Assembly (NCBI RefSeq): GCF_023101205.1
Contig: NZ_CP078078.1
Span: 2,489,411-2,553,410 of the forward strand
DNA: 64,000 nucleotides
Reading direction: 5' to 3'
Source: Microbacterium aurugineum
Lineage (GTDB): Bacteria; Actinomycetota; Actinomycetes; Actinomycetales; Microbacteriaceae
In this document: positions 1 through 64,000 of the stretch, piece by piece
Numbering within the stretch: position 1 is the stretch's first letter
Layout: each line of letters starts with the position of its first letter
The notes under the pieces: generated by a model
Told to the model about the DNA's origin: nothing
The model's input: only the letters and a program-made list of their open reading frames with translations
Databases searched by the model: none
Made by a program: the position numbers and the translations under genes

Positions 1-203
1 CTTCGCGAAATTCTTCGAGAAACAGCGTTTCCATGCTCGGACGCGGACCGGATCCGCCGACGCGCGCCCCCGGAAGTCTGCGTACTTCGTGGGAAAGAGT
101 GGCTTCCCTGGGAAATTCGCGAGAGACTGGAAAAGTCGCGTGATGAGCGGCGCCTCCACGCGTCTCACCCTGTAGAGGCGCAACCGCGCCCAGCGACAGA
201 TGG
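1..203. other. Gene-free upstream region of the sigma factor gene
   Basis: I see no coding sequence. GGGAAA occurs at 89-94 and 108-113, and the second copy is part of the small palindrome TTCCCTGGGAA (103-113). A GTC lies at 133-135. This is loosely like an extracytoplasmic-function promoter (GGAA-type -35, GTC-type -10), but the spacing is not convincing. The start ATG at 204 has no strong ribosome binding site. Confidence 0.3.
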
Positions 204-2204
204 ATGATTGTGCACGAAGAGAACTCGAGTCACGACGAACTGATCGGTGATGCCGACCTGATCCTCCGCGCCCGTTCGGGCGACACGGGGGCCTTCGGCG
301 AACTCTGGCGACGCCACTACCCCTCGGGAATCACGGTCGCCCGATCCATCACATCATCGATCGACCCGGATGACCTGGTGCAGGAGGCGTACACACGCAT
401 CTACCAGGCGATCATCAAGGGCGGCGGACCGAACGGATCGTTCCGTGCCTACTTGTTCACGAGTATCCGCAACACCGCGGCAGGCTGGGGACGTGCCCGT
501 CGCGAGACCGCGATCGACGAGCTCGACACCGTCGCCGACCCCGAGACCACCGACCAGGCGGCGAACGAGGCGCTCGACCGGAGCCTCACCGCGCAGGCGT
601 TCCGCAGTCTTCCCACGCGCTGGCAGGAAGTGCTGTGGTACACCGAGATCGAGCAGATGAAGCCGCAGGAGGTCGGTCACCTCCTCGGGATGAAGTCCGG
701 TGCCGTGTCGCAACTGGCATTCCGTGCACGTGAGGGTCTCCGCGAAGCGTGGATCCAGGCGCATCTGCGCAGCGCCGAAGACGGCTCCGAATGCCAGTGG
801 ACCATCGAGCATCTGGGCGCCTACTCGCGGGGCAACCTCAGCACGCGCGACCACAAGCGACTCGAACTGCATCTCGACGACTGCGCGCGCTGCATGATCG
901 TCGCTGCCGAGGCCAAGGATGTCTCGCAGCGTCTCGCCCTCGTTCTGCTTCCTCTCGTGCTGGGTGTCGCCGGCGCCTCGGGCTACCTCGCGACCCTGCA
1001 AGGCGCAGGCGCCCCGATCGTCGCTCTCGCGGCCATGCCGTCCAGCATTCCCGGTGCCGTCTTCGGCGGCGACGGAGGAGCCGGGGCCGTCGCCGCAGGC
1101 ACGGCCGCGTCCGGCGCGGGCACGGGTTCCGGCGGCGGCGCAGGTTCGGGCGGCGCCGCAGGTGGCGGTGCCGGTGGCGCGGGTGCCTCCGGCGGAGTCT
1201 TCACCGGGATCGGCGCACTCGTGGGAGCGGGATCCGCGGCTCTGGTCGTGGCCGGCGTCGTCGCTGCGGCGACGATCCTCCCCGGACTCGCCGGAGCGAA
1301 CCCGGAGACGTCGCTGCCCAGTGCCGGCGACACCGACCCGTCGTCGATCACCTCGGACGTCGGACCCGATGAGTCGATGACGCTCGACGAACCTGTCGTG
1401 ATCGACGAGCCGGTCACCCCTCCGCCTGCGCCGGTCCCTCCTGTGGAGGAGACCAGGACGCCCGCCGCGGACGCGGCCCCACCGGTCGAGACCCCTCCGG
1501 TCGCCCCGGTGACCCCGGTGGCCCCTGTGGCTCCGGTCGCGCCTCCCGAGCCGGTCGACCCCGTGCCTCCCGTCGATCCCCCGGACCCCGAGGTCGCGGA
1601 GTATCCCGTGATCATCTTCGGTGCGCCGGGCGCGACCGTCGAGGGACTGCTCGACGACAGCCCGGACGGCGGCGACACCATCGTCCTCGATGAGTTCGGC
1701 CAGGGGACGCTCGTCTTCTCGCCGAGCGTCGCTCAGAACGCCGCGCCCGAGGCGACGAAGGTCACCGTCACCCACACGCCCCCCGTGGGACAACAGGCGT
1801 TGATCCACCTGCCGCTGCGGGACTTCACTCCTGAGGGCGGCGTCATCGGGATCCGGTTCCTGGGCGACTGGGAGATTCCGCCGACGGAGGAGCCGGACAC
1901 CGAGGACCCCGCGACCGAGGAACCGAACCCCGAGGACCCCCCGGCAGAGGAGCCCCCGACAGAAGAGACGCCGCTCGACGAGTCCACGAACGACACGACG
2001 CCGACGGACGACACGACGCCCGCCGACGAGACCCCCGTGGACCACGCACCTGCAGACGAGGAGCCCACGGAGGCTACCCCGCAGGAGACGGACCCCGCCG
2101 CGGTCGAGCCTGCCGCGTCCACGGCTCCCGAATCCGCTGCGCCCGGCACCGGAGCAGCGGATGACTCCACGGCCCCGACCGAGGACGCTCCCGCCGACGA
2201 ATAG
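204..2204 (+). CDS. ECF-type sigma factor fused to zinc-finger anti-sigma, membrane and Pro/Glu-rich surface segments
   Basis: 666 residues, far longer than the roughly 200 of a normal ECF sigma factor. Residues 15-185 hold sigma region 2 (DPDDLVQEAYTRIYQ) and region 4 (LPTRWQEVLWYTEIEQMKPQEVGHLLGM is its core). A zinc anti-sigma signature follows, H223-x3-C227-x2-C230 in HLDDCARC. Two hydrophobic stretches at about 244-267 and 337-358 flank a Gly/Ala-rich linker. The rest, about 360-666, is rich in Pro, Thr, Glu and Asp with one small beta-type segment near 475-550, and would lie outside the membrane. Known: sigma factors with fused anti-sigma tails occur in Actinobacteria. Inferred: the sigma domain is tethered to the membrane and released when the tail senses the envelope. 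No separate anti-sigma gene follows, which fits. Confidence 0.85.
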   Translation: MIVHEENSSHDELIGDADLILRARSGDTGAFGELWRRHYPSGITVARSITSSIDPDDLVQEAYTRIYQAIIKGGGPNGSFRAYLFTSIRNTAAGWGRARRETAIDELDTVADPETTDQAANEALDRSLTAQAFRSLPTRWQEVLWYTEIEQMKPQEVGHLLGMKSGAVSQLAFRAREGLREAWIQAHLRSAEDGSECQWTIEHLGAYSRGNLSTRDHKRLELHLDDCARCMIVAAEAKDVSQRLALVLLPLVLGVAGASGYLATLQGAGAPIVALAAMPSSIPGAVFGGDGGAGAVAAGTAASGAGTGSGGGAGSGGAAGGGAGGAGASGGVFTGIGALVGAGSAALVVAGVVAAATILPGLAGANPETSLPSAGDTDPSSITSDVGPDESMTLDEPVVIDEPVTPPPAPVPPVEETRTPAADAAPPVETPPVAPVTPVAPVAPVAPPEPVDPVPPVDPPDPEVAEYPVIIFGAPGATVEGLLDDSPDGGDTIVLDEFGQGTLVFSPSVAQNAAPEATKVTVTHTPPVGQQALIHLPLRDFTPEGGVIGIRFLGDWEIPPTEEPDTEDPATEEPNPEDPPAEEPPTEETPLDESTNDTTPTDDTTPADETPVDHAPADEEPTEATPQETDPAAVEPAASTAPESAAPGTGAADDSTAPTEDAPADE

Positions 2205-2213
2205 ACTGGATCC

Positions 2214-2585
2214 ATGCCCTCGGATTCCGCCCCCGTCCCCGGTGTCGACCGCCCGGCCTTCTCCGTCCTCGACATCGTCCGCGCCGTCGTCCTGGTCGTC
2301 GCCGTGGCCTCGCTCGCGCTGTGGGGCTTCGCCAGCTGGGACCTCCCGTGGAACATCATCGTCGGCATCGGGGCACCCGTCATCGTGGTCGTGATCTGGG
2401 CGCTGTTCCTCTCGCCACGGGCGGTGCTCCGTGTGCACCCGTTCCTTCGCGCCGCGGTCGAGCTGCTCATCTACGTCGGTGTGACCATCGCGTGGTGGTC
2501 GATGGGACAGGCCCTGATCGGCACGGCTTTCGCGCTCGTGGCCGTGGTGTCCGGGGTGCTCAGCGGTCGGCGCGCGCTGTCGTGA
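2214..2585 (+). CDS. YrdB-like (DUF2568) small membrane protein
   Basis: 123 residues with about four hydrophobic helices (roughly 18-40, 47-66, 77-95 and 98-118). The overall pattern, including WDLPWNIIVGIGAPV, resembles the YrdB/DUF2568 family, whose function is not known. TAGACT (2202-2207), overlapping the sigma gene's stop codon, sits 6 nt before the ATG, so the gene probably has its own promoter and a leaderless transcript. The stop codon was probably once coupled to the next gene as GTGA, now separated by a tandem duplication. Confidence 0.6.
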   Translation: MPSDSAPVPGVDRPAFSVLDIVRAVVLVVAVASLALWGFASWDLPWNIIVGIGAPVIVVVIWALFLSPRAVLRVHPFLRAAVELLIYVGVTIAWWSMGQALIGTAFALVAVVSGVLSGRRALS

Positions 2586-2612
2586 GTGCCCTGTCGTGAG
2601 TGCCCTGTCGTG
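2581..2612 (+). repeat. 14-bp tandem duplication at a stop/start junction
   Basis: CGTGAGTGCCCTGT occurs at 2581-2594 and again at 2595-2608, and a third partial copy (CGTGA.TG) begins at 2609. The first copy contains the TGA stop of the preceding gene and the third contains the likely GTG start of the next. An original GTGA overlap seems to have been opened by duplication. Confidence 0.75.
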
Positions 2613-3974
2613 ACTGTTCTGACGCTTCTGCGCGAGTCGCTCGGCGCGCTCATCGACACCGACGAGGCCTCGCTCGAGGAGGCCAGAGCCGATCGATCGG
2701 GTCACGCGGCACCCGGACGCCCTCTCGCCGTCGTGCATGCGGAATGCGTCGAAGACGTCCAGAAGACGATGCGCATCGCCACCGAGACCCGTACGCCGGT
2801 CGTCGTCCGTGGTGCCGGGACCGGTCTGGCCGGCGCGGCGAACGCCGGCAGCGGCGAGATCGTGCTGTCCCTGCGGCGCATGACCAAGATCCACGAGGTG
2901 CGTCCCGACGATCTGCTCGCCGTCGTCGAGCCGGGCATCCTCAACGCCGACCTCAACACCGAACTCGCACGGCACGGGCTCTGGTGGGCGCCCGACCCCG
3001 CGAGCCGCGACATCTCCACGGTCGGCGGCAATATCGCCACCGGCGCGGGCGGACTGCTGTGCGCTAAGTACGGTGTCGTGCGCGATGCCGTGCTCGGCGT
3101 CGACCTCGTCCTCGCCGACGGCAGGCTGCTGCATCTCGGGCATCGCAGCGTCAAGGGCGTGACGGGCCTCGACCTCACCGCGCTGGTCGTGGGCTCCGAG
3201 GGCACTCTGGGCGTGATGGTCGGAGCGACGCTGAAACTGCGCAGGCTCGTCCCGGGCGAGACCTGCACGATCACCGCCACCTTCCCCGGCGTCCGCGCCG
3301 CTGCGGCGGCCTCCGCCGCGGTGACCGCCGCAGGCGTGCAACCGGCGATCATGGAGCTGATGGACGCGGCCAGCCTCGCGGCCGTGCACGCGTTGCTCTC
3401 GCTCCCCGCCCCCACGTCAGGGGCGGCCCAGCTGACCATCCAGACCGATGGCCCCGCGGCCGTCGCCGAGGCCGCCACGATCGCCGAGATCCTCCGCGCC
3501 CACGAGGGGGTCACGGTCGTCTCGCGCGACCGCGCCGAAGGGGAACGGCTGCTCGCGATCCGCCGGTCCATGCACGCCGCGATGGCGTCGCTCGGCACCA
3601 CACTCATCGAGGACGTCTCGGTGCCGCGCAGTGCGATGCCCGCGATGTTCGACGAGATCGCGCGCATCGAGCAGGAGTACGCGCTGACGATCCCGACCGT
3701 GGCGCACGCCGGCGACGGAAACCTGCACCCGAACTTCCTCTTCGACGGTCCTGAGGCACCGCCGGAGGTCTGGGCCGCGGCCGACGAGCTGTTCCGCGCA
3801 GCGATCCGGCTGGGCGGGACCCTGACCGGTGAGCACGGCATCGGGGTCCTCAAGCGCCGCTGGCTCGCCGACGAGCTGGGCGAGGACCAATGGCAGCTGC
3901 AGCGTCAGATCGCCGCGGTGTTCGACCCGCTCGGCATCCTCAACCCCGGGAAGGTCTTCAGCCCCGATGCCTGA
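2610..3974 (+). CDS. GlcD-type FAD-linked oxidase (glycolate or D-lactate dehydrogenase family)
   Basis: 454 residues from the GTG at 2610; a GTG at 2586 inside the tandem repeat would add eight unconserved residues. The N-terminal FAD (PCMH-type) domain shows TPVVVRGAGTGLAGAAN, DISTVGGNIATGAGGLLCAKYG and VVGSEGTLGV. The C-terminal FAD-oxidase domain shows PTVAHAGDGNLHPNF and LTGEHGIGVLKRRWL, and ends LGILNPGKVF. Family members oxidise 2-hydroxy acids (glycolate, D-lactate, D-2-hydroxyglutarate) and pass electrons to quinones or an Fe-S partner. No GlcF-type Fe-S subunit lies nearby, so it may act alone as D-lactate or 2-hydroxyacid dehydrogenase. D-lactate would suit the neighbouring cell-wall sugar salvage genes, but that is only a guess. 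Confidence 0.85.
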   Translation: MTVLTLLRESLGALIDTDEASLEEARADRSGHAAPGRPLAVVHAECVEDVQKTMRIATETRTPVVVRGAGTGLAGAANAGSGEIVLSLRRMTKIHEVRPDDLLAVVEPGILNADLNTELARHGLWWAPDPASRDISTVGGNIATGAGGLLCAKYGVVRDAVLGVDLVLADGRLLHLGHRSVKGVTGLDLTALVVGSEGTLGVMVGATLKLRRLVPGETCTITATFPGVRAAAAASAAVTAAGVQPAIMELMDAASLAAVHALLSLPAPTSGAAQLTIQTDGPAAVAEAATIAEILRAHEGVTVVSRDRAEGERLLAIRRSMHAAMASLGTTLIEDVSVPRSAMPAMFDEIARIEQEYALTIPTVAHAGDGNLHPNFLFDGPEAPPEVWAAADELFRAAIRLGGTLTGEHGIGVLKRRWLADELGEDQWQLQRQIAAVFDPLGILNPGKVFSPDA

Positions 3975-4374
3975 CATCCACGTGAGCGCGGCCGTGATCG
4001 CGGATGACGAGGGCCGGGTCCTGGTCGTGCGCAAACAGGGGACGACCCGGTTCATGCAGCCCGGCGGCAAACCCGAGCAGGGTGAGACCGCTGCGCAGAC
4101 CCTGATCCGCGAGCTGCACGAGGAACTGGGGGTGCTGCTCGACGAGTCCGACCTCCGCCCCCTCGGCACCTTCATCTCCGCGGCCGCGAACGAGCCGGGT
4201 CACCGTGTCGTGGCCGAGGCTTTCGCCGCCTCGCTCGATCCCGGATCCGTGACGGTCCAGGCGGAGCTGGCCGAGCTGCGGTGGATCACCCCGAGCGATG
4301 TCGCGACACTTCCGCTGGCGCCCCTGAGCATCGAGCACCTGCTGCCGATCGCCTGGCCCCCGCTCGCGGACTGA
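3967..4374 (+). CDS. Nudix hydrolase
   Basis: 135 residues. A complete Nudix box, GGKPEQGETAAQTLIRELHEELG, is visible in order and includes the REXXEE metal-binding core (RELHEELG). The family hydrolyses nucleoside diphosphates linked to other groups; the substrate cannot be read from sequence. The ATG overlaps the end of the FAD oxidase gene by 8 bp, so the two are co-translated. The gene is convergent with nagB, with 15 bp between their stops. Confidence 0.88.
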   Translation: MPDIHVSAAVIADDEGRVLVVRKQGTTRFMQPGGKPEQGETAAQTLIRELHEELGVLLDESDLRPLGTFISAAANEPGHRVVAEAFAASLDPGSVTVQAELAELRWITPSDVATLPLAPLSIEHLLPIAWPPLAD

Positions 4375-4389
4375 CCGCGTCCTCCGGCG

Positions 4390-5169
4390 TCAGATGCCCT
4401 GCCAGGCCGGCTTGTTCGCGAAGGTGTAGCGGTAGTAGTCGGCCAGGGCGAGGCGAGACGCCGCGGCCTCGTCGACGACGACCGTGGCGTGCGGGTGCAG
4501 CTGGATCGCAGAACCCGGGAGGAGCGCGGTGAGCGGCCCTTCGACCGCGCGGGCGACAGCGTCGGCCTTCCCCTCGCCGAACGCGAGCAGCACGAGGTGG
4601 CGCGCCTTCAGGATGGTGCCGAGCCCCTGCGTGATGCAGTGCATCGGCACGTCGTCGATCGAGTCGAAGAAACGGGCGTTGTCTTCGCGGGTCTGCTCGG
4701 TGAGGGTCTTCACACGGGTGCGCGAGGCGAACGAGGAACCCGGCTCGTTGAAGCCGATGTGCCCGTCGGTGCCGATCCCGAGGATCTGCAGGTCGACACC
4801 GCCGGCGGCGTCGATCGCGGCCTCGTAGTCGTCACCCGCGTGCTGGATCGTCGCGAGCGCACCGTTGGGCACATGGATCCGCTCCGGATCGAGGCCGAGC
4901 GGCTCCACGACCTCGCGCGAGATGACCGACCGGTAGCTCTCCGGGTGCGCGGGGTCGATGCCGACGTACTCGTCCAGGGCGAAGCCTCGCAGCTGCGAGA
5001 GATCACGACCGGCCAGCTGGGCGCGCAGAGCCTGATAGACGGGCAGCGGAGTCGATCCCGTTGCGAGGCCGAGGACGGCGTCGGCACGACGCTCGATCAG
5101 CTCCACGATCTCGGTGGCGACCAATGCGCCGGCGGCCTCGGCATTCTCGACGATGACGACCTCAGCCAT
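4390..5169 (-). CDS. nagB: Glucosamine-6-phosphate deaminase
   Basis: 259 residues, the usual NagB length. It converts glucosamine 6-phosphate to fructose 6-phosphate and ammonia in the cytoplasm. Motifs: LGLATGSTPLPVY (phosphate binding), ALDEYVG with D66, and GIGTDGHIGFNEPGSS with D135, H137 and E142, the known catalytic set. An upstream extension is open, but MAEVVIVENA is the family start and its ATG overlaps the kinase stop by 8 bp. It is last in the minus-strand amino-sugar operon. No nagA (GlcNAc-6-phosphate deacetylase) lies in this window. Confidence 0.96.
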   Translation of the reverse strand: MAEVVIVENAEAAGALVATEIVELIERRADAVLGLATGSTPLPVYQALRAQLAGRDLSQLRGFALDEYVGIDPAHPESYRSVISREVVEPLGLDPERIHVPNGALATIQHAGDDYEAAIDAAGGVDLQILGIGTDGHIGFNEPGSSFASRTRVKTLTEQTREDNARFFDSIDDVPMHCITQGLGTILKARHLVLLAFGEGKADAVARAVEGPLTALLPGSAIQLHPHATVVVDEAAASRLALADYYRYTFANKPAWQGI

Positions 5170-6127
5170 GCGGGACGATCTCCTTCTCGGTGATGGATGC
5201 GCCGACGAGTGCGGCGCCGAAAGCGGCAGCGGGAGATCCCGCGGGGAGCAGTTCGATTCTCTCATCCAAGCGGAGCGACCGCATGAACGGTGACGCCTCC
5301 GCCCCCGCATGCAGCGCCGCGCGGACACCGTTCTCGAGACGGTCACCGAGCGCGGTGAGCCCGCCCCCGATGATGACGGTCTCGACATCCGCCGAGAGCA
5401 CGAGCACACGCACCGCGGCCGCAGCGCCGTGATAGAGATCATCGCGAAGGGCGGACGCCAGGGGATCGCCGGCGTCGGCGGCATCGAAGATGTCCCTGAT
5501 CGGCAGCGCCCCCGGCCGCCCCCAGGCCTTGGCGAGTGCTCCCCCACCGCAGAAGGTCTCGACACAGCCGCGCTGCCCGCAGCCGCAGAGCCGTCCGTGC
5601 GGATCGACCGAGATGTGCCCGACCTCACCGGCCGTCCCGCGGGCGCCGCGCCAGATGCGTCCGTCGAGCACGATCCCGGCCGCGACGCCGGTACCGAGAT
5701 TCAGATATGCCATCGACCCGGTGACCCCGCTGAGCACGGCCGCCCCGAGGGCCGCCGCCTTCACGTCGTTCTCGACGCGGAAGGGTACTCCGAGGGCGCG
5801 CTCGGCTCGATCCGCGAGATCGAGTGACTCCACGCCGAGATTGACCGCGTGGACGACGCGCCCCGCTTCGGCGTCTACCAGCCCCGGGATGCCGATGCCG
5901 ACGGAGCCGATGCGCGAGATCGGAAGGCCGGCCTCGTCGGCGAGCGCGGCGACCGACGCCACGATGCTCTCGACGACCGCCTCCTCACCCCATCCGGTCG
6001 GCCGGCGGTGGCGACCGATGATCTCGCCGGTGGCGTCGACGGCGACCGCGTCGATCTTGGTGCCGCCGACGTCCAGGCCCACTCGAATCTGCCGACCGGC
6101 TCGGTCGGCGGCTCCTGCACCCTTCAT
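5162..6127 (-). CDS. ROK-family sugar kinase (probable N-acetylglucosamine or glucose kinase)
   Basis: 321 residues. The ATP-binding DVGGTK is at residues 19-24. The ROK signature is GEVGHISVDPHGRLCGCGQRGCVE, with the E-x-G-H sugar contact and a CxCGxxGC zinc site. No DNA-binding domain is present, so this is the enzyme and not the regulator. Between the repressor and nagB, phosphorylation of GlcNAc (or glucosamine) released by the hexosaminidase is the likely role; glucose cannot be excluded. The start lies 43 bp after the repressor stop. Confidence 0.85.
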   Translation of the reverse strand: MKGAGAADRAGRQIRVGLDVGGTKIDAVAVDATGEIIGRHRRPTGWGEEAVVESIVASVAALADEAGLPISRIGSVGIGIPGLVDAEAGRVVHAVNLGVESLDLADRAERALGVPFRVENDVKAAALGAAVLSGVTGSMAYLNLGTGVAAGIVLDGRIWRGARGTAGEVGHISVDPHGRLCGCGQRGCVETFCGGGALAKAWGRPGALPIRDIFDAADAGDPLASALRDDLYHGAAAAVRVLVLSADVETVIIGGGLTALGDRLENGVRAALHAGAEASPFMRSLRLDERIELLPAGSPAAAFGAALVGASITEKEIVPHG

Positions 6128-6170
6128 CGGATGCGGCTCCCCGTGGTGTCAGCGTCGGTGCAGGCGGACG

Positions 6171-7358
6171 TCACGACACTCCCAGCTGTCCGGAGAGCAC
6201 CATCACCGCAGCACCGCGCAGGACGATGTCGTCCTGATGCGTCAGTCGCACGATGACGTCTTCGAACACGCCCTCGAGGGTCCGTGCGTGGAGGGTCTCG
6301 ATGGCGGCGTCGATCAGGATGCCGTCGAGCAGGTCGGCCGGACCGGACAGGACGACCTCGGACAGGTCCAGCGCGGCGACGATGGGGGCGATGGCGATCG
6401 CCATGCGGGTCCCGGCGTCACGGAGGATGTCGTCGCGGGAGTCGGGGTCGGCAGCGATCGCGGCACCCAGGCGGCTGACGCTCAGCCAGGCCTCGAGGCA
6501 GCCGTCCTTGCCGCAGGCGCATCGCGGTCCGCCGTCGGTGCCGACGACGACGTGTCCGATCTCCCCCGCGGCGAAGCGGCTCCCGAGCAGCGGCTGGCTT
6601 CCGGTGATGAGACCGGCACCGACGCCGCGTCCGATCTTGATGAGCATGAAGTCGGCTTTGGCTTCGCCGAAGGTGTACTCGGCCAACACGGCGGCGTTGG
6701 CGTCGTTCCTGGCGAGCACGGGAAGGTCGAGATCGACCCCGAGCTTCGCTTCGAGCGGGAAGTTCGTCCATCCGAGGTTCGGTGAGCTCAGCACGACCCC
6801 GTCCGGCCGCACCACACCGGGCGTGCCGATCCCGACGCCCAGCAACGGCTGGGTGGAGGCGGCGATGAGCGTCTGCGCGAGCTCGCGCAGCGCGGCATAG
6901 GCGGCTTCGCCGTCGGGCGACTCCGGGCGCGGCACCTCACGACGTTCGAGCACGTCGCCGTCGAGGCTCAGGACGGCACCGGTGAAGGCGCTGGGGCCGG
7001 AGAGATCGAGACCGAGGATCTGGTGACCGACGCGGTCGATGTCGATGAGGATCGGCGGCTTGCCGGGACCGACGGCCTCGCGGACGCCCATCTCGATGAC
7101 GATGCCGTCTGCGATGAACTCGGCGACCAGGTCGGAGATGGTCACCCGGGTCAGCCCCGTCTCGCGGGACAGGTCAGCGCGGCTCATGGCTCCCGCGTGG
7201 TACAGCGTCTGCAGGACCAGGGCGCGATTGTGTCCGCGCGCGTGCTCCGGAAGCACTTTCGAGCGGGACCGCAGGTGGCGCCCCGGGCCGAAGGCATGCG
7301 TGTTCACGCCGAGGTACTCCACCGGCGAGGCGGGACGCTGTTCATCCGAAACGGACAT
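6171..7358 (-). CDS. ROK-family transcriptional repressor (NagC/XylR type)
   Basis: 395 residues. A winged helix-turn-helix (about 45-90, recognition region MSRADLSRETGLTRVTISDLV) precedes a ROK sugar-binding domain with GEIGHVVVGTDGGPRCACGKDGCLEAWLS. Family members repress amino-sugar or sugar genes until an effector such as GlcNAc-6-phosphate binds. The gene lies between the hexosaminidase fusion and the kinase and has its own promoter, with a palindrome at 7360-7384 covering the -10, so autoregulation is likely. With a -10 only 7 nt from the ATG the transcript should be leaderless. A similar palindrome at the start of the DSD1-like gene suggests it controls both transcription units. Confidence 0.88.
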   Translation of the reverse strand: MSVSDEQRPASPVEYLGVNTHAFGPGRHLRSRSKVLPEHARGHNRALVLQTLYHAGAMSRADLSRETGLTRVTISDLVAEFIADGIVIEMGVREAVGPGKPPILIDIDRVGHQILGLDLSGPSAFTGAVLSLDGDVLERREVPRPESPDGEAAYAALRELAQTLIAASTQPLLGVGIGTPGVVRPDGVVLSSPNLGWTNFPLEAKLGVDLDLPVLARNDANAAVLAEYTFGEAKADFMLIKIGRGVGAGLITGSQPLLGSRFAAGEIGHVVVGTDGGPRCACGKDGCLEAWLSVSRLGAAIAADPDSRDDILRDAGTRMAIAIAPIVAALDLSEVVLSGPADLLDGILIDAAIETLHARTLEGVFEDVIVRLTHQDDIVLRGAAVMVLSGQLGVS

Positions 7359-7359
7359 G

Positions 7360-7394
7360 TTTGTTAGTAGACCTTACGAACAAAATTTGTGCAA
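7360..7394 (-). promoter_or_regulatory. Promoter and probable ROK operator before the repressor gene
   Basis: On the minus strand TTGCAC (7389-7394) and TCTACT (7366-7371) are 17 bp apart, a good sigma-A promoter, and the -10 is 7 nt before the ATG. An imperfect palindrome, TTTGTTAGTA (7360-7369) against TTACGAACAAA (7374-7384), overlaps the -10 and spacer. TTTGTT..GTA half-sites separated by a few bases are typical of ROK repressors. It stands in the 79-bp gap after the fusion gene. Confidence 0.65.
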
Positions 7395-7437
7395 CCTCTC
7401 CCCGCAGACCCGCGAGGAGGGTTACCGAAACGTTACA

Positions 7438-10400
7438 TTACTTTCGATGCTCGACGGGAGTGCTCTCCGAGCGCTCCCTGAGACGGGCGACCAGGCCGGC
7501 GACGATCCCCTCCCTGGCCTCGATCGTGAGGGGCTTGCCGGGCACTCCCGGACGACGCTGATCGGGCGTGGGCCCATCCAAGGGACGATACCGCACACCC
7601 GCGGCGCGCAGACGGCGCAGATGGGTCGGAAGGCGCCGAGCGAAGTCGGCGTACGGTGCCGGCTCGCCGCCCTCCCAGAGCCGTTCGGCGATCGCCGCGA
7701 GCCGCGGGAACATCGCGAAGTCGACACGGTCACGGGTGGGCAGATGCTCGCTCCAGACGTTGGCCTGACCGCCCACCGCGCCCTCCTCGACGCGAAGCGA
7801 GTACGCGCGCTCGATCGTCAACGGCGGCCCCACCCTGATCGGCTCCTCCGCCGACTCCGATTGCGGGTAGTCGAGATAGGCCTCGAGGTCGGGACAGGCC
7901 ACGACGGGGATCCCGCGCGACAGGGCGGCCCGCATCGCCACCGGCCCCCGCCAGGCGAGGATCCGCACTCCTTCCGGCACCTCGCCCTCGAGCACCTCGT
8001 CCCACGCGAGCGCCGTGCGCCCTCTGGCCCGGACGTGCGCGACGAAGTGCGCCGTGAACCACGGCTGCACGTCGTACGGGGTGGCGAGTCCGAGTTCCGT
8101 CATCCGCGCGGCGGCCGCCGGGCTCTCCGCCCACTCGGTCACGGGGACCTCATCGCCGCCGATCCCGATCCACTCCGAGGAGAACACCTCGCACAGGGCA
8201 TCGATCGCCGCGCGCCCGAACGCCAGCGCGGCCTCGGTCGGCGCGAGGGTGCGGGGATTGACCCCGAAGCGCTCCCACGCGGAGACAGCCGGGTCGGCGA
8301 CATCGACGTTGCCGAGCTGCGGGTAGGCGGCGAGCGCGGCCTGGACATGGCCGGGCAGCTCGACCTCCGGCACGAGCGTCACGAAGCGATCGGCCGCGTA
8401 GGCGACGAGCTCGCGCAGCTCCGCGGTGGTGTAATACCCCTCATGCACGCCCGGCTCGACGGTGGCGAGCGGACCATGACCGCGCTGCGTCGCTTCTCGG
8501 CGCGAGCCGACCTCGGTGAGCAGCGGGTAGCCGGGAACCTCGAAGCGCCACCCCTGGTCATCGGTGAGGTGCAGATGCAGGACGTTGAGGTGGTGCTCGG
8601 CGAGGAGGTCGATCACCCGACGCACCTCGTCGACCGGCCGGAAGTGCCGCGCCACATCGAGCATGACCCCGCGCCAGCCGTATGCGGGCGCCCCCTCCCA
8701 CGCACCGGCCGGGACCAGCGCCGACTCCGCATCCGGATCGCGCAGCTGTCTCAGCACCGTGGCGCCCCGGAACACCCCGGCCGCACTCGCGCCCCGGACC
8801 TCGATGCCGTCGGCGTCCACGCGCACGCGGAAGGCCTCGTCGGCGATGCGGCCGTTCGACGCCGCCGCGGCGCCGAGGTCACCGTCGATGAGCAGCCGGA
8901 TGGGTGCGGCGGCGGCATCGTGCCCTCCACCGCCCAGCCGCGCAATCGCGGCGGCGACCTCCGGTGACCCGGCGATCGGTGTCCCGCTCGTCCAGACGAA
9001 GCCGGGCTCCGCAGCATCGATGTGCGCCCGGACGCGGGGTACCGTCGACCGATGTGCCGCCGGTGGCATCCTCAGCGCCCGTCCCGGCGCGGCCCCCGTG
9101 GGTTCGCCGTCGGAGACCACGGCCACGCCGTCGACCAGCACCTCGACGATGCCCTGCGGAGCGGTGAAGGGGCTGTCGAAGGTGGCGCCCGCGGCGATCG
9201 TCTCCGGATCGAACAGCACCAGGTCGGCGATCGCTCCCTGCCGGATGACGCCGCGCGGGGCGTCTCCGCGGTCGAGGCCCAAGCGACGCGCCGGCGTCGC
9301 GGAAAGGTGCTGGACAGCTTCCTCCAGCGTGAGGACTCCGAGCTCGCGCACGTAGTGTCCGAGGTACCGGGGGAAGGTGCCACGGCCCCGCGGGTGCGGT
9401 CGGGCACCAATCAGGATCCCGTCGCTTCCTCCCGAGTGCTGCGGATGGCGCATGATCGCGCGCACGTTCTCCTCATCACCGATGTGCATCAGGATCCCGG
9501 TCGCACCGGCATCGGCGAGCACCGTGTCGAGCACGACGTCGACGGCCCGTCGTCCGGTCGTCTCGGCGATCTCCGCCACCGTGCGACCGACGAGATCGGC
9601 GAGTGCGGGGTTGGCGGTGCCGGAGATCTGGATCTGCGTCCAGTCCGCCGTCTCGCCGTGGAACCCGTCGCAGCCGATGTCCTCGAGCTCTACGCGCACG
9701 GCTTCGCGGCCGGCGGCGTCGAGGTCAGAGATGACACGCAGCAGGTCACCCGTCGCTGCCAGCCTGCTCGGCAGCAGAGCCGCGAGCGTCGTCGCACCAG
9801 GCAGGTAGGGGTAGGTGTCCAGGGTCACGTCGACACCGTCGGCGAGGGCCCCATCGATCACTGCCAGCAGTTCCCCGGCGCGTCCCCTGTTCGGAGCGAA
9901 GTTCATGGTGGCGTGCGTGAGATGCACGGGGCAGCCGGTGCGGCGACCGATGTCGAGCGCCTCCCGGTAGGCATCGAGCGCTCCCCCGCCGTAGCTGCGG
10001 GTGTGCGGGGCCCAGTATCCGCCGCGCTCGGCGACCACCCGGCACAGCGCCTCGAGTTCGGCCACGTCGGCATACATCCCGGGCGTGTAGGTGAGGCCGC
10101 TCGACATCCCGAAGGCGCCGGCGTCGAGAGCCGCGCCCAGCAGCTCCGCCATCGCGGTGATCTCCTCGGCGGTCGCCGGACGGTTCTCGTGACCGACCAC
10201 CATCATCCGGAGGTTCCCCTGGGGCACGAGGACAGCGGCGTTCGCGACCGTCGCCGCGTCGATCGCGGAGAGGAGGTCGTCCATGGTGCGCCAGGGCGTG
10301 TCGGCGGGCATCCCGTTCCATCCGGCGATCTGGCCCGGGATGACCGCGGCGGTGGCGTCGTCGAGCGGCGCATAGCCGAGACCGTCCTGGCCGAGGACCT

Positions 10401-10704
10401 CGGTCGTCACGCCCTGCCGGATCTTCGCGTCGTGGGCGGTGCCGCTCAGCACCGCGAGCTCGCTGTGGGCGTGCATGTCGATGAATCCGGGGGCGAGCAC
10501 GAGACCGCGCGCGTCGATCTCGATCGCCCCGTCCGGAAGGTCGAGGACATCGTCCGGCTCGGCGACCGGCAGGACCGCGACGACCCGGGCCCCTTCGACC
10601 GCCACGTCGGCAATGAAGCGGGCGGCACCCGTCCCATCGACGACCGTCGCTGAGCGATACACCCGCACCAGCCCGACCGCAGCCTTCTCCGCGCTCAGAA
10701 GCAT
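7438..10704 (-). CDS. N-acyl-D-amino-acid deacylase fused to family-20 beta-N-acetylhexosaminidase
   Basis: 1088 residues in one uninterrupted frame. Residues about 15-535 are an amidohydrolase of the D-aminoacylase type: HAH (H78, H80), H234, H264, catalytic SDG (D428), and PHPRGRGTFPRYLG (437-449). The position that is normally the metal-ligand Cys in a GNCG motif is GQDG here (D107). Residues about 565-665 fit the small GH20b domain, and 670-1020 the GH20 barrel, with GIGGDEVP giving the Asp851-Glu852 catalytic pair and HLHLTDDQGWRFE. No signal peptide, so a cytoplasmic enzyme working on imported material. Predicted reactions: removal of an N-acyl group from D-amino acids or a related amide, and release of terminal GlcNAc. 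It overlaps the DSD1-like gene by 10 bp. As a fusion it suggests one compound carries both bonds, such as a cell-wall fragment. Confidence 0.9.
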   Translation of the reverse strand: MLLSAEKAAVGLVRVYRSATVVDGTGAARFIADVAVEGARVVAVLPVAEPDDVLDLPDGAIEIDARGLVLAPGFIDMHAHSELAVLSGTAHDAKIRQGVTTEVLGQDGLGYAPLDDATAAVIPGQIAGWNGMPADTPWRTMDDLLSAIDAATVANAAVLVPQGNLRMMVVGHENRPATAEEITAMAELLGAALDAGAFGMSSGLTYTPGMYADVAELEALCRVVAERGGYWAPHTRSYGGGALDAYREALDIGRRTGCPVHLTHATMNFAPNRGRAGELLAVIDGALADGVDVTLDTYPYLPGATTLAALLPSRLAATGDLLRVISDLDAAGREAVRVELEDIGCDGFHGETADWTQIQISGTANPALADLVGRTVAEIAETTGRRAVDVVLDTVLADAGATGILMHIGDEENVRAIMRHPQHSGGSDGILIGARPHPRGRGTFPRYLGHYVRELGVLTLEEAVQHLSATPARRLGLDRGDAPRGVIRQGAIADLVLFDPETIAAGATFDSPFTAPQGIVEVLVDGVAVVSDGEPTGAAPGRALRMPPAAHRSTVPRVRAHIDAAEPGFVWTSGTPIAGSPEVAAAIARLGGGGHDAAAAPIRLLIDGDLGAAAASNGRIADEAFRVRVDADGIEVRGASAAGVFRGATVLRQLRDPDAESALVPAGAWEGAPAYGWRGVMLDVARHFRPVDEVRRVIDLLAEHHLNVLHLHLTDDQGWRFEVPGYPLLTEVGSRREATQRGHGPLATVEPGVHEGYYTTAELRELVAYAADRFVTLVPEVELPGHVQAALAAYPQLGNVDVADPAVSAWERFGVNPRTLAPTEAALAFGRAAIDALCEVFSSEWIGIGGDEVPVTEWAESPAAAARMTELGLATPYDVQPWFTAHFVAHVRARGRTALAWDEVLEGEVPEGVRILAWRGPVAMRAALSRGIPVVACPDLEAYLDYPQSESAEEPIRVGPPLTIERAYSLRVEEGAVGGQANVWSEHLPTRDRVDFAMFPRLAAIAERLWEGGEPAPYADFARRLPTHLRRLRAAGVRYRPLDGPTPDQRRPGVPGKPLTIEAREGIVAGLVARLRERSESTPVEHRK

Positions 10705-11912
10705 GTCGCGACCGCTCCGATCACGCGAGGATCAGCGGCGTCGGGATCGTCGATGACCGCGACCACCCGCCACTTGTCGAACGCCGTGCACGGGTGTGAG
10801 AGACCGAGACGCACGACGTCGCCGACGGCCACCGCCGCGCCGTCCGTGAGGTGGAGGAAGGCGTGCTGGTCGTTCAGGGCGGTGATCTCCCCCTCGACGG
10901 ATTGCGGCACGGGCAGGTCGAGATCGAACGGCACATCCCGCCGACCCGCATCGAGCAGGGCGAGTCCGTCCTCCGGCTGCGACACGACGCGGGACCAGGC
11001 GTGCATCGCGGAGCGAAGCGGCGCGGTGCCGGTCACGGGGCCGAACGGGGACATCCGTGAATAGAAGCCGTCGTCGTGGATCTGGAACGCGCCCGAGCGG
11101 AGGACGACATCCGCCCCGGTCCCCGCGGAGGAAAGCACAGCCGCCGCGCGGTCGGGAAACGCGCTGCCGCCGGCACTGAGCACGGGCCGGACACCTTCGG
11201 GGTACTCCACCCTCGTGTGCAGTGCGACCATGGTCCGGAGGTAGGCGTCGACAGCCTCGATGGACGCGTCACTGCGGTCCGGTCCGAACGGTCCCTCGTA
11301 ACCCGTGACACCGGCGAGCCGGAGACCGGGGGCGTCCGAGATCGCCTGAGCGATCCGCTCCCCCTCCGCCACGGTCCGCGCGCCCGTACGGCCGTGGGCG
11401 CCGCCCAGCTCGACGAGGACATCGAGCGGTCGTGCCGCATCACCCATCCCCGCCGCCAGGATCTCGACCCCGGCGAGCGAGTCCGCCCCGCACAGGACGC
11501 GCAGATCCTCGTCGGCGGCGAGCAGCTCACCGAGTCGACGCACGGCGGCGCGGTCGGTGACGGCGTTGGCGATCAGGACGGTCGGGACGCCCGCGTCGAT
11601 CGCCACCTCGGCCTGCCACGGTGTGGCGACCGAGATGCCCCATGCCCCCGCGTCGAGGAGCCGCTGCCAGAGCGCCGGCGCCATCGTGGTCTTGCCGTGC
11701 GGGGCGAGCAGCACCCCCTGCTCCTTCGCCCAGGCGAACACGGTCTCCTCGTTGTGCCCCAGCGCCTCCTCGTGCACCGTGAGCACCGGGGTGACCAGAT
11801 CGGAGAGGCGCAGTCCGGCATCGGGCACCTCCGAGAGACGGAGTCCCGCGGCGCGCGCCGGGAAGCCCTTCGTCCAGGCGCCGAGAACGGGATCCGGAAT
11901 TTGTAGAGGCAT
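10695..11912 (-). CDS. DSD1 / D-threonine aldolase family PLP enzyme (D-amino acid dehydratase-like)
   Basis: 405 residues. N-terminal alanine-racemase-like barrel with the PLP lysine in APHGKTTMAP (K74), and a C-terminal beta domain with the zinc pair His373 and Cys375 in LSHPCTAFDKW, as in eukaryotic D-serine dehydratase. Known members turn D-serine or D-threo-hydroxy amino acids into 2-keto acids or cleave them to glycine. Placed upstream of, and overlapping, the D-aminoacylase fusion and divergent from ridA, it probably consumes the freed D-amino acid. The transcript should be leaderless: TAGCCT (11919-11924, minus strand) lies 6 nt before the ATG. Confidence 0.85.
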   Translation of the reverse strand: MPLQIPDPVLGAWTKGFPARAAGLRLSEVPDAGLRLSDLVTPVLTVHEEALGHNEETVFAWAKEQGVLLAPHGKTTMAPALWQRLLDAGAWGISVATPWQAEVAIDAGVPTVLIANAVTDRAAVRRLGELLAADEDLRVLCGADSLAGVEILAAGMGDAARPLDVLVELGGAHGRTGARTVAEGERIAQAISDAPGLRLAGVTGYEGPFGPDRSDASIEAVDAYLRTMVALHTRVEYPEGVRPVLSAGGSAFPDRAAAVLSSAGTGADVVLRSGAFQIHDDGFYSRMSPFGPVTGTAPLRSAMHAWSRVVSQPEDGLALLDAGRRDVPFDLDLPVPQSVEGEITALNDQHAFLHLTDGAAVAVGDVVRLGLSHPCTAFDKWRVVAVIDDPDAADPRVIGAVATCF

Positions 11913-11931
11913 CTAACAAGGCTACTAGGCT
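11900..11931. promoter_or_regulatory. Back-to-back leaderless promoters with a ROK-like palindrome
   Basis: Two -10 boxes face away from each other: TAGCCT (minus, 11919-11924) for the DSD1-like gene and TAGGCT (plus, 11926-11931) for ridA, each 6 nt from its ATG. TTTGTAGA (11900-11907) and TCTAACAAG (11912-11920) form an imperfect inverted repeat over the minus-strand start, sharing the TTGTTAG half-site with the palindrome before the ROK repressor. Confidence 0.6.
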
Positions 11932-11937
11932 GGCGGC

Positions 11938-12342
11938 ATGACCGCGAAGATCCGAGTTTCCACCGACGCCGCCCCCGCCCCCGCTCACACCTTCTCCCAG
12001 GGGATCCGCAAGGGTCCGTTCGTGCAGGTCTCCGGGCAGGGCCCCGTCGACCCGCAGACGAACGAATACCTCCACCCGGGGGACGTCGCCGCGCAGACCA
12101 CTCGCACCCTCGAGAACGTCAAGGCGATCGTGGAGGCATCGGGCGCGACCTTCGATGACGTCGTGATGCTGCGCGTCTACCTCACCAAGCGCGAGGACTT
12201 CCCGATCATGAACGACGCCTACGGTGCGTTCGTCACGGCACACACCACGAGCGGCGTGCTCCCCTCGCGCACCACCGTGTTCACCGGCCTGCCGCGGGAG
12301 GAGATGCTCGTCGAGATCGACGGCATCGCCATCATCGACTGA
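11938..12342 (+). CDS. ridA: RidA family enamine/imine deaminase
   Basis: 134 residues, standard length. Family residues include the substrate arginine R111 in LPSRTTVF and the C-terminal VEIDGIAI. RidA proteins hydrolyse reactive 2-aminoacrylate-type intermediates made by PLP dehydratases to keto acid and ammonia. Divergence over a 25-bp spacer from the DSD1-like dehydratase gene makes that pairing direct: the dehydratase makes the enamine, RidA clears it. Leaderless transcript predicted. The following 108 bp hold only the putative promoter of the transpeptidase gene (possible -10 TACCAT, 12405-12410). Confidence 0.9.
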   Translation: MTAKIRVSTDAAPAPAHTFSQGIRKGPFVQVSGQGPVDPQTNEYLHPGDVAAQTTRTLENVKAIVEASGATFDDVVMLRVYLTKREDFPIMNDAYGAFVTAHTTSGVLPSRTTVFTGLPREEMLVEIDGIAIID

Positions 12343-12450
12343 CACCCGGAGCGCGGGGGGTGACGATACCACGGACCGTTGCCTCCCCGTTACCTCCCAT
12401 CCCGTACCATTGATCCCCAGGACACGTTTGAGAACCGGGGGGTGAAGTTC

Positions 12451-13938
12451 GTGACCGATCTGATTTCTGCGCCGGGCGCAGCCGAGGCGCACGGCGACCA
12501 CTCCGCCTCGACGGCCGTGCTCACGCCGGCAGACGCGCCGACCGACACGGTGCCGCCCACCACCGGCGAGCAGCCGCTGGCCTGGGCTCCGATCGAACCG
12601 GCCCCCAAGAAGCGGCACCTCGGCCTCTGGATCGGGATCGGTCTCGGCGCCGTCGCTCTGGGCGCAGGCGCCGCATCCCTGGTCCTCATCGCACCGGGCA
12701 CCACCGTCGCCGGAGTGCCGGTCGGCTGGATGACGCCGGGCGCTGCCGCCGAGGCCGTCAGCACGCAGATCGCTCAGACCGAGGTCACCCTGACGGGTGC
12801 GGGAGAAGACACCGTGCTCACCGGCGCAGACCTCGGCGCCACGGTCGACGCCACCGCGCTCGCCGATACCGCTTTCGCAGAGCGTCCGCTCTGGAATCTC
12901 GGCATGTGGATGGGCGATCCCGTCCCGGGCGAGATCACCCTCGATGCCGACACCGCGTCCGCGGCGCTGCGCAGCGCCGTCCCGACGAGCTTCGACGACC
13001 CGGTGGACGCCGGTGTCGTGTTCGACGCGGCCGCCGGCACCTACGTCATCACCCCGTCCGAGGCCGGCACCGGAATCGATGTCGACGATCTCAATGCCGC
13101 CTTCGCCGACGCGGTCGCCGGCGGGAGCACGACGTTCGACTACCCGGGTGGTCCTGCTGAAGCCCTGCCCGCCGTCTCCGACGACGACGCCACGGCCACG
13201 GCCGCCTCCCTCAACACCATGCTCTCGACCGTCGGCTTCTACGTGGGCGACGAACGCACCGTCCCCGTCGCGCCGGCAGTCGCCGCCAGCTGGCTCACCG
13301 TGATCGATGAAGACGGCCAGCTGCGCATCGAGGCCGACCCCGCGACCATCCAGGCGACCGTCGACACGCTTCCCGGACTCGTCGACCGCGCTCCGGTCAA
13401 CGCCACGAACATCGTCGACTCCGGCGGCACCGTGCTCCGCGCCGAGCGGGAGGGCGTCGCAGGCCGCGCGCTCGGTGACACCTCAGACGTCGCGGCGGAG
13501 TTCGCTCAGCAGCTCGCCGCGGGCGACGGCGTCTACAAGCTCACGGTCACCGAGACCGCATTCGAGACGGTCAACCTCTTCCGTCGTATCGAGATCAACC
13601 TGAGCCAGCAGCGCACGTACCTCTTCGAGAACGACGAGGTCGTCAAGTCCTGGGCCGTCTCCACCGGTCTTCCGGGCACCCTGACCCCGGCGGGCAACTT
13701 CCGGGTGTTCGCGCACACGGCGATGCAGGACATGGGTTGCTTCGAGGGCGCACCCTACTGCACGGAAGACGTGCCGTGGATCACCTGGTTCGCCCCGAAC
13801 ATCGGCTTCCACGGCACCTACTGGCACAACAACTTCGGTCAGCGGATGAGCCACGGCTGCGTCAACCTGCCGATCGATCTGGCCAAGTACGTCTACGACT
13901 GGTCCCCCGAGGGCCTCGAGATCTCCGTCTACTACTGA
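12451..13938 (+). CDS. L,D-transpeptidase (YkuD) with YoaR-type repeat domain
   Basis: 495 residues from the GTG at 12451, which has GGGGGGTG about 8 nt upstream; GTG 12442 is an alternative. A short cytoplasmic part precedes one membrane helix at about 57-80, then two peptidoglycan-binding-type repeats (about 90-330) and the catalytic YkuD domain with SHGCVN (Cys470). It would form 3-3 crosslinks, or attach proteins, in the wall outside the membrane. Its place beside the cell-wall-sugar cluster may be coincidental. Confidence 0.92.
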   Translation: MTDLISAPGAAEAHGDHSASTAVLTPADAPTDTVPPTTGEQPLAWAPIEPAPKKRHLGLWIGIGLGAVALGAGAASLVLIAPGTTVAGVPVGWMTPGAAAEAVSTQIAQTEVTLTGAGEDTVLTGADLGATVDATALADTAFAERPLWNLGMWMGDPVPGEITLDADTASAALRSAVPTSFDDPVDAGVVFDAAAGTYVITPSEAGTGIDVDDLNAAFADAVAGGSTTFDYPGGPAEALPAVSDDDATATAASLNTMLSTVGFYVGDERTVPVAPAVAASWLTVIDEDGQLRIEADPATIQATVDTLPGLVDRAPVNATNIVDSGGTVLRAEREGVAGRALGDTSDVAAEFAQQLAAGDGVYKLTVTETAFETVNLFRRIEINLSQQRTYLFENDEVVKSWAVSTGLPGTLTPAGNFRVFAHTAMQDMGCFEGAPYCTEDVPWITWFAPNIGFHGTYWHNNFGQRMSHGCVNLPIDLAKYVYDWSPEGLEISVYY

Positions 13939-13981
13939 TCCGCACGCACCCCTGATCCGCACGCACCGCTGATCCGCACGG
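13935..13981 (+). repeat. 17-bp tandem repeat starting at a stop codon
   Basis: CTGATCCGCACGCACC-type units start at 13935, 13952 and 13969 (the last partial). The first contains the transpeptidase stop TGA. The repeat adds in-frame-looking stop codons but no gene. Confidence 0.8.
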
Positions 13982-14053
13982 TACGCCTGTGCCTCCTCAG
14001 CCCCCGCCAGCCTTGTGCGCGCCGGCCGCGCAGATGCATGGCCGAACCACACC

Positions 14054-14113
14054 TGCATGACCCCGCCCCCGGACCGGGTCATGCGTGTGGTCGGGGATCA
14101 TGCATCCGGAAGG
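14054..14113. repeat. 60-bp intergenic palindromic repeat, family 2, copy 1
   Basis: It begins TGCATGACCCCGC and contains GGGTCATGCGTGTG, ATCATGCA and CGGAAGG. GCATGACCC pairs with GGGTCATGC as a 9-bp stem. A 60-bp relative lies at 48088-48147, with the same blocks in the same order and spacing and a variable centre. Both sit between convergent genes next to a stem-loop terminator. Confidence 0.65.
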
Positions 14114-14123
14114 GAGCTGGGAC

Positions 14124-14163
14124 GGGAAAGGGGGCGGATGCCGACGCATCCGCCCCCTTTCCC
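14124..14163. terminator. Bidirectional stem-loop terminator after the isocitrate dehydrogenase gene
   Basis: A perfect 18-bp inverted repeat: GGGAAAGGGGGCGGATGC (14124-14141), loop CGAC, and its complement at 14146-14163. It lies 5 bp beyond the icd stop (minus strand) and also follows the transpeptidase gene, so it can serve both. Confidence 0.9.
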
Positions 14164-14168
14164 GTGGA

Positions 14169-16388
<2,220 letters not shown>

Positions 16389-16565
16389 CAGGTGGTTCTC
16401 CGCTCTGATAGTCAATTTGTCTCGACACCAAGATACCTGAGTGGCTCTGACCGCGTGGCCGGACCGGTCCCGGCGACGCCTCCCTGGGCACGACGCGCGA
16501 GCACGCCGAAGTGAAATGTTCCGCGGGGACGTGTGCCTCCGCGCCGGAGGGGTTAGCCTGGGTGC

Positions 16566-17024
16566 ATGTCCGAACTGCGCATGGTCGAACTCTCCGCTGC
16601 GACGATCGTCGCCGTGAACAACCTGTCGCTCAAGCCCGGACAGGAGCAGTTCCTCGCTCCCGTCTCGTACGGGATCGCGGCCACGGTCATCAATCCGAAG
16701 ACGTCCTGGCAGCGGGTGATCCTCGACCGCAACGAGGTCGTCGGCTTCGTCAGCGCGAACTTCGACGACGAAGCGCCGGAGGAGCACTTCCGCTCCGTGC
16801 TGTGGCGCATCAACGTGGACGCCGACGATCAGGGACGCGGCGTCGGCCGGTATGCGGTCGAGTCCCTCATCGACGAAGCCCGCGCACGTGGTGTCGACCA
16901 CGTCAACGTGATCTACGAGGCCGGAGAGGGCGGTCCGGAGACGTTCTTCCACCGCGTCGGGTTCACGCCCGTCGGCGAGACCGCCTACGGCGAGGTCATC
17001 GCCGAGATCCGAGTCACACCCTAG
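16566..17024 (+). CDS. GNAT acetyltransferase (polyamine/BltD-like)
   Basis: 152 residues. The acetyl-CoA loop reads [21 protein letters not shown], the usual R/Q-x-x-G-x-G/A form, and the C-terminal strand region is [12 protein letters not shown]. The overall outline, with a short N-terminal half and [12 protein letters not shown], recalls spermine/spermidine or diamine acetyltransferases, but the acceptor is not certain. TAGCCT (16554-16559) is 6 nt before the ATG: leaderless. The 177 bp between this ATG and icd hold both promoters. Confidence 0.8.
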
Positions 17025-17035
17025 ACCGGCGGCGG

Positions 17036-17064
17036 GGTCTCGAATCCCCTCCCCCATCGAGACC
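17036..17064. terminator. Possible stem-loop terminator between convergent genes
   Basis: GGTCTCGA (17036-17043) and TCGAGACC (17057-17064) form an 8-bp stem with a 13-nt loop, between the acetyltransferase and the coiled-coil gene. No T tract. Confidence 0.5.
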
Positions 17065-17126
17065 TCGTCGCCCTCGGCTGCGGGACCGCTCCCACGCACC
17101 TTCGGGGCCGCGTGCGCCTCGCGTGG

Positions 17127-17942
17127 TCAGCGATCGCTGCGGGGCGGGTCTCCTCGGCGCCCTCGCGAGGCCCAGTTGGTCAGCGCCGAAGCCGCAGAGG
17201 CCGCCGCTCGTTCGATCGCCTCGGTCGAACGAGCGATGGCATCCTGAGCCGCGTCCTGCCACGCGGGCGCCGCCGGCACCTCTCCCGCCTTGACCCGGGC
17301 CGCGTGCTCGGCGACCTCGAAGGCACTCGCGAGCGCCGCCACCGCATCCCGGTACGCGGCGTACTCGGCGGGTGTCGGCCGATCCCCGAGCCCGCGTCGG
17401 AGCTCGCTCGCCCGCTCCGACGCACGCAGATACGCGACCGTCGCCGGCTGCTTGACGTCGGTCATCTCGGGATAGGCGATCTGGCGCGCGGGGTCGGTCT
17501 CATAGACCATCCACCGGGCGACCACCGCATCATGCGTGGAGCGCAACCGGTCGAGGGGACGGGGAGCGGAAGCCGCGGGAACAGCGGCTCTTGCGGCGTG
17601 GAGCCTCGCCTGCTTGGCCTTGACGTCGGCCGCACACGCTTTGGTGTCGCGCTCGACGTCACGCAGCATGCGTCGGGAACTAGCGACCTGATCGGGGGAC
17701 GCCCGCCGCGCCGCGCGCTCCGCCACGACCCTGGCATGATCGGCGCGGGCGACCTTGAGCGCCGCGCGCCTCTCGACGAGTGCAGCCTGGGCCATCCGGA
17801 GGTCGTGCCGCGCCGCATCGACCTCGAGGCGCCGCCCGCTCATGGTGCTCCGCCTGCGCAGGCCGATCCAGCCGACCGTTCCTGCCGCGGCCGCGGTCGG
17901 CGCGAGCCACCACCACTCGGCGGCGAGCAGCAACGGGTCCAT
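17127..17942 (-). CDS. Membrane-anchored coiled-coil protein of unknown function
   Basis: 271 residues. A short N-terminal hydrophobic segment (about 3-27, with WWW at 10-12) is followed by RRR and a long Arg/Ala-rich heptad-like helix (about 40-120, such as ALVERRAALKVARADHARVVAERAARR), then a second helical part. I do not recognise a catalytic domain. TAGCAT lies 6 nt before the ATG, so a leaderless single-gene transcript is likely. Confidence 0.65.
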   Translation of the reverse strand: MDPLLLAAEWWWLAPTAAAAGTVGWIGLRRRSTMSGRRLEVDAARHDLRMAQAALVERRAALKVARADHARVVAERAARRASPDQVASSRRMLRDVERDTKACAADVKAKQARLHAARAAVPAASAPRPLDRLRSTHDAVVARWMVYETDPARQIAYPEMTDVKQPATVAYLRASERASELRRGLGDRPTPAEYAAYRDAVAALASAFEVAEHAARVKAGEVPAAPAWQDAAQDAIARSTEAIERAAASAASALTNWASRGRRGDPPRSDR

Positions 17943-18005
17943 GATTCGATGCTACCGAGCCTGCGCGTCCGCCGAACCCCTTGCGCGGAGGCTCCGAGAC
18001 GGACC

Positions 18006-18050
18006 TCCTCCGCTGCGGGCCCGGGGCGTGCCCGGGTCCGCAGCGGAGGA
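18006..18050. terminator. Strong stem-loop terminator of the ABC exporter operon
   Basis: TCCTCCGCTGCGG-G-CCCGGG (18006-18025) pairs with CCCGGG-T-CCGCAGCGGAGGA (18031-18050) around a 5-nt loop, a 20-bp stem with one G-U pair. It follows the exporter stop (minus strand) by 13 bp. Confidence 0.88.
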
Positions 18051-18063
18051 AGCGACGACATCA

Positions 18064-19878
18064 TCAGACCAGTGTGCCCTGCCACGCTGCATGCAGCTGG
18101 GCGAACTTGCCCGTGCCTCCGATCAGCGCCTCGGGACTGTCGTCCTCGATGATCTTCCCGTGCTCCATCACCAGCACCCGATCGGCGATCGCGACGGTCG
18201 AGAGTCGGTGCGCGATGATGATCGCCGTGCGGTCCTTGAGCAGCGTCTGCAGCGCGTCCTGGATGAGACGCTCCGACGGGATGTCCAGCGATGCCGTCGC
18301 CTCATCGAGGATCAGCACCGCCGGGTCGGCCAGGAACGCCCTCGCGAACGAGATGAGCTGTCGCTGTCCCGCAGAGACCCGTCCACCGCGCTTGTTCACA
18401 TCGGTGCCGTACCCGTCTGGAAGCGACGAGATGAACTCGTCCGCCCCGACGGCCTTCGCCGCCGCACGGATCTCCTCGAGCGAGGCATCCGGCTTGCCGA
18501 GGGCGATGTTGTCGGCGACCGTGCCGCTGAACAGGTAGGCCTCCTGCGTGACCATCACGATCGCGCGGCGGAGGTCCTTCGGGTGCAGCGAGCGCAGGTC
18601 CACTCCGTCGAGTGTGACGCGTCCTTCCGAGGGGTCGTAGAACCGCGAGATCAGTTTCGCGAGCGTCGACTTGCCCGCGCCCGTCGTGCCCACCAGAGCG
18701 ATCGTCTCGCCGGCGGGGATGTCGAGCGAGAAGTTCGGGAGGATCGTCTTCTCGCCGTTGTAGCCGAAGGTCACCTCGTCGAACCGGATGTGGCCGCGGG
18801 ACTCCCAGAGGTCGACCGGCTTCTCGGGGTCCGGCACCGTCGGCACCTCTTCGAGCACACCCGACACCTTCTCCAGCGCAGCCGTCGCCGACTGGTAGGA
18901 GTTCAGGAACATCGCGATCTCCTGCATCGGCGCGAAGAAGTTGCGCACGTAGAGCACCGCCGACAGCAGCACGCCCACCGTGAGTGCGCCTTCGGAGACA
19001 CGGATCCCACCCCAGAGCACCACGATGCCGAGGACCAGCGCGGCGACGCCCATCAGCCCGGGCTCGAACGTCCCGAACAGCAGCATCGATCGACGGTTCA
19101 CATCGCGGTAGTCGCCCGCGATCTCCTGGAACGCTTTGTCGTTGCGCGGCTCCTTGCGGAAGGCCTTCACGGCCCGGATACCGGTCATGGTCTCGACGAA
19201 CTGCACGATGACCTTCGCGCTGATCACGCGCGACTCGCGGTAGGCGAGCTGCGAGCGCGAGTAGAACCAGCGCATCAGGTAGAACAGCGGCACGCCGCCG
19301 ATCGCGAGGATCAATCCCGACTGCCAGTCCCAGATGCAGAGGGCGATGAACGTGAACACACCGAACAGCACGCCCGAGACGAGCTCGTTCAGTCCACCGT
19401 CGAGGAGTTCCTTGATCGAGTCCAGGTCACTGGTCTGGCGCGAGATGATGCGGCCGGACGTGTAGGACTCGTGGAACTCCAGGCTCAGGCGCTGAGTGTG
19501 CAGGAAGATGCGCTTGCGCAGATCGAGCAGCACCGCCTGGGTGAGCTTGGCGGCGATGATCACGTACCAGGCGATCAGCACCGCGGCCAGCGCTCCGGCG
19601 AGCAGGTAGATGCCGCCGATCATGAAGGTCGGCATCCAGTCGGCCTGCTTCACCGCGGCCGGCAGCGCACGGTCGAGCCCGATGCTGATCAGGATCGGTC
19701 CGGCGACCTGCAGCGCGGTCGAGACGATCAGCACCGCAGCGGCCAGCACGATCTGCAGCTTCAGCGGGCGGACCAGGGAACCGAGCAGTCGGAGGGACCG
19801 ACGACGGATCTCCTTGCTCTCCTCGCGGGTGTACTCGGAACGGTCCTCGTTCTGGGTTCCGGTGATGGCGGAGCTCAT
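18064..19878 (-). CDS. Heterodimeric ABC exporter, subunit B (canonical Walker B)
   Basis: 604 residues: six-helix exporter membrane domain (about 35-330) followed by an ATPase domain with Walker [10 protein letters not shown], signature VSAGQ (departing from LSGGQ) and Walker [12 protein letters not shown] with the catalytic Glu. Together with its partner it forms one complete and one degenerate ATP site, as in BmrCD and TM287/288-type multidrug exporters. The ATG overlaps the partner's stop by 4 bp. Substrate unknown; drugs, lipids or peptides are possible. Confidence 0.92.
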
Positions 19879-21806
19879 CGCTGCACCTCCTTCTCGATGA
19901 TCGGGTCTTCGTCCGCGGCCTGCTTCGCGAGTCCCTCACGGACCTCTTCGGCGACCGCGAGCTGCTCGTCACGGATGATCGGGATCGCTCCGGTCCGCGC
20001 CGCCTCCTCCGCTTCCAGGCTGGAGATGACATGCCGATAGTGCCGGCTCGTCTTCAGAAGCTCGGAGTGGGTGCCGACCGCGGTCACGCGCCCACCCTCG
20101 AGCAGGGCGACCCGGTCCGCGAGTGCCACCGTCGACGGGCGGTGCGCGACGATCAGGGCCGTGGTGTCGGCGAGGACGTGCCGGAGCGCCTCCTCCACGA
20201 GCGCCTCGGTGTCGACGTCGAGCGCCGACAGCGGGTCGTCCAGCACCAGCACCTTCGGCTTCGCCGCCACCGCGCGGGCGAGGGCCAGCCGCTGACGCTG
20301 ACCACCGGAGAGGCTGAGCCCCTCCTCACCGATCACGGTCTCGACGCCCTCGGGGAGCGCATCGACGAACGACGCTTGAGCGACCTCGAGGGCTTCGCGG
20401 AGCACCCGCTCCCCCTCTTCGCTGTGCACGTCGAGTTCGGCGCGGCCGAGCAGCACGTTCTCGCGGACGGTCGCCGAGAACAGCGTCGCGTCCTCGAACG
20501 CCATGGCGATGTGCTGGCGGAGCTCGGCGAGCGGGAGGTCTCGCACATCGACGCCGTCGAGCGTGACCCTTCCCCCGGTCACGTCGTACAGACGCGTCGG
20601 GAGCGTGGTGAGCGTGGTCTTCCCGCTGCCGGTGAGCCCGACCAGCGCCATGGTCTCCCCGGGACGCAGGACCAGGTCGATACCGTCGAGCAGATCCCGC
20701 TCGTGCGAACCGGCGTCCTGGTAGCGGAAGTGCGCGTTCTCGAACGCGAGCTCTCCGCGCGGATGCGCGATGTGCACCGGGTTCTCCGGGTCGGTGATGG
20801 TGTTGGTCTCGGAGAAGATGTCGAACACGCGATCGGTGGCCGTGCGGGCGTCGAGCATGAACGAGAACAGGAAGCCGATCGACTCGATGGGCCAGCGCAG
20901 CACGACGGCCATCGCGAAGAAGGCGAACAGCTGAGCCTCATCGATCTGCCCCTGCGAGATCAGCCAGATCCCGGACATCAGGCTGAGACCGAACGCGATC
21001 TGCGGCATGAGGTCGAGCCAGAACCAGATCGACGCGATCGCGCCGGCCTTGCTCATCTCGGTCTCGCGGAGCGTCTCGGCCTGGCGGCTGAAACGGCTGA
21101 GCGCATGCTTTCCGCGCCCGAACGCCTTCAGCACACGGATGCCGTGCACGCTCTCCTCGACGCTGGTCGCGAGATCGCCGGCCTGATCCTGGCTGCGACG
21201 GGTCAGGGCGCCGTAGCGCTTCTCGAACAGGTAGCCGCGGATCCACAGCGGGATCGCGGTCACCAGGAAGATCGCACCGAGCAGCCAGTGCCACCGGAAC
21301 AGCAGGATCGAACCGATGATGATCGTGAGCACGTTGACGACGAGCAGGACCAGCCCGAAGGCGAGCCAACGGCGGATGAGACCGATGTCCTGCATCATGC
21401 GGCTGAGCAGCTGGCCGGAGCCCCAGCGGTCGTGGAACGACACCGGAAGGGTCTGCAGGCGCGAGTAGAGCTCGGTGCGCATCTTGTACTCGACCTCGGT
21501 CGAGGGATTGAGCACGAACTGACGACGCAGCCAGACCATCAGCGCTTCGCCGAGGGCGAGCGCGAAGACGGCCGCGGCGCCCCAGACGATCGCGCTGATC
21601 TCTCCCGACCGGACCGGGCCGGAGATGATCTGTTCGAGGACGATCGGGATCATCAGGGCGATGAGCGCGGCGATGAGCGCACTGGCGGCACCGCCGGCGA
21701 GCCGCCAGATGACGGGCTTCACGAAGGGCTTCAGGCGCCACAGTGCAGCCGGGGTGGAAAGAGTGGAGGAAGGCGAGGAGTTCTGCGCGGAAGGCGAGGA
21801 GGACAT
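19875..21806 (-). CDS. Heterodimeric ABC exporter, subunit A (degenerate Walker B)
   Basis: 643 residues: exporter membrane domain, then an ATPase domain with Walker [10 protein letters not shown], canonical signature LSGGQRQR, and Walker [12 protein letters not shown], where the catalytic Glu is Asp. The canonical signature here pairs with the intact Walker motifs of subunit B to make the active site. First of the two structural genes, it follows a leader ORF and hairpin, so expression is probably attenuation-controlled. The start ATG has only a weak GAGAG before it. Confidence 0.92.
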
Positions 21807-21850
21807 GTCTCTCAGATGAGTTTCGTATGGAAAGCGAGTGCGAATGGGGT

Positions 21851-21886
21851 CGGATGCGAGAGCGGACTCCTGGAGTCCGGCATCCG
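21851..21886 (-). promoter_or_regulatory. Hairpin between leader ORF and ABC exporter (attenuator candidate)
   Basis: CGGACTCC (21863-21870) and GGAGTCCG (21872-21879) form a tight stem, extended by CGGATGC (21851-21857) and GCATCCG (21880-21886) across a 5-nt bulge. It stands after the leader stop and 45 nt before the exporter ATG. There is no clear T tract. Ribosome position on the leader could decide whether it folds. Confidence 0.55.
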
Positions 21887-21913
21887 GTGCGGAAGAAAGG
21901 GAGCGGGGCGGCG

Positions 21914-21979
21914 CTAGAGGAGCGGCCGTGCCGGGTTCGAGCCGAGAGCTGCGATCCGCGCGGTGGCGATCGATGTCAT
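21914..21979 (-). CDS. 21-residue leader peptide upstream of the ABC exporter
   Basis: It begins [11 protein letters not shown] and ends NPARPLL before TAG. A full GAGGAGG ribosome binding site lies 6 nt before the ATG, stronger than that of the exporter itself, and a good promoter lies upstream. No database-like domain is expected at this size. Strong initiation, very short length, a hairpin after it and a drug-type exporter downstream are the usual parts of a translation-sensing attenuator. It could instead be a small functional protein. Confidence 0.6.
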
Positions 21980-22031
21980 GGTGTCCTCCTCAGGGCTCGG
22001 CGGTGTCGTCCGGTCGGCGCGACAGCCCACC

Positions 22032-22061
22032 AGCCTATTGCTGTGAACCAGCTGAAAGCAA
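22032..22061 (-). promoter_or_regulatory. Sigma-A promoter of the leader-exporter operon
   Basis: TTGCTT (minus strand, 22056-22061), 18-bp spacer, TAGGCT (22032-22037). Transcription would begin about 45 nt before the leader ATG. It sits just after the ogt terminator. Confidence 0.65.
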
Positions 22062-22068
22062 GAGTCAT

Positions 22069-22103
22069 TCCCGATTCGTCGAGGGAGGTTCGACGAATCG
22101 GGA
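22069..22103. terminator. Stem-loop terminator after ogt
   Basis: TCCCGATTCGTCGA (22069-22082) and its exact complement at 22090-22103 give a 14-bp stem with a 7-nt loop, 22 bp beyond the ogt stop. Confidence 0.88.
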
Positions 22104-22125
22104 CGATCCCGGGACCGCGGTCGAC

Positions 22126-22623
22126 TCACCCGCCGATCGACTCCCGCGCCAGCAGGCTCTCCTTCACGCTCAGTCCCCAGGCGAATCCGCCGAGACTGCC
22201 GTCCGTCCGCAGCACCCGGTGGCACGGCACGAAGAGCGCCGGGGCGTTGCGTGCGCAGATCGACGCCGCCGCCCGGACGGCGTTCGGATTGCCGAGCCGC
22301 GCAGCGAAGCCGGTGTAGGTGAGCGGAGCGCCGGGTTCGATCGCACGCAGAGCCGACCATCCCGCGAGTTGGAGCGCGGTGCCGGTCTGCGCGACCGCGA
22401 CCGTGTCGATCGCCGACAGATCGCCGCCGTAGTAGGCCCGCGCCGCGGCTGCCGCATCGGTCTCGCCCTCGCGCACGTGCACGGGACGGTTCGCCGCCGA
22501 GAGCCGCCCGAGGATCGCCTCGACATCGGAGGTCCACCCGGAGGCGAGCACGCGCTGCCGGTCGTCGGTGAGGATCGTGAAGGCCCCGTCCGGGGTGTCG
22601 ATGGTCTGGATGAGAGCGGTCAT
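22126..22623 (-). CDS. ogt: Methylated-DNA-[protein]-cysteine S-methyltransferase
   Basis: 165 residues. The active-site PCHRV with the acceptor Cys, preceded by the [13 protein letters not shown] helix and followed by [17 protein letters not shown], is the full MGMT pattern. It removes O6-alkyl groups from guanine by suicide transfer. The ATG overlaps the Ada-AlkA stop by 4 bp, so both repair activities are made together. Confidence 0.95.
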
Positions 22624-24140
22624 GAGGTCTCCTTCGAGGTCGTGTGATCGGTGCGAGGGGGACGCGTCGGGGGTGCCGCACGCCGGGTCCTCGCCGGGCG
22701 CACCGGCGCGGCGCGCCAGAGGTGTGCGCTGAGGTAGCTGCGCCAGGGAGCGGCGCGCTCCGCCCAGGCGGTGAGCGCCCGCGCCTCTCCGGGGATGCCG
22801 GAGGCCGCCGCGCCCGCCCGCAACGCGACATCGCCGGGAAGAAGGATGTCGGGGTCACCGAGAACCCGCATGCGCACGTAGTCGGCCGTCCAGGGTCCGA
22901 TGCCGGGCAGCGCCAGGAGCCGCTCCCGCTGCATCGGACCGTCGTCACCGACCGTGAGGGTGAGCGAGCCGTCGGCGAGGGCGGCGGCAGCACCCGTGAT
23001 CGCCCGGATGCGCGCGGCCGGGCCACGGAGCACCTCGGCGCCGTGCTCCGCGATGGCCGCCATGGTCGGGAACAGCAGCCCGTCGTCGGTCCGCTCCCCC
23101 AGGGCCTCGGTCAGCGCCGTCAGCGCCGTGCGGGCGGCGACCACGGTGATCTGCTGCCCGATCATGGCGCGGATGAGCATCTCATGGGGGTCGGCCGATC
23201 CAGGCACCCGGATGCCCGGTGTGCGGGCCACGAGCGGGGCGAGCTCGGGATGTGCGGACAGCGCCTGATCGATCGCCAGCGGATCGGCGTCGAGGTCGAA
23301 GAGGCGACGTACGGTCGAGACCAGCGGTGCCAGGTCCCCAAGCCGGGCCACCCGAGCACGCAGATGCACGCCCGATCGCTGATCCTGCCGCACCTCGAAC
23401 CAGGCCGCACCTCCGGCCAAGCGCAGGTGCCGGGAGAACGACGCCTCGGAGACCGCTTCGACGCCGGGCACCGCGCGCGCCGCCATCCACGCGAAGATGC
23501 CGCTCGCGTCGAGCGGACCACGGTACGGCAGCACGAGGTCGATCGCCCCCGGGGTCGACGTGGCCGGCGTCCGGCGTCGTGCGCGGAGCTCGCCGGGGGT
23601 GAGGTCGAACACCTCACGGATCGTCTCGTTGCACTGCCGGATGCTGGCGAAGCCTGCCGAGAAGGCCACATCGGAGATCGGCATGTCGGTGCCGACCAGC
23701 AGCATCCGCGCCGTGTGCGCGCGATGCGCCCTCGCGAGGGCCAGAGGCCCGGCCCCCAGTTCGGCGCTGAGCAGACGGGTGAGGTGCCTGCTCGAGTATC
23801 CGAGACGCGCGGCCAAACCGGGGACGCCCTCCCGTTCCACGACACCGTCGGAGATCAGCCGCATCGCCCGTGCCGCGGTGTCGCCGCGCAGGTTCCAGTC
23901 CGGTGATCCGGGAGCAGCTTCGGGCAGGCACCTCTTGCACGCGCGATAGCCCGCTTCGTGTGCAGCTGCACTGGTCGGATAGAACGTCACGTTCTGCGGT
24001 CGGGGCGTGCGTGCGGGGCAGCTCGGACGACAGTAGATCCCGGTCGAGCGCACGGCCGTGACGAACTGCCCGTCGAAGCGGGTGTCTCGGGCGCTGATCG
24101 CACGATAGCGCTCGTCGAAGTCGGTCACGGGGAAGCTCAT
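22620..24140 (-). CDS. Ada-AlkA fusion: methylphosphotriester sensor/AraC regulator with 3-methyladenine DNA glycosylase
   Basis: 506 residues. The N-terminal Ada zinc domain has C37, C41, C68 and C71; C37 is the methyl acceptor. An AraC-type helix-turn-helix region spans about 88-190. An AlkA N-terminal fold (about 200-305) and HhH-GPD glycosylase domain follow, with [11 protein letters not shown] (411-421) and catalytic Asp437 in LPGD. The protein lacks Ada's usual O6-methylguanine domain, which is supplied by ogt downstream. It should sense methylated phosphates, activate its operon and excise alkylated bases. CAGGGT lies 6 nt before the ATG. Confidence 0.92.
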
Positions 24141-24209
24141 GCCTCCACCCTGTCACGACCCACCGACCTCGACTGGCGGAAATCGGACATGGCTGTGGAA
24201 CGCTCTTGC

Positions 24210-24291
24210 GCCGAGACCCCCGCGCACCGCCGGGACCCCCGCCTGCACACGTCGACAGGCGGGGGTCTCGGCGGGCAGCGGGGGTCTCGGC
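24210..24291. repeat. 82-bp nested palindromic intergenic repeat, family 1, copy 1
   Basis: GCCGAGACCCCCGC-type units occur twice forward, then GCGGGGGTCTCGGC twice inverted, so the outer and inner pairs can each fold. Copy 2 (42618-42699) is the same length with about ten differences, seven of them in a linker at positions 64-70. Each copy ends within 30 bp of the stop of a minus-strand gene, here the aldehyde dehydrogenase, and may terminate it. The rest of the 179-bp gap (24141-24319) shows nothing else. Confidence 0.85.
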
Positions 24292-24319
24292 AAAGGGGCG
24301 GGCAGGCGGGCGGGCGGGG

Positions 24320-25774
24320 TCAGCCGCGCAGGTACACCGTCGCGGTCTCGGTGTAGAACTCCCGGGCCGCGCCGCCCTGCTCCTTCGGGCCGAGGGCACT
24401 GGCACCGCTCCCCCCGAACGGCACGTGCAGGTCGGCGCCGGCCGAAGCCGAGTTGACGTGCACCACCCCGACGCGGATGTCCTCGATCGCGCTGAGCGCT
24501 TCGGCCAGTCCGGTCGTGAACACGGCGGTCGAGAGTCCGTACTCGCTGTCGTTCACGAGCGCGATGCCTTCCGCGGTGGATGAGACGCGGCGGACCCCGA
24601 TGACCGGGCCGAAGAGTTCCTCGGTCCACAGCTCGCCCGGATCCGCCTCGTTCAGCTCGAAGATCGACGGGGGGATGAAGTACCCCTCGGCGAGCTCACC
24701 GGAGGAGTACGGCCCGGCGTCGACGACCGCTCTCGCCGTGGTCCGGGCGCGCACCAGAGCGGCGGCCACGCGATCGCGCGCTCGGGCATCGACCACGGGG
24801 CCCACCTCGACACCCTCGTCCTGCGCGTCGCCCACGACCATCCGCTCGGTGCGGATCGCGAGTCGTCGCAGGAACTCGTCCGCCACAGCCTCGTGCACGA
24901 TCACCCGGGAGGTCGCGGTGCACTTCTGTCCGGCCGCGCGGAAGGCTCCGACCGCCACCTGCTCCACCGCGACGTCGAGGTCGGCGTCGGCGAGGACGAG
25001 AGCCGCGTTCTTCCCACCGAGCTCCCCCTGGAACGGGATGCCGCGGGCGGCGAGCTGCGCGGCGATGATCCTGCCGACCTTCGTGGAACCGGTGAACGTG
25101 ACGGCATCCACGTCGGGATGCGACACGATGGCCTCCCCCACGCCGGCGTCACCGTTCACGAGGTTCAGGACGCCCTGCGGAAGCCCGGCCTGCTCGAGCG
25201 CCTGAGCGAACCGCATCGCGAGCAGGGGGACGAAGGTCGCCGGCTTCCAGACCACCGTGTTCCCCCAGACCAGGGCGGGGGCCAGCTTCCAGGCCGGGAT
25301 CGAGATCGGGAAGTTGAACGGGGTGATGGCCCCGATCACCCCGACCGGACGACGGATGACGAGGATGCGCTCTCCGGGACTCGGCGACTCGAACAGGCCG
25401 CCGCTCTGACGCTCGACCTCCTGCGCGTGGAAGCGGAGGATGTTCGCGGCATGCCCGGTCTCGCCGATCGCCTCGACGAGCGTCTTCCCTTCCTCCCGCG
25501 CGAGCTCGCGCCCCCACTCCTCGCGATTCGCGTGGATGATGTCGGCCGCTCGCAGCAGGACCGCGGCCCGCGCCCTGGCGGGAGTCCGGCGCCATCCGTC
25601 GAGTGCGGCTCGTGCACCGGCGAAGGCACGGTCGACGTCGGCCGCGGACGCGCCGGGGCCCCGCCCGACGATGTCGCCGGGTCGGCTCGGGTTGACATCG
25701 ACCAGGAGCGGTCCCTCGCCGGTGACCCAGGTCCCGTCGATGAAGTGTCGGAGATCGTACGTGGTGGCCATCAT
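24320..25774 (-). CDS. NAD(P)-dependent aldehyde dehydrogenase (probable glutarate-semialdehyde dehydrogenase)
   Basis: 484 residues, the full ALDH superfamily length. Seen: the TPFNFP substrate region, TFTGSTKVGR for the cofactor, the general base in FQGELGGKNA and the nucleophile in AAGQKCTATSR. It is third after the aminotransferase and glutaryl-CoA dehydrogenase genes, with 4-bp ATGA overlaps throughout, so it most likely oxidises the semialdehyde made by the aminotransferase (glutarate semialdehyde, or succinate semialdehyde). The sequence class alone would also fit benzaldehyde-type or ketoglutarate-semialdehyde enzymes. Two tandem ATGs (25774, 25771) are possible starts. Confidence 0.85.
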   Translation of the reverse strand: MMATTYDLRHFIDGTWVTGEGPLLVDVNPSRPGDIVGRGPGASAADVDRAFAGARAALDGWRRTPARARAAVLLRAADIIHANREEWGRELAREEGKTLVEAIGETGHAANILRFHAQEVERQSGGLFESPSPGERILVIRRPVGVIGAITPFNFPISIPAWKLAPALVWGNTVVWKPATFVPLLAMRFAQALEQAGLPQGVLNLVNGDAGVGEAIVSHPDVDAVTFTGSTKVGRIIAAQLAARGIPFQGELGGKNAALVLADADLDVAVEQVAVGAFRAAGQKCTATSRVIVHEAVADEFLRRLAIRTERMVVGDAQDEGVEVGPVVDARARDRVAAALVRARTTARAVVDAGPYSSGELAEGYFIPPSIFELNEADPGELWTEELFGPVIGVRRVSSTAEGIALVNDSEYGLSTAVFTTGLAEALSAIEDIRVGVVHVNSASAGADLHVPFGGSGASALGPKEQGGAAREFYTETATVYLRG

Positions 25775-26949
25775 GCTCCTTCGGAGTCGGTGCTGCGGAA
25801 CGCGGAGAATCCGGTGATGTGCGCCCCGAGCACGAGCGTGTGCACCTCGTCGGTGCCCTCGTAGGTACGGACGGACTCGAGGTTCGCGGCGTGACGCAGC
25901 GGCGAGTGGTCGCCGGAGATGCCGTTGCCGCCGAGGATCGTCCTCGCCTCACGCGCGATCGCGATGGCCGCTCGGGTGTTGCTGAGCTTCGCGACCGAGA
26001 TCTGATGCGGCTCCAGTCGCCCGGCGTCCTTCAGCCGTCCGAGTCGCAGGGCGACCAACTGCGCCTTCTCGATCTCGACCGCCATGTCGACCAGCTTCTG
26101 CTGGGTGAGCTGGAACGCGGCGATGGGCTGGTTGAACTGGATGCGCGACCGGGCGTATGTCAGCGCCGCGTCGTAGCTGTCGCGCGCGGCACCGATCACC
26201 CCCCAGCCGATGCCGTACCGCGCCTCGTTCAGGCACGAGAACGGCGCACGCAGCCCCCGCGCCCCCGGCAACCGGGCATCGGCGGGCAGCCTCACATCCG
26301 TCATCGTGATGTCGCACTGGATCGAGGCCCTCATCGACAGCTTCGGGGCGATGGGCGTCGCCACGAAGCCCGCCGTGTCCGTCGGGACGAGGAAGCCGCG
26401 CACCCCCTCGTCCGTCTGCGCCCAGATGATCGCGACCTGGGCGATGGAGGCGAGCCCGATCCAGCGCTTCGCGCCGTTGAGCACCCAGCCGTCTCCGTCG
26501 CGACGGGCGAAGGTGGTCATGCTGGAGGGGTCGGATCCGGAGTTGGGCTCGGTGAGGCCGAAGCAGCCGATGACCTCTCCCCGCGCCATCCGCGGGAGCC
26601 ACTCCTGCTTCTGCTCTTCGCTGCCGTGCTTGTGGATCGCGCTCATCGCGAGCGAGCCCTGCACGGAGACGAAGGTGCGCAGACCGGAGTCGCCCGCCTC
26701 GAGCTCCATCGCTGCGATCCCGTACTCGACGGCGCTGCGGCCGCCGCATCCGTATCCGTCGAGGTGCATGCCCAGCACGCCCAGCTCGGCGAGCTCCGGG
26801 ACGAGCTCGGTCGGGAAGACGGCGCGGTCGTACCAGTCCGCGATGTGGGGGCGGATGCGCGTGTCGACGAAAGCGCGCACGCGGTCGCGCGTGGCCCGTT
26901 CGTCCTCGGTGAGGAGCTCGTCGAAGTCGAGCAGGTCGGGAACGGTCAT
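25771..26949 (-). CDS. gcdH: Glutaryl-CoA dehydrogenase
   Basis: 392 residues. FAD-dependent acyl-CoA dehydrogenase with GCFGLTEPNSGSDPSSM, FSCLNEARYGIGWGVIGAA, ARTILGGNGI and RTYEGTDEVHTLVLGAHITGF, with catalytic Glu364. These stretches follow human and bacterial glutaryl-CoA dehydrogenases closely. It oxidises and decarboxylates glutaryl-CoA to crotonyl-CoA. Start ATG 26949 overlaps the aminotransferase stop by 4 bp; longer upstream readings lack conserved sequence. Electrons would go to an ETF encoded elsewhere. Confidence 0.92.
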   Translation of the reverse strand: MTVPDLLDFDELLTEDERATRDRVRAFVDTRIRPHIADWYDRAVFPTELVPELAELGVLGMHLDGYGCGGRSAVEYGIAAMELEAGDSGLRTFVSVQGSLAMSAIHKHGSEEQKQEWLPRMARGEVIGCFGLTEPNSGSDPSSMTTFARRDGDGWVLNGAKRWIGLASIAQVAIIWAQTDEGVRGFLVPTDTAGFVATPIAPKLSMRASIQCDITMTDVRLPADARLPGARGLRAPFSCLNEARYGIGWGVIGAARDSYDAALTYARSRIQFNQPIAAFQLTQQKLVDMAVEIEKAQLVALRLGRLKDAGRLEPHQISVAKLSNTRAAIAIAREARTILGGNGISGDHSPLRHAANLESVRTYEGTDEVHTLVLGAHITGFSAFRSTDSEGA

Positions 26950-28271
26950 GCGGCGGCCTCCTCGGCGACGACCGTGCGGATGGATGCGGTCAGGATGTCC
27001 AGGCCGGCCTCCAGGACAGCCTCTTCGATCACCAGGGGCGGGAGCAACCGGATGACGTTGCCGTGCGTGCCGCAGGTGAGGGCGATCACGCCCGCCGCAT
27101 GGCATGCCGCAGCGACCCGCTGGGCGAGGTCGCTGCGAGGGGCGAGCGTTCCCGGATCCGCGAACTCGACGGCCATCATCGCACCGCGCCCGCGGACCTC
27201 GGCGACCACGGCGAGTTCGTCGACCAGGGGCTCGAGATGCCGACGGATCGAGCGCTCGATACCGGTCACCCCCGGCAGGAGCCCCGGATCGTCGAGCACC
27301 TCGAACACGGCGAGCGCAGCCGCGCACGCCAGCGGATTACCCGCGTAGGTGCCGCCGAGCCCGCCGGGATGGGCGGCGTCCATGATGTCCGCACGCCCCG
27401 TCACGGCGCTCAACGGCAGGCCACCTCCGAGCGCCTTCGCAGTGAGGGTGATGTCACCGGCGACGCCCTCGTGCGCGCTCGCGAACAGCATCCCGGTGCG
27501 GCCGAGTCCGGACTGGATCTCGTCGACGACGAGGACTATCCCGTAGGCGTCGGTGATCCGGCGGAGGCCGGGGAGGAACCCGGGAGCCGGAACGACGAAG
27601 CCGCCCTCGCCCTGGATCGGTTCGACGACCAGGGCGGCGAAGTGCTCCGGGCCGTGCTCCGCGATGAGCCGCTCGATCTCGGCGAGGGCCGCATCCGCCC
27701 CCTGCCCGCGCAGCGGATTCGCGTTGGGGGCGCGGACCACAGCCTCGGGGAAGGGCCCGAAGCCCGTCTTGTACGGGTGTTCCTTCGCGGTCATCGCCAT
27801 CGTCAGGAGCGATCGACCGTGGTACGCCTCATCGATCACGAGCACGGCGGGACGACCGGTGTGGGCCCGCGCGATCTTGACGGCGTTCTCCACGGCTTCG
27901 GCGCCGGTGCTGAACAGCGCGGTGCGCTTGTCGAAGTCACCGGGGGTGTGCTCGTTCAGCCACTCCGCGACGCGGACGAAGCCCTCGTACTCGGTCACCA
28001 TGAAGCACGTGTGCGTGAACCGGTCGAGTTGCGCGGCGACCTCGGCGCGCACGACCGGGTTCGCCGCCCCCACACTGGTCACCGCGATGCCGGATGCGAG
28101 GTCGATGAGGGTGTTCCCGTCGACGTCCTCGAGCGTCGAGGTGCCGGCTCGCTCGATGAAGACCGGGAGGGTGATGCCGAAGCCGGAGGCGACGGCGGCT
28201 TCGCGCTGGGCATGGAGCTCGCGTGACCGGGGTCCGGGGATCTCGGTGCGCAGGTGAGGAACAGTCGTCAT
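26946..28271 (-). CDS. gabT: Omega-amino acid aminotransferase (4-aminobutyrate/5-aminovalerate type)
   Basis: 441 residues, class III PLP aminotransferase. Landmarks: NAVKIARAHTGRP, VEPIQGEGGF, VVDEIQSGLGRTG, the PLP lysine in LTAKALGGGLP, and GGTYAGNPLACAAAL. GABA and 5-aminovalerate enzymes cannot be told apart by eye; the adjoining glutaryl-CoA dehydrogenase favours 5-aminovalerate to glutarate semialdehyde, with 2-oxoglutarate as acceptor. First gene of a three-gene coupled operon. TAGCGT is 7 nt before the ATG. Divergent from the PucR-type regulator, its likely controller. Confidence 0.9.
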   Translation of the reverse strand: MTTVPHLRTEIPGPRSRELHAQREAAVASGFGITLPVFIERAGTSTLEDVDGNTLIDLASGIAVTSVGAANPVVRAEVAAQLDRFTHTCFMVTEYEGFVRVAEWLNEHTPGDFDKRTALFSTGAEAVENAVKIARAHTGRPAVLVIDEAYHGRSLLTMAMTAKEHPYKTGFGPFPEAVVRAPNANPLRGQGADAALAEIERLIAEHGPEHFAALVVEPIQGEGGFVVPAPGFLPGLRRITDAYGIVLVVDEIQSGLGRTGMLFASAHEGVAGDITLTAKALGGGLPLSAVTGRADIMDAAHPGGLGGTYAGNPLACAAALAVFEVLDDPGLLPGVTGIERSIRRHLEPLVDELAVVAEVRGRGAMMAVEFADPGTLAPRSDLAQRVAAACHAAGVIALTCGTHGNVIRLLPPLVIEEAVLEAGLDILTASIRTVVAEEAAA

Positions 28272-28360
28272 GGGCTCGACGCTAGAAGCTCAGACGCCCG
28301 AGCGGACGAACACTTCGCCCAGTCTTGGCAGACTCACTGTGCATCCCGCACACTGGATGC
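28272..28360. promoter_or_regulatory. Divergent promoter region between aminotransferase and PucR-type regulator
   Basis: 89 bp. Minus-strand -10 TAGCGT (28279-28284) serves the aminotransferase. For the regulator, TTGGCA (28325-28330) and CACACT (28349-28354) with an 18-bp spacer end 6 nt before the ATG. The shared spacer would let one bound regulator act on both genes. No clear palindrome seen. Confidence 0.5.
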
Positions 28361-29698
28361 ATGGTCTCCCTCGGCGAACTGGTCAGCACGGCGGGCACCG
28401 CGCTGCGCCCGCTCGCGCCGTTCGACGCCGCGCGGACGATCACGGGCGTGCACGTGTCGGAGCTCGACGATCCCGGCCGCTACCTGGACGGCGGAGAGCT
28501 GCTGCTCACCACGGGCATCCCGCTGCGCAGCCGACCGATGGACGCCTATGTGGATCGACTCGATGCGCAGGACGTCGGTGCGATCGGGATCGGCCTCGGC
28601 GAGGGCTGGGACGATCCTCCGGCCGCGCTCGTCGACCGATGTCGGACGCTCGGCATCCCGGTGTTCGCCGTCCCGGACGGCGCGCCCTTCCTCGATGTCT
28701 CGCGGGCGTTCTGGTCGATCACCGGACGGGGCGGACAGGATGAGGCGCTGCGCACCGCCCACACGCACACGCGACTGGTCCAAGCCGCGGCCGGCCGCGA
28801 TCCCGTCGCCTCGATCCTGCGCCAGATGTCGCAGGCGATCGGCGGATGGGTGGCCTGGCTCCCCTTCGGACCGGGGGCGTCGCTCGGAACACTGCATCCG
28901 CCCTCCCTCGAAGGCCTCCTGCCCGCGGTGCGGGTCGATGTCGAGCGATCGCTCCTCCGATCCGGAGTCGAGGCCGCCTCCTTCGTGTCCCAGGGGTCCG
29001 CGGTCGTGGCTCACGCGGTCACGGACGGCGAGCACACGCGCGGGGCCCTCGCCATCGGAGCCGGCCGCCCCCTCGCGCGGGCGGACCGTCAGCTCGCCCT
29101 CACCGCGAGCGCGCTCCTGCGACTGGTCACCTCGCCGACGGCCGGCACCCGACGAGCCGAAGGGTGGTTCACCGCCCTGGCGCTGCGGGGAGACACAGCC
29201 GCGGCGCGCGCTCTGGCGGCCGTCGCCGACCTCGACCTGCCGTTGGAGTTCCGCGTCCTCGTGGGGGCCCCGGATCCGAGCATCTTCTCGGCCGAGTCGG
29301 ACGGCGTGGTCGTCGCACTCCTCGACCCCGATGAGCACCCCTCCGCCGGGTCCGGAGTGCTCAGCGCTCCGGTCACCCTCGACGACGTCCCCGCCGCGGC
29401 CGCTCGCGCGCTGGCCCTGCACCGTCGCGCGCCGGACACCGCTCTCGTGATCGAACCGGAGTCGCGCGCCGCAGGGTGGGCGGACCTGCTCGTGGCGACG
29501 GACCCGATGCTGTTGCGCACCGTGACGTCGTATCTCCGGCATCGCCACCAGGCGGAGCGCACCGCCCGGGAGCTCGGGGTGCATCGCAACACCGTCCGCC
29601 CCCGCATCGCCGCCGCAGAGAGCCTGCTCGGCGTCACGCTGGACGATCCCGACGTCGCCGCCGAACTGTGGTTGGCGATCCGGGATCGATCCGTCTAG
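28361..29698 (+). CDS. PucR/CdaR-family transcriptional regulator
   Basis: 445 residues. N-terminal PucR purine-catabolism-type domain (VSELDDPGRYLDGGELLLTTGIPL), a middle GGDEF-like fold and the C-terminal helix-turn-helix TARELGVHRNTVRPRIAAAESLLG. Relatives activate catabolic operons, including GABA use (GabR-like PucR proteins), when substrate or its aldehyde accumulates. Divergent from the aminotransferase operon. Its TAG stop shares the tetranucleotide CTAG with the opposing CoA-transferase stop. A TTG at 28325 would extend it but falls in the promoter. Confidence 0.85.
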   Translation: MVSLGELVSTAGTALRPLAPFDAARTITGVHVSELDDPGRYLDGGELLLTTGIPLRSRPMDAYVDRLDAQDVGAIGIGLGEGWDDPPAALVDRCRTLGIPVFAVPDGAPFLDVSRAFWSITGRGGQDEALRTAHTHTRLVQAAAGRDPVASILRQMSQAIGGWVAWLPFGPGASLGTLHPPSLEGLLPAVRVDVERSLLRSGVEAASFVSQGSAVVAHAVTDGEHTRGALAIGAGRPLARADRQLALTASALLRLVTSPTAGTRRAEGWFTALALRGDTAAARALAAVADLDLPLEFRVLVGAPDPSIFSAESDGVVVALLDPDEHPSAGSGVLSAPVTLDDVPAAAARALALHRRAPDTALVIEPESRAAGWADLLVATDPMLLRTVTSYLRHRHQAERTARELGVHRNTVRPRIAAAESLLGVTLDDPDVAAELWLAIRDRSV

Positions 29699-30846
29699 TC
29701 GCGGCCGTCGAGCCAGGCCCGCACGCGGGCGTCGTGTTCGCCCAGCCGGGGCGGAGGCGCCACCGACACGGGGATCTCCGGCTTCCAGGTGAGCGGTGAC
29801 CGGATCTGGCGCGAACGCCGGCCGTCCTCCCCGATCAGCTCCCGGACCGGGTCGAGGCCCAGACGCGTGGCGAGTTCGACGCCCTCGCCCACGGAGTTCA
29901 CGACCCCCGCGGCGACGCCGATCTCGTTCAGCCGCTCCGCCCAGGCCGCAGCCGTATCCGTGACCAGCGCGCCCTCCAACTCCACGACGAGATCCTCGCG
30001 GTTCGCGACACGGTCCGGGTTGCGACGGAAGCGCTCGTCGTCGATGAGCTCCGGCCGACCGAGCGCGGTGACCATCTTCGCGAACTGGGCATCGTTGCCG
30101 CAGGCGACCGCGATCGGCGCATCGGCGCAACGCAGCGACTCGTAGGGGGCGATCGACGGATGTCGGTTTCCGAGCCGCCCCGGCTCCGCGCCCGCTCCGA
30201 GGTGCGCGGACATCTGGTTCACCAGGGCCGCCTGGAGACTCGAGAGCAGGTTCACCTCGATCCTCGATCCGTGCCCGGTCAGTTCGCGTCGACGCAGCGC
30301 GGCGAGGATGCCGATCACCGCGTCCTTGCCGGTGAGCACGTCGACGAGCGCGACCCCCGCCTTCATGGCCTCGCCGTCGGTCTCACCCGTGATGTGCATG
30401 AGACCGCCCACCGCCTGCGCGACGAAGTCGTAGCCGGGAAGCGATGCCCCTGCGCCGAGACCAAAGCCGCTGACCGACACCGAGATGAGACGCGGATGGG
30501 CCGCCGCGAGCTTCTCCTCATCGAATCCCAGTGCGGCGAACAGTCCCGGCCGGAAGTTCTCGATCACGATGTCGCTGCGGGCGATGAGTTCGAGCGCTCT
30601 GTCGCGATCTCCGGCGTCGGTGAGGTCGAGCGTGACCGACTCCTTGCCCCGGTTGGCGGACTCGAAGTACGTCGTCATGCCGGACTCCGCGTACGGCGGC
30701 CCCCATGCCCGGGTGTCGTCTCCCGTGCCCGGGCGCTCGATCTTGACCACGCGCGCCCCGAGGTCGGCCAACGTCATCGTCGCCAGGGGCCCGGCGAGCA
30801 CACGGGAGAAATCGGCGACCACGATGCCGTCGAGCGGTGCGGTCAT
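29695..30846 (-). CDS. Class III (CaiB/BaiF) CoA-transferase, probable succinyl-CoA:glutarate CoA-transferase
   Basis: 383 residues. The family start PLDGIVVADFSRVLAGPLATMTLADLGARVVKIE is seen in order, with NRGKESVTLDL, GYDFVAQAVGGLMHITGE and the catalytic aspartate region ALVDVLTGKDAV. Such enzymes move CoA between dicarboxylates. With glutaryl-CoA dehydrogenase next door, activation of glutarate is the natural role and would complete the route from 5-aminovalerate to crotonyl-CoA. It is coupled by a 4-bp overlap to the LacI-type regulator, not to the other pathway genes, so it may be regulated apart from them. Confidence 0.85.
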   Translation of the reverse strand: MTAPLDGIVVADFSRVLAGPLATMTLADLGARVVKIERPGTGDDTRAWGPPYAESGMTTYFESANRGKESVTLDLTDAGDRDRALELIARSDIVIENFRPGLFAALGFDEEKLAAAHPRLISVSVSGFGLGAGASLPGYDFVAQAVGGLMHITGETDGEAMKAGVALVDVLTGKDAVIGILAALRRRELTGHGSRIEVNLLSSLQAALVNQMSAHLGAGAEPGRLGNRHPSIAPYESLRCADAPIAVACGNDAQFAKMVTALGRPELIDDERFRRNPDRVANREDLVVELEGALVTDTAAAWAERLNEIGVAAGVVNSVGEGVELATRLGLDPVRELIGEDGRRSRQIRSPLTWKPEIPVSVAPPPRLGEHDARVRAWLDGRD

Positions 30847-31862
30847 GCGTGCACCCGCAGCGGGTGGGCGGTGGAGTCCCGCGCGACGACGGAGATCGGG
30901 AACTCGACGTCCGTGCCCGGCGCGGCACGCCCCTCGATCAGGTCGATGAGCAGCTCGGCGCAGGCGACCCCGGAGTCTCGAGGCCGCAGATCGATCGACG
31001 TGATCGAAGGGGTCAGGAAGGGCAGCGAGGGATGGTCCACGCACGAGACCACCGTGATGTCCTGACCGACCGTCCGCCCCTGTCGCCCGAGAACGGCGGC
31101 GACCTCGATCGCACTGGAGTCCGGACCGCAGATGATCACGTCCGTGTCCGGATGCGCCTGGAGGACCCGCTCCGTCGCCACCCTGACGTCGGGCCACGAT
31201 GCTTCGAAGGAGACGGGGGCGATGACCGGATCGAATCCGCGTGTCGCACACCCCTTCCGATAGCCGGAGACCAGCTGGCGCGACCAGTCGGTGGCGTCGG
31301 GCGCGACCAGCAGCACGGGGTGCCGGGCGCCGGTGACATCGATCTCGTCGAGGAGCCGGAGCATGCCCGCCTCATGCGAGGACCACACGACACCCGCCGG
31401 CGCGCCGTCGACGTCGTCCGGAAGGTGCTCCTGGGTGACGACGGGGATCCCCGACGCCATCAGCGCCGGCAGCCCGGGGTCACCGGAGAGCGGGTCGCCG
31501 ATGATGAGTCCGTCGGCGCGGATCGGACGTGAGCGGCCCGACGAGACCGACGGGCTCACGATCGTCACGTCGATGTCGTGCGCGGCCGCGCTGGTGACGA
31601 TACCGAACGTGAAAGCCATGTAGTACGCCGACCGCGACACGACCTCAGGAAGCACGATGCCGATCGTGCCGATGCTGCCGCCGCGCAGATGCCGGGCCGC
31701 GGTGTTCACCGAGTAGCCGAGCTCCGCCGCCGCGGCCAGGACGGCCTCCCTGGTGGGCTGCGAGACGCGCCCGACGCCGCTCAGCGCATCGGACGCCGTG
31801 GTCTTCCCGACCCCCGCGCGCCGTGCGACGTCGATCAATCTGACCCGTCGTGGCTCTTGCAT
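30843..31862 (-). CDS. LacI-family transcriptional regulator
   Basis: 339 residues. The N-terminal DNA-binding domain RLIDVARRAGVGKTTASDALSG ends in the hinge NTAARHLRGG, followed by a periplasmic-binding-like effector domain (IGIVLPEVVSR.., CVDHPSLPFLTPSITSIDLRP). TAGACT lies 7 nt before the ATG, so leaderless. It heads a two-gene unit with the CoA-transferase and is divergent from the amine oxidase operon, where a perfect palindrome (31949-31966) is the obvious binding site. Its effector may be the operon's substrate. Confidence 0.9.
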   Translation of the reverse strand: MQEPRRVRLIDVARRAGVGKTTASDALSGVGRVSQPTREAVLAAAAELGYSVNTAARHLRGGSIGTIGIVLPEVVSRSAYYMAFTFGIVTSAAAHDIDVTIVSPSVSSGRSRPIRADGLIIGDPLSGDPGLPALMASGIPVVTQEHLPDDVDGAPAGVVWSSHEAGMLRLLDEIDVTGARHPVLLVAPDATDWSRQLVSGYRKGCATRGFDPVIAPVSFEASWPDVRVATERVLQAHPDTDVIICGPDSSAIEVAAVLGRQGRTVGQDITVVSCVDHPSLPFLTPSITSIDLRPRDSGVACAELLIDLIEGRAAPGTDVEFPISVVARDSTAHPLRVHA

Positions 31863-31903
31863 GCGGCCGAGTCTAACCACACGGAGCACGTCGTAATCCA
31901 CTC

Positions 31904-31966
31904 GAAACACATCAGGTCTTGCGCTGAAACACATTCATCGCATACTTTTGCCGGAACGTTCCGGCA
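31904..31966 (+). promoter_or_regulatory. Promoter and LacI-type operator of the amine oxidase operon
   Basis: TTGCGC (31919-31924) and CATACT (31941-31946) with a 16-bp spacer predict a start near 31953. That start lies inside the perfect 18-bp palindrome TGCCGGAACGTTCCGGCA (31949-31966), with the central CG typical of LacI operators. GAAACACAT is repeated directly at 31904 and 31926, 22 bp (about two turns) apart, possibly a second regulator's site. Confidence 0.7.
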
Positions 31967-32003
31967 CGCAGACGTTCCCGAACTCACATCCGATGGAGAC
32001 TCC

Positions 32004-34031
32004 ATGAACTGCAGCTGTTCCCCGTCCGACCACGTCCAGCGTTCGCGCCCGCTCGGAGACGAATCCGGCGCGCCGTACGCGACACTCTCCGCGGACGAGC
32101 TGCAGCGGGTCTCCGAGACGCTGCGTGCCCACGGCGCACTGGGTGAGGCGCAGCGGATCGCCTACGTCGGACTCGATGAGCCGGACCGCACCGAGGTCGC
32201 CGCCGGGCGCCCCGTCCCCCGCCGCGCCCGTGTCCAGCTGCTCGAGACCGACACCGGACGCGCTCGTGCCCTCTCGGTCGACATCGGCACCGGCGAGATC
32301 GTCGCGGACGTCGACATCGACCCGGAGCAGGACGGCCAGGTCCCCCTGCTCCAGGAGGAGCACGCGATCATCCGCGAGTTGATCGGCGCCGACGAGCGCT
32401 GGGCCGAAGCACTCGCCGCCCGGGGCATCGACGACCCGAGCACGGTCGCTCTGGCCGGGCTGTCAGCCGGGCGCTTCCCGATCGAGGGCGAGAGCGGGCG
32501 CCGACTCGCACGGGTGCTCGGACACCATCAGCCCACTCCGCAGACCATGCCCTGGGCACATCCGATCGACGGACTGGTGGCATACGTCGACGTCGCCGCG
32601 CGCACCGTGGTCGATGTCATCGACGTGGGCGCGATGCCGATTCCGCAAGAGACCGCGGACTATCACGTGCCCGGCACCTTCGGCCCGGAGCGGACCACGC
32701 AGAAGCCCATCGTCATCACCCAGCCCGAAGGACCGAGCTTCGCCTTCGAGGGAGACGTGATCACCTGGGAGAAGTGGTCGTTGCGCATCGGCTACGACAT
32801 GCGCGAAGGACTCATCCTGCACGGCATCGGGTTCGAGGACGAGGGCCGGGTCCGCCCCATCGTGCACCGCGCCTCGATCGCCGAGATGCTGGTGCCCTAC
32901 GGCGACCCGGGGCCCGTGCGCTTCTGGCAGAACTACTTCGACACCGGTGAGTATCTCCTCGGCAGACTCGCGAACTCGCTGGAACTCGGCTGCGACTGCG
33001 TCGGCGACATCACCTACCTCGACGTCCCGATCGCCGACGCCCGCGGCAACGTGAAGGTGCTCCCGAACGTGATCTGCGTCCACGAGGAGGACGCCGGGGT
33101 GCTGTGGAAGCACACCGAGCAGTTCACGGGATCGAGCGACGTCCGCCGCCAGCGCCGACTCGTGATCTCGTTCTTCGTCACGGTGGGCAACTACGACTAC
33201 GGCTTCTACTGGTACCTCTACCTGGACGGCAAGATCGAGTTCGAGGCCAAGGCCACCGGACTCGTGTTCACCGCCGCCTATGACGAGCGCACCGGCCGCT
33301 TTGCGAGCGAGCTGGCCCCGGGGCTCGCGGCGCCGTACCACCAGCATCTGTTCTGCGCGCGGCTGGACATGGCGGTCGACGACGGGCCTGCCGTCATCGA
33401 CGAAGTCGACGTGCGGTCACTCCCGATCTCCGACGACAATCTGCACGGCAGCGCGATCGGCTTCACCCGGACCCGGCTTCGCAGCGAGCTCGAGGGGCGG
33501 CGCCGAGCCGACGCGTCGGTCGACCGCACATGGCGGGTGAGCAGCGCGACGGCCACGAACCGGCTCGGTCGTCCCACCTCCTACGTCCTGACACCGGAGG
33601 GGAAGCCCGTCCTCCTCGCACGCCCCGAATCCGTGATCGCCTCGCGCGCCCGCTTCGCGACCGCCGATCTGTGGGTCACCGCGTACGACCCCGAGGAGCG
33701 CTATCCCGCCGGTGACGTGGTCAACCAGAGCGCACCGGAGCAGGGGCTGCCGGCCTTCGTCGCCGAGGACGCCTCGCTGGACGGCGCAGACCTGGTGCTG
33801 TGGCACACGTTCGGCCTCACGCACTTCCCGCGCACGGAGGACTGGCCCATCATGCCGGTCGACAGCTGCGGCTTCACGCTGAAACCCCACGACTTCTTCG
33901 ACCGGAACCCGACCCTCGACGTTCCGGCCTCCCCCACCGCCTGCGCCTGCGCTCACGAGGACGCCGGCGCAGCCCGAACCGAGCACCACCTGCATCACCT
34001 CTCTGTCCGCCCGTCGTCGTCCGACGCCTGA
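32004..34031 (+). CDS. Copper-containing primary-amine oxidase
   Basis: 675 residues. It oxidises R-CH2-NH2 to the aldehyde with release of ammonia and H2O2. All key residues are visible: topaquinone precursor Tyr397 in VGNYDYGF, catalytic base Asp313 in YFDTGEY, and copper ligands His446, His448 (HQHLF) and His607 (LTHFPRTEDWPIMP). It resembles tyramine, histamine and phenylethylamine oxidases of actinobacteria; the amine cannot be fixed by eye. No signal peptide, but Cys-rich ends (NCSCS at the start, ACACAH near the end) are unusual. ATG 32004 is chosen for its GGAGAC site. First gene of a ten-gene operon. Confidence 0.96.
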   Translation: MNCSCSPSDHVQRSRPLGDESGAPYATLSADELQRVSETLRAHGALGEAQRIAYVGLDEPDRTEVAAGRPVPRRARVQLLETDTGRARALSVDIGTGEIVADVDIDPEQDGQVPLLQEEHAIIRELIGADERWAEALAARGIDDPSTVALAGLSAGRFPIEGESGRRLARVLGHHQPTPQTMPWAHPIDGLVAYVDVAARTVVDVIDVGAMPIPQETADYHVPGTFGPERTTQKPIVITQPEGPSFAFEGDVITWEKWSLRIGYDMREGLILHGIGFEDEGRVRPIVHRASIAEMLVPYGDPGPVRFWQNYFDTGEYLLGRLANSLELGCDCVGDITYLDVPIADARGNVKVLPNVICVHEEDAGVLWKHTEQFTGSSDVRRQRRLVISFFVTVGNYDYGFYWYLYLDGKIEFEAKATGLVFTAAYDERTGRFASELAPGLAAPYHQHLFCARLDMAVDDGPAVIDEVDVRSLPISDDNLHGSAIGFTRTRLRSELEGRRRADASVDRTWRVSSATATNRLGRPTSYVLTPEGKPVLLARPESVIASRARFATADLWVTAYDPEERYPAGDVVNQSAPEQGLPAFVAEDASLDGADLVLWHTFGLTHFPRTEDWPIMPVDSCGFTLKPHDFFDRNPTLDVPASPTACACAHEDAGAARTEHHLHHLSVRPSSSDA

Positions 34032-34068
34032 CCGGCCGTCGCCCGACATCCCGAAGGGAAACACCGAC

Positions 34069-35679
34069 ATGCACAAAGCAGCTCGTGCGGGGGTGGCCGT
34101 CGCCACCGTCGCCCTCCTCGCCCTCACCGGGTGCGCCGCCGGCGCCTCACCCGAAACCGAACCCACTCAGGACGAAGCCGCACCCGGCTTCCTCGCCGTC
34201 GCCGATGAGGCGTTCGACGGGGGCGGCGACCTCGTCGTCCAGGTCGACTACGACACCGCGGAGGCGAGCGGCCTCGACCCGCAGGGGGCCGCCACCGCCC
34301 GCTCCTGGATGCTCGAAGGGCTCTCCTACGAGACGCTCACGACGATCGATGAGAACCTCGACGTGGCGCCGAAGCTCGCCACATCCTGGGAGACTCCGAG
34401 CGACACCGAGTACGTCTTCACCCTCGCCGATGACGCCGTGTTCTCGAACGGACGCCCGATGACCGCCGCCGATGTCGTCGGCAGCCTCCAGCGGCTGATC
34501 GACATCCCCACCACCTGGACCGGACAGCTCGGCCCGGTTGCCTCGATCGAGGAGACCGGAGACCTCGAGGTCACGGTCACGCTGTCCAGCCCCTATGCGC
34601 CCTTCCTCGCGGCTCTCGCGAACACCCCCGCCGCGATCCTGCCGATGGCGGAGATCGAGTCCGGCGAGGTCGACATCACCACGGAGATGCTCGGCACGGG
34701 CCCGCTCGTCGCGACCGCTCACCGTCAGGACGAGGAGTGGACGTTCGAGCCGAACGTCCACCACCCGGATGCCGATGCCCTCGGCTTCTCCACCCTCACG
34801 GTCGACATCGTCGGCGACGAGGCGACGCGGGCAGCGGCGCTGCGCGACGGATCCGCCGACTTCGCGGTGCTGAACTCGATCGACTCCGCGGAACTCCTCG
34901 CCAACGCGGCGGACGTGACCGTGGTGGGACAGCGGAACACCGACTTCCACTACCTGATGATCAACTCCCTCACCGGCGACGAGGCGCTGCAGGATGAGGA
35001 CGTGCGCTTCGCGATCAACTCCGCCATCGACCGTGACGCGATCAACGAGCTCGCGTTCGGGGGGTCGACCGCCTCCACCGGCATCACCCCCGCCGTCCTG
35101 CCCGATGCCTGCCGCGCGGAGGATCTGCCTTCCGCGGCCCGGGACGTCGCCGCGGCCAAGTCCGTGATCGACGAGGTCGGCGGACTCGAGCTCGACCTCT
35201 TCGTCTACACCGACGAGCCGGTGCTCGCACAGATCGCTCAGGTGATGCAGCAGAATCTGGCGGAGATCGGCGTCAAGGTCGAGATCCAGCAGGTCGACTT
35301 CGCCACGTACTCCGCCAAGGTCTACGGCAGCCCCGCGGACTTCGACCTCGCGCTGAGCTGGTTCGCCGGGTACGCCGATCCCGCCATGGTCACGACGTGG
35401 TGGAACCCCGAGGTCGCCGGATTCTCCGCGGTCTTCATGAAGGGGAGCGACGAGCTCGACGCCCTCATCGAGGACGGGTACACCACCGCGCCGGGTGAGG
35501 AGCGGGCCGCGGTCTTCCAGGACCTCTGCACACTCGCCGACGAGCAGAGCGAGATGGTGCCCCTGGTGCTGCGCCCCTCCACCATCGGCTGGAACACGGC
35601 GTCGTTGTCCCCGACGCTCAGCAGCGACGAGGGCTACGGCAACTTCCTGCGCTACCTCACCGAGTTCCGCGCCAACTGA
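34069..35679 (+). CDS. ABC transporter substrate-binding lipoprotein (peptide/nickel family)
   Basis: 536 residues. Lipoprotein signal peptide with lipobox LTGC (Cys22). The body follows the SBP_bac_5 family (DppA/OppA type): a weakly conserved N-terminal lobe with YEFTLADDAVFSNGRPMTAADV-like sequence, and EDVRFAINSAIDRDAI. It would capture an oligopeptide or other amide-containing compound at the cell surface and hand it to the two permeases that follow. AAGGG ribosome binding site 12 nt upstream. Confidence 0.92.
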   Translation: MHKAARAGVAVATVALLALTGCAAGASPETEPTQDEAAPGFLAVADEAFDGGGDLVVQVDYDTAEASGLDPQGAATARSWMLEGLSYETLTTIDENLDVAPKLATSWETPSDTEYVFTLADDAVFSNGRPMTAADVVGSLQRLIDIPTTWTGQLGPVASIEETGDLEVTVTLSSPYAPFLAALANTPAAILPMAEIESGEVDITTEMLGTGPLVATAHRQDEEWTFEPNVHHPDADALGFSTLTVDIVGDEATRAAALRDGSADFAVLNSIDSAELLANAADVTVVGQRNTDFHYLMINSLTGDEALQDEDVRFAINSAIDRDAINELAFGGSTASTGITPAVLPDACRAEDLPSAARDVAAAKSVIDEVGGLELDLFVYTDEPVLAQIAQVMQQNLAEIGVKVEIQQVDFATYSAKVYGSPADFDLALSWFAGYADPAMVTTWWNPEVAGFSAVFMKGSDELDALIEDGYTTAPGEERAAVFQDLCTLADEQSEMVPLVLRPSTIGWNTASLSPTLSSDEGYGNFLRYLTEFRAN

Positions 35680-35680
35680 C

Positions 35681-36646
35681 ATGGCCGTCGCTCTGTGGTC
35701 GCTCCGGCGCATCGGCGCCGCGCTGCTGACGCTGCTCGTCGTCTCGGTGCTGATCTTCGCCTCCGTGCGCCTCATGCCCGGCGACTACATCGACCTCGTC
35801 CTGGGTCCGCTCGCCACCGAGGCGCAGCGGGCCCAGGCGGTGGCCGCATCCGGGCTCGACGATCCGGTCGTCGCCCAGTACTTCCACTGGCTCTTCGGCG
35901 TCTTCACCGGCGACCTGGGGTATTCCTTCGTGTCCAACGTCTCGGTGTCGGAGGAGTTCGGTGCGAGACTCCCGGTCACGGCGACGATCGCGTTGCTGAC
36001 GATCATCGTGACCCTCCTGGTCGGCATCCCGCTCGGGTTCATCGCCGCGCTCCGCTCGGAGGGTTCGGCCGGCGCGGCGGGTCGTATCGTCAGCGCGCTC
36101 GGCATCAGCATCCCCGAGTTCCTCCTCGCGGGACTCGTGGTCTTCGCCGTGTCGACCCTGGGTCTCGGGGTGTCGCTCGGACGCTTCGCCCCCTTCGCCG
36201 TCGATCCGGCACGCTTCTTCGGATCGCTGGTGCTCCCGGTCACGGTTCTGTCCGTCGGCTGCGTGGCCGTGGTCGCCCGGAACACGAGGGATGCCGTCAT
36301 GAACGTCCTCGTCGAGCCGCACGTGCAGGCAGCCGTCGCACGCGGGGAGACACCCGGATTCATCGTGCGGCACCACGTGCTGCGCAACGCGGCGGCTCCC
36401 ATCCTCACGATCGTGGGGGCACTGGTCGCCGTCCTGCTCGGAGGCACGGTGATCGTCGAGTTCGTCTTCGACATCCCCGGCATGGGCTCGTATCTGCAGA
36501 CTGCCCTCGGTCGACGCGACTACGCGATCGTGCAGAGCGCCGTGCTCCTCGCCGCGGTCGTCTTCATCGCCGCGAGCCTCATCGTCGACTTGATCGCCAA
36601 CGCGCTGGATCCGCGCCTGCGCCTGACCGGAGGGAGCCGCCGATGA
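35681..36646 (+). CDS. ABC transporter permease (DppB type)
   Basis: 321 residues, six predicted helices. The EAA loop reads ARNTRDAVMNVLVEPHVQAAVARGETP, and PILTIVGALVAVLLGGTVIVEFVFDIPGMGSYL is the typical C-terminal half. One base separates it from the binding protein stop. Longer upstream frame rejected because it runs inside that gene. Confidence 0.92.
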   Translation: MAVALWSLRRIGAALLTLLVVSVLIFASVRLMPGDYIDLVLGPLATEAQRAQAVAASGLDDPVVAQYFHWLFGVFTGDLGYSFVSNVSVSEEFGARLPVTATIALLTIIVTLLVGIPLGFIAALRSEGSAGAAGRIVSALGISIPEFLLAGLVVFAVSTLGLGVSLGRFAPFAVDPARFFGSLVLPVTVLSVGCVAVVARNTRDAVMNVLVEPHVQAAVARGETPGFIVRHHVLRNAAAPILTIVGALVAVLLGGTVIVEFVFDIPGMGSYLQTALGRRDYAIVQSAVLLAAVVFIAASLIVDLIANALDPRLRLTGGSRR

Positions 36647-37527
36647 CCATCGCACCCACAGCCGCCCATCGCATCCGCGCGGCCGGACAGTCATCCCGAG
36701 GCGCGTGGCGACGCAGCGATGCCGTCCTGCGCACGGCCGTGATCGTGCTGGGGGTGATCGTCGTCGCCACCGTGATCGCGGTTCTCTCCGGCCTGACCGG
36801 TTCCACCGATGCGACGGTCGCCGGGCGCCTCGAGGGCCCCTCCGCGATCGCTCCGCTCGGCACCGACAACCTTGGCCGCTCGCTGTTGCCTCGGCTCTTC
36901 CAGGGAACCGCGACGACACTCGTGGTCTCCCTCATCGCGGTCCTCTGCTCCGCGGTGGTGAGCACGATCCTCGGAATGCTCGCAGGATATTACGGAGGCG
37001 CCGTCAACGAAGCGGTCATGCGCGTCGCGGACGTCCTGTACGCCTTCCCCGCGCTCGTGCTCGCGATCCTCGTGTCCGCGCTCATCGGCCCCGGTCGGCC
37101 CGCCGCGATCATCAGCATCGTCGTGATCACGATCCCTCTCATGACCCGCGTCGTCCGCATCGCGACGAGAGGAGTCGCCGACCGCGACTTCATCGTGTCG
37201 GCGCGCATCAGCGGCGTGAGGACCCCCGTGATCTTCGCCCGGCGGCTGCTGCCGAACATCGCGGGCACCATCGCCGTGCAGGCGAGCTATGCCCTGTCCG
37301 TCGCGATCCTCGTCGAGGGCGGGCTGAGTTTCCTCGGCTTCGGCGTGCAGGTACCGGAGGCTTCTCTCGGACTGCTCATCCAGCAGGGGATGCTCTACAT
37401 GACACAGGCGCCGCAACTCCTCATCATCCCCGGCATCGTGCTGGTGATCTCGATCCTGTGCATCAACATCATCGGCGACGGACTCCGGGACCGATTCGAA
37501 CCGCGAGAGACGAGGTCCCTCCGATGA
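36643..37527 (+). CDS. ABC transporter permease (DppC type)
   Basis: 294 residues with the DppC N-terminal region, GTDNLGRSLLPRLFQGT, and the EAA-type loop DFIVSARISGVRTPVIFARRLLPN, then ILVEGGLSFLGFGVQVPEASLG. Overlaps the previous permease by 4 bp (ATGA). Pairs with it to form the membrane channel. Confidence 0.92.
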   Translation: MTIAPTAAHRIRAAGQSSRGAWRRSDAVLRTAVIVLGVIVVATVIAVLSGLTGSTDATVAGRLEGPSAIAPLGTDNLGRSLLPRLFQGTATTLVVSLIAVLCSAVVSTILGMLAGYYGGAVNEAVMRVADVLYAFPALVLAILVSALIGPGRPAAIISIVVITIPLMTRVVRIATRGVADRDFIVSARISGVRTPVIFARRLLPNIAGTIAVQASYALSVAILVEGGLSFLGFGVQVPEASLGLLIQQGMLYMTQAPQLLIIPGIVLVISILCINIIGDGLRDRFEPRETRSLR

Positions 37528-38519
37528 CCGCCGTACGCATCAGCGACCTGGCCCTGGACTTCACCGGGACCACCACCGTCCGCGCGCTGGACGGCGTCGA
37601 CCTCGACGTCGCCGCCGGGAGTTCGATGGCGATCGTCGGCGAGTCCGGGTCGGGCAAGTCCACCCTCGCCGCCGTGATCGGACGGCTCCAGCCGAAGTCC
37701 GCACAGATCGTGCGCGGAGAGCTCGAGGTCGACGGCATCGACGTGCGGAGCCTCGACCACGATGCGCTGCGCGCCTACCGCCGCGACACGCTCGCCTACA
37801 TCGCCCAGGATCCGATCGGGTCCCTCGACCCGACGATGCGGATCGGTGCGCAGCTGAGGCTCGTGCTGCGGGCCATCGGCGACGACGACGGCCTGCCCCG
37901 GCAGCTCGCGCTGCTGGAGTCGATGAGGATCAGCGACCCCGCGCGGGTGGTGAGACTGTTCCCGCACCAGATCTCCGGTGGCATGGCGCAGCGCGTGGCG
38001 ATCGCGATGGCGATGTGTCGCCGGCCGAAACTGCTCATCGCCGACGAGCCGACCGCGGCGCTCGACAGCCAGGTCCGCGAAGAGGTCATCCGGCTGCTGT
38101 TCACCCAGGCACGGGAGCAGAAGACGACGATCCTCTGGCTCAGCCACGATCTGCCCGCCGTCGCGCGCTGGTGCGACGAGGTGGCCGTGATGTACGCCGG
38201 ACGCGTCGTGGAGCGCGGTCCCGCCGCCGCCGTGCTCGGGCGTCCCGTCCACCCCTACGCCCGCGCTCTCGCCGCCACCGATCCCTCCCGGGCACGACGC
38301 GGCGAGCGCCTGTCCAGCATCCCGGGCTCCCCGCCGGTCCTGCATGGCGAGGCCGAGGGATGTGCCTTCGCCGCGCGCTGCGCTCACCGGATCGACGCGT
38401 GCGAGGTGGTCCGCCCCGATCCCGTGCCCCCACGGCACAGCCTGTGCATCCGCGCCGCCGAACTCGGTGAAGCGGACCGCCGAGCCGGCCTGGTGCCGGA
38501 CGAAGGGGTGATCGTATGA
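37524..38519 (+). CDS. ABC transporter ATPase (DppD type)
   Basis: 331 residues. Walker A GESGSGKST, signature ISGGMAQR, Walker B LLIADEPTAALD, H-loop LSHDL. The C-terminal oligopeptide-transporter extension holds CAFAARCAHRIDACEV, the Fe-S-type cysteine cluster of this family. 4-bp overlap with both neighbours. Confidence 0.93.
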   Translation: MTAVRISDLALDFTGTTTVRALDGVDLDVAAGSSMAIVGESGSGKSTLAAVIGRLQPKSAQIVRGELEVDGIDVRSLDHDALRAYRRDTLAYIAQDPIGSLDPTMRIGAQLRLVLRAIGDDDGLPRQLALLESMRISDPARVVRLFPHQISGGMAQRVAIAMAMCRRPKLLIADEPTAALDSQVREEVIRLLFTQAREQKTTILWLSHDLPAVARWCDEVAVMYAGRVVERGPAAAVLGRPVHPYARALAATDPSRARRGERLSSIPGSPPVLHGEAEGCAFAARCAHRIDACEVVRPDPVPPRHSLCIRAAELGEADRRAGLVPDEGVIV

Positions 38520-39286
38520 GCGGCGCGACCGCACCCGCGATCGAGCTCGACGACGTCAGCCTCGCCTTCTCCTCCGGTATCGGTGCGAGTCGGCGCACGG
38601 TCACGGCGATGGCACACGTGTCGTTCTCGGTCGCCCCCGGAGAGACACTCGGCCTCGTCGGCGAATCCGGTTCGGGCAAGACGACGACGGGCTCGGTGGT
38701 CCTGGGCCTGCAGCGCCCCGACACCGGCACCGTGCGGTTCCAAGGCGCGCCGCTCGCCCGCAGTCTGCGCTCCCGCGCCGGTCGCATGCAAGCGGTCCTC
38801 CAGCACCCTCGCTGGGCGCTCGATCCACGTTCCACCGTCCTGTCCTCGGTCCTCGAACCGCTCCTCGTGCACGAGCGGCGCACCCCCGCGGTCGAGCACC
38901 GTGCCATCGCGATGCTCGAACAGGTCGGGCTCCCCGCCTCCTTCGCCGCCCGCCGACCGCATCAGCTCTCCGGTGGTCAGCTGCAGCGTGTGAGCGTGGC
39001 CCGTGCCCTCGTCACCCGTCCGGCGTTCATCGTCTTCGACGAAGCGGTCAGCGCGCTCGACGTCTCCGTGCAGGCGCAGATCCTGAACCTCATCCAGGAT
39101 CTGCAGGCCGAGCACGGCTTCGCCGCCCTGTTCATCTCTCACGACCTCGCCGCCGTCCGCTACATCTCCCACCACGTGGCGGTGATGCGCGCCGGCGAGA
39201 TCGTCGAGCACGCGCCGACCGACGTGTTCTACGACCTGCCCAGCCATCCCTATTCGCGTCAACTTTTCCAGGAGCTCTCATCGTGA
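38516..39286 (+). CDS. ABC transporter ATPase (DppF type)
   Basis: 256 residues, shorter than usual because the C-terminal oligopeptide extension is missing after HPYSRQLFQEL. Walker A GESGSGKTT, signature LSGGQLQR, Walker B FIVFDEAVSALD. Completes the importer. 4-bp overlaps on both sides couple it to the transporter genes and to the hydrolase gene. Confidence 0.93.
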   Translation: MSGATAPAIELDDVSLAFSSGIGASRRTVTAMAHVSFSVAPGETLGLVGESGSGKTTTGSVVLGLQRPDTGTVRFQGAPLARSLRSRAGRMQAVLQHPRWALDPRSTVLSSVLEPLLVHERRTPAVEHRAIAMLEQVGLPASFAARRPHQLSGGQLQRVSVARALVTRPAFIVFDEAVSALDVSVQAQILNLIQDLQAEHGFAALFISHDLAAVRYISHHVAVMRAGEIVEHAPTDVFYDLPSHPYSRQLFQELSS

Positions 39287-40302
39287 CCGACACCCACCGC
39301 CTCGCCCCCGTCCTTTCCGCCGGGCCGCGCCTCTCCAACGACGATTTCGCCCTCTCCCCCGTCCACAGCACCGACCGCGGTCTGGTCGAGTACGACTTCC
39401 CCGGGGTCCTCCTCGGGACCGCCGAGTACGCGGAGGGACCGACCGGCGCGACGGTCGTCTCGATCCCGGCGGGCGCTCGCACCTTCACCGACCGACGCGG
39501 AGGCGCCGTCGGTGCGAGCGGTCTCTACGGCTACAACCATGCGATCTGCCTCGCCGGCGGGTCCGTGTACGGGCTCTCCGCCGTCGCGGGAGTCTCCGAG
39601 GAGCTGTTCGCGCGTGTGGACCACCGGTCCGGCTTCGACCAGCTCCAGCTGGTGTCGGGGGCGATCATCTACGACTACTCGGTCCGCGACAACTCGGTGT
39701 TCCCCGACGCCGCGCTCGGCAAGGCCGCGCTGCGGGCCGCGCGTGAAGGCGTCGTGGAGGTCGGACGCGTCGGTGGCGGGGCGTCGGCGTCGTCCGGCAA
39801 GGTCGACCCCGCGCGTGTCGAGTTCACCGGACAGGGCGTCGCCTTCCGCCAGGTCGGCGATGTGAAGGTCCTCGTCGTGACGGTGCTCAACCCCTACGGT
39901 GTGATCCTCGACCGGGAGGGGCGCATCATCCGCGGCAACTACGACGACGCGACCGGAGAACGTCGCCACCCCGCACGCGACTACGAAGAGGCCATCGGCG
40001 AATCACGGCTTCTGGATTCCATGGCCGGCAACACCACGATCACGGCCGTGGTCACCAACGTGCAGCTGTCCGACGTCGAGCTGAAGCAGTTCGGACTCCA
40101 GGTGCACAGCTCGATGCACCGCGGCATCCAGCCGTTCCACACCCCGCTCGACGGCGACACGCTGTTCGCCCTCACCACCGACGAGGTCGCGCTGCCCGAC
40201 GACCCCGGGTCCTCCCGCGGGCGGCTCTCGCTGAACTCGACCGCGGTCGCGACCCTCGCCGGCGAGACCGCGTGGGACGCGATCCTCTGCGCGGCGGGCT
40301 GA
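39283..40302 (+). CDS. P1 (S58) family autoprocessing hydrolase, DmpA/NylC-like
   Basis: 339 residues. The AGNTTITAVVTNVQL block marks self-cleavage between Asn250 and Thr251, with Thr251 becoming the nucleophile, and is followed by QVHSSMHRGIQPFHTPLDGDTLFALTTDEV. The family includes D-aminopeptidase DmpA, beta-aminopeptidase BapA and 6-aminohexanoate-oligomer hydrolase NylC, all cleaving amides with unusual amino ends. No signal peptide: it works on imported substrate. In this operon it probably releases an amine, or an amino acid with a distant amino group, for the amine oxidase. Confidence 0.88.
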   Translation: MTDTHRLAPVLSAGPRLSNDDFALSPVHSTDRGLVEYDFPGVLLGTAEYAEGPTGATVVSIPAGARTFTDRRGGAVGASGLYGYNHAICLAGGSVYGLSAVAGVSEELFARVDHRSGFDQLQLVSGAIIYDYSVRDNSVFPDAALGKAALRAAREGVVEVGRVGGGASASSGKVDPARVEFTGQGVAFRQVGDVKVLVVTVLNPYGVILDREGRIIRGNYDDATGERRHPARDYEEAIGESRLLDSMAGNTTITAVVTNVQLSDVELKQFGLQVHSSMHRGIQPFHTPLDGDTLFALTTDEVALPDDPGSSRGRLSLNSTAVATLAGETAWDAILCAAG

Positions 40303-40304
40303 CC

Positions 40305-40949
40305 GTGTACGAGTTCGAGAAGTACCTCGCCCCGTCGCAGCACGAGGTGAACGAGCTCGTCCGGCGACATCCGTTCGCGCTCATCGTGTCCAACGGCGGC
40401 GGCGAGTCCGGTGCTCCGACCGTCACCCACACGCCGGTCATCATCGAGCGCCTGGCCGATGACGGAGGCTTCGTCGGAGGCGAGCTCCTCGGACACGTCG
40501 CCCGCAAGAACCCGCAGTGGCAGCACATCTCCGATGGCGACGCCGTGCTCCTGGTGTTCTCCGGCCCGCACGACTACGTCTCGCCCACGACGTACGCGGA
40601 TGACCCGAACGTCCCGACCTGGGACTATGCGGCGGTGCACCTGACGGCACGGGTGACCGTGCTGGAGGACTCCGCAGACGGCATGCACGTCGTCACGCGG
40701 ACCGTCGAGGAGCTGGAAGGTCTGGAGCCCACGCGCTGGGACATGACGAGCTCGCTCCCCACGTTCCAGCGCATCGTCGGCGGCATCGTCTCGTTCCGCT
40801 TCGAGATCATCGAGCAGCGCGCGGTGTTCAAGGTCAGCCAGGACAAGCCGCTCGAGGTCAGACGACGTGTGGCCGCCGCCTCACGCGCCCGAGGCTGCCC
40901 CTACGGAGACGTCGCCGAACTCGTCGAGCGCATCGGAGGAGAAGCATGA
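40305..40949 (+). CDS. PaiB-like FMN-binding protein
   Basis: 214 residues from GTG 40305. It starts MYEFEKYLAPSQHEVNELVRRHPFALIVS and contains GHVARKNPQWQ, FSGPHDYVSPTTY, VPTWDYAAVHLTARV and KVSQDKPLEVRR, which is the PaiB (negative transcriptional regulator, split-barrel flavin-binding) pattern. Bacillus PaiB lies beside a polyamine acetyltransferase and is linked to its control; whether this one regulates or acts as a flavoprotein is open. Two bases separate it from the P1 hydrolase and it overlaps the next gene by 4 bp. Confidence 0.85.
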   Translation: MYEFEKYLAPSQHEVNELVRRHPFALIVSNGGGESGAPTVTHTPVIIERLADDGGFVGGELLGHVARKNPQWQHISDGDAVLLVFSGPHDYVSPTTYADDPNVPTWDYAAVHLTARVTVLEDSADGMHVVTRTVEELEGLEPTRWDMTSSLPTFQRIVGGIVSFRFEIIEQRAVFKVSQDKPLEVRRRVAAASRARGCPYGDVAELVERIGGEA

Positions 40950-42037
40950 TCATCCACGAGTGGACATCCGAAACCGCCGACCAGCGCGAAGAGGGCCACC
41001 GCTTCGGCCAGCACTGGGCACCGCAGCTGCGCGCGGCGCGCGACTCGTACCTCCGGCTGTTCCAGCAGTCCGGGGTCTCCGCGGAGCAGGCCAGGAGCAT
41101 CGCCGACGAGTGCCGGGGCATGGTCGAGTCCTTCGCGCCCGAGGTCGCGGACGAGTTCCGTGGTGTCGCGGAAGGCAGTGGGCTGGCGCTCACCGACGTG
41201 CATCTGCTCACCGCCCGCACCGAGATCCTTGCCCGGATGACGCCGTCGATGGAATGCTCCACGATCGTCTACGTGCCCGACGACGCGAATCCTCCACGCA
41301 CACTGCAGACGTGGGACTGGCATGAGACGCTCTCGAACGAGACGGTCGTCCGGCGGCTGCGCGCGGCATCCGGAGCCCACGTCGTGACGTTCTCCGAGTT
41401 CGGACAGCCGGCCAAGATCGGTGTCAACAACCGCGGTCTCGGCGTGCACTTCAACATCCTCCACCATCGCAGCGACGGGTCGCAGGCGGGTGTGCCGGTG
41501 CACGTGCTGGCACGGATGATGCTCGACGGGGCGCACGACGTGGCCGGCGCGGTCGCGATCGCCGAGTCCGTGCCCCTCGCCGCGTCCAGCGTCCTGACGG
41601 TGGTCTCGTTCGATGGCGTGACCCCCGAGGCCGCCGCCGTCGAGGTCTCACCCGCGGGAGTCGCCGTGCTCCCCGCCCCGCGCGGAAAGGCCCTGGCACA
41701 CACGAACCACTTCCTCGACGAGACGCTCGCCGCAGGCGAGTACTCCCCCTACGAGACGACGAGCGTGCCCCGGTACCGCTGTCTGACCGACGCGGCCGAC
41801 CTCGCCCGCATCGTCGACGACCGTGAGCGGGCGGTCGCCTTCGGTGCGATCCCGGACGCCCCGATCTCGGTCCGCGCACGGCCGGAGGAGCCGGAGCACC
41901 TGCGCTGGGAGACGAAGCTCACCGTGGCGCTCGATGTCGCGCACGGAGCGATCGCATTCGCCGCAGCACCGCCGTCCGAGGTCGCCACGGCCCCGTGGCG
42001 GCGCGTCGGTGTGCTCGACGAGCGCGTGCCCCGCTGA
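40946..42037 (+). CDS. C45-family autoproteolytic acyltransferase/amidohydrolase
   Basis: 363 residues. Relative of fungal acyl-CoA:6-aminopenicillanate acyltransferase. The predicted self-cleavage gives Cys104 as the N-terminal nucleophile (SMECSTIVY), followed by LQTWDWHET, the GVNNRGLGVHFNIL strand and the late LAHTNHFLD block. The family also contains insect beta-alanyl-amine hydrolase (Tan). No signal peptide. Second Ntn-type amidase in the operon, so amide hydrolysis of the imported compound is its likely job. Coupled to the previous gene by 4 bp. Confidence 0.82.
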   Translation: MIIHEWTSETADQREEGHRFGQHWAPQLRAARDSYLRLFQQSGVSAEQARSIADECRGMVESFAPEVADEFRGVAEGSGLALTDVHLLTARTEILARMTPSMECSTIVYVPDDANPPRTLQTWDWHETLSNETVVRRLRAASGAHVVTFSEFGQPAKIGVNNRGLGVHFNILHHRSDGSQAGVPVHVLARMMLDGAHDVAGAVAIAESVPLAASSVLTVVSFDGVTPEAAAVEVSPAGVAVLPAPRGKALAHTNHFLDETLAAGEYSPYETTSVPRYRCLTDAADLARIVDDRERAVAFGAIPDAPISVRARPEEPEHLRWETKLTVALDVAHGAIAFAAAPPSEVATAPWRRVGVLDERVPR

Positions 42038-42038
42038 C

Positions 42039-42563
42039 GTGCACGCGGTCCTCCATGTCGTCGCACTCCTCCCCGCCGCGGTCGGGGTGGGCGCGCTCGT
42101 CGGCATGCGGCGGGATGCGGGACGCCCGGAGATCCTCGTCGCCGCCCTGATGCTCGCCGGCATGGCCGATGTGATGACGGTGTCGCTGCTCCCGCCGGTG
42201 CTGTGGTTCGCGGTGCTCGTCATCGTCGGGATCGTGCTCGCCGCCGTGCGCCGGGCGGCGCCGGTCCCCACCGCTCGTCCGGAGGCGATGGTGTCGACGC
42301 ATCTGGCTCTCGGCGTCATCACGACCGCGGTGCTCGTCCTCCTGATGCCCGGGATCCCGTCGCCCGCGGCGTCTCCGATCATCACGTCGCACGTGCACGG
42401 AGCCGTCGACACGATGCCCCTGCTGGTGAGTGCCGGGCTGGCGCTGGGGACGGTGATCCTCGCGGTGGTCGCGCTGCGGACCGAGCGCGCCTGGCCGCAT
42501 CGGCTCCACCACGCGACCATGGCGGTGTCGACCGTCGCGATGTGCGCGATCGTCGCGACCTGA
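42039..42563 (+). CDS. Small integral membrane protein, operon end
   Basis: 174 residues from GTG 42039, one base after the previous stop. About six hydrophobic segments with few charges; PGIPSPAASPIITSHVHGAVDTMPLLVSAG lies in the middle. I do not recognise the family. Its position after the C45 gene suggests part of the operon, perhaps a transporter accessory. Confidence 0.6.
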   Translation: MHAVLHVVALLPAAVGVGALVGMRRDAGRPEILVAALMLAGMADVMTVSLLPPVLWFAVLVIVGIVLAAVRRAAPVPTARPEAMVSTHLALGVITTAVLVLLMPGIPSPAASPIITSHVHGAVDTMPLLVSAGLALGTVILAVVALRTERAWPHRLHHATMAVSTVAMCAIVAT

Positions 42564-42564
42564 C

Positions 42565-42607
42565 CCTCCCCGTCCCCCGTCCCCCGTCCCCCGTCCCGGT
42601 CCCCCTC
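42565..42607 (+). repeat. Short CCCCGTC-type tandem repeat
   Basis: About four 7-bp units of the CCCCGTC type just after the operon's last stop. Simple-sequence expansion; no coding potential. Confidence 0.7.
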
Positions 42608-42617
42608 CTCCAGTGCT

Positions 42618-42699
42618 GCCGAGACCCCCGCGCAACGCCGAGACCCCCGCCTGCACACGTCGGCAGGCGGGGGTCTCGGCAAGGAACGGGGGTCTCGGC
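42618..42699. repeat. 82-bp nested palindromic intergenic repeat, family 1, copy 2
   Basis: Same length, order and pairing as the copy at 24210-24291. It lies between convergent genes, 13 bp beyond the purH stop, and may terminate both. Two copies over 18 kb in unrelated contexts indicate a dispersed family. No transposase is present. Confidence 0.85.
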
Positions 42700-42712
42700 G
42701 GGAGACAGTCGC

Positions 42713-44320
42713 TCAGTGGAAGAAGTGACGCTCCCCGGTGAAGAACATCGTGACGCCGGCCTTGCGCGCGGCATCCACGACCTCCTCGTCGCGCACCGAT
42801 CCGCCCGGCTGCACGATGGCCGTGACACCGGCGTCGATCAGCACCTGAGCGCCATCCGCGAACGGGAAGAACGCGTCGGAGGAGGCGACAGAACCGGCCG
42901 CCCGATCCCCCGCACGCTCGACCGCGAGGCGGCACGAGTCGACACGGTTGACCTGGCCCATGCCGACACCGACCGTGGCGTTGTCCTTCGCGAGCACGAT
43001 CGCGTTCGACTTCACCGCGCGGCAGGCCTTCCACGCGAAGATCAGGTTCTCCATCTCCGCCTCGCTCGGGCGCTCACCCGACACGAGCTCCCAATTCTTC
43101 GCGACCGAACCGATGTCGTCCGGGAAGCGGTCGGCGTCCTGGAGGAGGAGCCCGCCCGAGACCAGACGCACGTCCATCCGCTCCTGCCGCCAGTCCTGCG
43201 GAAGCTGCAGCAGGCGCAGGTTCTTCTTCGCCTTGAACACCTCGAGCGCGGCCGGCTCGAACGCCGGTGCGACGATGACCTCGGTGAAGATGTCCTTGAG
43301 GTTCTCGGCCATCTTGAGGGTCACGGTGCCGTTCGCGGCGATCACCCCGCCGTACGCCGAGACCGGGTCGCACTCGTGGGCCCGCAGGTGGGCGCTGGCG
43401 ATCGGGTCGAGGGCGTTGGGAGCGGTGGTCGCGATGCCGCACGGGTTGGCGTGCTTGATGATCGCGACGGCGGGCTTGATCATGTCGTAGGCGGCGCGCA
43501 GTGCGGCATCCGCGTCGACGTAGTTGTTGTACGACATCTCCTTGCCCTGCAACTGTGTGGCCTGCGCGATGCCGTGGCCACCGGCGCGGGTGTAGATCGC
43601 GCCGCGCTGATGGGAGTTCTCGCCGTAGCGGAGGGTCGCGAGGCGCTCGGCCTGGATGGTGAGGTGCGCGGGGAGGTCGCCCGGCTCGGTGAGCGTCCCC
43701 TCGGCGAACCACTGGGCGACGGCCGTGTCGTACGCCGCGGTGTGAGCGAACGCGCGGGCCGCGAGCTCCCGGCGCTGCCCCACGGACGTCCCGCCGGCCT
43801 CGATCGCGGAGATGATGGCGGGATAGGACTGCGGCGAGACGACGATCGCGACGTTGGCGTGGTTCTTCGCCGCGGCGCGCACCATGGCGGGTCCACCGAT
43901 GTCGATCTGCTCGACGACGTCATCGCCGATCGCGCCCGAGGCCACGGTCTCGACGAACGGATACAGGTTCACCACGACGAGCTCGAACGGCGCGATGTCG
44001 AGCTCCTCGAGCTGACGCTCGTGCTCCTCGAGACGGAGGTCCGCGAGCAGGCCGCCATGGACCTTCGGGTGCAGCGTCTTCACGCGGCCGTCGAGCATCT
44101 CGGCGACGCCGGTGACGGCGGCCACGTCGGTGACGGTGAAACCCGCGTCACGGATCGTCGCGGCGGTCGATCCGGTCGACACGATCTCGATCCCCGCTCC
44201 GGCGAGCGCCTCGGCGAGGACGAGCAGGTCGGTCTTGTCGCTCACCGAGACGAGCGCGCGCCGGATCGGCACGGTGTCGCGGTCGCGGTAGAGCGTGGGG
44301 TCGTGGCGGGGGCCGGCCAT
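42713..44320 (-). CDS. purH: Bifunctional AICAR formyltransferase / IMP cyclohydrolase
   Basis: 535 residues. N-terminal IMP cyclohydrolase domain ([53 protein letters not shown]) and C-terminal transformylase ([56 protein letters not shown]). Last two steps of IMP synthesis. GGAG lies 8 nt before ATG 44320. Follows purN by 35 bp. Confidence 0.98.
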
Positions 44321-44355
44321 GATGGGCTCCTTCGTGCGGGGGCGTCGGGTGGAGG

Positions 44356-44943
44356 TCAGGAAGAAGGCGTCAGGGCGAGATCACCGGTGGCGATCCCGCG
44401 GACGACGTCGATGAGCAGTCGACGTTCGACGGGTTTGATGCGCTCGTGCAGGCTGTGCTCGGTGTCGTCGGCGAGAACCGGCACGCGCTCCTGGGCCAGG
44501 ATCGGCCCCGTGTCGACCCCGTCGTCGACGACGATCACACTGGCACCGGTCTCGGAGACCCCTGCGGCGAGCGCGTCCCGCACACCGTGTGCACCGGGGA
44601 ACTCCGGCAGGTACGCGGGGTGGGTGTTGATGAGGCGCGGCGAGTACCGGGCGACGAGCGTCGGCGGCAGGAGGCGCATGAGTCCGCTGAGCACGATGAG
44701 GTCCGGCTTCCAGACGTCCAGCTGCCGGGCGAGTTCCTCACCCCAGGCCTCACGACTCTCGTGCTCGTGCCAGGGCACCGTGAAGCTGGGGATGCCGAAC
44801 TCCTCGGCGTGGGCCAGCCCGTCTGCTTCGCGGTCGGCACCCACGACGATGATCCTGGCGGGAAAATCGGGATGACGAGCGGCCTCGAGGAGGGCGCGAA
44901 GGTTCGAGCCGGTGCCCGAGATGAGAACGGCGACCGTGAGCAC
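44356..44943 (-). CDS. purN: Phosphoribosylglycinamide formyltransferase
   Basis: 195 residues. [30 protein letters not shown] and [19 protein letters not shown] give the substrate loop and the catalytic Asn-His-Asp set. Third step of purine synthesis with formyl-tetrahydrofolate. GTG start; TAGACT (44950-44955) is 6 nt upstream on the coding strand, so the purN-purH transcript is probably leaderless. Confidence 0.96.
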
Positions 44944-45006
44944 GCGCCCAGTCTACCGGGGTGCGCGACCGGCTCTCTTCCGGCCTCCCCGGCCACGCGA
45001 AAGCGG

Positions 45007-46407
45007 TCAGTCGCGCGAATCGGCCGGTTCGTCCTTCGGCCGTTCGAACCGTCGGAGATCGTCGAGCGGTGCCGTGTCGTCGGGCTCGGGTGCGTCGACC
45101 GACATTCCGGCCACGGGGACTCCTGCCTCCGCACCGGCGGGCGCGTACCCCGGATCGTACGCCGTCATCTCGGCGATCCACCGGTCGGTCCGCTCTTCCG
45201 CGAGCTCATCGCGGTGCCGCGGCGAGAGCAGCAGGATCGCGGCGCCGACGAGGACCTCCGCGCCGAGGGCGAGGACGAACGGGACCACGGCCGGTCCGAC
45301 CACCGCCATCCGGCCCGGACCCATCGACCCGTTCGCCAGGGCAGCGGCGAGCCCGGCGATCCCCGCGGTGACACCGGCGATGCCGAGTGCGATCACCGCA
45401 CGCTGCGGCATCCGCAGCGGAGTGCCCTCCCACACGAGGCGAGAGCGCACCGCCCATCCGGCGAAGGCTCCGGCGGCGACGGGGAGGAGCACGACGATCA
45501 GCATCCAGATCGAACTGTTCTCGGGCAGCAGACCGAACACCGGGATGCCGGGCACCACACCGAGCTGGGTGCCGGCGGGCGACACGGCCGTCCCGAACCC
45601 GACCGCGAAGCCGGGACCGGCGAGCCAGGACGCCGCCCAGACGATCAGGGTCGGCAGGTAGGCGAGTTGGGCGAGCGTCAGCACGGTCGCCCCGAGCGCG
45701 TCGACGCGGGCCGCCTGGAACAGCGCCACCACCTCGCCCCCGCGGAACAGGGTCGTGACGGCGAGAGCCAACGCGGAGGCGCCGACCACGGCGACGAGCG
45801 CGAAGGCCGCGCCGCGCACGATCGCGACCGGGACCGGCGCCCAGTCCTCGCGGGCGTCGATCCGATCGTGCAGACGGTCGAGCATGCCGCCGTCCCCGTC
45901 CTCCCACGCGATGCGCACGGCTCCGCAGAGCGCGCCCACGAGGTAGACCGCGGTGGGAAGGATGATGGCGAGGGGCAACGAGGTCGCGGCGGCTTCCAAG
46001 CGGGTCGTCAGTGCGACGCCGGCCGAGATGACGGCGAACACCACGGTGCCGGTCAGGGGCCCCAGCAGCCATGCGCCCGCCTTCGCCGCCCTGTCTCCCG
46101 AACGCGCCGCGAAGAGCAGCGTGAAGAACAGGAACGCCAGCGGAGTGATCGACACCGCGAAGCTCGCGGCCTCCGCGGGGATGGCGAGAGCCACCAGGAG
46201 CGCATCCGGGATCGTGACCTCGAGCGGCACCCCGTGGCCGAACTGCCAGAGCGTTCCGGTGAGCGGCCAGAGCGCACCCCAGTCCGCGGTGACACCGAAG
46301 GCGAGCGTCCACAGCAGCGTCAACGGCGCGAGCAGCACGACGAGACCGACCGCCGCGGTGATGGCGGCATCGAAGGCGGCGAGGAGCGCGACGAGGAGGC
46401 GTTGCAT
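45007..46407 (-). CDS. PerM-like polytopic membrane protein (DUF6350)
   Basis: 466 residues with about ten hydrophobic helices and a charged C-terminal tail after 415. Its place between sucCD and purN-purH is the same as that of mycobacterial perM, a membrane protein needed for division stability under stress. Sequence features agree with that family (LLAAFDAAITAAVGLVVLLAPLTLLW at the start). TAGTCT 9 nt before the ATG. Function in this organism is inferred from synteny. Confidence 0.75.
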   Translation of the reverse strand: MQRLLVALLAAFDAAITAAVGLVVLLAPLTLLWTLAFGVTADWGALWPLTGTLWQFGHGVPLEVTIPDALLVALAIPAEAASFAVSITPLAFLFFTLLFAARSGDRAAKAGAWLLGPLTGTVVFAVISAGVALTTRLEAAATSLPLAIILPTAVYLVGALCGAVRIAWEDGDGGMLDRLHDRIDAREDWAPVPVAIVRGAAFALVAVVGASALALAVTTLFRGGEVVALFQAARVDALGATVLTLAQLAYLPTLIVWAASWLAGPGFAVGFGTAVSPAGTQLGVVPGIPVFGLLPENSSIWMLIVVLLPVAAGAFAGWAVRSRLVWEGTPLRMPQRAVIALGIAGVTAGIAGLAAALANGSMGPGRMAVVGPAVVPFVLALGAEVLVGAAILLLSPRHRDELAEERTDRWIAEMTAYDPGYAPAGAEAGVPVAGMSVDAPEPDDTAPLDDLRRFERPKDEPADSRD

Positions 46408-46497
46408 AGCGATTCGAGACTACGACGAGTTCCCGACGAAGCCCCTGGGGCGCGCGTGAGGTCGGCGACACGATAGCGTTTCTCCGGAGGTTTCCCG

Positions 46498-47973
46498 ATG
46501 ACAACTGCCCCGCCCGCCCCGGCATCCACCGAGCCCAAGAACGCCGTGGACCGCTACTTCGAGATCAGCAAGCGCGGATCCACGATCGGCACCGAGATCC
46601 GAGGGGGCTTGGTGACCTTCGTCACGATGGCCTACATCGTGATCCTGAACCCGATCATCCTGTCCGGCAAGCCGGATGTCGCCGGCGACATGCTCGAGTT
46701 CAACGCCGTGGGGGCAGCGACCGCGCTGACCGCCGGGGTGATGACGATCCTGTTCGGGCTGGTCACACGACTGCCGTTCGGCTTCGCCGCAGGACTGGGC
46801 ATCAACGCTTTCGTGGCGTTCTCGGTCGTGGGTCAGGTGACCTGGCCGGAAGCCATGGCGCTCGTGATGATCAACGGTGTCGTGATCGTGCTGCTGGCCG
46901 CGACCGGTCTGCGCAAGGCGATCTTCGACGCCGTGCCCTTCCAGCTGAAGATCGCGATCACCGTCGGCATCGGCCTGTTCATCGCGTTCATCGGCTTCGT
47001 GAACTCCGGTTTCGTGACGGCCACCGGTGCATCGTCGCCGCCGGTCGGACTCGGCGTCAACGGCTCGGTCGCGACCGTGCCGAGCCTGCTCTTCGTGATC
47101 ACGCTCCTGCTCACCGGCATCCTCGTCGCCCTCAAGATCAAGGGCGGCATGCTGATCGGCCTCATCGGCGGCACCGTGCTGGCCGTGATCGTCGAGGCGA
47201 TCTGGCACATCGGGCCGCGCGGTTTCGACGATGAGGGCAACGTGGTCAACCCGGGCGGCTGGGGCCTCACCGTGCCCGCGCTCGACGGTTCGCCGGTCGG
47301 TGTCCCCGACCTGAGCCTGATCGGTGCGGTGGACTTCAGCTTCGACCTCAGCAAGGTGAGCCTCGTGGCGATCGTGATGATCGTCTTCACACTGCTCTTC
47401 ACGAACTTCTTCGACGCGATGGGCACCATGACGGGCCTCGCGAAGGAGGCGAACCTCGCCGACGACAACGGTGACTTCCCGCGCATCAAGTCGGCGCTGG
47501 TGGTCGAGGGCGTCGGCGCGATCGCAGGTGGCGCGACCTCCTCGTCGTCGAGCACGGTCTTCATCGAGTCGGGTGCCGGCATCGGCGAAGGTGCACGCAC
47601 GGGCCTCGCGAACGTCGTCACCGGCTTCGTGTTCCTGGTCGCGATGTTCCTCACCCCGTTGACGTCGATCGTCCCGACCGAGATCGCCGCAGCCGCGCTG
47701 ATCATCGTCGGTGCCATGATGATGGCGCAGATCCGGTACATCGACTTCTCCGACTTCCGCGTGCTGCTGCCGGTGTTCCTCACCGTGTCCGTCATGCCGC
47801 TGACCTACTCGATCGCCAACGGCATCGGTGCGGGCTTCGTGAGCTGGGTGCTCATCCACGCGTTCTCCGGCAAGGCCAAGACGATCAGCCCGCTGCTGTG
47901 GGTCGTCGGAGCGGGCTTCCTGATCTTCTTCGCCCGCGGTCCGATCGAGGCCCTCTTCGGCGTCGGGATCTGA
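46498..47973 (+). CDS. AzgA/NCS2-family purine permease
   Basis: 491 residues, about 12-14 helices. GLGINAFVAFSVV, FTNFFDAMGTMTGLAKEA and TSSSSSTVFIESGAGIGEGARTG are the AzgA signatures (adenine, guanine or hypoxanthine import by proton symport). GGAGG lies 7 nt before the ATG. Divergent from the perM-like gene, with 90 bp between, and close to purN-purH. I saw no purine riboswitch in its leader. It ends at a strong terminator. Confidence 0.92.
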   Translation: MTTAPPAPASTEPKNAVDRYFEISKRGSTIGTEIRGGLVTFVTMAYIVILNPIILSGKPDVAGDMLEFNAVGAATALTAGVMTILFGLVTRLPFGFAAGLGINAFVAFSVVGQVTWPEAMALVMINGVVIVLLAATGLRKAIFDAVPFQLKIAITVGIGLFIAFIGFVNSGFVTATGASSPPVGLGVNGSVATVPSLLFVITLLLTGILVALKIKGGMLIGLIGGTVLAVIVEAIWHIGPRGFDDEGNVVNPGGWGLTVPALDGSPVGVPDLSLIGAVDFSFDLSKVSLVAIVMIVFTLLFTNFFDAMGTMTGLAKEANLADDNGDFPRIKSALVVEGVGAIAGGATSSSSSTVFIESGAGIGEGARTGLANVVTGFVFLVAMFLTPLTSIVPTEIAAAALIIVGAMMMAQIRYIDFSDFRVLLPVFLTVSVMPLTYSIANGIGAGFVSWVLIHAFSGKAKTISPLLWVVGAGFLIFFARGPIEALFGVGI

Positions 47974-47991
47974 CGACGGGGCAGAGATCAC

Positions 47992-48027
47992 AAGAGGGGC
48001 GGATGCTGCGGCATCCGCCCCTCTTTT
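47992..48027 (+). terminator. Rho-independent terminator after the purine permease
   Basis: AAGAGGGGCGGATGC (47992-48006), loop TGCG, exact complement at 48011-48025, then TT. 15-bp stem. The core GGCGGATGC is the same as in the terminator after icd. Confidence 0.93.
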
Positions 48028-48087
48028 CACGTGCTTTTCGCGCACCGGGGTCTCCCGCAGCCCGCGGATGCATGAGGATCGCACGGA

Positions 48088-48147
48088 TGCATGACCCCGC
48101 GGGGAACGCGGGCCATGCGTGTGTCATCCGGTCATGCAGGCGGAAGG
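48088..48147. repeat. 60-bp intergenic palindromic repeat, family 2, copy 2
   Basis: Counterpart of 14054-14113: TGCATGACCCCGC, CATGCGTGTG, TCATGCA and CGGAAGG keep the same positions while the centre differs, though it still folds (CCGC with GCGG). It lies between the permease terminator and the VOC gene stop. Confidence 0.65.
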
Positions 48148-48150
48148 ACG

Positions 48151-48552
48151 TCAGGCGTAGGCCGCCGCGAACTCCGGCGCGGGCTCGATCGGCTCGATCA
48201 CGTCGATCAGCACACCGCCGGGTGCCTCGACGATGAAGTGCCGCTGCCCGAAGGCCTCGTCGCGCAGCGTCAGGCGCTCGGGAAACCTCCGCTCCCCCAC
48301 CAGCCGCGCGTGCTCGGCGGTCGCATCCGGCACCTCCACGTTGAGCAGGAGTCCCCGCACGGGCTCTCGGAACCCTTCCGGAATGGTCTCGTGCGCGCGG
48401 TCGAGGATCGCGAGCTCGCCGCCGTCGAAGCGCAGACTGACGTACCAGTCGGCCTCGAACGTCACCTCGAAGCCGAGCTCTTCTCGATAGAACCGTGCGG
48501 CGGCGGAGACGTCGTCCACCATCAGCACCGGGTAGAAACTCGTGATGTCCAT
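48151..48552 (-). CDS. VOC (glyoxalase/bleomycin resistance) family protein
   Basis: 133 residues. A vicinal-oxygen-chelate fold is suggested by [25 protein letters not shown] at the start and [24 protein letters not shown] at the end. Members are metal-dependent isomerases, dioxygenases or drug-binding proteins. Start ATG 48552 has AGAGG upstream. Divergent from a TetR gene over an operator-like palindrome, so probably induced by a toxic compound that TetR senses. Confidence 0.85.
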
Positions 48553-48562
48553 CCTGACCTCT

Positions 48563-48619
48563 TTTACATGCAGTGTGTTTGTATCGGTGGGGCTAGAATA
48601 CATACACACCGCACGTAAA
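48563..48619. promoter_or_regulatory. Large inverted repeat and divergent promoters between VOC and TetR genes
   Basis: The half from TTTACATGCAG to GTAT (48563-48584) is matched by the complement of 48598-48619 at 18 of 22 positions, across a 13-bp spacer. The -10 for the TetR gene, TAGAAT (48594-48599), falls at the inner edge of the right half. Two TetR dimers could bind and shut both genes. Confidence 0.75.
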
Positions 48620-48626
48620 GGAACCC

Positions 48627-49202
48627 ATGCCCCGAGCATCCGCAGCCGACGCCGCCGAGACCGCACGGCGGATCCTCGATGTCGCCACCGCACATTTCGC
48701 CGAGCACGGCTATGCGGCCGTGTCGGTCGACGAACTCGCCCGGGCCGCGAGCGTGACCCGTGGCGCCGTCTACCACCACTACACCTCGAAGCCGCTGCTG
48801 TTCGCCGCCGTCGCCTCCGCGCAGCAGCAGATCGTCGCCGACGCGATCGTCGAAGCCACGGCGGGCAGCGCGCCCGACGCCGCTCTCCGCGACGGCAGCC
48901 ACGCCTTCCTCGACGCCATCACCCGGGGCGCCGCCTCGCGCGTCCTGCTCATCGACGGCCCCGCGGTGCTCGGGTGGGAGCAGTGGCGCCGACTCGATGC
49001 CGAGGGCCCCGAGCAGGAGCTGCGTGCCGGACTGCGCGAGGCCGGTGTCTCTCCGGCCCTCCTGGACCCGCTTGCGGCGGTGCTCTCCGGAGCGATGAAC
49101 GAGCTCGCCCTCTGGCTGGCCGCCCATCCCGACGGCGCCGCGCGCCCTCAGGCCCACCGCGCGCTCGACACCCTGCTGGACTCCGTCGCTCCCCAGACCT
49201 GA
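48627..49202 (+). CDS. TetR-family regulator of the VOC gene
   Basis: 191 residues. N-terminal helix-turn-helix [40 protein letters not shown] is a standard TetR domain, with an all-helical effector domain after it. AAAGGA lies 6 nt before the ATG. Likely autoregulated through the inverted repeat it shares with the VOC gene. Confidence 0.9.
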
Positions 49203-49247
49203 CCGGCGGCGGTCCGTGGCGGCGGACTTCTGGTCCCGGGCACGAAA

Positions 49248-49277
49248 GAAGGCCCCGGAGTGGAGTCCGGGGCCTTC
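49248..49277. terminator. Stem-loop terminator after sucD
   Basis: GAAGGCCCCGGA (49248-49259) and TCCGGGGCCTTC (49266-49277), 12-bp stem with 6-nt loop, between the converging TetR gene and sucD. Confidence 0.9.
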
Positions 49278-49296
49278 AGCTCAAGCGTAGCTCAGA

Positions 49297-50211
<915 letters not shown>

Positions 50212-50217
50212 TCAGTC

Positions 50218-51384
50218 TCAGGCGTTGGCGAGCTCGGCGGCCTTGTCGGCGCCCTCGTCCATGGTGGCGGCCAGGGTCACAAGCGGGTGCGCGTAGTCGG
50301 CGAGGATCGCACGACCCTCGTCGACGCGGTTGCCGTCCAGGCGCACGACGAGCGGCTTGGAGGCCGTGGCGCCCAGTGTCTCGAGCGCGCCCTTGATGCC
50401 GTTGGCGACGGCGTCGCAGGCCGTGATGCCGCCGAAGACGTTGACGAACACGCTCTTGACCTGCGGGTCGCCGAGGATGACGTCGAGGCCGGCAGCCATG
50501 ACCTCAGCCGATGCGCCGCCGCCGATGTCGAGGAAGTTGGCCGGCTTGACGCCGTTGTGGTTCTCCCCGGCGTAGGCGACCACGTCGAGGGTCGACATGA
50601 CGAGTCCGGCGCCGTTTCCGATGATGCCGACCTCTCCGTCGAGCTTCACGTAGTTGAGGCCCGACTGCTTGGCCTTGGCCTCGAGCGGGTCAGCGGCGTC
50701 CTTGTCCTCGAGCGCCTCGTGCTCGGGGTGACGGATCTCGGAGGCGTTGTCGTCGAGCGTGACCTTGCCGTCGAGCGCGATGATGTCGCCCTCTTCGGTG
50801 CGGACCAGCGGGTTGACCTCGACCAGGGTCGCGTCCTCACCCTTGTACACGTCGTAGAGCTTCACGAACACGTCGGAGACCTTCTCGATCAGGTCTTCCG
50901 GGAAGTTCGCGGCGCGGGCGATCTCCACGGCCTTCGTCTTGTCGATGCCCGTGAGCGGGTTGACCTCGACGCGTGCGAGCGCCTCGGGACGCTCGACGGC
51001 GAGCTCTTCGATCTCCATGCCGCCCTCGACCGAGCAGAGGCTCAGGTACGAGCGGTTGGCACGATCGAGCAGCACGGAGAAGTAGTACTCCTCGGCGATG
51101 CGCGCACCCTGCGCGACCATGACGCGCTTGACGACGTGGCCCTTGATGTCGAGGCCGAGAATGGCCTTCGCTGCCTCGTACGCCTCGTCGGGCGTCTTGG
51201 CGACCTTGACGCCGCCCGCCTTGCCACGGCCGCCGGTCTTCACCTGGGCCTTGACGACGACGACGCCACCGATCTTCTCGGCCGCCGCCCTCACCTCTTC
51301 CGGGGTGTCCGCGACGATGCCGGCGAGGACCGGCACTCCGTACTTCTCGAAAACGTCTCGTGCCTGGTACTCGTACAGATCCAC
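50218..51384 (-). CDS. sucC: Succinyl-CoA synthetase (ligase) beta subunit
   Basis: 388 residues, the standard length. It starts [19 protein letters not shown] with the ATP-grasp domain ([19 protein letters not shown]) and has the [19 protein letters not shown]-terminal flavodoxin-like part. Forms the enzyme with SucD. The 115-bp upstream gap contains a palindrome (51422-51439). Confidence 0.97.
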
Positions 51385-51421
51385 TGTGGTTCCTTCACTG
51401 GGCTGCTGTCTGGTAATTCTC

Positions 51422-51439
51422 TCGATGTCGAGACATCGA
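51422..51439. promoter_or_regulatory. Palindrome upstream of sucC
   Basis: TCGATGTC, GA, GACATCGA: 8-bp arms with a 2-bp centre, 38 bp before the sucC ATG. A regulator site is possible; no assignment. No other feature is seen in 51385-51499. Confidence 0.4.
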
Positions 51440-51499
51440 CCAGTCCCCCAGCCTACTACCTCGACCTGGGCGCGCCCGCGGCCCCGGACTCTCGGTCGA

Positions 51500-51853
51500 T
51501 CATCGGAGCGTCGGCACGCCCGGACGCCGCGCCGGCAGCGCGACCAGGCGGAGCTGCCGCGAGATCATGAGCGGAACGAGCAGCAGCGCGGTGCCGGTGG
51601 CGACGATCATCGGCCGCACCACGACCACCGGGAGCGCGCTCCACAGCGCGATGAGGATCGACCCGACGAGGAGGGTCCCGAGCACGAACTCGGTCAGGAT
51701 CAGCTGTCGGCGCACAGCCCTGCGGTCCTCCGCCAGGGTCGTCTCCCTCCCCCGCACCGAGAGGTGCTCGGTCCAGCGCGTGCCGTCCCACCAGCGACGG
51801 GTGCCGCGCCGCCGCGTCTCGAACCATCCGGCCGCTCTCCCGCGTTCGCTCAC
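51500..51853 (-). CDS. DUF2510-domain small membrane protein
   Basis: 117 residues from GTG 51853, which has CATAAT 6 nt upstream (leaderless); ATG 51883 would add ten residues. The N-terminal [25 protein letters not shown] is the DUF2510 motif, often found beside membrane segments in Actinobacteria. Two helices follow (about 57-77 and 79-100). Function unknown. Confidence 0.75.
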
Positions 51854-51912
51854 GCCCTCATTATGACGCCCGGCCACCGACACCGATGGCCGCCGAGGTC
51901 TAGGCTTTCGCC

Positions 51913-52575
51913 ATGCACGAATCCGCAGAACTGCGCACGGGCGTCGTCGCCGCGGCGCTCGAACTCTTCAGCGCCCAGGGGTTCGATCAGACGTCGGTGG
52001 AACAGATCGCCAAGGCCGCGGGTGTCTCGAGATCGACGTTCTTCCGCCAGTTCGGCGGCAAGGAGGACGTCGTCTTCGCGGATCACGAGGTGCTGCTCGA
52101 ACAGCTCAGGGAGTTCCTCGACGAAGGGCACGACGACCCCTGGGCTGCGGTGTGCGCGGCCTCCGAATCGGTCTTCGTGCATTTCGCGCACGACCCGGAG
52201 CTCGCACGCCGCCGCTACCAGATCGTGCGCCAGGTGCCGGTGCTGCGTGAGCGCGAGATCATCACGGTCTTCCGATACGAGCGGCTGTTCGACGAGTACC
52301 TGCGCGGAGCCCTCCCCGGCGTCGACCCGCTCGACGCCGTCGGCTTCGCCGCCCTCGTGACGGCCGTCCACAATCACGTGCTGCGGCAGTTGCTCCGCGG
52401 CCGCAAGAAGGTGCCGCTCGCGACGCTGCAGACGGCGCTGGCCGACGCCCGCCGCCGCTACGGCGTCGCGGGAGACGCGGCCCCCGATGCGCCGGACGAC
52501 ATGGTCGTCGCGGTGTTCCCGCGGTCCATGCCGATCGCCGAGGTGACCCGCAGACTGCAGTCGGAGCTCGACTGA
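51913..52575 (+). CDS. TetR-family regulator of the acyl-CoA dehydrogenase gene
   Basis: 220 residues. TetR domain VAAALELFSAQGFDQTSVEQIAKAAGVSRSTFFRQFGGKEDVVFADH at the N-terminus; C-terminal half typical of fatty-acid-type TetR proteins. Leaderless start (TAGGCT 51901-51906). The next gene has an AGTATCG/CGATACT inverted repeat in its promoter, the probable operator. Confidence 0.88.
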   Translation: MHESAELRTGVVAAALELFSAQGFDQTSVEQIAKAAGVSRSTFFRQFGGKEDVVFADHEVLLEQLREFLDEGHDDPWAAVCAASESVFVHFAHDPELARRRYQIVRQVPVLREREIITVFRYERLFDEYLRGALPGVDPLDAVGFAALVTAVHNHVLRQLLRGRKKVPLATLQTALADARRRYGVAGDAAPDAPDDMVVAVFPRSMPIAEVTRRLQSELD

Positions 52576-52597
52576 TCGCTCGAGGGTCGTGAAACCG

Positions 52598-52618
52598 AGT
52601 ATCGAGGAGTACGATACT
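52598..52618. promoter_or_regulatory. Inverted repeat before the acyl-CoA dehydrogenase gene
   Basis: AGTATCG (52598-52604), 7-bp spacer, CGATACT (52612-52618), in the 63-bp gap between the TetR gene and the dehydrogenase. A possible -10, TACGAT, lies inside. A TetR site would fit. Confidence 0.55.
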
Positions 52619-52638
52619 TGGTGCCACGAAGGAGCATC

Positions 52639-53874
52639 ATGAGCACTGCAGCCTCCCCCTTCCCCGGCGAGCGCGTCTCGTCGTACGACGTCACCGGGCG
52701 CCGGGACAGCGACTACTACGCCGTCTTCGCCGACATCCCCGCCGCCGACCGCGCGGCCTGGGATCGGGCGAAGTCCTACACCGACGAGGTCGCGCCGCAG
52801 ATGGCGGACGCCTGGGACCGCGCGGAGTACCCGCTCGACGCCGCCCGTCGGATGGGCGAGATGGACCTCGTCGTCGACGGCATCCAGCATCCCGCCCTCA
52901 CGCACCTGTCGCCGCTGGCCGCGGGCCTGGTGAACATGGAGATCTCGCGCGGTGACGGGTCGCTGGGCACCATCCTCGCGGTGCAGGGCGGCCTCGCGCT
53001 GCGCACCCTCGCCCTGTTCGGCTCCCCCGCCCAGCAGGACCGATGGCTCACGGCACTCGCCGACGGCTCGGTTCTCGGCTCGTTCGCGCTGACCGAACCC
53101 GACCACGGCTCCGACTCGGTCTCGCTCGAGACGGTGGCCCGCCGCGACGGGGACGCCTGGGTCATCCGAGGCACGAAGAAGTGGATCGGCAACGGCGCAT
53201 CCGGCGGGATCACCTTCGTGTGGGCGCGCGTCGACGACGCGGACACGGCCGCGCACGGCGCTGTGCGCTGTTTCCTCGTCGAGCAGGACACGCCCGGATA
53301 CACCGGCAGTGTGATTCGGGGCAAGGCCTCACTGCGCGCGATCCATCAGGCGCACATCGTCCTCGACGACGTGCGGGTGCCGCTGGACGCCGTCCTGCCC
53401 GGCACCATGAGCTTCAAGGACGCCTCGACCGTGCTGTACGCGACCCGCTCGGGCGTCGCGTGGTCGGCGCTCGGACACGCGACGGCCTGCTACGAGGCAG
53501 CACTGGCCTACGCGATGCAGCGGGTGCAGTTCGGAAAGCCGCTCGCGAAGTTCCAGATGGTCCAGGAGCGCCTCACCCACATGCTCGAAGACCTCACGGC
53601 CATGCAGCTGTACTGCCGACGGATGGCCGACCTCGAGACCTCAGGCGAACTGCGCCCGACCCAGGCCTCGCTCGCGAAGTTCCACAACACGCGTGCCGCA
53701 CGCCGCATCGCCGCGACCGCCCGCGACCTGCTCGGCGGCAACGGCATCCTGCTCGAGAACGGCGTCATGCAACACATGGCCGACATCGAGGCCATCCACA
53801 CCTACGAGGGCACCGAGAGCGTGCAGGCCCTGCTGCTCGGCCGCGACATCACCGGGATGAGCGCGTTCGCCTGA
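52639..53874 (+). CDS. Acyl-CoA dehydrogenase (glutaryl-CoA dehydrogenase-like subgroup)
   Basis: 411 residues from ATG 52639, which has GAAGGAG five bases upstream. Seen: FALTEPDHGSDSVSLETVARRDG, WVIRGTKKWIGN, ARDLLGGNGILLENGVMQHMADIEAIHTYEGTESVQALLLGRDITG, with the catalytic Glu in YEGT. It groups with the GcdH-type branch but lacks NSGSDPSSM, having HGSDSVSLE instead, so the substrate may differ from that of the gcdH at 25.8 kb. FAD-dependent; electrons to ETF. Controlled by the preceding TetR gene. Confidence 0.85.
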   Translation: MSTAASPFPGERVSSYDVTGRRDSDYYAVFADIPAADRAAWDRAKSYTDEVAPQMADAWDRAEYPLDAARRMGEMDLVVDGIQHPALTHLSPLAAGLVNMEISRGDGSLGTILAVQGGLALRTLALFGSPAQQDRWLTALADGSVLGSFALTEPDHGSDSVSLETVARRDGDAWVIRGTKKWIGNGASGGITFVWARVDDADTAAHGAVRCFLVEQDTPGYTGSVIRGKASLRAIHQAHIVLDDVRVPLDAVLPGTMSFKDASTVLYATRSGVAWSALGHATACYEAALAYAMQRVQFGKPLAKFQMVQERLTHMLEDLTAMQLYCRRMADLETSGELRPTQASLAKFHNTRAARRIAATARDLLGGNGILLENGVMQHMADIEAIHTYEGTESVQALLLGRDITGMSAFA

Positions 53875-53895
53875 GGCGCGGAGGTCGCGGCCGCA

Positions 53896-54429
53896 TCAGA
53901 CGCGCCCGGTGATCGGGCGGGACAGGCACACGAGTCGCTCGCGCGCGTCCCAGCTCGGCACGCGCACGAACCCGCGGGATTCATAGAGGCGCATGGCGCG
54001 TTCCCGCCACTCCCACACCGACAGGCGGACCTCGGCCGCCCGAAGAGTCGTCGCGGCTCGCACGGCGGCATCGAGCAACGCCGACCCCACGCCGCGACCG
54101 CGGACCTCGGGGACGGCCCACAGGCGCTTGACCTCGGCGAACCCGCCGTTCCCCGCGAGCACGACCACGCCGACGATGCGATCCGCGAGCTCCGCCACCA
54201 GGACCAGATGGCCGGTGTAGGCAGCGGCCGGGTCTTCGACTTCGCGGAGGTAGTGCTCCGGCAACATCGGAACATCCGGGGCGAGGACGCCGCCCTGCTG
54301 GAGCTTCTCGCGCTCGGTCTGCTGGAGGTAGGCGCGGACAGCGGCGCCGACCTCGTCCGCGTCGGAGCCGGAGAGATCCGCCGCCCGAATCAGCGGACGA
54401 TCACCCGCCTCGTGCGCGTCGATGCTCAC
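53896..54429 (-). CDS. GNAT acetyltransferase
   Basis: 177 residues. Acetyl-CoA site VKRLWAVPEVRGRGVGSALLDAAV and the terminal RAMRLYESRGFVRV. Acceptor unknown. One base separates it from the upstream Cys-tailed gene, so the two form an operon. The ATG overlaps no other gene. Confidence 0.85.
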   Translation of the reverse strand: MSIDAHEAGDRPLIRAADLSGSDADEVGAAVRAYLQQTEREKLQQGGVLAPDVPMLPEHYLREVEDPAAAYTGHLVLVAELADRIVGVVVLAGNGGFAEVKRLWAVPEVRGRGVGSALLDAAVRAATTLRAAEVRLSVWEWRERAMRLYESRGFVRVPSWDARERLVCLSRPITGRV

Positions 54430-54430
54430 G

Positions 54431-54919
54431 TCAGCCGCAGCCGCAGCCGCCGGACGGGGTCTTCACCATGAAGCACTCGTCGCACACGCCGTAGTCGCGT
54501 TCCTCGACGGGCTTCGGTGCCTTCTCGGCGCGGGGCGCGGCGACGCGTGGAGTCGTCGTGCGCTTGGCGGCGCGGGTCGGTGCGAGCGGGATGAACTCGC
54601 TCGGGTGGCTCACGTAGAAGTACGGTGCGCGCCCCTCGCTCGGCTGCAGGCGCAGGGGTGCTGCGCCCACCACGATCCGCTCGTCTTCGGTGAAGCCGTT
54701 CGTGTAGGTGCGCCCGATGTGCAGGGACGCGCCCTCGCCTCGACGGATCGCCTCGATGTAGCGCCCACGGTCGATGAACGAGCTGATTCCGATCGCCTCG
54801 ACGATGGCCGTGATGAACGGATGGTTCGACGGATCGATCCGGTGCGCGCGCAGCGCCTCGGCGAGGGAGCGGTATGGACGGGAGGTGCCTGCGGGGGTCG
54901 GCCCCTGAACTTCTTTCAT
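54431..54919 (-). CDS. Unknown protein with C-terminal cysteine cluster
   Basis: 162 residues from ATG 54919. I do not recognise it. The N-terminal 45-110 region (HPFITAIVEAIGISSFIDRGRYIEAIRRGE) is helical with a tail of basic residues; the C-terminal 20 residues are YGVCDECFMVKTPSGGCGCG, with CxxC and CxC motifs that could bind zinc or iron-sulphur. The start is uncertain because GAAAGG abuts the ATG; other starts upstream are possible. Operon with the GNAT gene. Confidence 0.55.
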   Translation of the reverse strand: MKEVQGPTPAGTSRPYRSLAEALRAHRIDPSNHPFITAIVEAIGISSFIDRGRYIEAIRRGEGASLHIGRTYTNGFTEDERIVVGAAPLRLQPSEGRAPYFYVSHPSEFIPLAPTRAAKRTTTPRVAAPRAEKAPKPVEERDYGVCDECFMVKTPSGGCGCG

Positions 54920-54991
54920 CCTTTCCAGGATCGCACGCCCGGAGGGCCCCTCTCGACCGTTTCGCCGGTGGCGGCATGCCAGACTGACGGA

Positions 54992-56443
54992 ATGGCGCGG
55001 GCGACGATCATCGGTTCCGGCCCCAACGGGCTCGCCGCCGGGGTGACGCTCGCGCGCGCCGGCTATGCCGTGCGGGTGCTCGAGGCGGCCGACACGGTCG
55101 GTGGCGGTCTCCGCACGGCCGAGTCGACGCTTCCGGGTTTCCGGCACGACGTCTGCTCCACCGTGCATCCGACCGCCCTGGCCTCACCCTTCTTCCATGC
55201 TTTCGGCCTCGAACGGAGGCTGGACTGGATCCGCCCCGAAGCCTCCTACGCACACCCGCTCGATGGCGGAAGGGCCGCCATCGCCTGGCGCGACCTCGAC
55301 CGCACGGCGACCGCGCTCGGGGCAGACGGTGACGCCTGGCGCACCCGCATCCGGCCGTTGACCGCGCACATCGACGGTGTGGTGGACTTCACGGGCAATC
55401 AACTGCTCCGAGTCCCCCGGGATCCGTTGACCGCCCTGCGCTATGCGATCAGGATGCTGGAGCAGGGCACTCCTCTGGCCGCCTCGGCTTTCCGCACCGA
55501 GGAGGCGGCCGCGCTCCTGGCGGGAGCCGTCGCTCACGGCAACGCGCCTCTCCCCTCCCTCGCGGGGGCCGCTGCGGGCCTGTTGCTGGCCGCCCTGGGA
55601 CACGCCGGAGGCTGGCCGTATCCACGCGGCGGTGCGCAAGGGATCGCCGATGCCCTGGTCGCCGACATCACGGCGCACGGTGGGTCCGTCGAGACCGGCG
55701 TGCGGGTCACCGACCTCGAGACGCTGGACTGGGGCGACCCGCGCCGCGGAGACCTGCTGATCCTGAACACGTCTCCCCGGCTCGCCCTCACGCACCGCGA
55801 CGTCCCGCCCCGCTACGCCCGGGCCATCGGCGCCTACCGCTACGGGCCCGGTGCGGCGAAGGTCGACTTCGCCCTCGACGGCCCCGTCCCCTGGACGCAC
55901 CCCGAGGTCGGGCAGGCGGCGACCGTGCACCTCGGCGGGACCAGAGCCGAGGTGTGGGCCAGCGAGAACGCCGTCGCCGCCGGACGAATGAGCGAGCGCC
56001 CCTACGTCCTCACCGTGCAACCGTCCGTGCTCGACGACTCCCGTGCTCCCGCGGGCAAGGCCGTGTTCTGGGCGTACATCCACGTGCCGCCGGGCTCCGA
56101 CCTCGACCCCACGGAGCTCATCACCGCGCAGGTCGAAAGGTTCGCCCCGGGGTTCCGCGACCTCATCCTCGCCCACCACGCGGTGCCGGCATCGTCGCGC
56201 GAGGCGATCAATCCCGCGGAGATCGGCGGCGACATCTCCGGCGGGGTGTTCGACATGCGTCAGGCCCTCCGCCGACCGATCCTCTCGCCGACGCCGTGGC
56301 GCACGCCGATGCCGGGCGTCTACCTGGCTTCCGCCTCGACCCCTCCCGGCCCCTCCGTCAACGGCATGGCGGGGTGGCATGCCGCCCGCACGGCACTGCA
56401 GGACGCCGGTTCGCCCGCGACGCTGTCCGACCTGTTCGACTGA
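54992..56443 (+). CDS. FAD-dependent phytoene-desaturase-like oxidoreductase
   Basis: 483 residues. N-terminal dinucleotide fold ATIIGSGPNGLAAGVTLARAGYAVRVLEAADTVGGGLRTAE and the C-terminal family end YLASASTPPGPSVNGMAGWHAARTAL, as in carotenoid desaturase/isomerase (CrtI-CrtO) relatives. No other carotenoid gene lies close, so the substrate may be something else. CAGACT is 6 nt before the ATG. Confidence 0.88.
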   Translation: MARATIIGSGPNGLAAGVTLARAGYAVRVLEAADTVGGGLRTAESTLPGFRHDVCSTVHPTALASPFFHAFGLERRLDWIRPEASYAHPLDGGRAAIAWRDLDRTATALGADGDAWRTRIRPLTAHIDGVVDFTGNQLLRVPRDPLTALRYAIRMLEQGTPLAASAFRTEEAAALLAGAVAHGNAPLPSLAGAAAGLLLAALGHAGGWPYPRGGAQGIADALVADITAHGGSVETGVRVTDLETLDWGDPRRGDLLILNTSPRLALTHRDVPPRYARAIGAYRYGPGAAKVDFALDGPVPWTHPEVGQAATVHLGGTRAEVWASENAVAAGRMSERPYVLTVQPSVLDDSRAPAGKAVFWAYIHVPPGSDLDPTELITAQVERFAPGFRDLILAHHAVPASSREAINPAEIGGDISGGVFDMRQALRRPILSPTPWRTPMPGVYLASASTPPGPSVNGMAGWHAARTALQDAGSPATLSDLFD

Positions 56444-56592
56444 GCGCGCTCACTACTCCTCAAGGACGGGACGCGCTGCCCCCGTAGCCCTGCGAATCAC
56501 GGGAGGACCGCCGCACCCGCCGCCCGTTTCTGCGGAGTTGTGAACACCGGCCCGCTCTTCCGCCCCACACGGCCGAGGACCAGGATGGGAGC

Positions 56593-57636
56593 ATGCGCTA
56601 CGAGATCCCCGCGCCGATGCTCGCCAAAGCCGTCCCCGCGGTTCCTCCTGCAGAGAAGGTTCCCGGCGGGCTCCTGTACGAGCCGAAGTGGGACGGCTTC
56701 CGCGGACTGATCGCTTGGGACGGGGAGACCGTCGAGATCGGCTCCCGCGGAGCGAAACCTCTCACGCGCTACTTCCCGGAGCTGGTCGAGGCGATTCCCG
56801 AGCTGCTCCCCGGTCCGTGCCTGCTCGACGGCGAGATCGTCGTCGCCACCGGCCCGCAGGGGTCCCAGCGCCTGGACTGGGAGGCACTGAGTCAGCGCAT
56901 CCACCCCGCCGCTTCCCGCGTCGCCACGCTCGCCGCCTCGACCCCGGCGATGTTCATCGCCTTCGATCTGCTCGCCGTCGGCGACGACGACCTCCTCGCC
57001 GCGCCGTTCGAGTCCCGGCGAACGCGCCTGGAGGCACTCCTAGCTTCCGTGGAGCATCCGCTGCACATCACCCGGACGACGAGGGATCACGACGCGGCCG
57101 TCCGTTGGCTCGCCGAGTTCGAGGGCGCCGGGCTCGACGGCGTGATCGCCAAGCCGCTCACTCAGCCCTACGCGCCGGGCAAGCGCACGCTGTTCAAGAT
57201 CAAGCACGCGCGCACGGCCGATGTGGTCGCACTCGGCTACCGGGTCCACAAGTCGGGTTCGGGCGTCGGCTCGCTGCTGGTGGGACTGTACGGAGCCGAC
57301 GGCGTGCTCCGCCAGGTCGGCGGCGTCGCGGCGTGGAGCGATGTCCGTCGGCAAGAGCTCGTCGAGGAACTCGCCCCCTGGGTGGAGAGGGACGACTCCG
57401 GGGAAGCGGTGACCGCGGCAGGCGAGCGTTCGCGATTCAGCGGCGGCAAGGACGTCTCGTTCGTCCGGCTGCGCCCGGAGCGGGTGCTCGAGGTGCGCTA
57501 CGACCAGCTCGAGGGCGCTCGGTTCCGCCATACCGTGCAGTTCGAGCGCTGGCGACCGGACCGCGACGCCCGCTCGTGCACGTACGAACAGCTCGACAGC
57601 GTCGCCGGCTACGACCTCGCCGACGTCCTCCGCTGA
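56593..57636 (+). CDS. ligC: ATP-dependent DNA ligase, LigC type
   Basis: 347 residues. Nucleotidyl-transferase core with adenylated lysine K32 in YEPKWDGFRGLIAW, GSRGAKPLTRYFPEL, LLDGEIVV, FDLL and GVIAKPL motifs, then an OB domain. Length and lack of extra domains match mycobacterial LigC. It acts with the PrimPol next to it in short-gap DNA repair. CAGGAT is 6 nt before the ATG. The two genes converge with 6 bp between stops. Confidence 0.92.
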   Translation: MRYEIPAPMLAKAVPAVPPAEKVPGGLLYEPKWDGFRGLIAWDGETVEIGSRGAKPLTRYFPELVEAIPELLPGPCLLDGEIVVATGPQGSQRLDWEALSQRIHPAASRVATLAASTPAMFIAFDLLAVGDDDLLAAPFESRRTRLEALLASVEHPLHITRTTRDHDAAVRWLAEFEGAGLDGVIAKPLTQPYAPGKRTLFKIKHARTADVVALGYRVHKSGSGVGSLLVGLYGADGVLRQVGGVAAWSDVRRQELVEELAPWVERDDSGEAVTAAGERSRFSGGKDVSFVRLRPERVLEVRYDQLEGARFRHTVQFERWRPDRDARSCTYEQLDSVAGYDLADVLR

Positions 57637-57642
57637 AGGCGG

Positions 57643-58716
57643 TCAGTCCTTCTCGACGGGAGTGCCGTCGTCGTCCCAGTTGGCCGCGACCTTCTTGCTG
57701 GGCTGCACGCGGGGCGGCTCGCCTGGCATCTTCGGGAACTCCGGAGGAAACGGCAGCTCCCCCAGCCCGTTCTCCTTGTCGCGCTCCCACCAGGCCAGCA
57801 GGGTGTCGATCCGGCCCGGGGCCTCCTGCATGGTCGCCCACGGGTCGCCGATCTCATCCAGGCGCTTCGGGATCGTGCGCACGGTGAAAGTCCGCGGATC
57901 CAGCCCGTCGAGCTCGTCCCAGGCCACCGGTGTCGACACCGTCGCTCCCGGCAGCGCGCGAGGACTGTAGGCACCGGCCATCGTGCGGTCTCGGTTCGCC
58001 TGGTTGAAGTCGACGAAGATCCGCTCCCCGCGCTCCTCCTTCCACCAGTTCGTCGTGACCTGATCCGGCATCCGACGCTCCAGCTCCCGCCCCGCTGCGA
58101 TGACGGCATGGCGCACATCGAGGAACTCGTGGGTCGGCTCGATCGGCGCGAACACATGCAGCCCGCGGTTGCCGCTGGTCTTGGCGAACGCCTCCAGGCC
58201 CGCCTCACGCAACACCTCGCGCAGCGTGTGCGCGGCCGTCACCGCATCCGCGAAATCCGTCCCCGGCTGCGGGTCCAGATCGATGCGCAGTTCGACCGGG
58301 TCGTCGGCGTCGGTCGCGAGCGATGCCCAGGGGTGGAACACGATCGTGTTCATCTGCACCGCCCAGACGATCGCGCTCGAGCGGTTCAGCACGATCTGCG
58401 GATGCCGGCGTCCGCTGTTGTACGTCACCGTCACCGCATCGACGAAGTCGGGGGTGCCCTTGGGCGGGTTCTTCGAGAAGAACCCTTCCGCCTTCGGCCC
58501 GCCCGAGGGGCCGATGCCGTCGCGGAAGCGCTCCAGCGAGACCGGCCGATTGCCGTTCGCCGCGAGGAAGGGCACCGAGACGCGCTGCACGTACTCCGCG
58601 AGCTCGGCCTTCGTGATGCCGAGGTCCGGCCACACGACCCTGTTGGGGCTGGAGAGCGCGACCTCACGCTCTCCGTCCGAGTCGACCACGGTCAGGGTCA
58701 CACGTTCTGAGGCCAT
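57643..58716 (-). CDS. LigD-polymerase-domain / PrimPol-C archaeo-eukaryotic primase-type polymerase
   Basis: 357 residues. Polymerase motifs: divalent-metal aspartates D146 and D148 in LRIDLDPQ, His187 in SGNRGLHVFAP, and the FVDFNQANRDRTM block. Length fits a stand-alone PolDom protein, not LigD. Beside ligC it mirrors the mycobacterial Prim-PolC/LigC pair that fills and seals short gaps in excision repair. No ku gene is in the window. TAGGGT is 6 nt before the ATG. Confidence 0.93.
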   Translation of the reverse strand: MASERVTLTVVDSDGEREVALSSPNRVVWPDLGITKAELAEYVQRVSVPFLAANGNRPVSLERFRDGIGPSGGPKAEGFFSKNPPKGTPDFVDAVTVTYNSGRRHPQIVLNRSSAIVWAVQMNTIVFHPWASLATDADDPVELRIDLDPQPGTDFADAVTAAHTLREVLREAGLEAFAKTSGNRGLHVFAPIEPTHEFLDVRHAVIAAGRELERRMPDQVTTNWWKEERGERIFVDFNQANRDRTMAGAYSPRALPGATVSTPVAWDELDGLDPRTFTVRTIPKRLDEIGDPWATMQEAPGRIDTLLAWWERDKENGLGELPFPPEFPKMPGEPPRVQPSKKVAANWDDDGTPVEKD

Positions 58717-58785
58717 GCTCCGACCCTAGAGCGATGCTCGGACGGACGGAACCCCGCGCCCGCCGGCAGGAGCGACGGAGCCCGG

Positions 58786-59928
58786 TCAGTCGCCGAGATC
58801 GACCGCGAGCACCAGGACCGGCGTGAGGGCGTCCCGCTCGACGATGATCGACGGGCCGGCGGGATCGACGATCACTCCGCCCATCTCGGAGTGGCTCGTG
58901 AGGACCTTGGCGAGCTGCATCGGCTCGAACGGGAGCGGACGATCACCCCGGCCGAGCGCGATGACCTCGAGCGGGTGCGAGAAGAGCTGCAGAAACCGTC
59001 GCCCGTCGGGGGTCTGGGCCTCGGCGATGCCGACCTGACCGCTGCCGGAGCCGTCGTTGACCGCCACCCACATGCGCGTGGTCGCCAGGGCCTCTCCGAC
59101 CTTGACAGCCGAATCCTGCGCACGGGGAGCGGCCAGGATCGACTTCACGGTCATGTCGACGTCGGCCTGGTCGAGCGTCTTCTGCAACAGCTCGGTCGGG
59201 AAGACCACGCGGTGGGGTGCAGACGCGTTGTCGACGATGAGCCCCGCGAAGTCTCCTGCCACGACCTGCTGCAGCACCGACGTCACGGGCTGCGCGACGG
59301 CGGAGGTGGCCGCGGGATCCGGCTCGAGCTGCACGGAATCACGCACGGCGGCCGCCGAGCTGAAAGCGAGCATGAACTGGCGGTCGTCGTTGTCGCGGAC
59401 GACCGCCACGGAGAGCGGCTTGCCCTCGCTGATCTGCGCGCGGGCGTCTCCGTTGACGCGGATATAGAGGTGCCCTTGAAGCGCCTGACGCATCACGCCC
59501 AGCAGCTGGTCGTTGGTCGCCCCCGCTTCGATCTCGGTGAGCGCCTCACGGAGCAGGACGTTGTCCTTCATCCCGGCGACGGTCTCGGTCTGCTCGGGCG
59601 GCAGCGGCGAGGCGAGAGGCAGACGCCGCTGCGGGGGCTCTTCCTCCTGCGCCGTCGGTGCCTGTGGGGCGCGAGGGGCGGCAGGGGCCGCCGCCGCGGG
59701 CGCTGTCTCAGCGCTGGGCAGCGCCACCTCCGGACCGGCCTCGGCGCCGACGCCCCGGAAGGCCTGCACGGAGATGCCGATCGAGGGAGCGTCGACGCTG
59801 CCGGCGTCTGAGGCGTCGTCGGCGGCGACGGAGTCGGATCCGGGCGCCCCCGCGTCCGTCTCTACGACGTCGGTGGTGGGGGCGACGGCATCGTCACCGG
59901 ACTTCTTGCGGCGGGAGAAGAGGGCCAT
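58786..59928 (-). CDS. SseB-like domain protein with disordered N-terminus
   Basis: 380 residues from ATG 59928 (TAGGCT 7 nt upstream). A long Ala/Pro/Asp-rich N-terminus (about 1-115) precedes two domains recalling SseB: LYIRVNGDARAQISEGKPLSVAVVRDNDDRQFMLAFSS and GRRFLQLFSHPLEVIALGRGDRPLPFEPMQLAKVL. Function unknown in this lineage. Confidence 0.75.
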   Translation of the reverse strand: MALFSRRKKSGDDAVAPTTDVVETDAGAPGSDSVAADDASDAGSVDAPSIGISVQAFRGVGAEAGPEVALPSAETAPAAAAPAAPRAPQAPTAQEEEPPQRRLPLASPLPPEQTETVAGMKDNVLLREALTEIEAGATNDQLLGVMRQALQGHLYIRVNGDARAQISEGKPLSVAVVRDNDDRQFMLAFSSAAAVRDSVQLEPDPAATSAVAQPVTSVLQQVVAGDFAGLIVDNASAPHRVVFPTELLQKTLDQADVDMTVKSILAAPRAQDSAVKVGEALATTRMWVAVNDGSGSGQVGIAEAQTPDGRRFLQLFSHPLEVIALGRGDRPLPFEPMQLAKVLTSHSEMGGVIVDPAGPSIIVERDALTPVLVLAVDLGD

Positions 59929-59991
59929 ATGAGCCAGCCTAACCGCCATTCCGGCCCGTGATCCGCCGAAGCGTGAACACCCGCGGTGACG

Positions 59992-62469
59992 TCAGATCTT
60001 CTCGATCGGCGCGACCTTGATGAGGAGCTTCTTCTGCCCTGCCGAGTCGAAGCGCACGTGGGCGATGCGTTTGGCTCCCTCGCCGGTCACGGCATCGACC
60101 CGCCCTTCGCCGAAGTCGACGTGGCGAATGCGGTCGCCCGCGGCGAGCTCGAGATCGCCGTTGTCGCGCATCTTGGCCGTGACGCGGTTGGGGAACTTGT
60201 CCATCGCCGTCGACAAGGGCTTGAGGGAATCGCGACCGGGAAGCGCCTTGACCGCGAAGCGATCGCCCGATCCGGAGCTCGAGCCGCCGAAACCGCCCTG
60301 GCGCCGCGCATTGAGGGCGCGAGACTGCATCCCGCCGCGCGAGTTCACGTCGCCCGGCGACTGACGCCAGTCGATGAGTCCCGACGGGATCTCTTGCAGG
60401 AAACGGCTGGGCATCGCCACGGTCACTTCGCCGAACTGGGCTCTGGTCATCGCGAGGGACAGGTGCAGCCGCTTGCGCGCCCGCGTGATGCCGACGTAGA
60501 AGAGCCGGCGCTCCTCCTGCGGCCCTCCAGGCTCTCCGGCCGAGATCCGGTGCGGGATCAGGTCTTCTTCAACGCCCGTGACGAACACGGCGTCGTACTC
60601 GAGTCCCTTCGCCGTGTGCATCGTCATGAGTGAGACCGAGCCGGACTCGTCGTCGAGGTCGTCGGCGTCCGAGACCAGGGCGACTTCGGTCAAGAAGTCG
60701 ACGATCGTGCCTTCGGGGTTGTTGCGCGCGAAGTCGCGGGCCACGGCCACGAACTCGTCGAGGTTCTCGACGCGCGCCTCGTCCTGCGGATCACGACTCG
60801 CACGCAGGGCGTCGAGGTAGCCGCTCTTGCCGAGCAGCAGACTGAGCCCGTCGGCCACCGCCGTGGAGGGCGGAAGCTCGCCGCTGGCCGGGATCAGGAT
60901 CGCGGTGGCTTCGGTCAGCACGGCGTCGAGCTGACCGATCGCCGCCTGGATCTTCGGGCCGACGCCGAGCTGGGCCGGCATCGACAGCGCGTCACGGAAG
61001 CTGATGCCGTGTTCCTCGGCGAAACGCGCGATGGCCGTCTCCGTCACGTCGCCGATGCCACGGCGTGGCTTGTTCAGGATGCGGCGCACCGACATCTCGT
61101 CGGCCGGATTCGCCACCGCGACGAGATAGGCGAGCGCATCCTTGATCTCGGCGCGGTCGTAGAACTTCGTGCCGCCCATGATCTTGTAGGGCACCGCCGA
61201 GCGGATGAAGATCTCCTCCAGCGCACGGGACTGCGAGTTGGTGCGATAGAACACCGCCATCTCGGAGTACGGCATGCCGGCACGGTGCAGTGCCTCGACC
61301 TCGTCGGCGACGAACTGGGCCTCGTCGTGCTGCGAGTAGCCGGTGAAGCCGATGATCGGGTCGCCGTCGCCCTTGTCACTCCACAGCTTCTTGTCTTTGC
61401 GGTCGAAGTTGTTGCCGATCACGGCGTTCGCGGCGGAGAGGATGTTCTGCGTCGAACGGTAGTTCTGTTCGAGCAGCACCACGCGGGCGCCGGGGAAGTC
61501 ACGTTCGAACTCGCTGATGTTGCGGATGTCGGCGCCGCGGAAGGCGTAGATCGACTGGTCGGAGTCGCCGACCACCGTGAGCGAGGCACCGGGCTCGCCG
61601 GCATCGGCAGCGGGGGCGGGATCGGGCTCGAAGATCATCATGCCGTTCGAGGCATACGGGTCGGGAGCTGCTCCGGCGCCCGACACGGGTCGCGTCAGTT
61701 CATGGATCAGCGCGTACTGCGCGTGGTTGGTGTCCTGATACTCGTCGACCAGGATGTGCCGGAAGCGACGACGGTAGGTGTCGGCGACCTGCGGGAAAGC
61801 GCGGAACAGGTACACCGTCTGACCGATGAGGTCGTCGAAATCGAACGCGTTGGCCTTCTGCAGCTGACGCTGGTAGTCGGCGAACACCTCGACGAACACG
61901 CGCTCGGCGGGATCGCTCATGTTGGCCTGACGCGCGTAGGACTCGGCGTCGGAGAGCTCGTTCTTGAGCTTCGAGATGCGCGACTGCACCGAGGCCGGGG
62001 TCAGTCCGTACGCATCCGCCTCGTGCTCCTTGACCAGCCGCTTGAGCAGAGCGCGCGAGTCGCCGGAGTCGTAGATCGTGAAGGACTTCGTGTACCCGAA
62101 CTGCTGAGCCTCGCGGCGGAGAATGCGGACGCAGGCCGAGTGGAACGTCGAGATCCACATGCCCCGGGCGGCGTCCCCGATCAGTCCTTCGACGCGCTCG
62201 CGCATCTCGCCGGCGGCTTTGTTGGTGAAGGTGATCGCGAGGATCTGACTCGGCCAGGCCTCGCGTGAGCGCAGCAGCGAGGCGATGCGTCGCGTGAGCA
62301 CGCTGGTCTTGCCCGACCCCGCGCCCGCGACGATGAGCAGAGCGGGGCCGCGATAGGTGACGGCCTCGAGCTGTTGCGGGTTCAGTCCGGCGAGGAGTTC
62401 GTCCTGTCCCTCCGCCCCGGAGGTGCGGGGGCCGGCGGATCCGGGGACGATGAGAGGAGCTTCGGTCAT
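59992..62469 (-). CDS. pcrA: ATP-dependent DNA helicase PcrA/UvrD
   Basis: 825 residues, superfamily 1A. Motif I GAGSGKT (49-55), ITFTNKAAGEMRERV, DEYQDTN, DSDQSIYAFRGAD, NYRST, VFYRTNSQSRALEE, TMHTAKGLEYD, RRLFYVGITRARKRL, and a C-terminal Tudor-like domain. It unwinds DNA in nucleotide excision repair and removes recombination intermediates. An insert rich in Ala, Pro and Asp of about 35 residues lies between DEYQDT and DSDQS. Likely leaderless or with a 2-3 nt leader (TAGACT 9 nt upstream). Confidence 0.95.
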   Translation of the reverse strand: MTEAPLIVPGSAGPRTSGAEGQDELLAGLNPQQLEAVTYRGPALLIVAGAGSGKTSVLTRRIASLLRSREAWPSQILAITFTNKAAGEMRERVEGLIGDAARGMWISTFHSACVRILRREAQQFGYTKSFTIYDSGDSRALLKRLVKEHEADAYGLTPASVQSRISKLKNELSDAESYARQANMSDPAERVFVEVFADYQRQLQKANAFDFDDLIGQTVYLFRAFPQVADTYRRRFRHILVDEYQDTNHAQYALIHELTRPVSGAGAAPDPYASNGMMIFEPDPAPAADAGEPGASLTVVGDSDQSIYAFRGADIRNISEFERDFPGARVVLLEQNYRSTQNILSAANAVIGNNFDRKDKKLWSDKGDGDPIIGFTGYSQHDEAQFVADEVEALHRAGMPYSEMAVFYRTNSQSRALEEIFIRSAVPYKIMGGTKFYDRAEIKDALAYLVAVANPADEMSVRRILNKPRRGIGDVTETAIARFAEEHGISFRDALSMPAQLGVGPKIQAAIGQLDAVLTEATAILIPASGELPPSTAVADGLSLLLGKSGYLDALRASRDPQDEARVENLDEFVAVARDFARNNPEGTIVDFLTEVALVSDADDLDDESGSVSLMTMHTAKGLEYDAVFVTGVEEDLIPHRISAGEPGGPQEERRLFYVGITRARKRLHLSLAMTRAQFGEVTVAMPSRFLQEIPSGLIDWRQSPGDVNSRGGMQSRALNARRQGGFGGSSSGSGDRFAVKALPGRDSLKPLSTAMDKFPNRVTAKMRDNGDLELAAGDRIRHVDFGEGRVDAVTGEGAKRIAHVRFDSAGQKKLLIKVAPIEKI

Positions 62470-62534
62470 GGCCCTATGAGTCTAGGCGTCGGCACAGACA
62501 CCGCGGCACGGGATGCGGGGGCATCGGCGGCGAC

Positions 62535-62567
62535 GCAGGGGTGCACGGTCGACCTGTGCACCCCTGC
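62535..62567. terminator. Stem-loop terminator after the surface protein gene
   Basis: GCAGGGGTGCAC (62535-62546) and GTGCACCCCTGC (62556-62567), 12-bp stem, whose 9-nt loop carries the self-complementary GGTCGACC. Confidence 0.87.
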
Positions 62568-62571
62568 GCGC

Positions 62572-64000
62572 TCAGGCGTCGCGCCTGCGACGGCGGACTG
62601 CTGCCGCGCCGGCGGTGAGGAGCAGCAGCGCCAGCGCGACGGCGGCGACCGGGAGCTCGGAGCCGGTCGTCGCCAGCGCACCCGCACCCGTCTCAGATCC
62701 CGATCCTGCCGCTCCCGCGATACGGAGGTCCGCCCAGCCGAGGAGCCCGCCGCTCGCATCGAACACGGCGATCCGGTGGGCGCCGAGAGGCGCATCGGCC
62801 GGTATGGTCGCCGTGATGGTCCCCGCGGTCGTGAGCGTCCCCGACGCGATCCGCATCGGCTCGGAGTACATCCACACCGACACGTCCGTGCCTGCGCCTG
62901 CGGAACCGACCGTGATCGTGACCTCCTGCCCCCGGGCCGCGACCGACGGGTTCACCGTCAGCCCGTTGCGGTTGTCGTCCACGAGCCCTGTGCCGGGGAG
63001 GGGCGGGGTCTCGCCGCCGGGAGTACCGCCGCCTGTTCCCGGCAGCGTCCCGGTGCGCAGCGACTCGGAGGCGAAGCCGTCGGCGAACCACCACACCGGG
63101 CGCTGCCCGTCGACCGACAGCGAGGCCGGCGCGGTCGCGAAACCCTCGTTGTTGATGTCGGGCAGGCCGGCGGCACGGGCGTAGTGCGCGATGTCGGGCT
63201 GTGCGGTGCCGTTCAGCGTGATCTCCGCCGAGCGCCCCTGGCAGCCGTCGTCGCACACCGCCCACAGGGTGTCGCGCACGGTGTCGTAGTCGAGCGCCAT
63301 CACTCCGGGGAGGCCGGGAGCGATCTCCGACACCAGCGTCGCCGCCCCGTCGGATCCGAGCGCGAACGCGTAGACGTGGCCGTTGTCCTCGACCGCGACG
63401 AAGAACAGCCCGTCGCCGTGACCTGCATGATCCTTCGGGTCATACACCGCGCCCGACGTGTCGTCGAAGAGCTTCCCGGCGAGCGCGGCATCGGGCACCC
63501 ACTGCACGGCCTCGATGCCGAGGTTCGCCCCCACGGCAGGGAGCAGGGCGGTCAGATCCCACTCCTGCTGAGCGATGAGGTCACCGCTCGACGCCTCGGG
63601 ATCGACCTTGAGGACCACGTTCTGGTTGACGCCCTTGGCACTGTTGTCCCGCTCGGAGGCCACGTACACGAAGCCGTCTCCGTCGACCGTGATGCCCTCG
63701 GTGTCGGGGCCCGCAGCCCCCGGATCGGCGGCGTCCTTCTGGAAGCGCACGCGCTTGCCCGCATCCCAGCCGTCGGCCTTCTCGACCGAGCCGTCGGCGC
63801 GCGCCTCGAGCTTCCAGATGCGACCCTCGCCGTTGTCGACCGCCCACAGGAACGCACCGTCAGCGGTCTCCTGCACGTCGAGTCCGGAACTGTCCTCGAG
63901 GAACGTCGGGATGCTGTCGACCACGCGCACCTCGGCGGAACCGGGCCACGGCGACACGGCGACCTCGCCGATACACACGTTCGTGGCGCCCTTCGTGGAC
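62572..64000 (-). CDS. Wall-anchored secreted protein (lamin-tail-type), 5' end beyond the window
   Basis: At least 475 residues visible, and the frame stays open to the window edge. The visible start, STKGATNVCIGEVAVSPWPG, resembles the end of a lamin-tail domain, so the signal peptide and domain lie outside. The middle is a beta-propeller-like part (LDVQETADGAFLWAVDNGEGRIWKLEA, GITVDGDGFVYVASERDN) that resembles phytase/SdiA-regulated or esterase-like propellers. The end has an LATTG sorting signal, a hydrophobic stretch and RRRRR, as recognised by actinobacterial class E sortase (nt 62575-62676). GTG 63978 is not a real start. Confidence 0.8.
   Translation of the reverse strand, partial: STKGATNVCIGEVAVSPWPGSAEVRVVDSIPTFLEDSSGLDVQETADGAFLWAVDNGEGRIWKLEARADGSVEKADGWDAGKRVRFQKDAADPGAAGPDTEGITVDGDGFVYVASERDNSAKGVNQNVVLKVDPEASSGDLIAQQEWDLTALLPAVGANLGIEAVQWVPDAALAGKLFDDTSGAVYDPKDHAGHGDGLFFVAVEDNGHVYAFALGSDGAATLVSEIAPGLPGVMALDYDTVRDTLWAVCDDGCQGRSAEITLNGTAQPDIAHYARAAGLPDINNEGFATAPASLSVDGQRPVWWFADGFASESLRTGTLPGTGGGTPGGETPPLPGTGLVDDNRNGLTVNPSVAARGQEVTITVGSAGAGTDVSVWMYSEPMRIASGTLTTAGTITATIPADAPLGAHRIAVFDASGGLLGWADLRIAGAAGSGSETGAGALATTGSELPVAAVALALLLLTAGAAAVRRRRRDA

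Follow-up and report, generated by a model that had tools for sequence, protein, structure and literature searches.

The window, a 64,000-nt stretch of the Microbacterium aurugineum genome (GCF_023101205.1, NZ_CP078078.1, positions 2,489,411-2,553,410; coordinates below are window positions), carries on its minus strand a single ATG-started open reading frame of 1088 uninterrupted codons (7438-10704 in the ORF listing) that joins an amidohydrolase to a GH20 enzyme. The gene and its neighbours are listed below, with proposed roles named after the ong pathway discussed further on.

4390-5169, minus strand: glucosamine-6-phosphate deaminase NagB (NF001684 and TIGR00502 above their cut-offs; start from codon usage)
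about 5162-6082, minus strand: ROK-family sugar kinase (PF00480; start from codon usage, the longest ORF beginning at 6127)
6171-7358, minus strand: ROK-family repressor, MarR-like wHTH plus ROK (PF00480 above cut-off; PF12802 at 22.2 bits, below its cut-off of 27)
7438-9000, minus strand: C-terminal half of the fusion, GH20 β-N-acetylhexosaminidase with GH20b domain (aa 569-1088 plus stop; PF02838, PF00728)
9001-9060, minus strand: joint of the two halves, free of frameshifts (aa about 549-568; open frame, conserved across loci)
9061-10704, minus strand: N-terminal half of the fusion (N-half), D-aminoacylase-like amidohydrolase, proposed GlcNAc1A deacetylase in the OngB role (aa 1-548; PF07969, alignment and residue table)
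10695-11912, minus strand: DSD-like fold-III PLP enzyme, proposed OngC converting glucosaminate to 2-keto-3-deoxygluconate (KDG) and ammonia (PF14031; 10-bp overlap with the fusion gene)
11899-11931, minus strand: conserved 33-bp cis element overlapping the OngC-like gene's start codon, which may serve the divergent pair as operator or promoter
11938-12342, plus strand, divergent: RidA family protein, proposed OngD (PF01042; TIGR00004 at 95.6 bits, just below its cut-off of 106.25)

The fusion is real. Pfam places Amidohydro_3 (PF07969, E 3e-26) at aa 62-530, PF02838 (E 4e-7) at aa 569-665 and PF00728 (E 1e-89; 301.7 bits) at aa 675-1012, confirming the earlier note's description of two enzymes in one protein; a PHROGs search gave no match. 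That note had named a frameshift or assembly error at the joint (around nt 9010-9100) as one finding that would refute its reading. This can be ruled out, because the frame is open and stays intact in 39 of 49 related loci. A signal peptide is probably absent, as the note said: no such stretch is visible by eye, and the highest 15-residue mean hydropathy near the start is 1.75. The predicted DSD1-like enzyme, RidA, ROK kinase and nagB neighbours were all recovered by Pfam or family-model matches. The ROK repressor likely regulates the fusion operon and the ROK kinase likely phosphorylates released GlcNAc. Directly upstream lies a separate operon with a GH20 and a NagA-like gene, fit for ordinary chito-oligosaccharides. 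No transporter was found at the fusion locus. An L,D-transpeptidase gene follows ridA.

Both halves were compared with solved relatives. The closest solved GH20 by sequence is 3rcn (β-N-acetylhexosaminidase; E 8e-112, matching aa 573-1060), a 543-residue chain that lacks the amidohydrolase half. The columns of D851-E852 (IGGDEV) are nearly invariant in the GH20 alignment, and this Asp-Glu pair, present together with the GH20 domain, we take to be catalytic. In the N-half, H78, H80, D107, H234, H264, D428 and R439 are invariant in a 14-sequence alignment, and an N-acyl-D-glutamate deacylase and a D-aminoacylase rank above PpOngB among its solved relatives.

PpOngB, a GlcNAc1A deacetylase (9kb1/9kb3), has a subtype V zinc site of Cys97, His222 and His252, a catalytic Asp368 with His68/His70, and substrate residues Lys254, Glu226, Ser292 and Gln298; Cys97 and Lys254 are said to be strictly conserved across OngB and D-aminoacylases (PMC12017989). 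In our tree and residue table it is represented by one Vibrio gene (L173), which agrees with the published PpOngB residues at 19 of 20 positions and lies in a fitting gene cluster. The N-half shares the HxH pair (H78, H80), the two metal-binding histidines (H234, H264), the catalytic Asp (D428) and equivalents of Arg379, Tyr194 and Tyr285. It differs in that the subtype V Cys ligand and the Lys for the α-carboxylate are Asp107 and Thr266, Glu226 is Tyr238 and Ser292 is Thr305, and in its fused GH20; the Gln298 column reads A, Q, E, W or R in the N-half clade, in a poorly aligning insertion region. Asp occupies the metal-ligand position in 26 of 26 clade members examined. The D-aminoacylases AfDam (1m7j) and BbDam (3gip) resemble the N-half in overall homology and in Thr at the Ser292 position, but retain the Cys and Lys; AfDam has Phe191 and Met254 where the N-half has polar Thr and Asn. 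In the tree, the 26 actinobacterial N-half rows split from eight others, including AfDam, BbDam and Vibrio OngB, with support of 99/97. Given these residue changes and the separate branch, the N-half is not a true OngB.

The gene set is familiar from the ong pathway for LPMO-oxidised chitin in Pseudoalteromonas, comprising the GH20 OngA, the D-aminoacylase-like OngB, the DSD-like OngC, the RidA protein OngD and KdgK, whose clusters were recognised by at least four co-occurring homologues with more than 30% identity to the ACAM 620 cluster, as given in the available text of PMC9537276. The window has the GH20, OngB-like, OngC-like and RidA genes side by side, without KdgK at the locus; the Vibrio cluster (L173) holds OngC, OngB, KdgK, KdgA, GH20 and lactonase homologues as one block. 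The OngC-like product matches the D-serine deaminase 3gwq (E 2e-57), is 33% identical to Vibrio OngC and, in a quick tree with SH-aLRT support only, sides with both, away from D-threonine aldolase. Against the ong pathway as set out in the available part of PMC9537276, the window's system differs in having OngB and OngA in one protein without a signal-like start, a ROK regulator rather than RpiR, GlcNAc genes in the fusion operon, no symporter seen, a deacetylase of a separate clade and an actinobacterial host without an AA10 LPMO. The predicted Paraglaciecola PhNah20A operon shares the GH20, RidA, D-aminoacylase and amino acid deaminase as separate genes, and a link to oxidised chitin was not found in the accessible portion of that report (PMC7014002). 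Within the literature searched, Gammaproteobacteria are the only group in which the fate of oxidised ends has been resolved; one betaproteobacterium is also listed as a carrier in the text available from PMC9537276.

Unfused relatives of the N-half are mostly found next to a KDG kinase, a KDPG aldolase or a GntP permease. OngC and RidA genes, in most cases joined by KDG genes, accompany them in Tsukamurella (an annotated case), Arthrobacter and Amycolatopsis. Of 16 Microbacteriaceae loci (L043-L058), 10 have a homologue of KDG kinase, KDPG aldolase or both, and the other six show no KDG gene nearby; phylum-wide the figure is 11 of 13 loci (one match being weak). One Amycolatopsis locus (L120) combines OngB, OngC, RidA, KdgK, GntP, a lactonase, an SBP_bac_1 ABC importer and a free-standing GH20 that shares 45% identity with the GH20 half in the window; it is an unfused counterpart of the fusion. 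Lactonase homologues also adjoin the relatives in L049, L050 and L058, and in L050, from another Microbacteriaceae genome, the N-half forms a single protein with a PfkB kinase. At the window locus there is neither a KDG kinase nor a KDPG aldolase gene, and the genome's own KDG kinase candidates fall below the cut-off of a model that also finds matches in 14 of 14 control genomes.

The spread of the fusion was followed through 49 loci (L068-L116) drawn from the best 80 matches listed, nearly all from records labelled Microbacterium. In 39 of them the ORF reaches 1063 aa or more and shows each of the five N-half motifs checked; six have a shortened N-half that continues in frame into the GH20, and four are broken or truncated by contig ends. 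The earlier note had raised confinement to Microbacteriaceae as a question, and across 398 family and 396 phylum genomes matches spanning both halves came only from Microbacterium. The best 80 matches largely agree, with one intact fusion labelled Microbacteriaceae bacterium PS02344 (L080), while another record with a shortened N-half (L116) is labelled only Actinomycetales bacterium SN12. Decay of the N-half goes together with loss of its partners: among the 49 loci, the OngC gene is absent locally from all six shortened cases and ridA from five, and 6/6 of these genomes, against 10/41 others, have a second OngB-type gene. Fisher tests of shortened against other loci, which treat related genomes as independent, gave p values of 0.0004 (OngC), 5e-6 (ridA) and 0.0007 (second OngB), on which we do not rely because the GH20 tree (48 of the 49 loci, L108 having no GH20 part) needs just two loss events. 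The OngC-like gene is absent from 8 of the 39 intact loci among the best 80 matches, and a full-length OngC homologue is encoded somewhere in 37 of 38 intact-fusion genomes searched.

Conservation of the 33-bp element leads us to propose it as the operator or promoter of the divergent OngC-like/ridA pair. Its 30-base core matches once in the window and never in 100 shuffles. Among loci from the best 80 matches, those that are intact and have OngC show no more than three mismatches in 29 of 31 cases, and those that are intact but lack OngC no more than five in seven of eight. Where the N-half is shortened, five of six loci show 9-15 mismatches. In L068, 20 shuffled versions of the pattern gave 13-16.

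Together these data point to a probable role for the fusion as an OngB-OngA protein of an actinobacterial oxidative-chitin pathway, by analogy with ong, cleaving GlcNAc-GlcNAc1A after its import and removing the acetyl group from GlcNAc1A. What is observed is the fusion, its domains and conserved residues, the order of the genes and how often the N-half clade keeps company with KDG genes; the substrate, the sequence of reactions, the cytoplasmic location and any channelling are inferences. A C1-oxidised chito-oligosaccharide, in the simplest case chitobionic acid (GlcNAc-β-1,4-GlcNAc1A), would be brought into the cytoplasm by a transporter. The GH20 half would split off GlcNAc, and the D-aminoacylase-like half would remove the acetyl group of the freed GlcNAc1A. 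The overlapping DSD-like gene's product would convert GlcN1A to KDG, with RidA clearing the enamine or imine, and this branch would be completed by a KDG kinase and a KDPG aldolase whose genes lie outside the locus; GlcNAc would pass through the ROK kinase, the NagA-like deacetylase of the next operon upstream and NagB. The earlier note had envisaged a route to central metabolites for one imported compound, a cell-wall fragment carrying both GlcNAc and a D-amino acid. The halves and neighbours do fit a single imported compound composed of GlcNAc and an N-acetylated D-amino-acid-like part; the cell-wall origin is not supported.

Peptidoglycan does hold both GlcNAc and D-amino acids, wall recycling can also use ROK and NagB genes, and the L,D-transpeptidase gene would suit such a setting. 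We nevertheless consider action on GlcNAc-linked muropeptides very improbable, because the substrates of D-aminoacylases are N-acyl D-amino acids whose α-carboxylate is free (PMC12017989), and GlcNAc-MurNAc-peptides offer no obvious bond of this kind. The KDG genes beside many N-half relatives are not called for by such a route and would stay unexplained, the ong pathway uses the same protein families, and no GH3 or SIS match of the NagZ/MurQ type was found among the 19 window ORFs searched with Pfam. A different 2-acylamino-2-deoxy-aldonic acid, derived from GalNAc, ManNAc or glucosamine with another acyl group and formed by sugar oxidases or dehydrogenases instead of an LPMO, GlcNAc-linked or not, is somewhat easier to accommodate and still improbable. 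The altered carboxylate- and side-chain-binding residues, lactonases that suit any aldonolactone, and the lack of an AA10 LPMO in most N-half carriers of the family sample all agree with it, but the GH20 to which the N-half is joined and the NagB gene of its operon indicate GlcNAc, and LPMO products of other organisms could be scavenged.

The N-half might alternatively be a conventional N-acyl-D-amino acid deacylase that supplies a D-serine/D-threonine dehydratase, joined merely for co-expression to a GH20 half acting on unrelated GlcNAc compounds. The ranking of its solved relatives is in keeping with this, as is L045, where an amino acid permease adjoins the N-half gene and no KDG gene is nearby. 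Sco4986 of Streptomyces coelicolor, reportedly an N-acyl-D-amino acid deacylase, may belong to the N-half clade and would then also count in its favour. An Azospirillum block has a D-aminoacylase, RidA and an 'alanine racemase' PLP gene with a peptide importer and without KDG genes, so these three genes alone are no proof of the route; its PLP gene, however, groups with D-threonine aldolase in a quick tree, apart from the window's OngC-like gene. OngC itself also deaminates D-serine and D-threonine, according to the available text of PMC9537276. Set against this, many close relatives adjoin genes that play no part in using D-serine (KDG kinase, KDPG aldolase, gluconate-type permease, lactonase), and the N-half has been fused on separate occasions to GH20 and a PfkB kinase. 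On balance we judge this reading unlikely, and favour a route for oxidised chitin.

LPMOs are common among soil chitin degraders. The window's genome has no match to PF03067 (AA10), and LPMOs occur in 12 of 398 family genomes; of the 29 that carry this N-half, two have one (G258 and G296, the N-half being decayed in G296), so a direct partnership inside the same genome is unsupported there and in the family. Of 15 N-half carriers in the phylum sample, 11 have an LPMO; all 11 are from one genus and hence count as a single observation. The fusion operon apparently represents a variant of the known oxidised-chitin pathway, built separately in Actinobacteria. With a confidence evenly poised between acceptance and doubt, we further suggest that Actinobacteria assembled this pathway apart from the proteobacterial one, from a different D-aminoacylase-like branch with Asp for the Cys ligand, that the Microbacterium fusion with its cytoplasmic GH20 is a bifunctional, possibly channelling processor of chitobionic acid, and that bacteria without LPMOs thus live on their neighbours' oxidised chitin ends. 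If so, actinobacteria too would use LPMO-made oxidised ends, via a deacetylase whose metal site is altered, and the conserved block in several actinobacterial families would re-label many 'D-aminoacylase' annotations. The fusion provides a handle on such a route, with both steps reachable through one purified protein.

The fusion is encoded by a single intact ORF of 1088 aa (7438-10704, minus strand; calculated mass 115 kDa) in a genome of one 3.63 Mb contig with a completeness score of 100%, and is 100% identical to its counterpart in Microbacterium sp. CBA3102 (L069), which suggests a Microbacterium host. Three Pfam domains lie along it:

aa 62-530, Amidohydro_3
aa 569-665, GH20b
aa 675-1012, GH20

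This bears out the earlier note's claim that a D-aminoacylase-like enzyme and a GH20 hexosaminidase are joined in one protein. Inspection by eye found no signal-peptide-like start, in agreement with its claim of a protein lacking a signal peptide. In sequence searches the closest solved protein to the C-half is the GH20 enzyme 3rcn, and the nearest solved relatives of the N-half are, by falling score, N-acyl-D-glutamate deacylase, D-aminoacylase, 9g5m and the GlcNAc1A deacetylase PpOngB. The operon runs from an OngC-like gene (10695-11912) through the fusion, a ROK repressor and a ROK kinase to NagB, with ridA divergent; the OngC-like gene and the fusion overlap by 10 bp, NagB and the ROK kinase by 8 bp. 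The neighbours named previously (DSD-like, here OngC-like; RidA; ROK kinase; NagB) are all there. Elsewhere in the window, a 666-aa ORF (204-2204) joins ECF-type sigma factor regions to a zf-HC2 domain and ends in a long stretch of low complexity, and an FAD-linked oxidase (2586-3974; FAD_binding_4 and FAD-oxidase_C) adjoins the cluster in Microbacterium.

The role we propose for the fusion, as OngB joined to OngA for the use of LPMO-oxidised chitin, draws on the company kept by its N-half. PMC9537276 describes a characterised ong cluster of GH20 OngA, D-aminoacylase-like OngB, D-amino-acid-deaminase-like OngC, the RidA protein OngD and KdgK, in which OngB deacetylates GlcNAc1A and OngC makes 2-keto-3-deoxygluconate (KDG). 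By blastp, a Vibrio locus (L173) holds OngC, OngB, KdgK, KdgA, GH20 and lactonase homologues in one block, where RpiR regulator-, RidA- and symporter-like ORFs were also recognised by eye. Unfused proteins with about 45-61% identity to the N-half are encoded in gene blocks of the same kind. Across 16 of the family loci with an unfused or kinase-fused N-half (L043-L058), an OngC homologue lies within about 4 kb in every case and RidA is matched in 14 (the exceptions being L043, where the contig ends, and L052); KdgA homologues occur in 10, separate KdgK matches in seven, besides the kinase fusion of L050, and GntP in three, and no KDG gene was found near the N-half gene in six (L045, L046, L048, L052, L054 and L055). 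OngC adjoins OngB in 12 of 13 phylum loci of 18 kb each, which yielded matches to KdgK in 10 and KdgA in two (L194 weak for both) and GntP in nine. At the Amycolatopsis locus L120 there is also a GH20 in unfused form, along with a lactonase and an ABC importer for sugars, and Tsukamurella L153 is annotated with RidA, IclR and sugar kinase genes together with 'alanine racemase', 'D-aminoacylase', KDPG aldolase and gluconate:H+ symporter. Against a simple rule weighs Azospirillum, where a D-aminoacylase gene shares its locus (L176) with RidA, a PLP gene and an adjacent peptide importer, and no KDG gene lies there. In another Microbacteriaceae genome the N-half and a PfkB (KDG-kinase-like) domain form one 917-aa protein (L050:8900-11653), a second fusion in the proposed pathway that is independent of the GH20 fusion. 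At L052 a 66% relative of the window's FAD-linked oxidase directly adjoins the N-half gene. Among open-access journal papers, searched by title and abstract opening, we found none on an actinobacterial route or on an OngB-OngA-type fusion.

We compared residues in 26 rows of the actinobacterial clade with eight non-clade rows, among them Vibrio OngB, AfDam (D-aminoacylase) and BbDam (N-acyl-D-glutamate deacylase). In PpOngB numbering, the HxH pair, the two histidines of the metal site and the equivalents of Tyr194, Tyr285, Asp368 and Arg379 are kept in all 26 clade rows; Cys97 is replaced by Asp, Glu226 by Tyr, and Lys254 by Thr or His, again in all 26. PMC12017989 describes Lys254 and the ligands of the metal as strictly conserved across OngB-like and D-aminoacylase-like sequences. 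Asp at the Cys97 position also occurs in two of the eight non-clade rows (Natrinema and Rhodovastum) and is therefore not unique to the clade. A tree separates the actinobacterial clade from the eight other rows (99/97), and this split together with the three changed residues places the N-half outside the published OngB family. Judged from its sequence, the N-half may nevertheless work like OngB. Where AfDam has Phe191 and Met254, it has Thr and Asn, consistent with a polar substrate. Some Microbacterium carry a second, distinct OngB-type clade (L164:6796-12403, L161:5744-10546) with an Asp ligand and 37-39% identity to the window's N-half; both loci have OngC, KdgA, IclR and RidA as neighbours, and of the two only L164 has a KdgK match.

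In a sample of 398 family genomes, with two candidates from each scored at E up to 1e-60, joint-spanning matches were confined, among the matches listed, to the window's genus: the window's genome, G106 (73%), G258, where the two halves lie at two contig ends, and G296, with a shortened N-half. Five further genomes of the genus gave no match among those listed. Both halves were matched in only the window's genome and G106 among 396 phylum genomes; in either sample a strongly diverged fusion matching by one half alone would escape detection. A scan of named genomes gave at least 75 loci from the best 80 matches, including at least 49 fusion-type loci (L068-L116), in records labelled Microbacterium except L080 (Microbacteriaceae) and L116 (Actinomycetales). 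As to whether this domain order is confined to Microbacteriaceae, a check that the earlier note proposed, both samples showed it in the window's genus alone, among the matches listed. Among the matches listed, the fusion is intact in 39 of the 49 loci, has a shortened N-half in frame with GH20 in six (L105, L112-L116) and is cut or broken in four (L078, L100, L108 and L109, the last two being contigs of a single strain).

The six in-frame shortened amidohydrolase halves represent domain decay inside a fusion. They lack most or all tested metal-site motifs (L105 retains two of five) and are probably inactive; the GH20 DE pair is retained in the one locus read through (L116, from G296). The GH20 tree implies at least two shortening events. 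Local OngC is absent from all six loci and ridA from five, with L112 on a short contig and L115 lacking every tested neighbour. Another OngB-type gene is present in all six genomes, as against 10 of the 41 remaining (L085 left out); five of these extra genes are 74-100% identical to that of L164, itself from one of those genomes, and that of G413 is 44% identical. In G411 the extra gene is grouped with OngC, KdgA, KdgK, IclR and RidA. Intact fusions without a local OngC make up eight of the 39 loci listed, from about three events on the GH20 tree, and six of the seven such genomes searched encode a full-length OngC homologue elsewhere; the seventh, a metagenome bin (G402), gave weak or partial matches only. 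Together these counts are suggestive, short of proof given two loss events, of an N-half that, when intact, nearly always has an OngC to go with it and that decays in genomes carrying a second set.

No LPMO was found in the window's genome, and its GH18 search gave one match of 42 bits. LPMOs occur in 12 of the 398 family genomes and in two of the 29 N-half carriers counted there (about 45% identity or more, among the matches listed, including the decayed G296 and partial G311). The phylum sample has LPMO in 15 of 396 genomes and the N-half in 15 (at 49% or more, excluding two genomes at 43-44%), with both in 11, all of one genus with genomes of 6-10 Mb. The window's genome has a KDPG aldolase above its cut-offs (C1:351037) and KDG kinase candidates below cut-off. 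About 0.5 kb before the window's start lie a GH20 gene without a signal-like start and then a nagA-like gene (L059:16307-18918), the latter scoring 222.5 bits, slightly below the TIGR00221 cut-off of 225.65; this pair likely houses ordinary chito-oligosaccharide use.

One candidate cis element accompanies the operon:

11899-11931, 33-bp word that includes the OngC start codon and is almost unchanged in most Microbacterium loci

No copy of the word was found at L104, L106 and L107, where the fusion is intact, and in shortened-N-half loci it is degraded or gone in five of six (9-15 mismatches), L105 retaining it. It persists in seven of the eight intact loci that have lost OngC, so its conservation does not reflect coding alone, and we regard it as a candidate operator for the ROK repressor.
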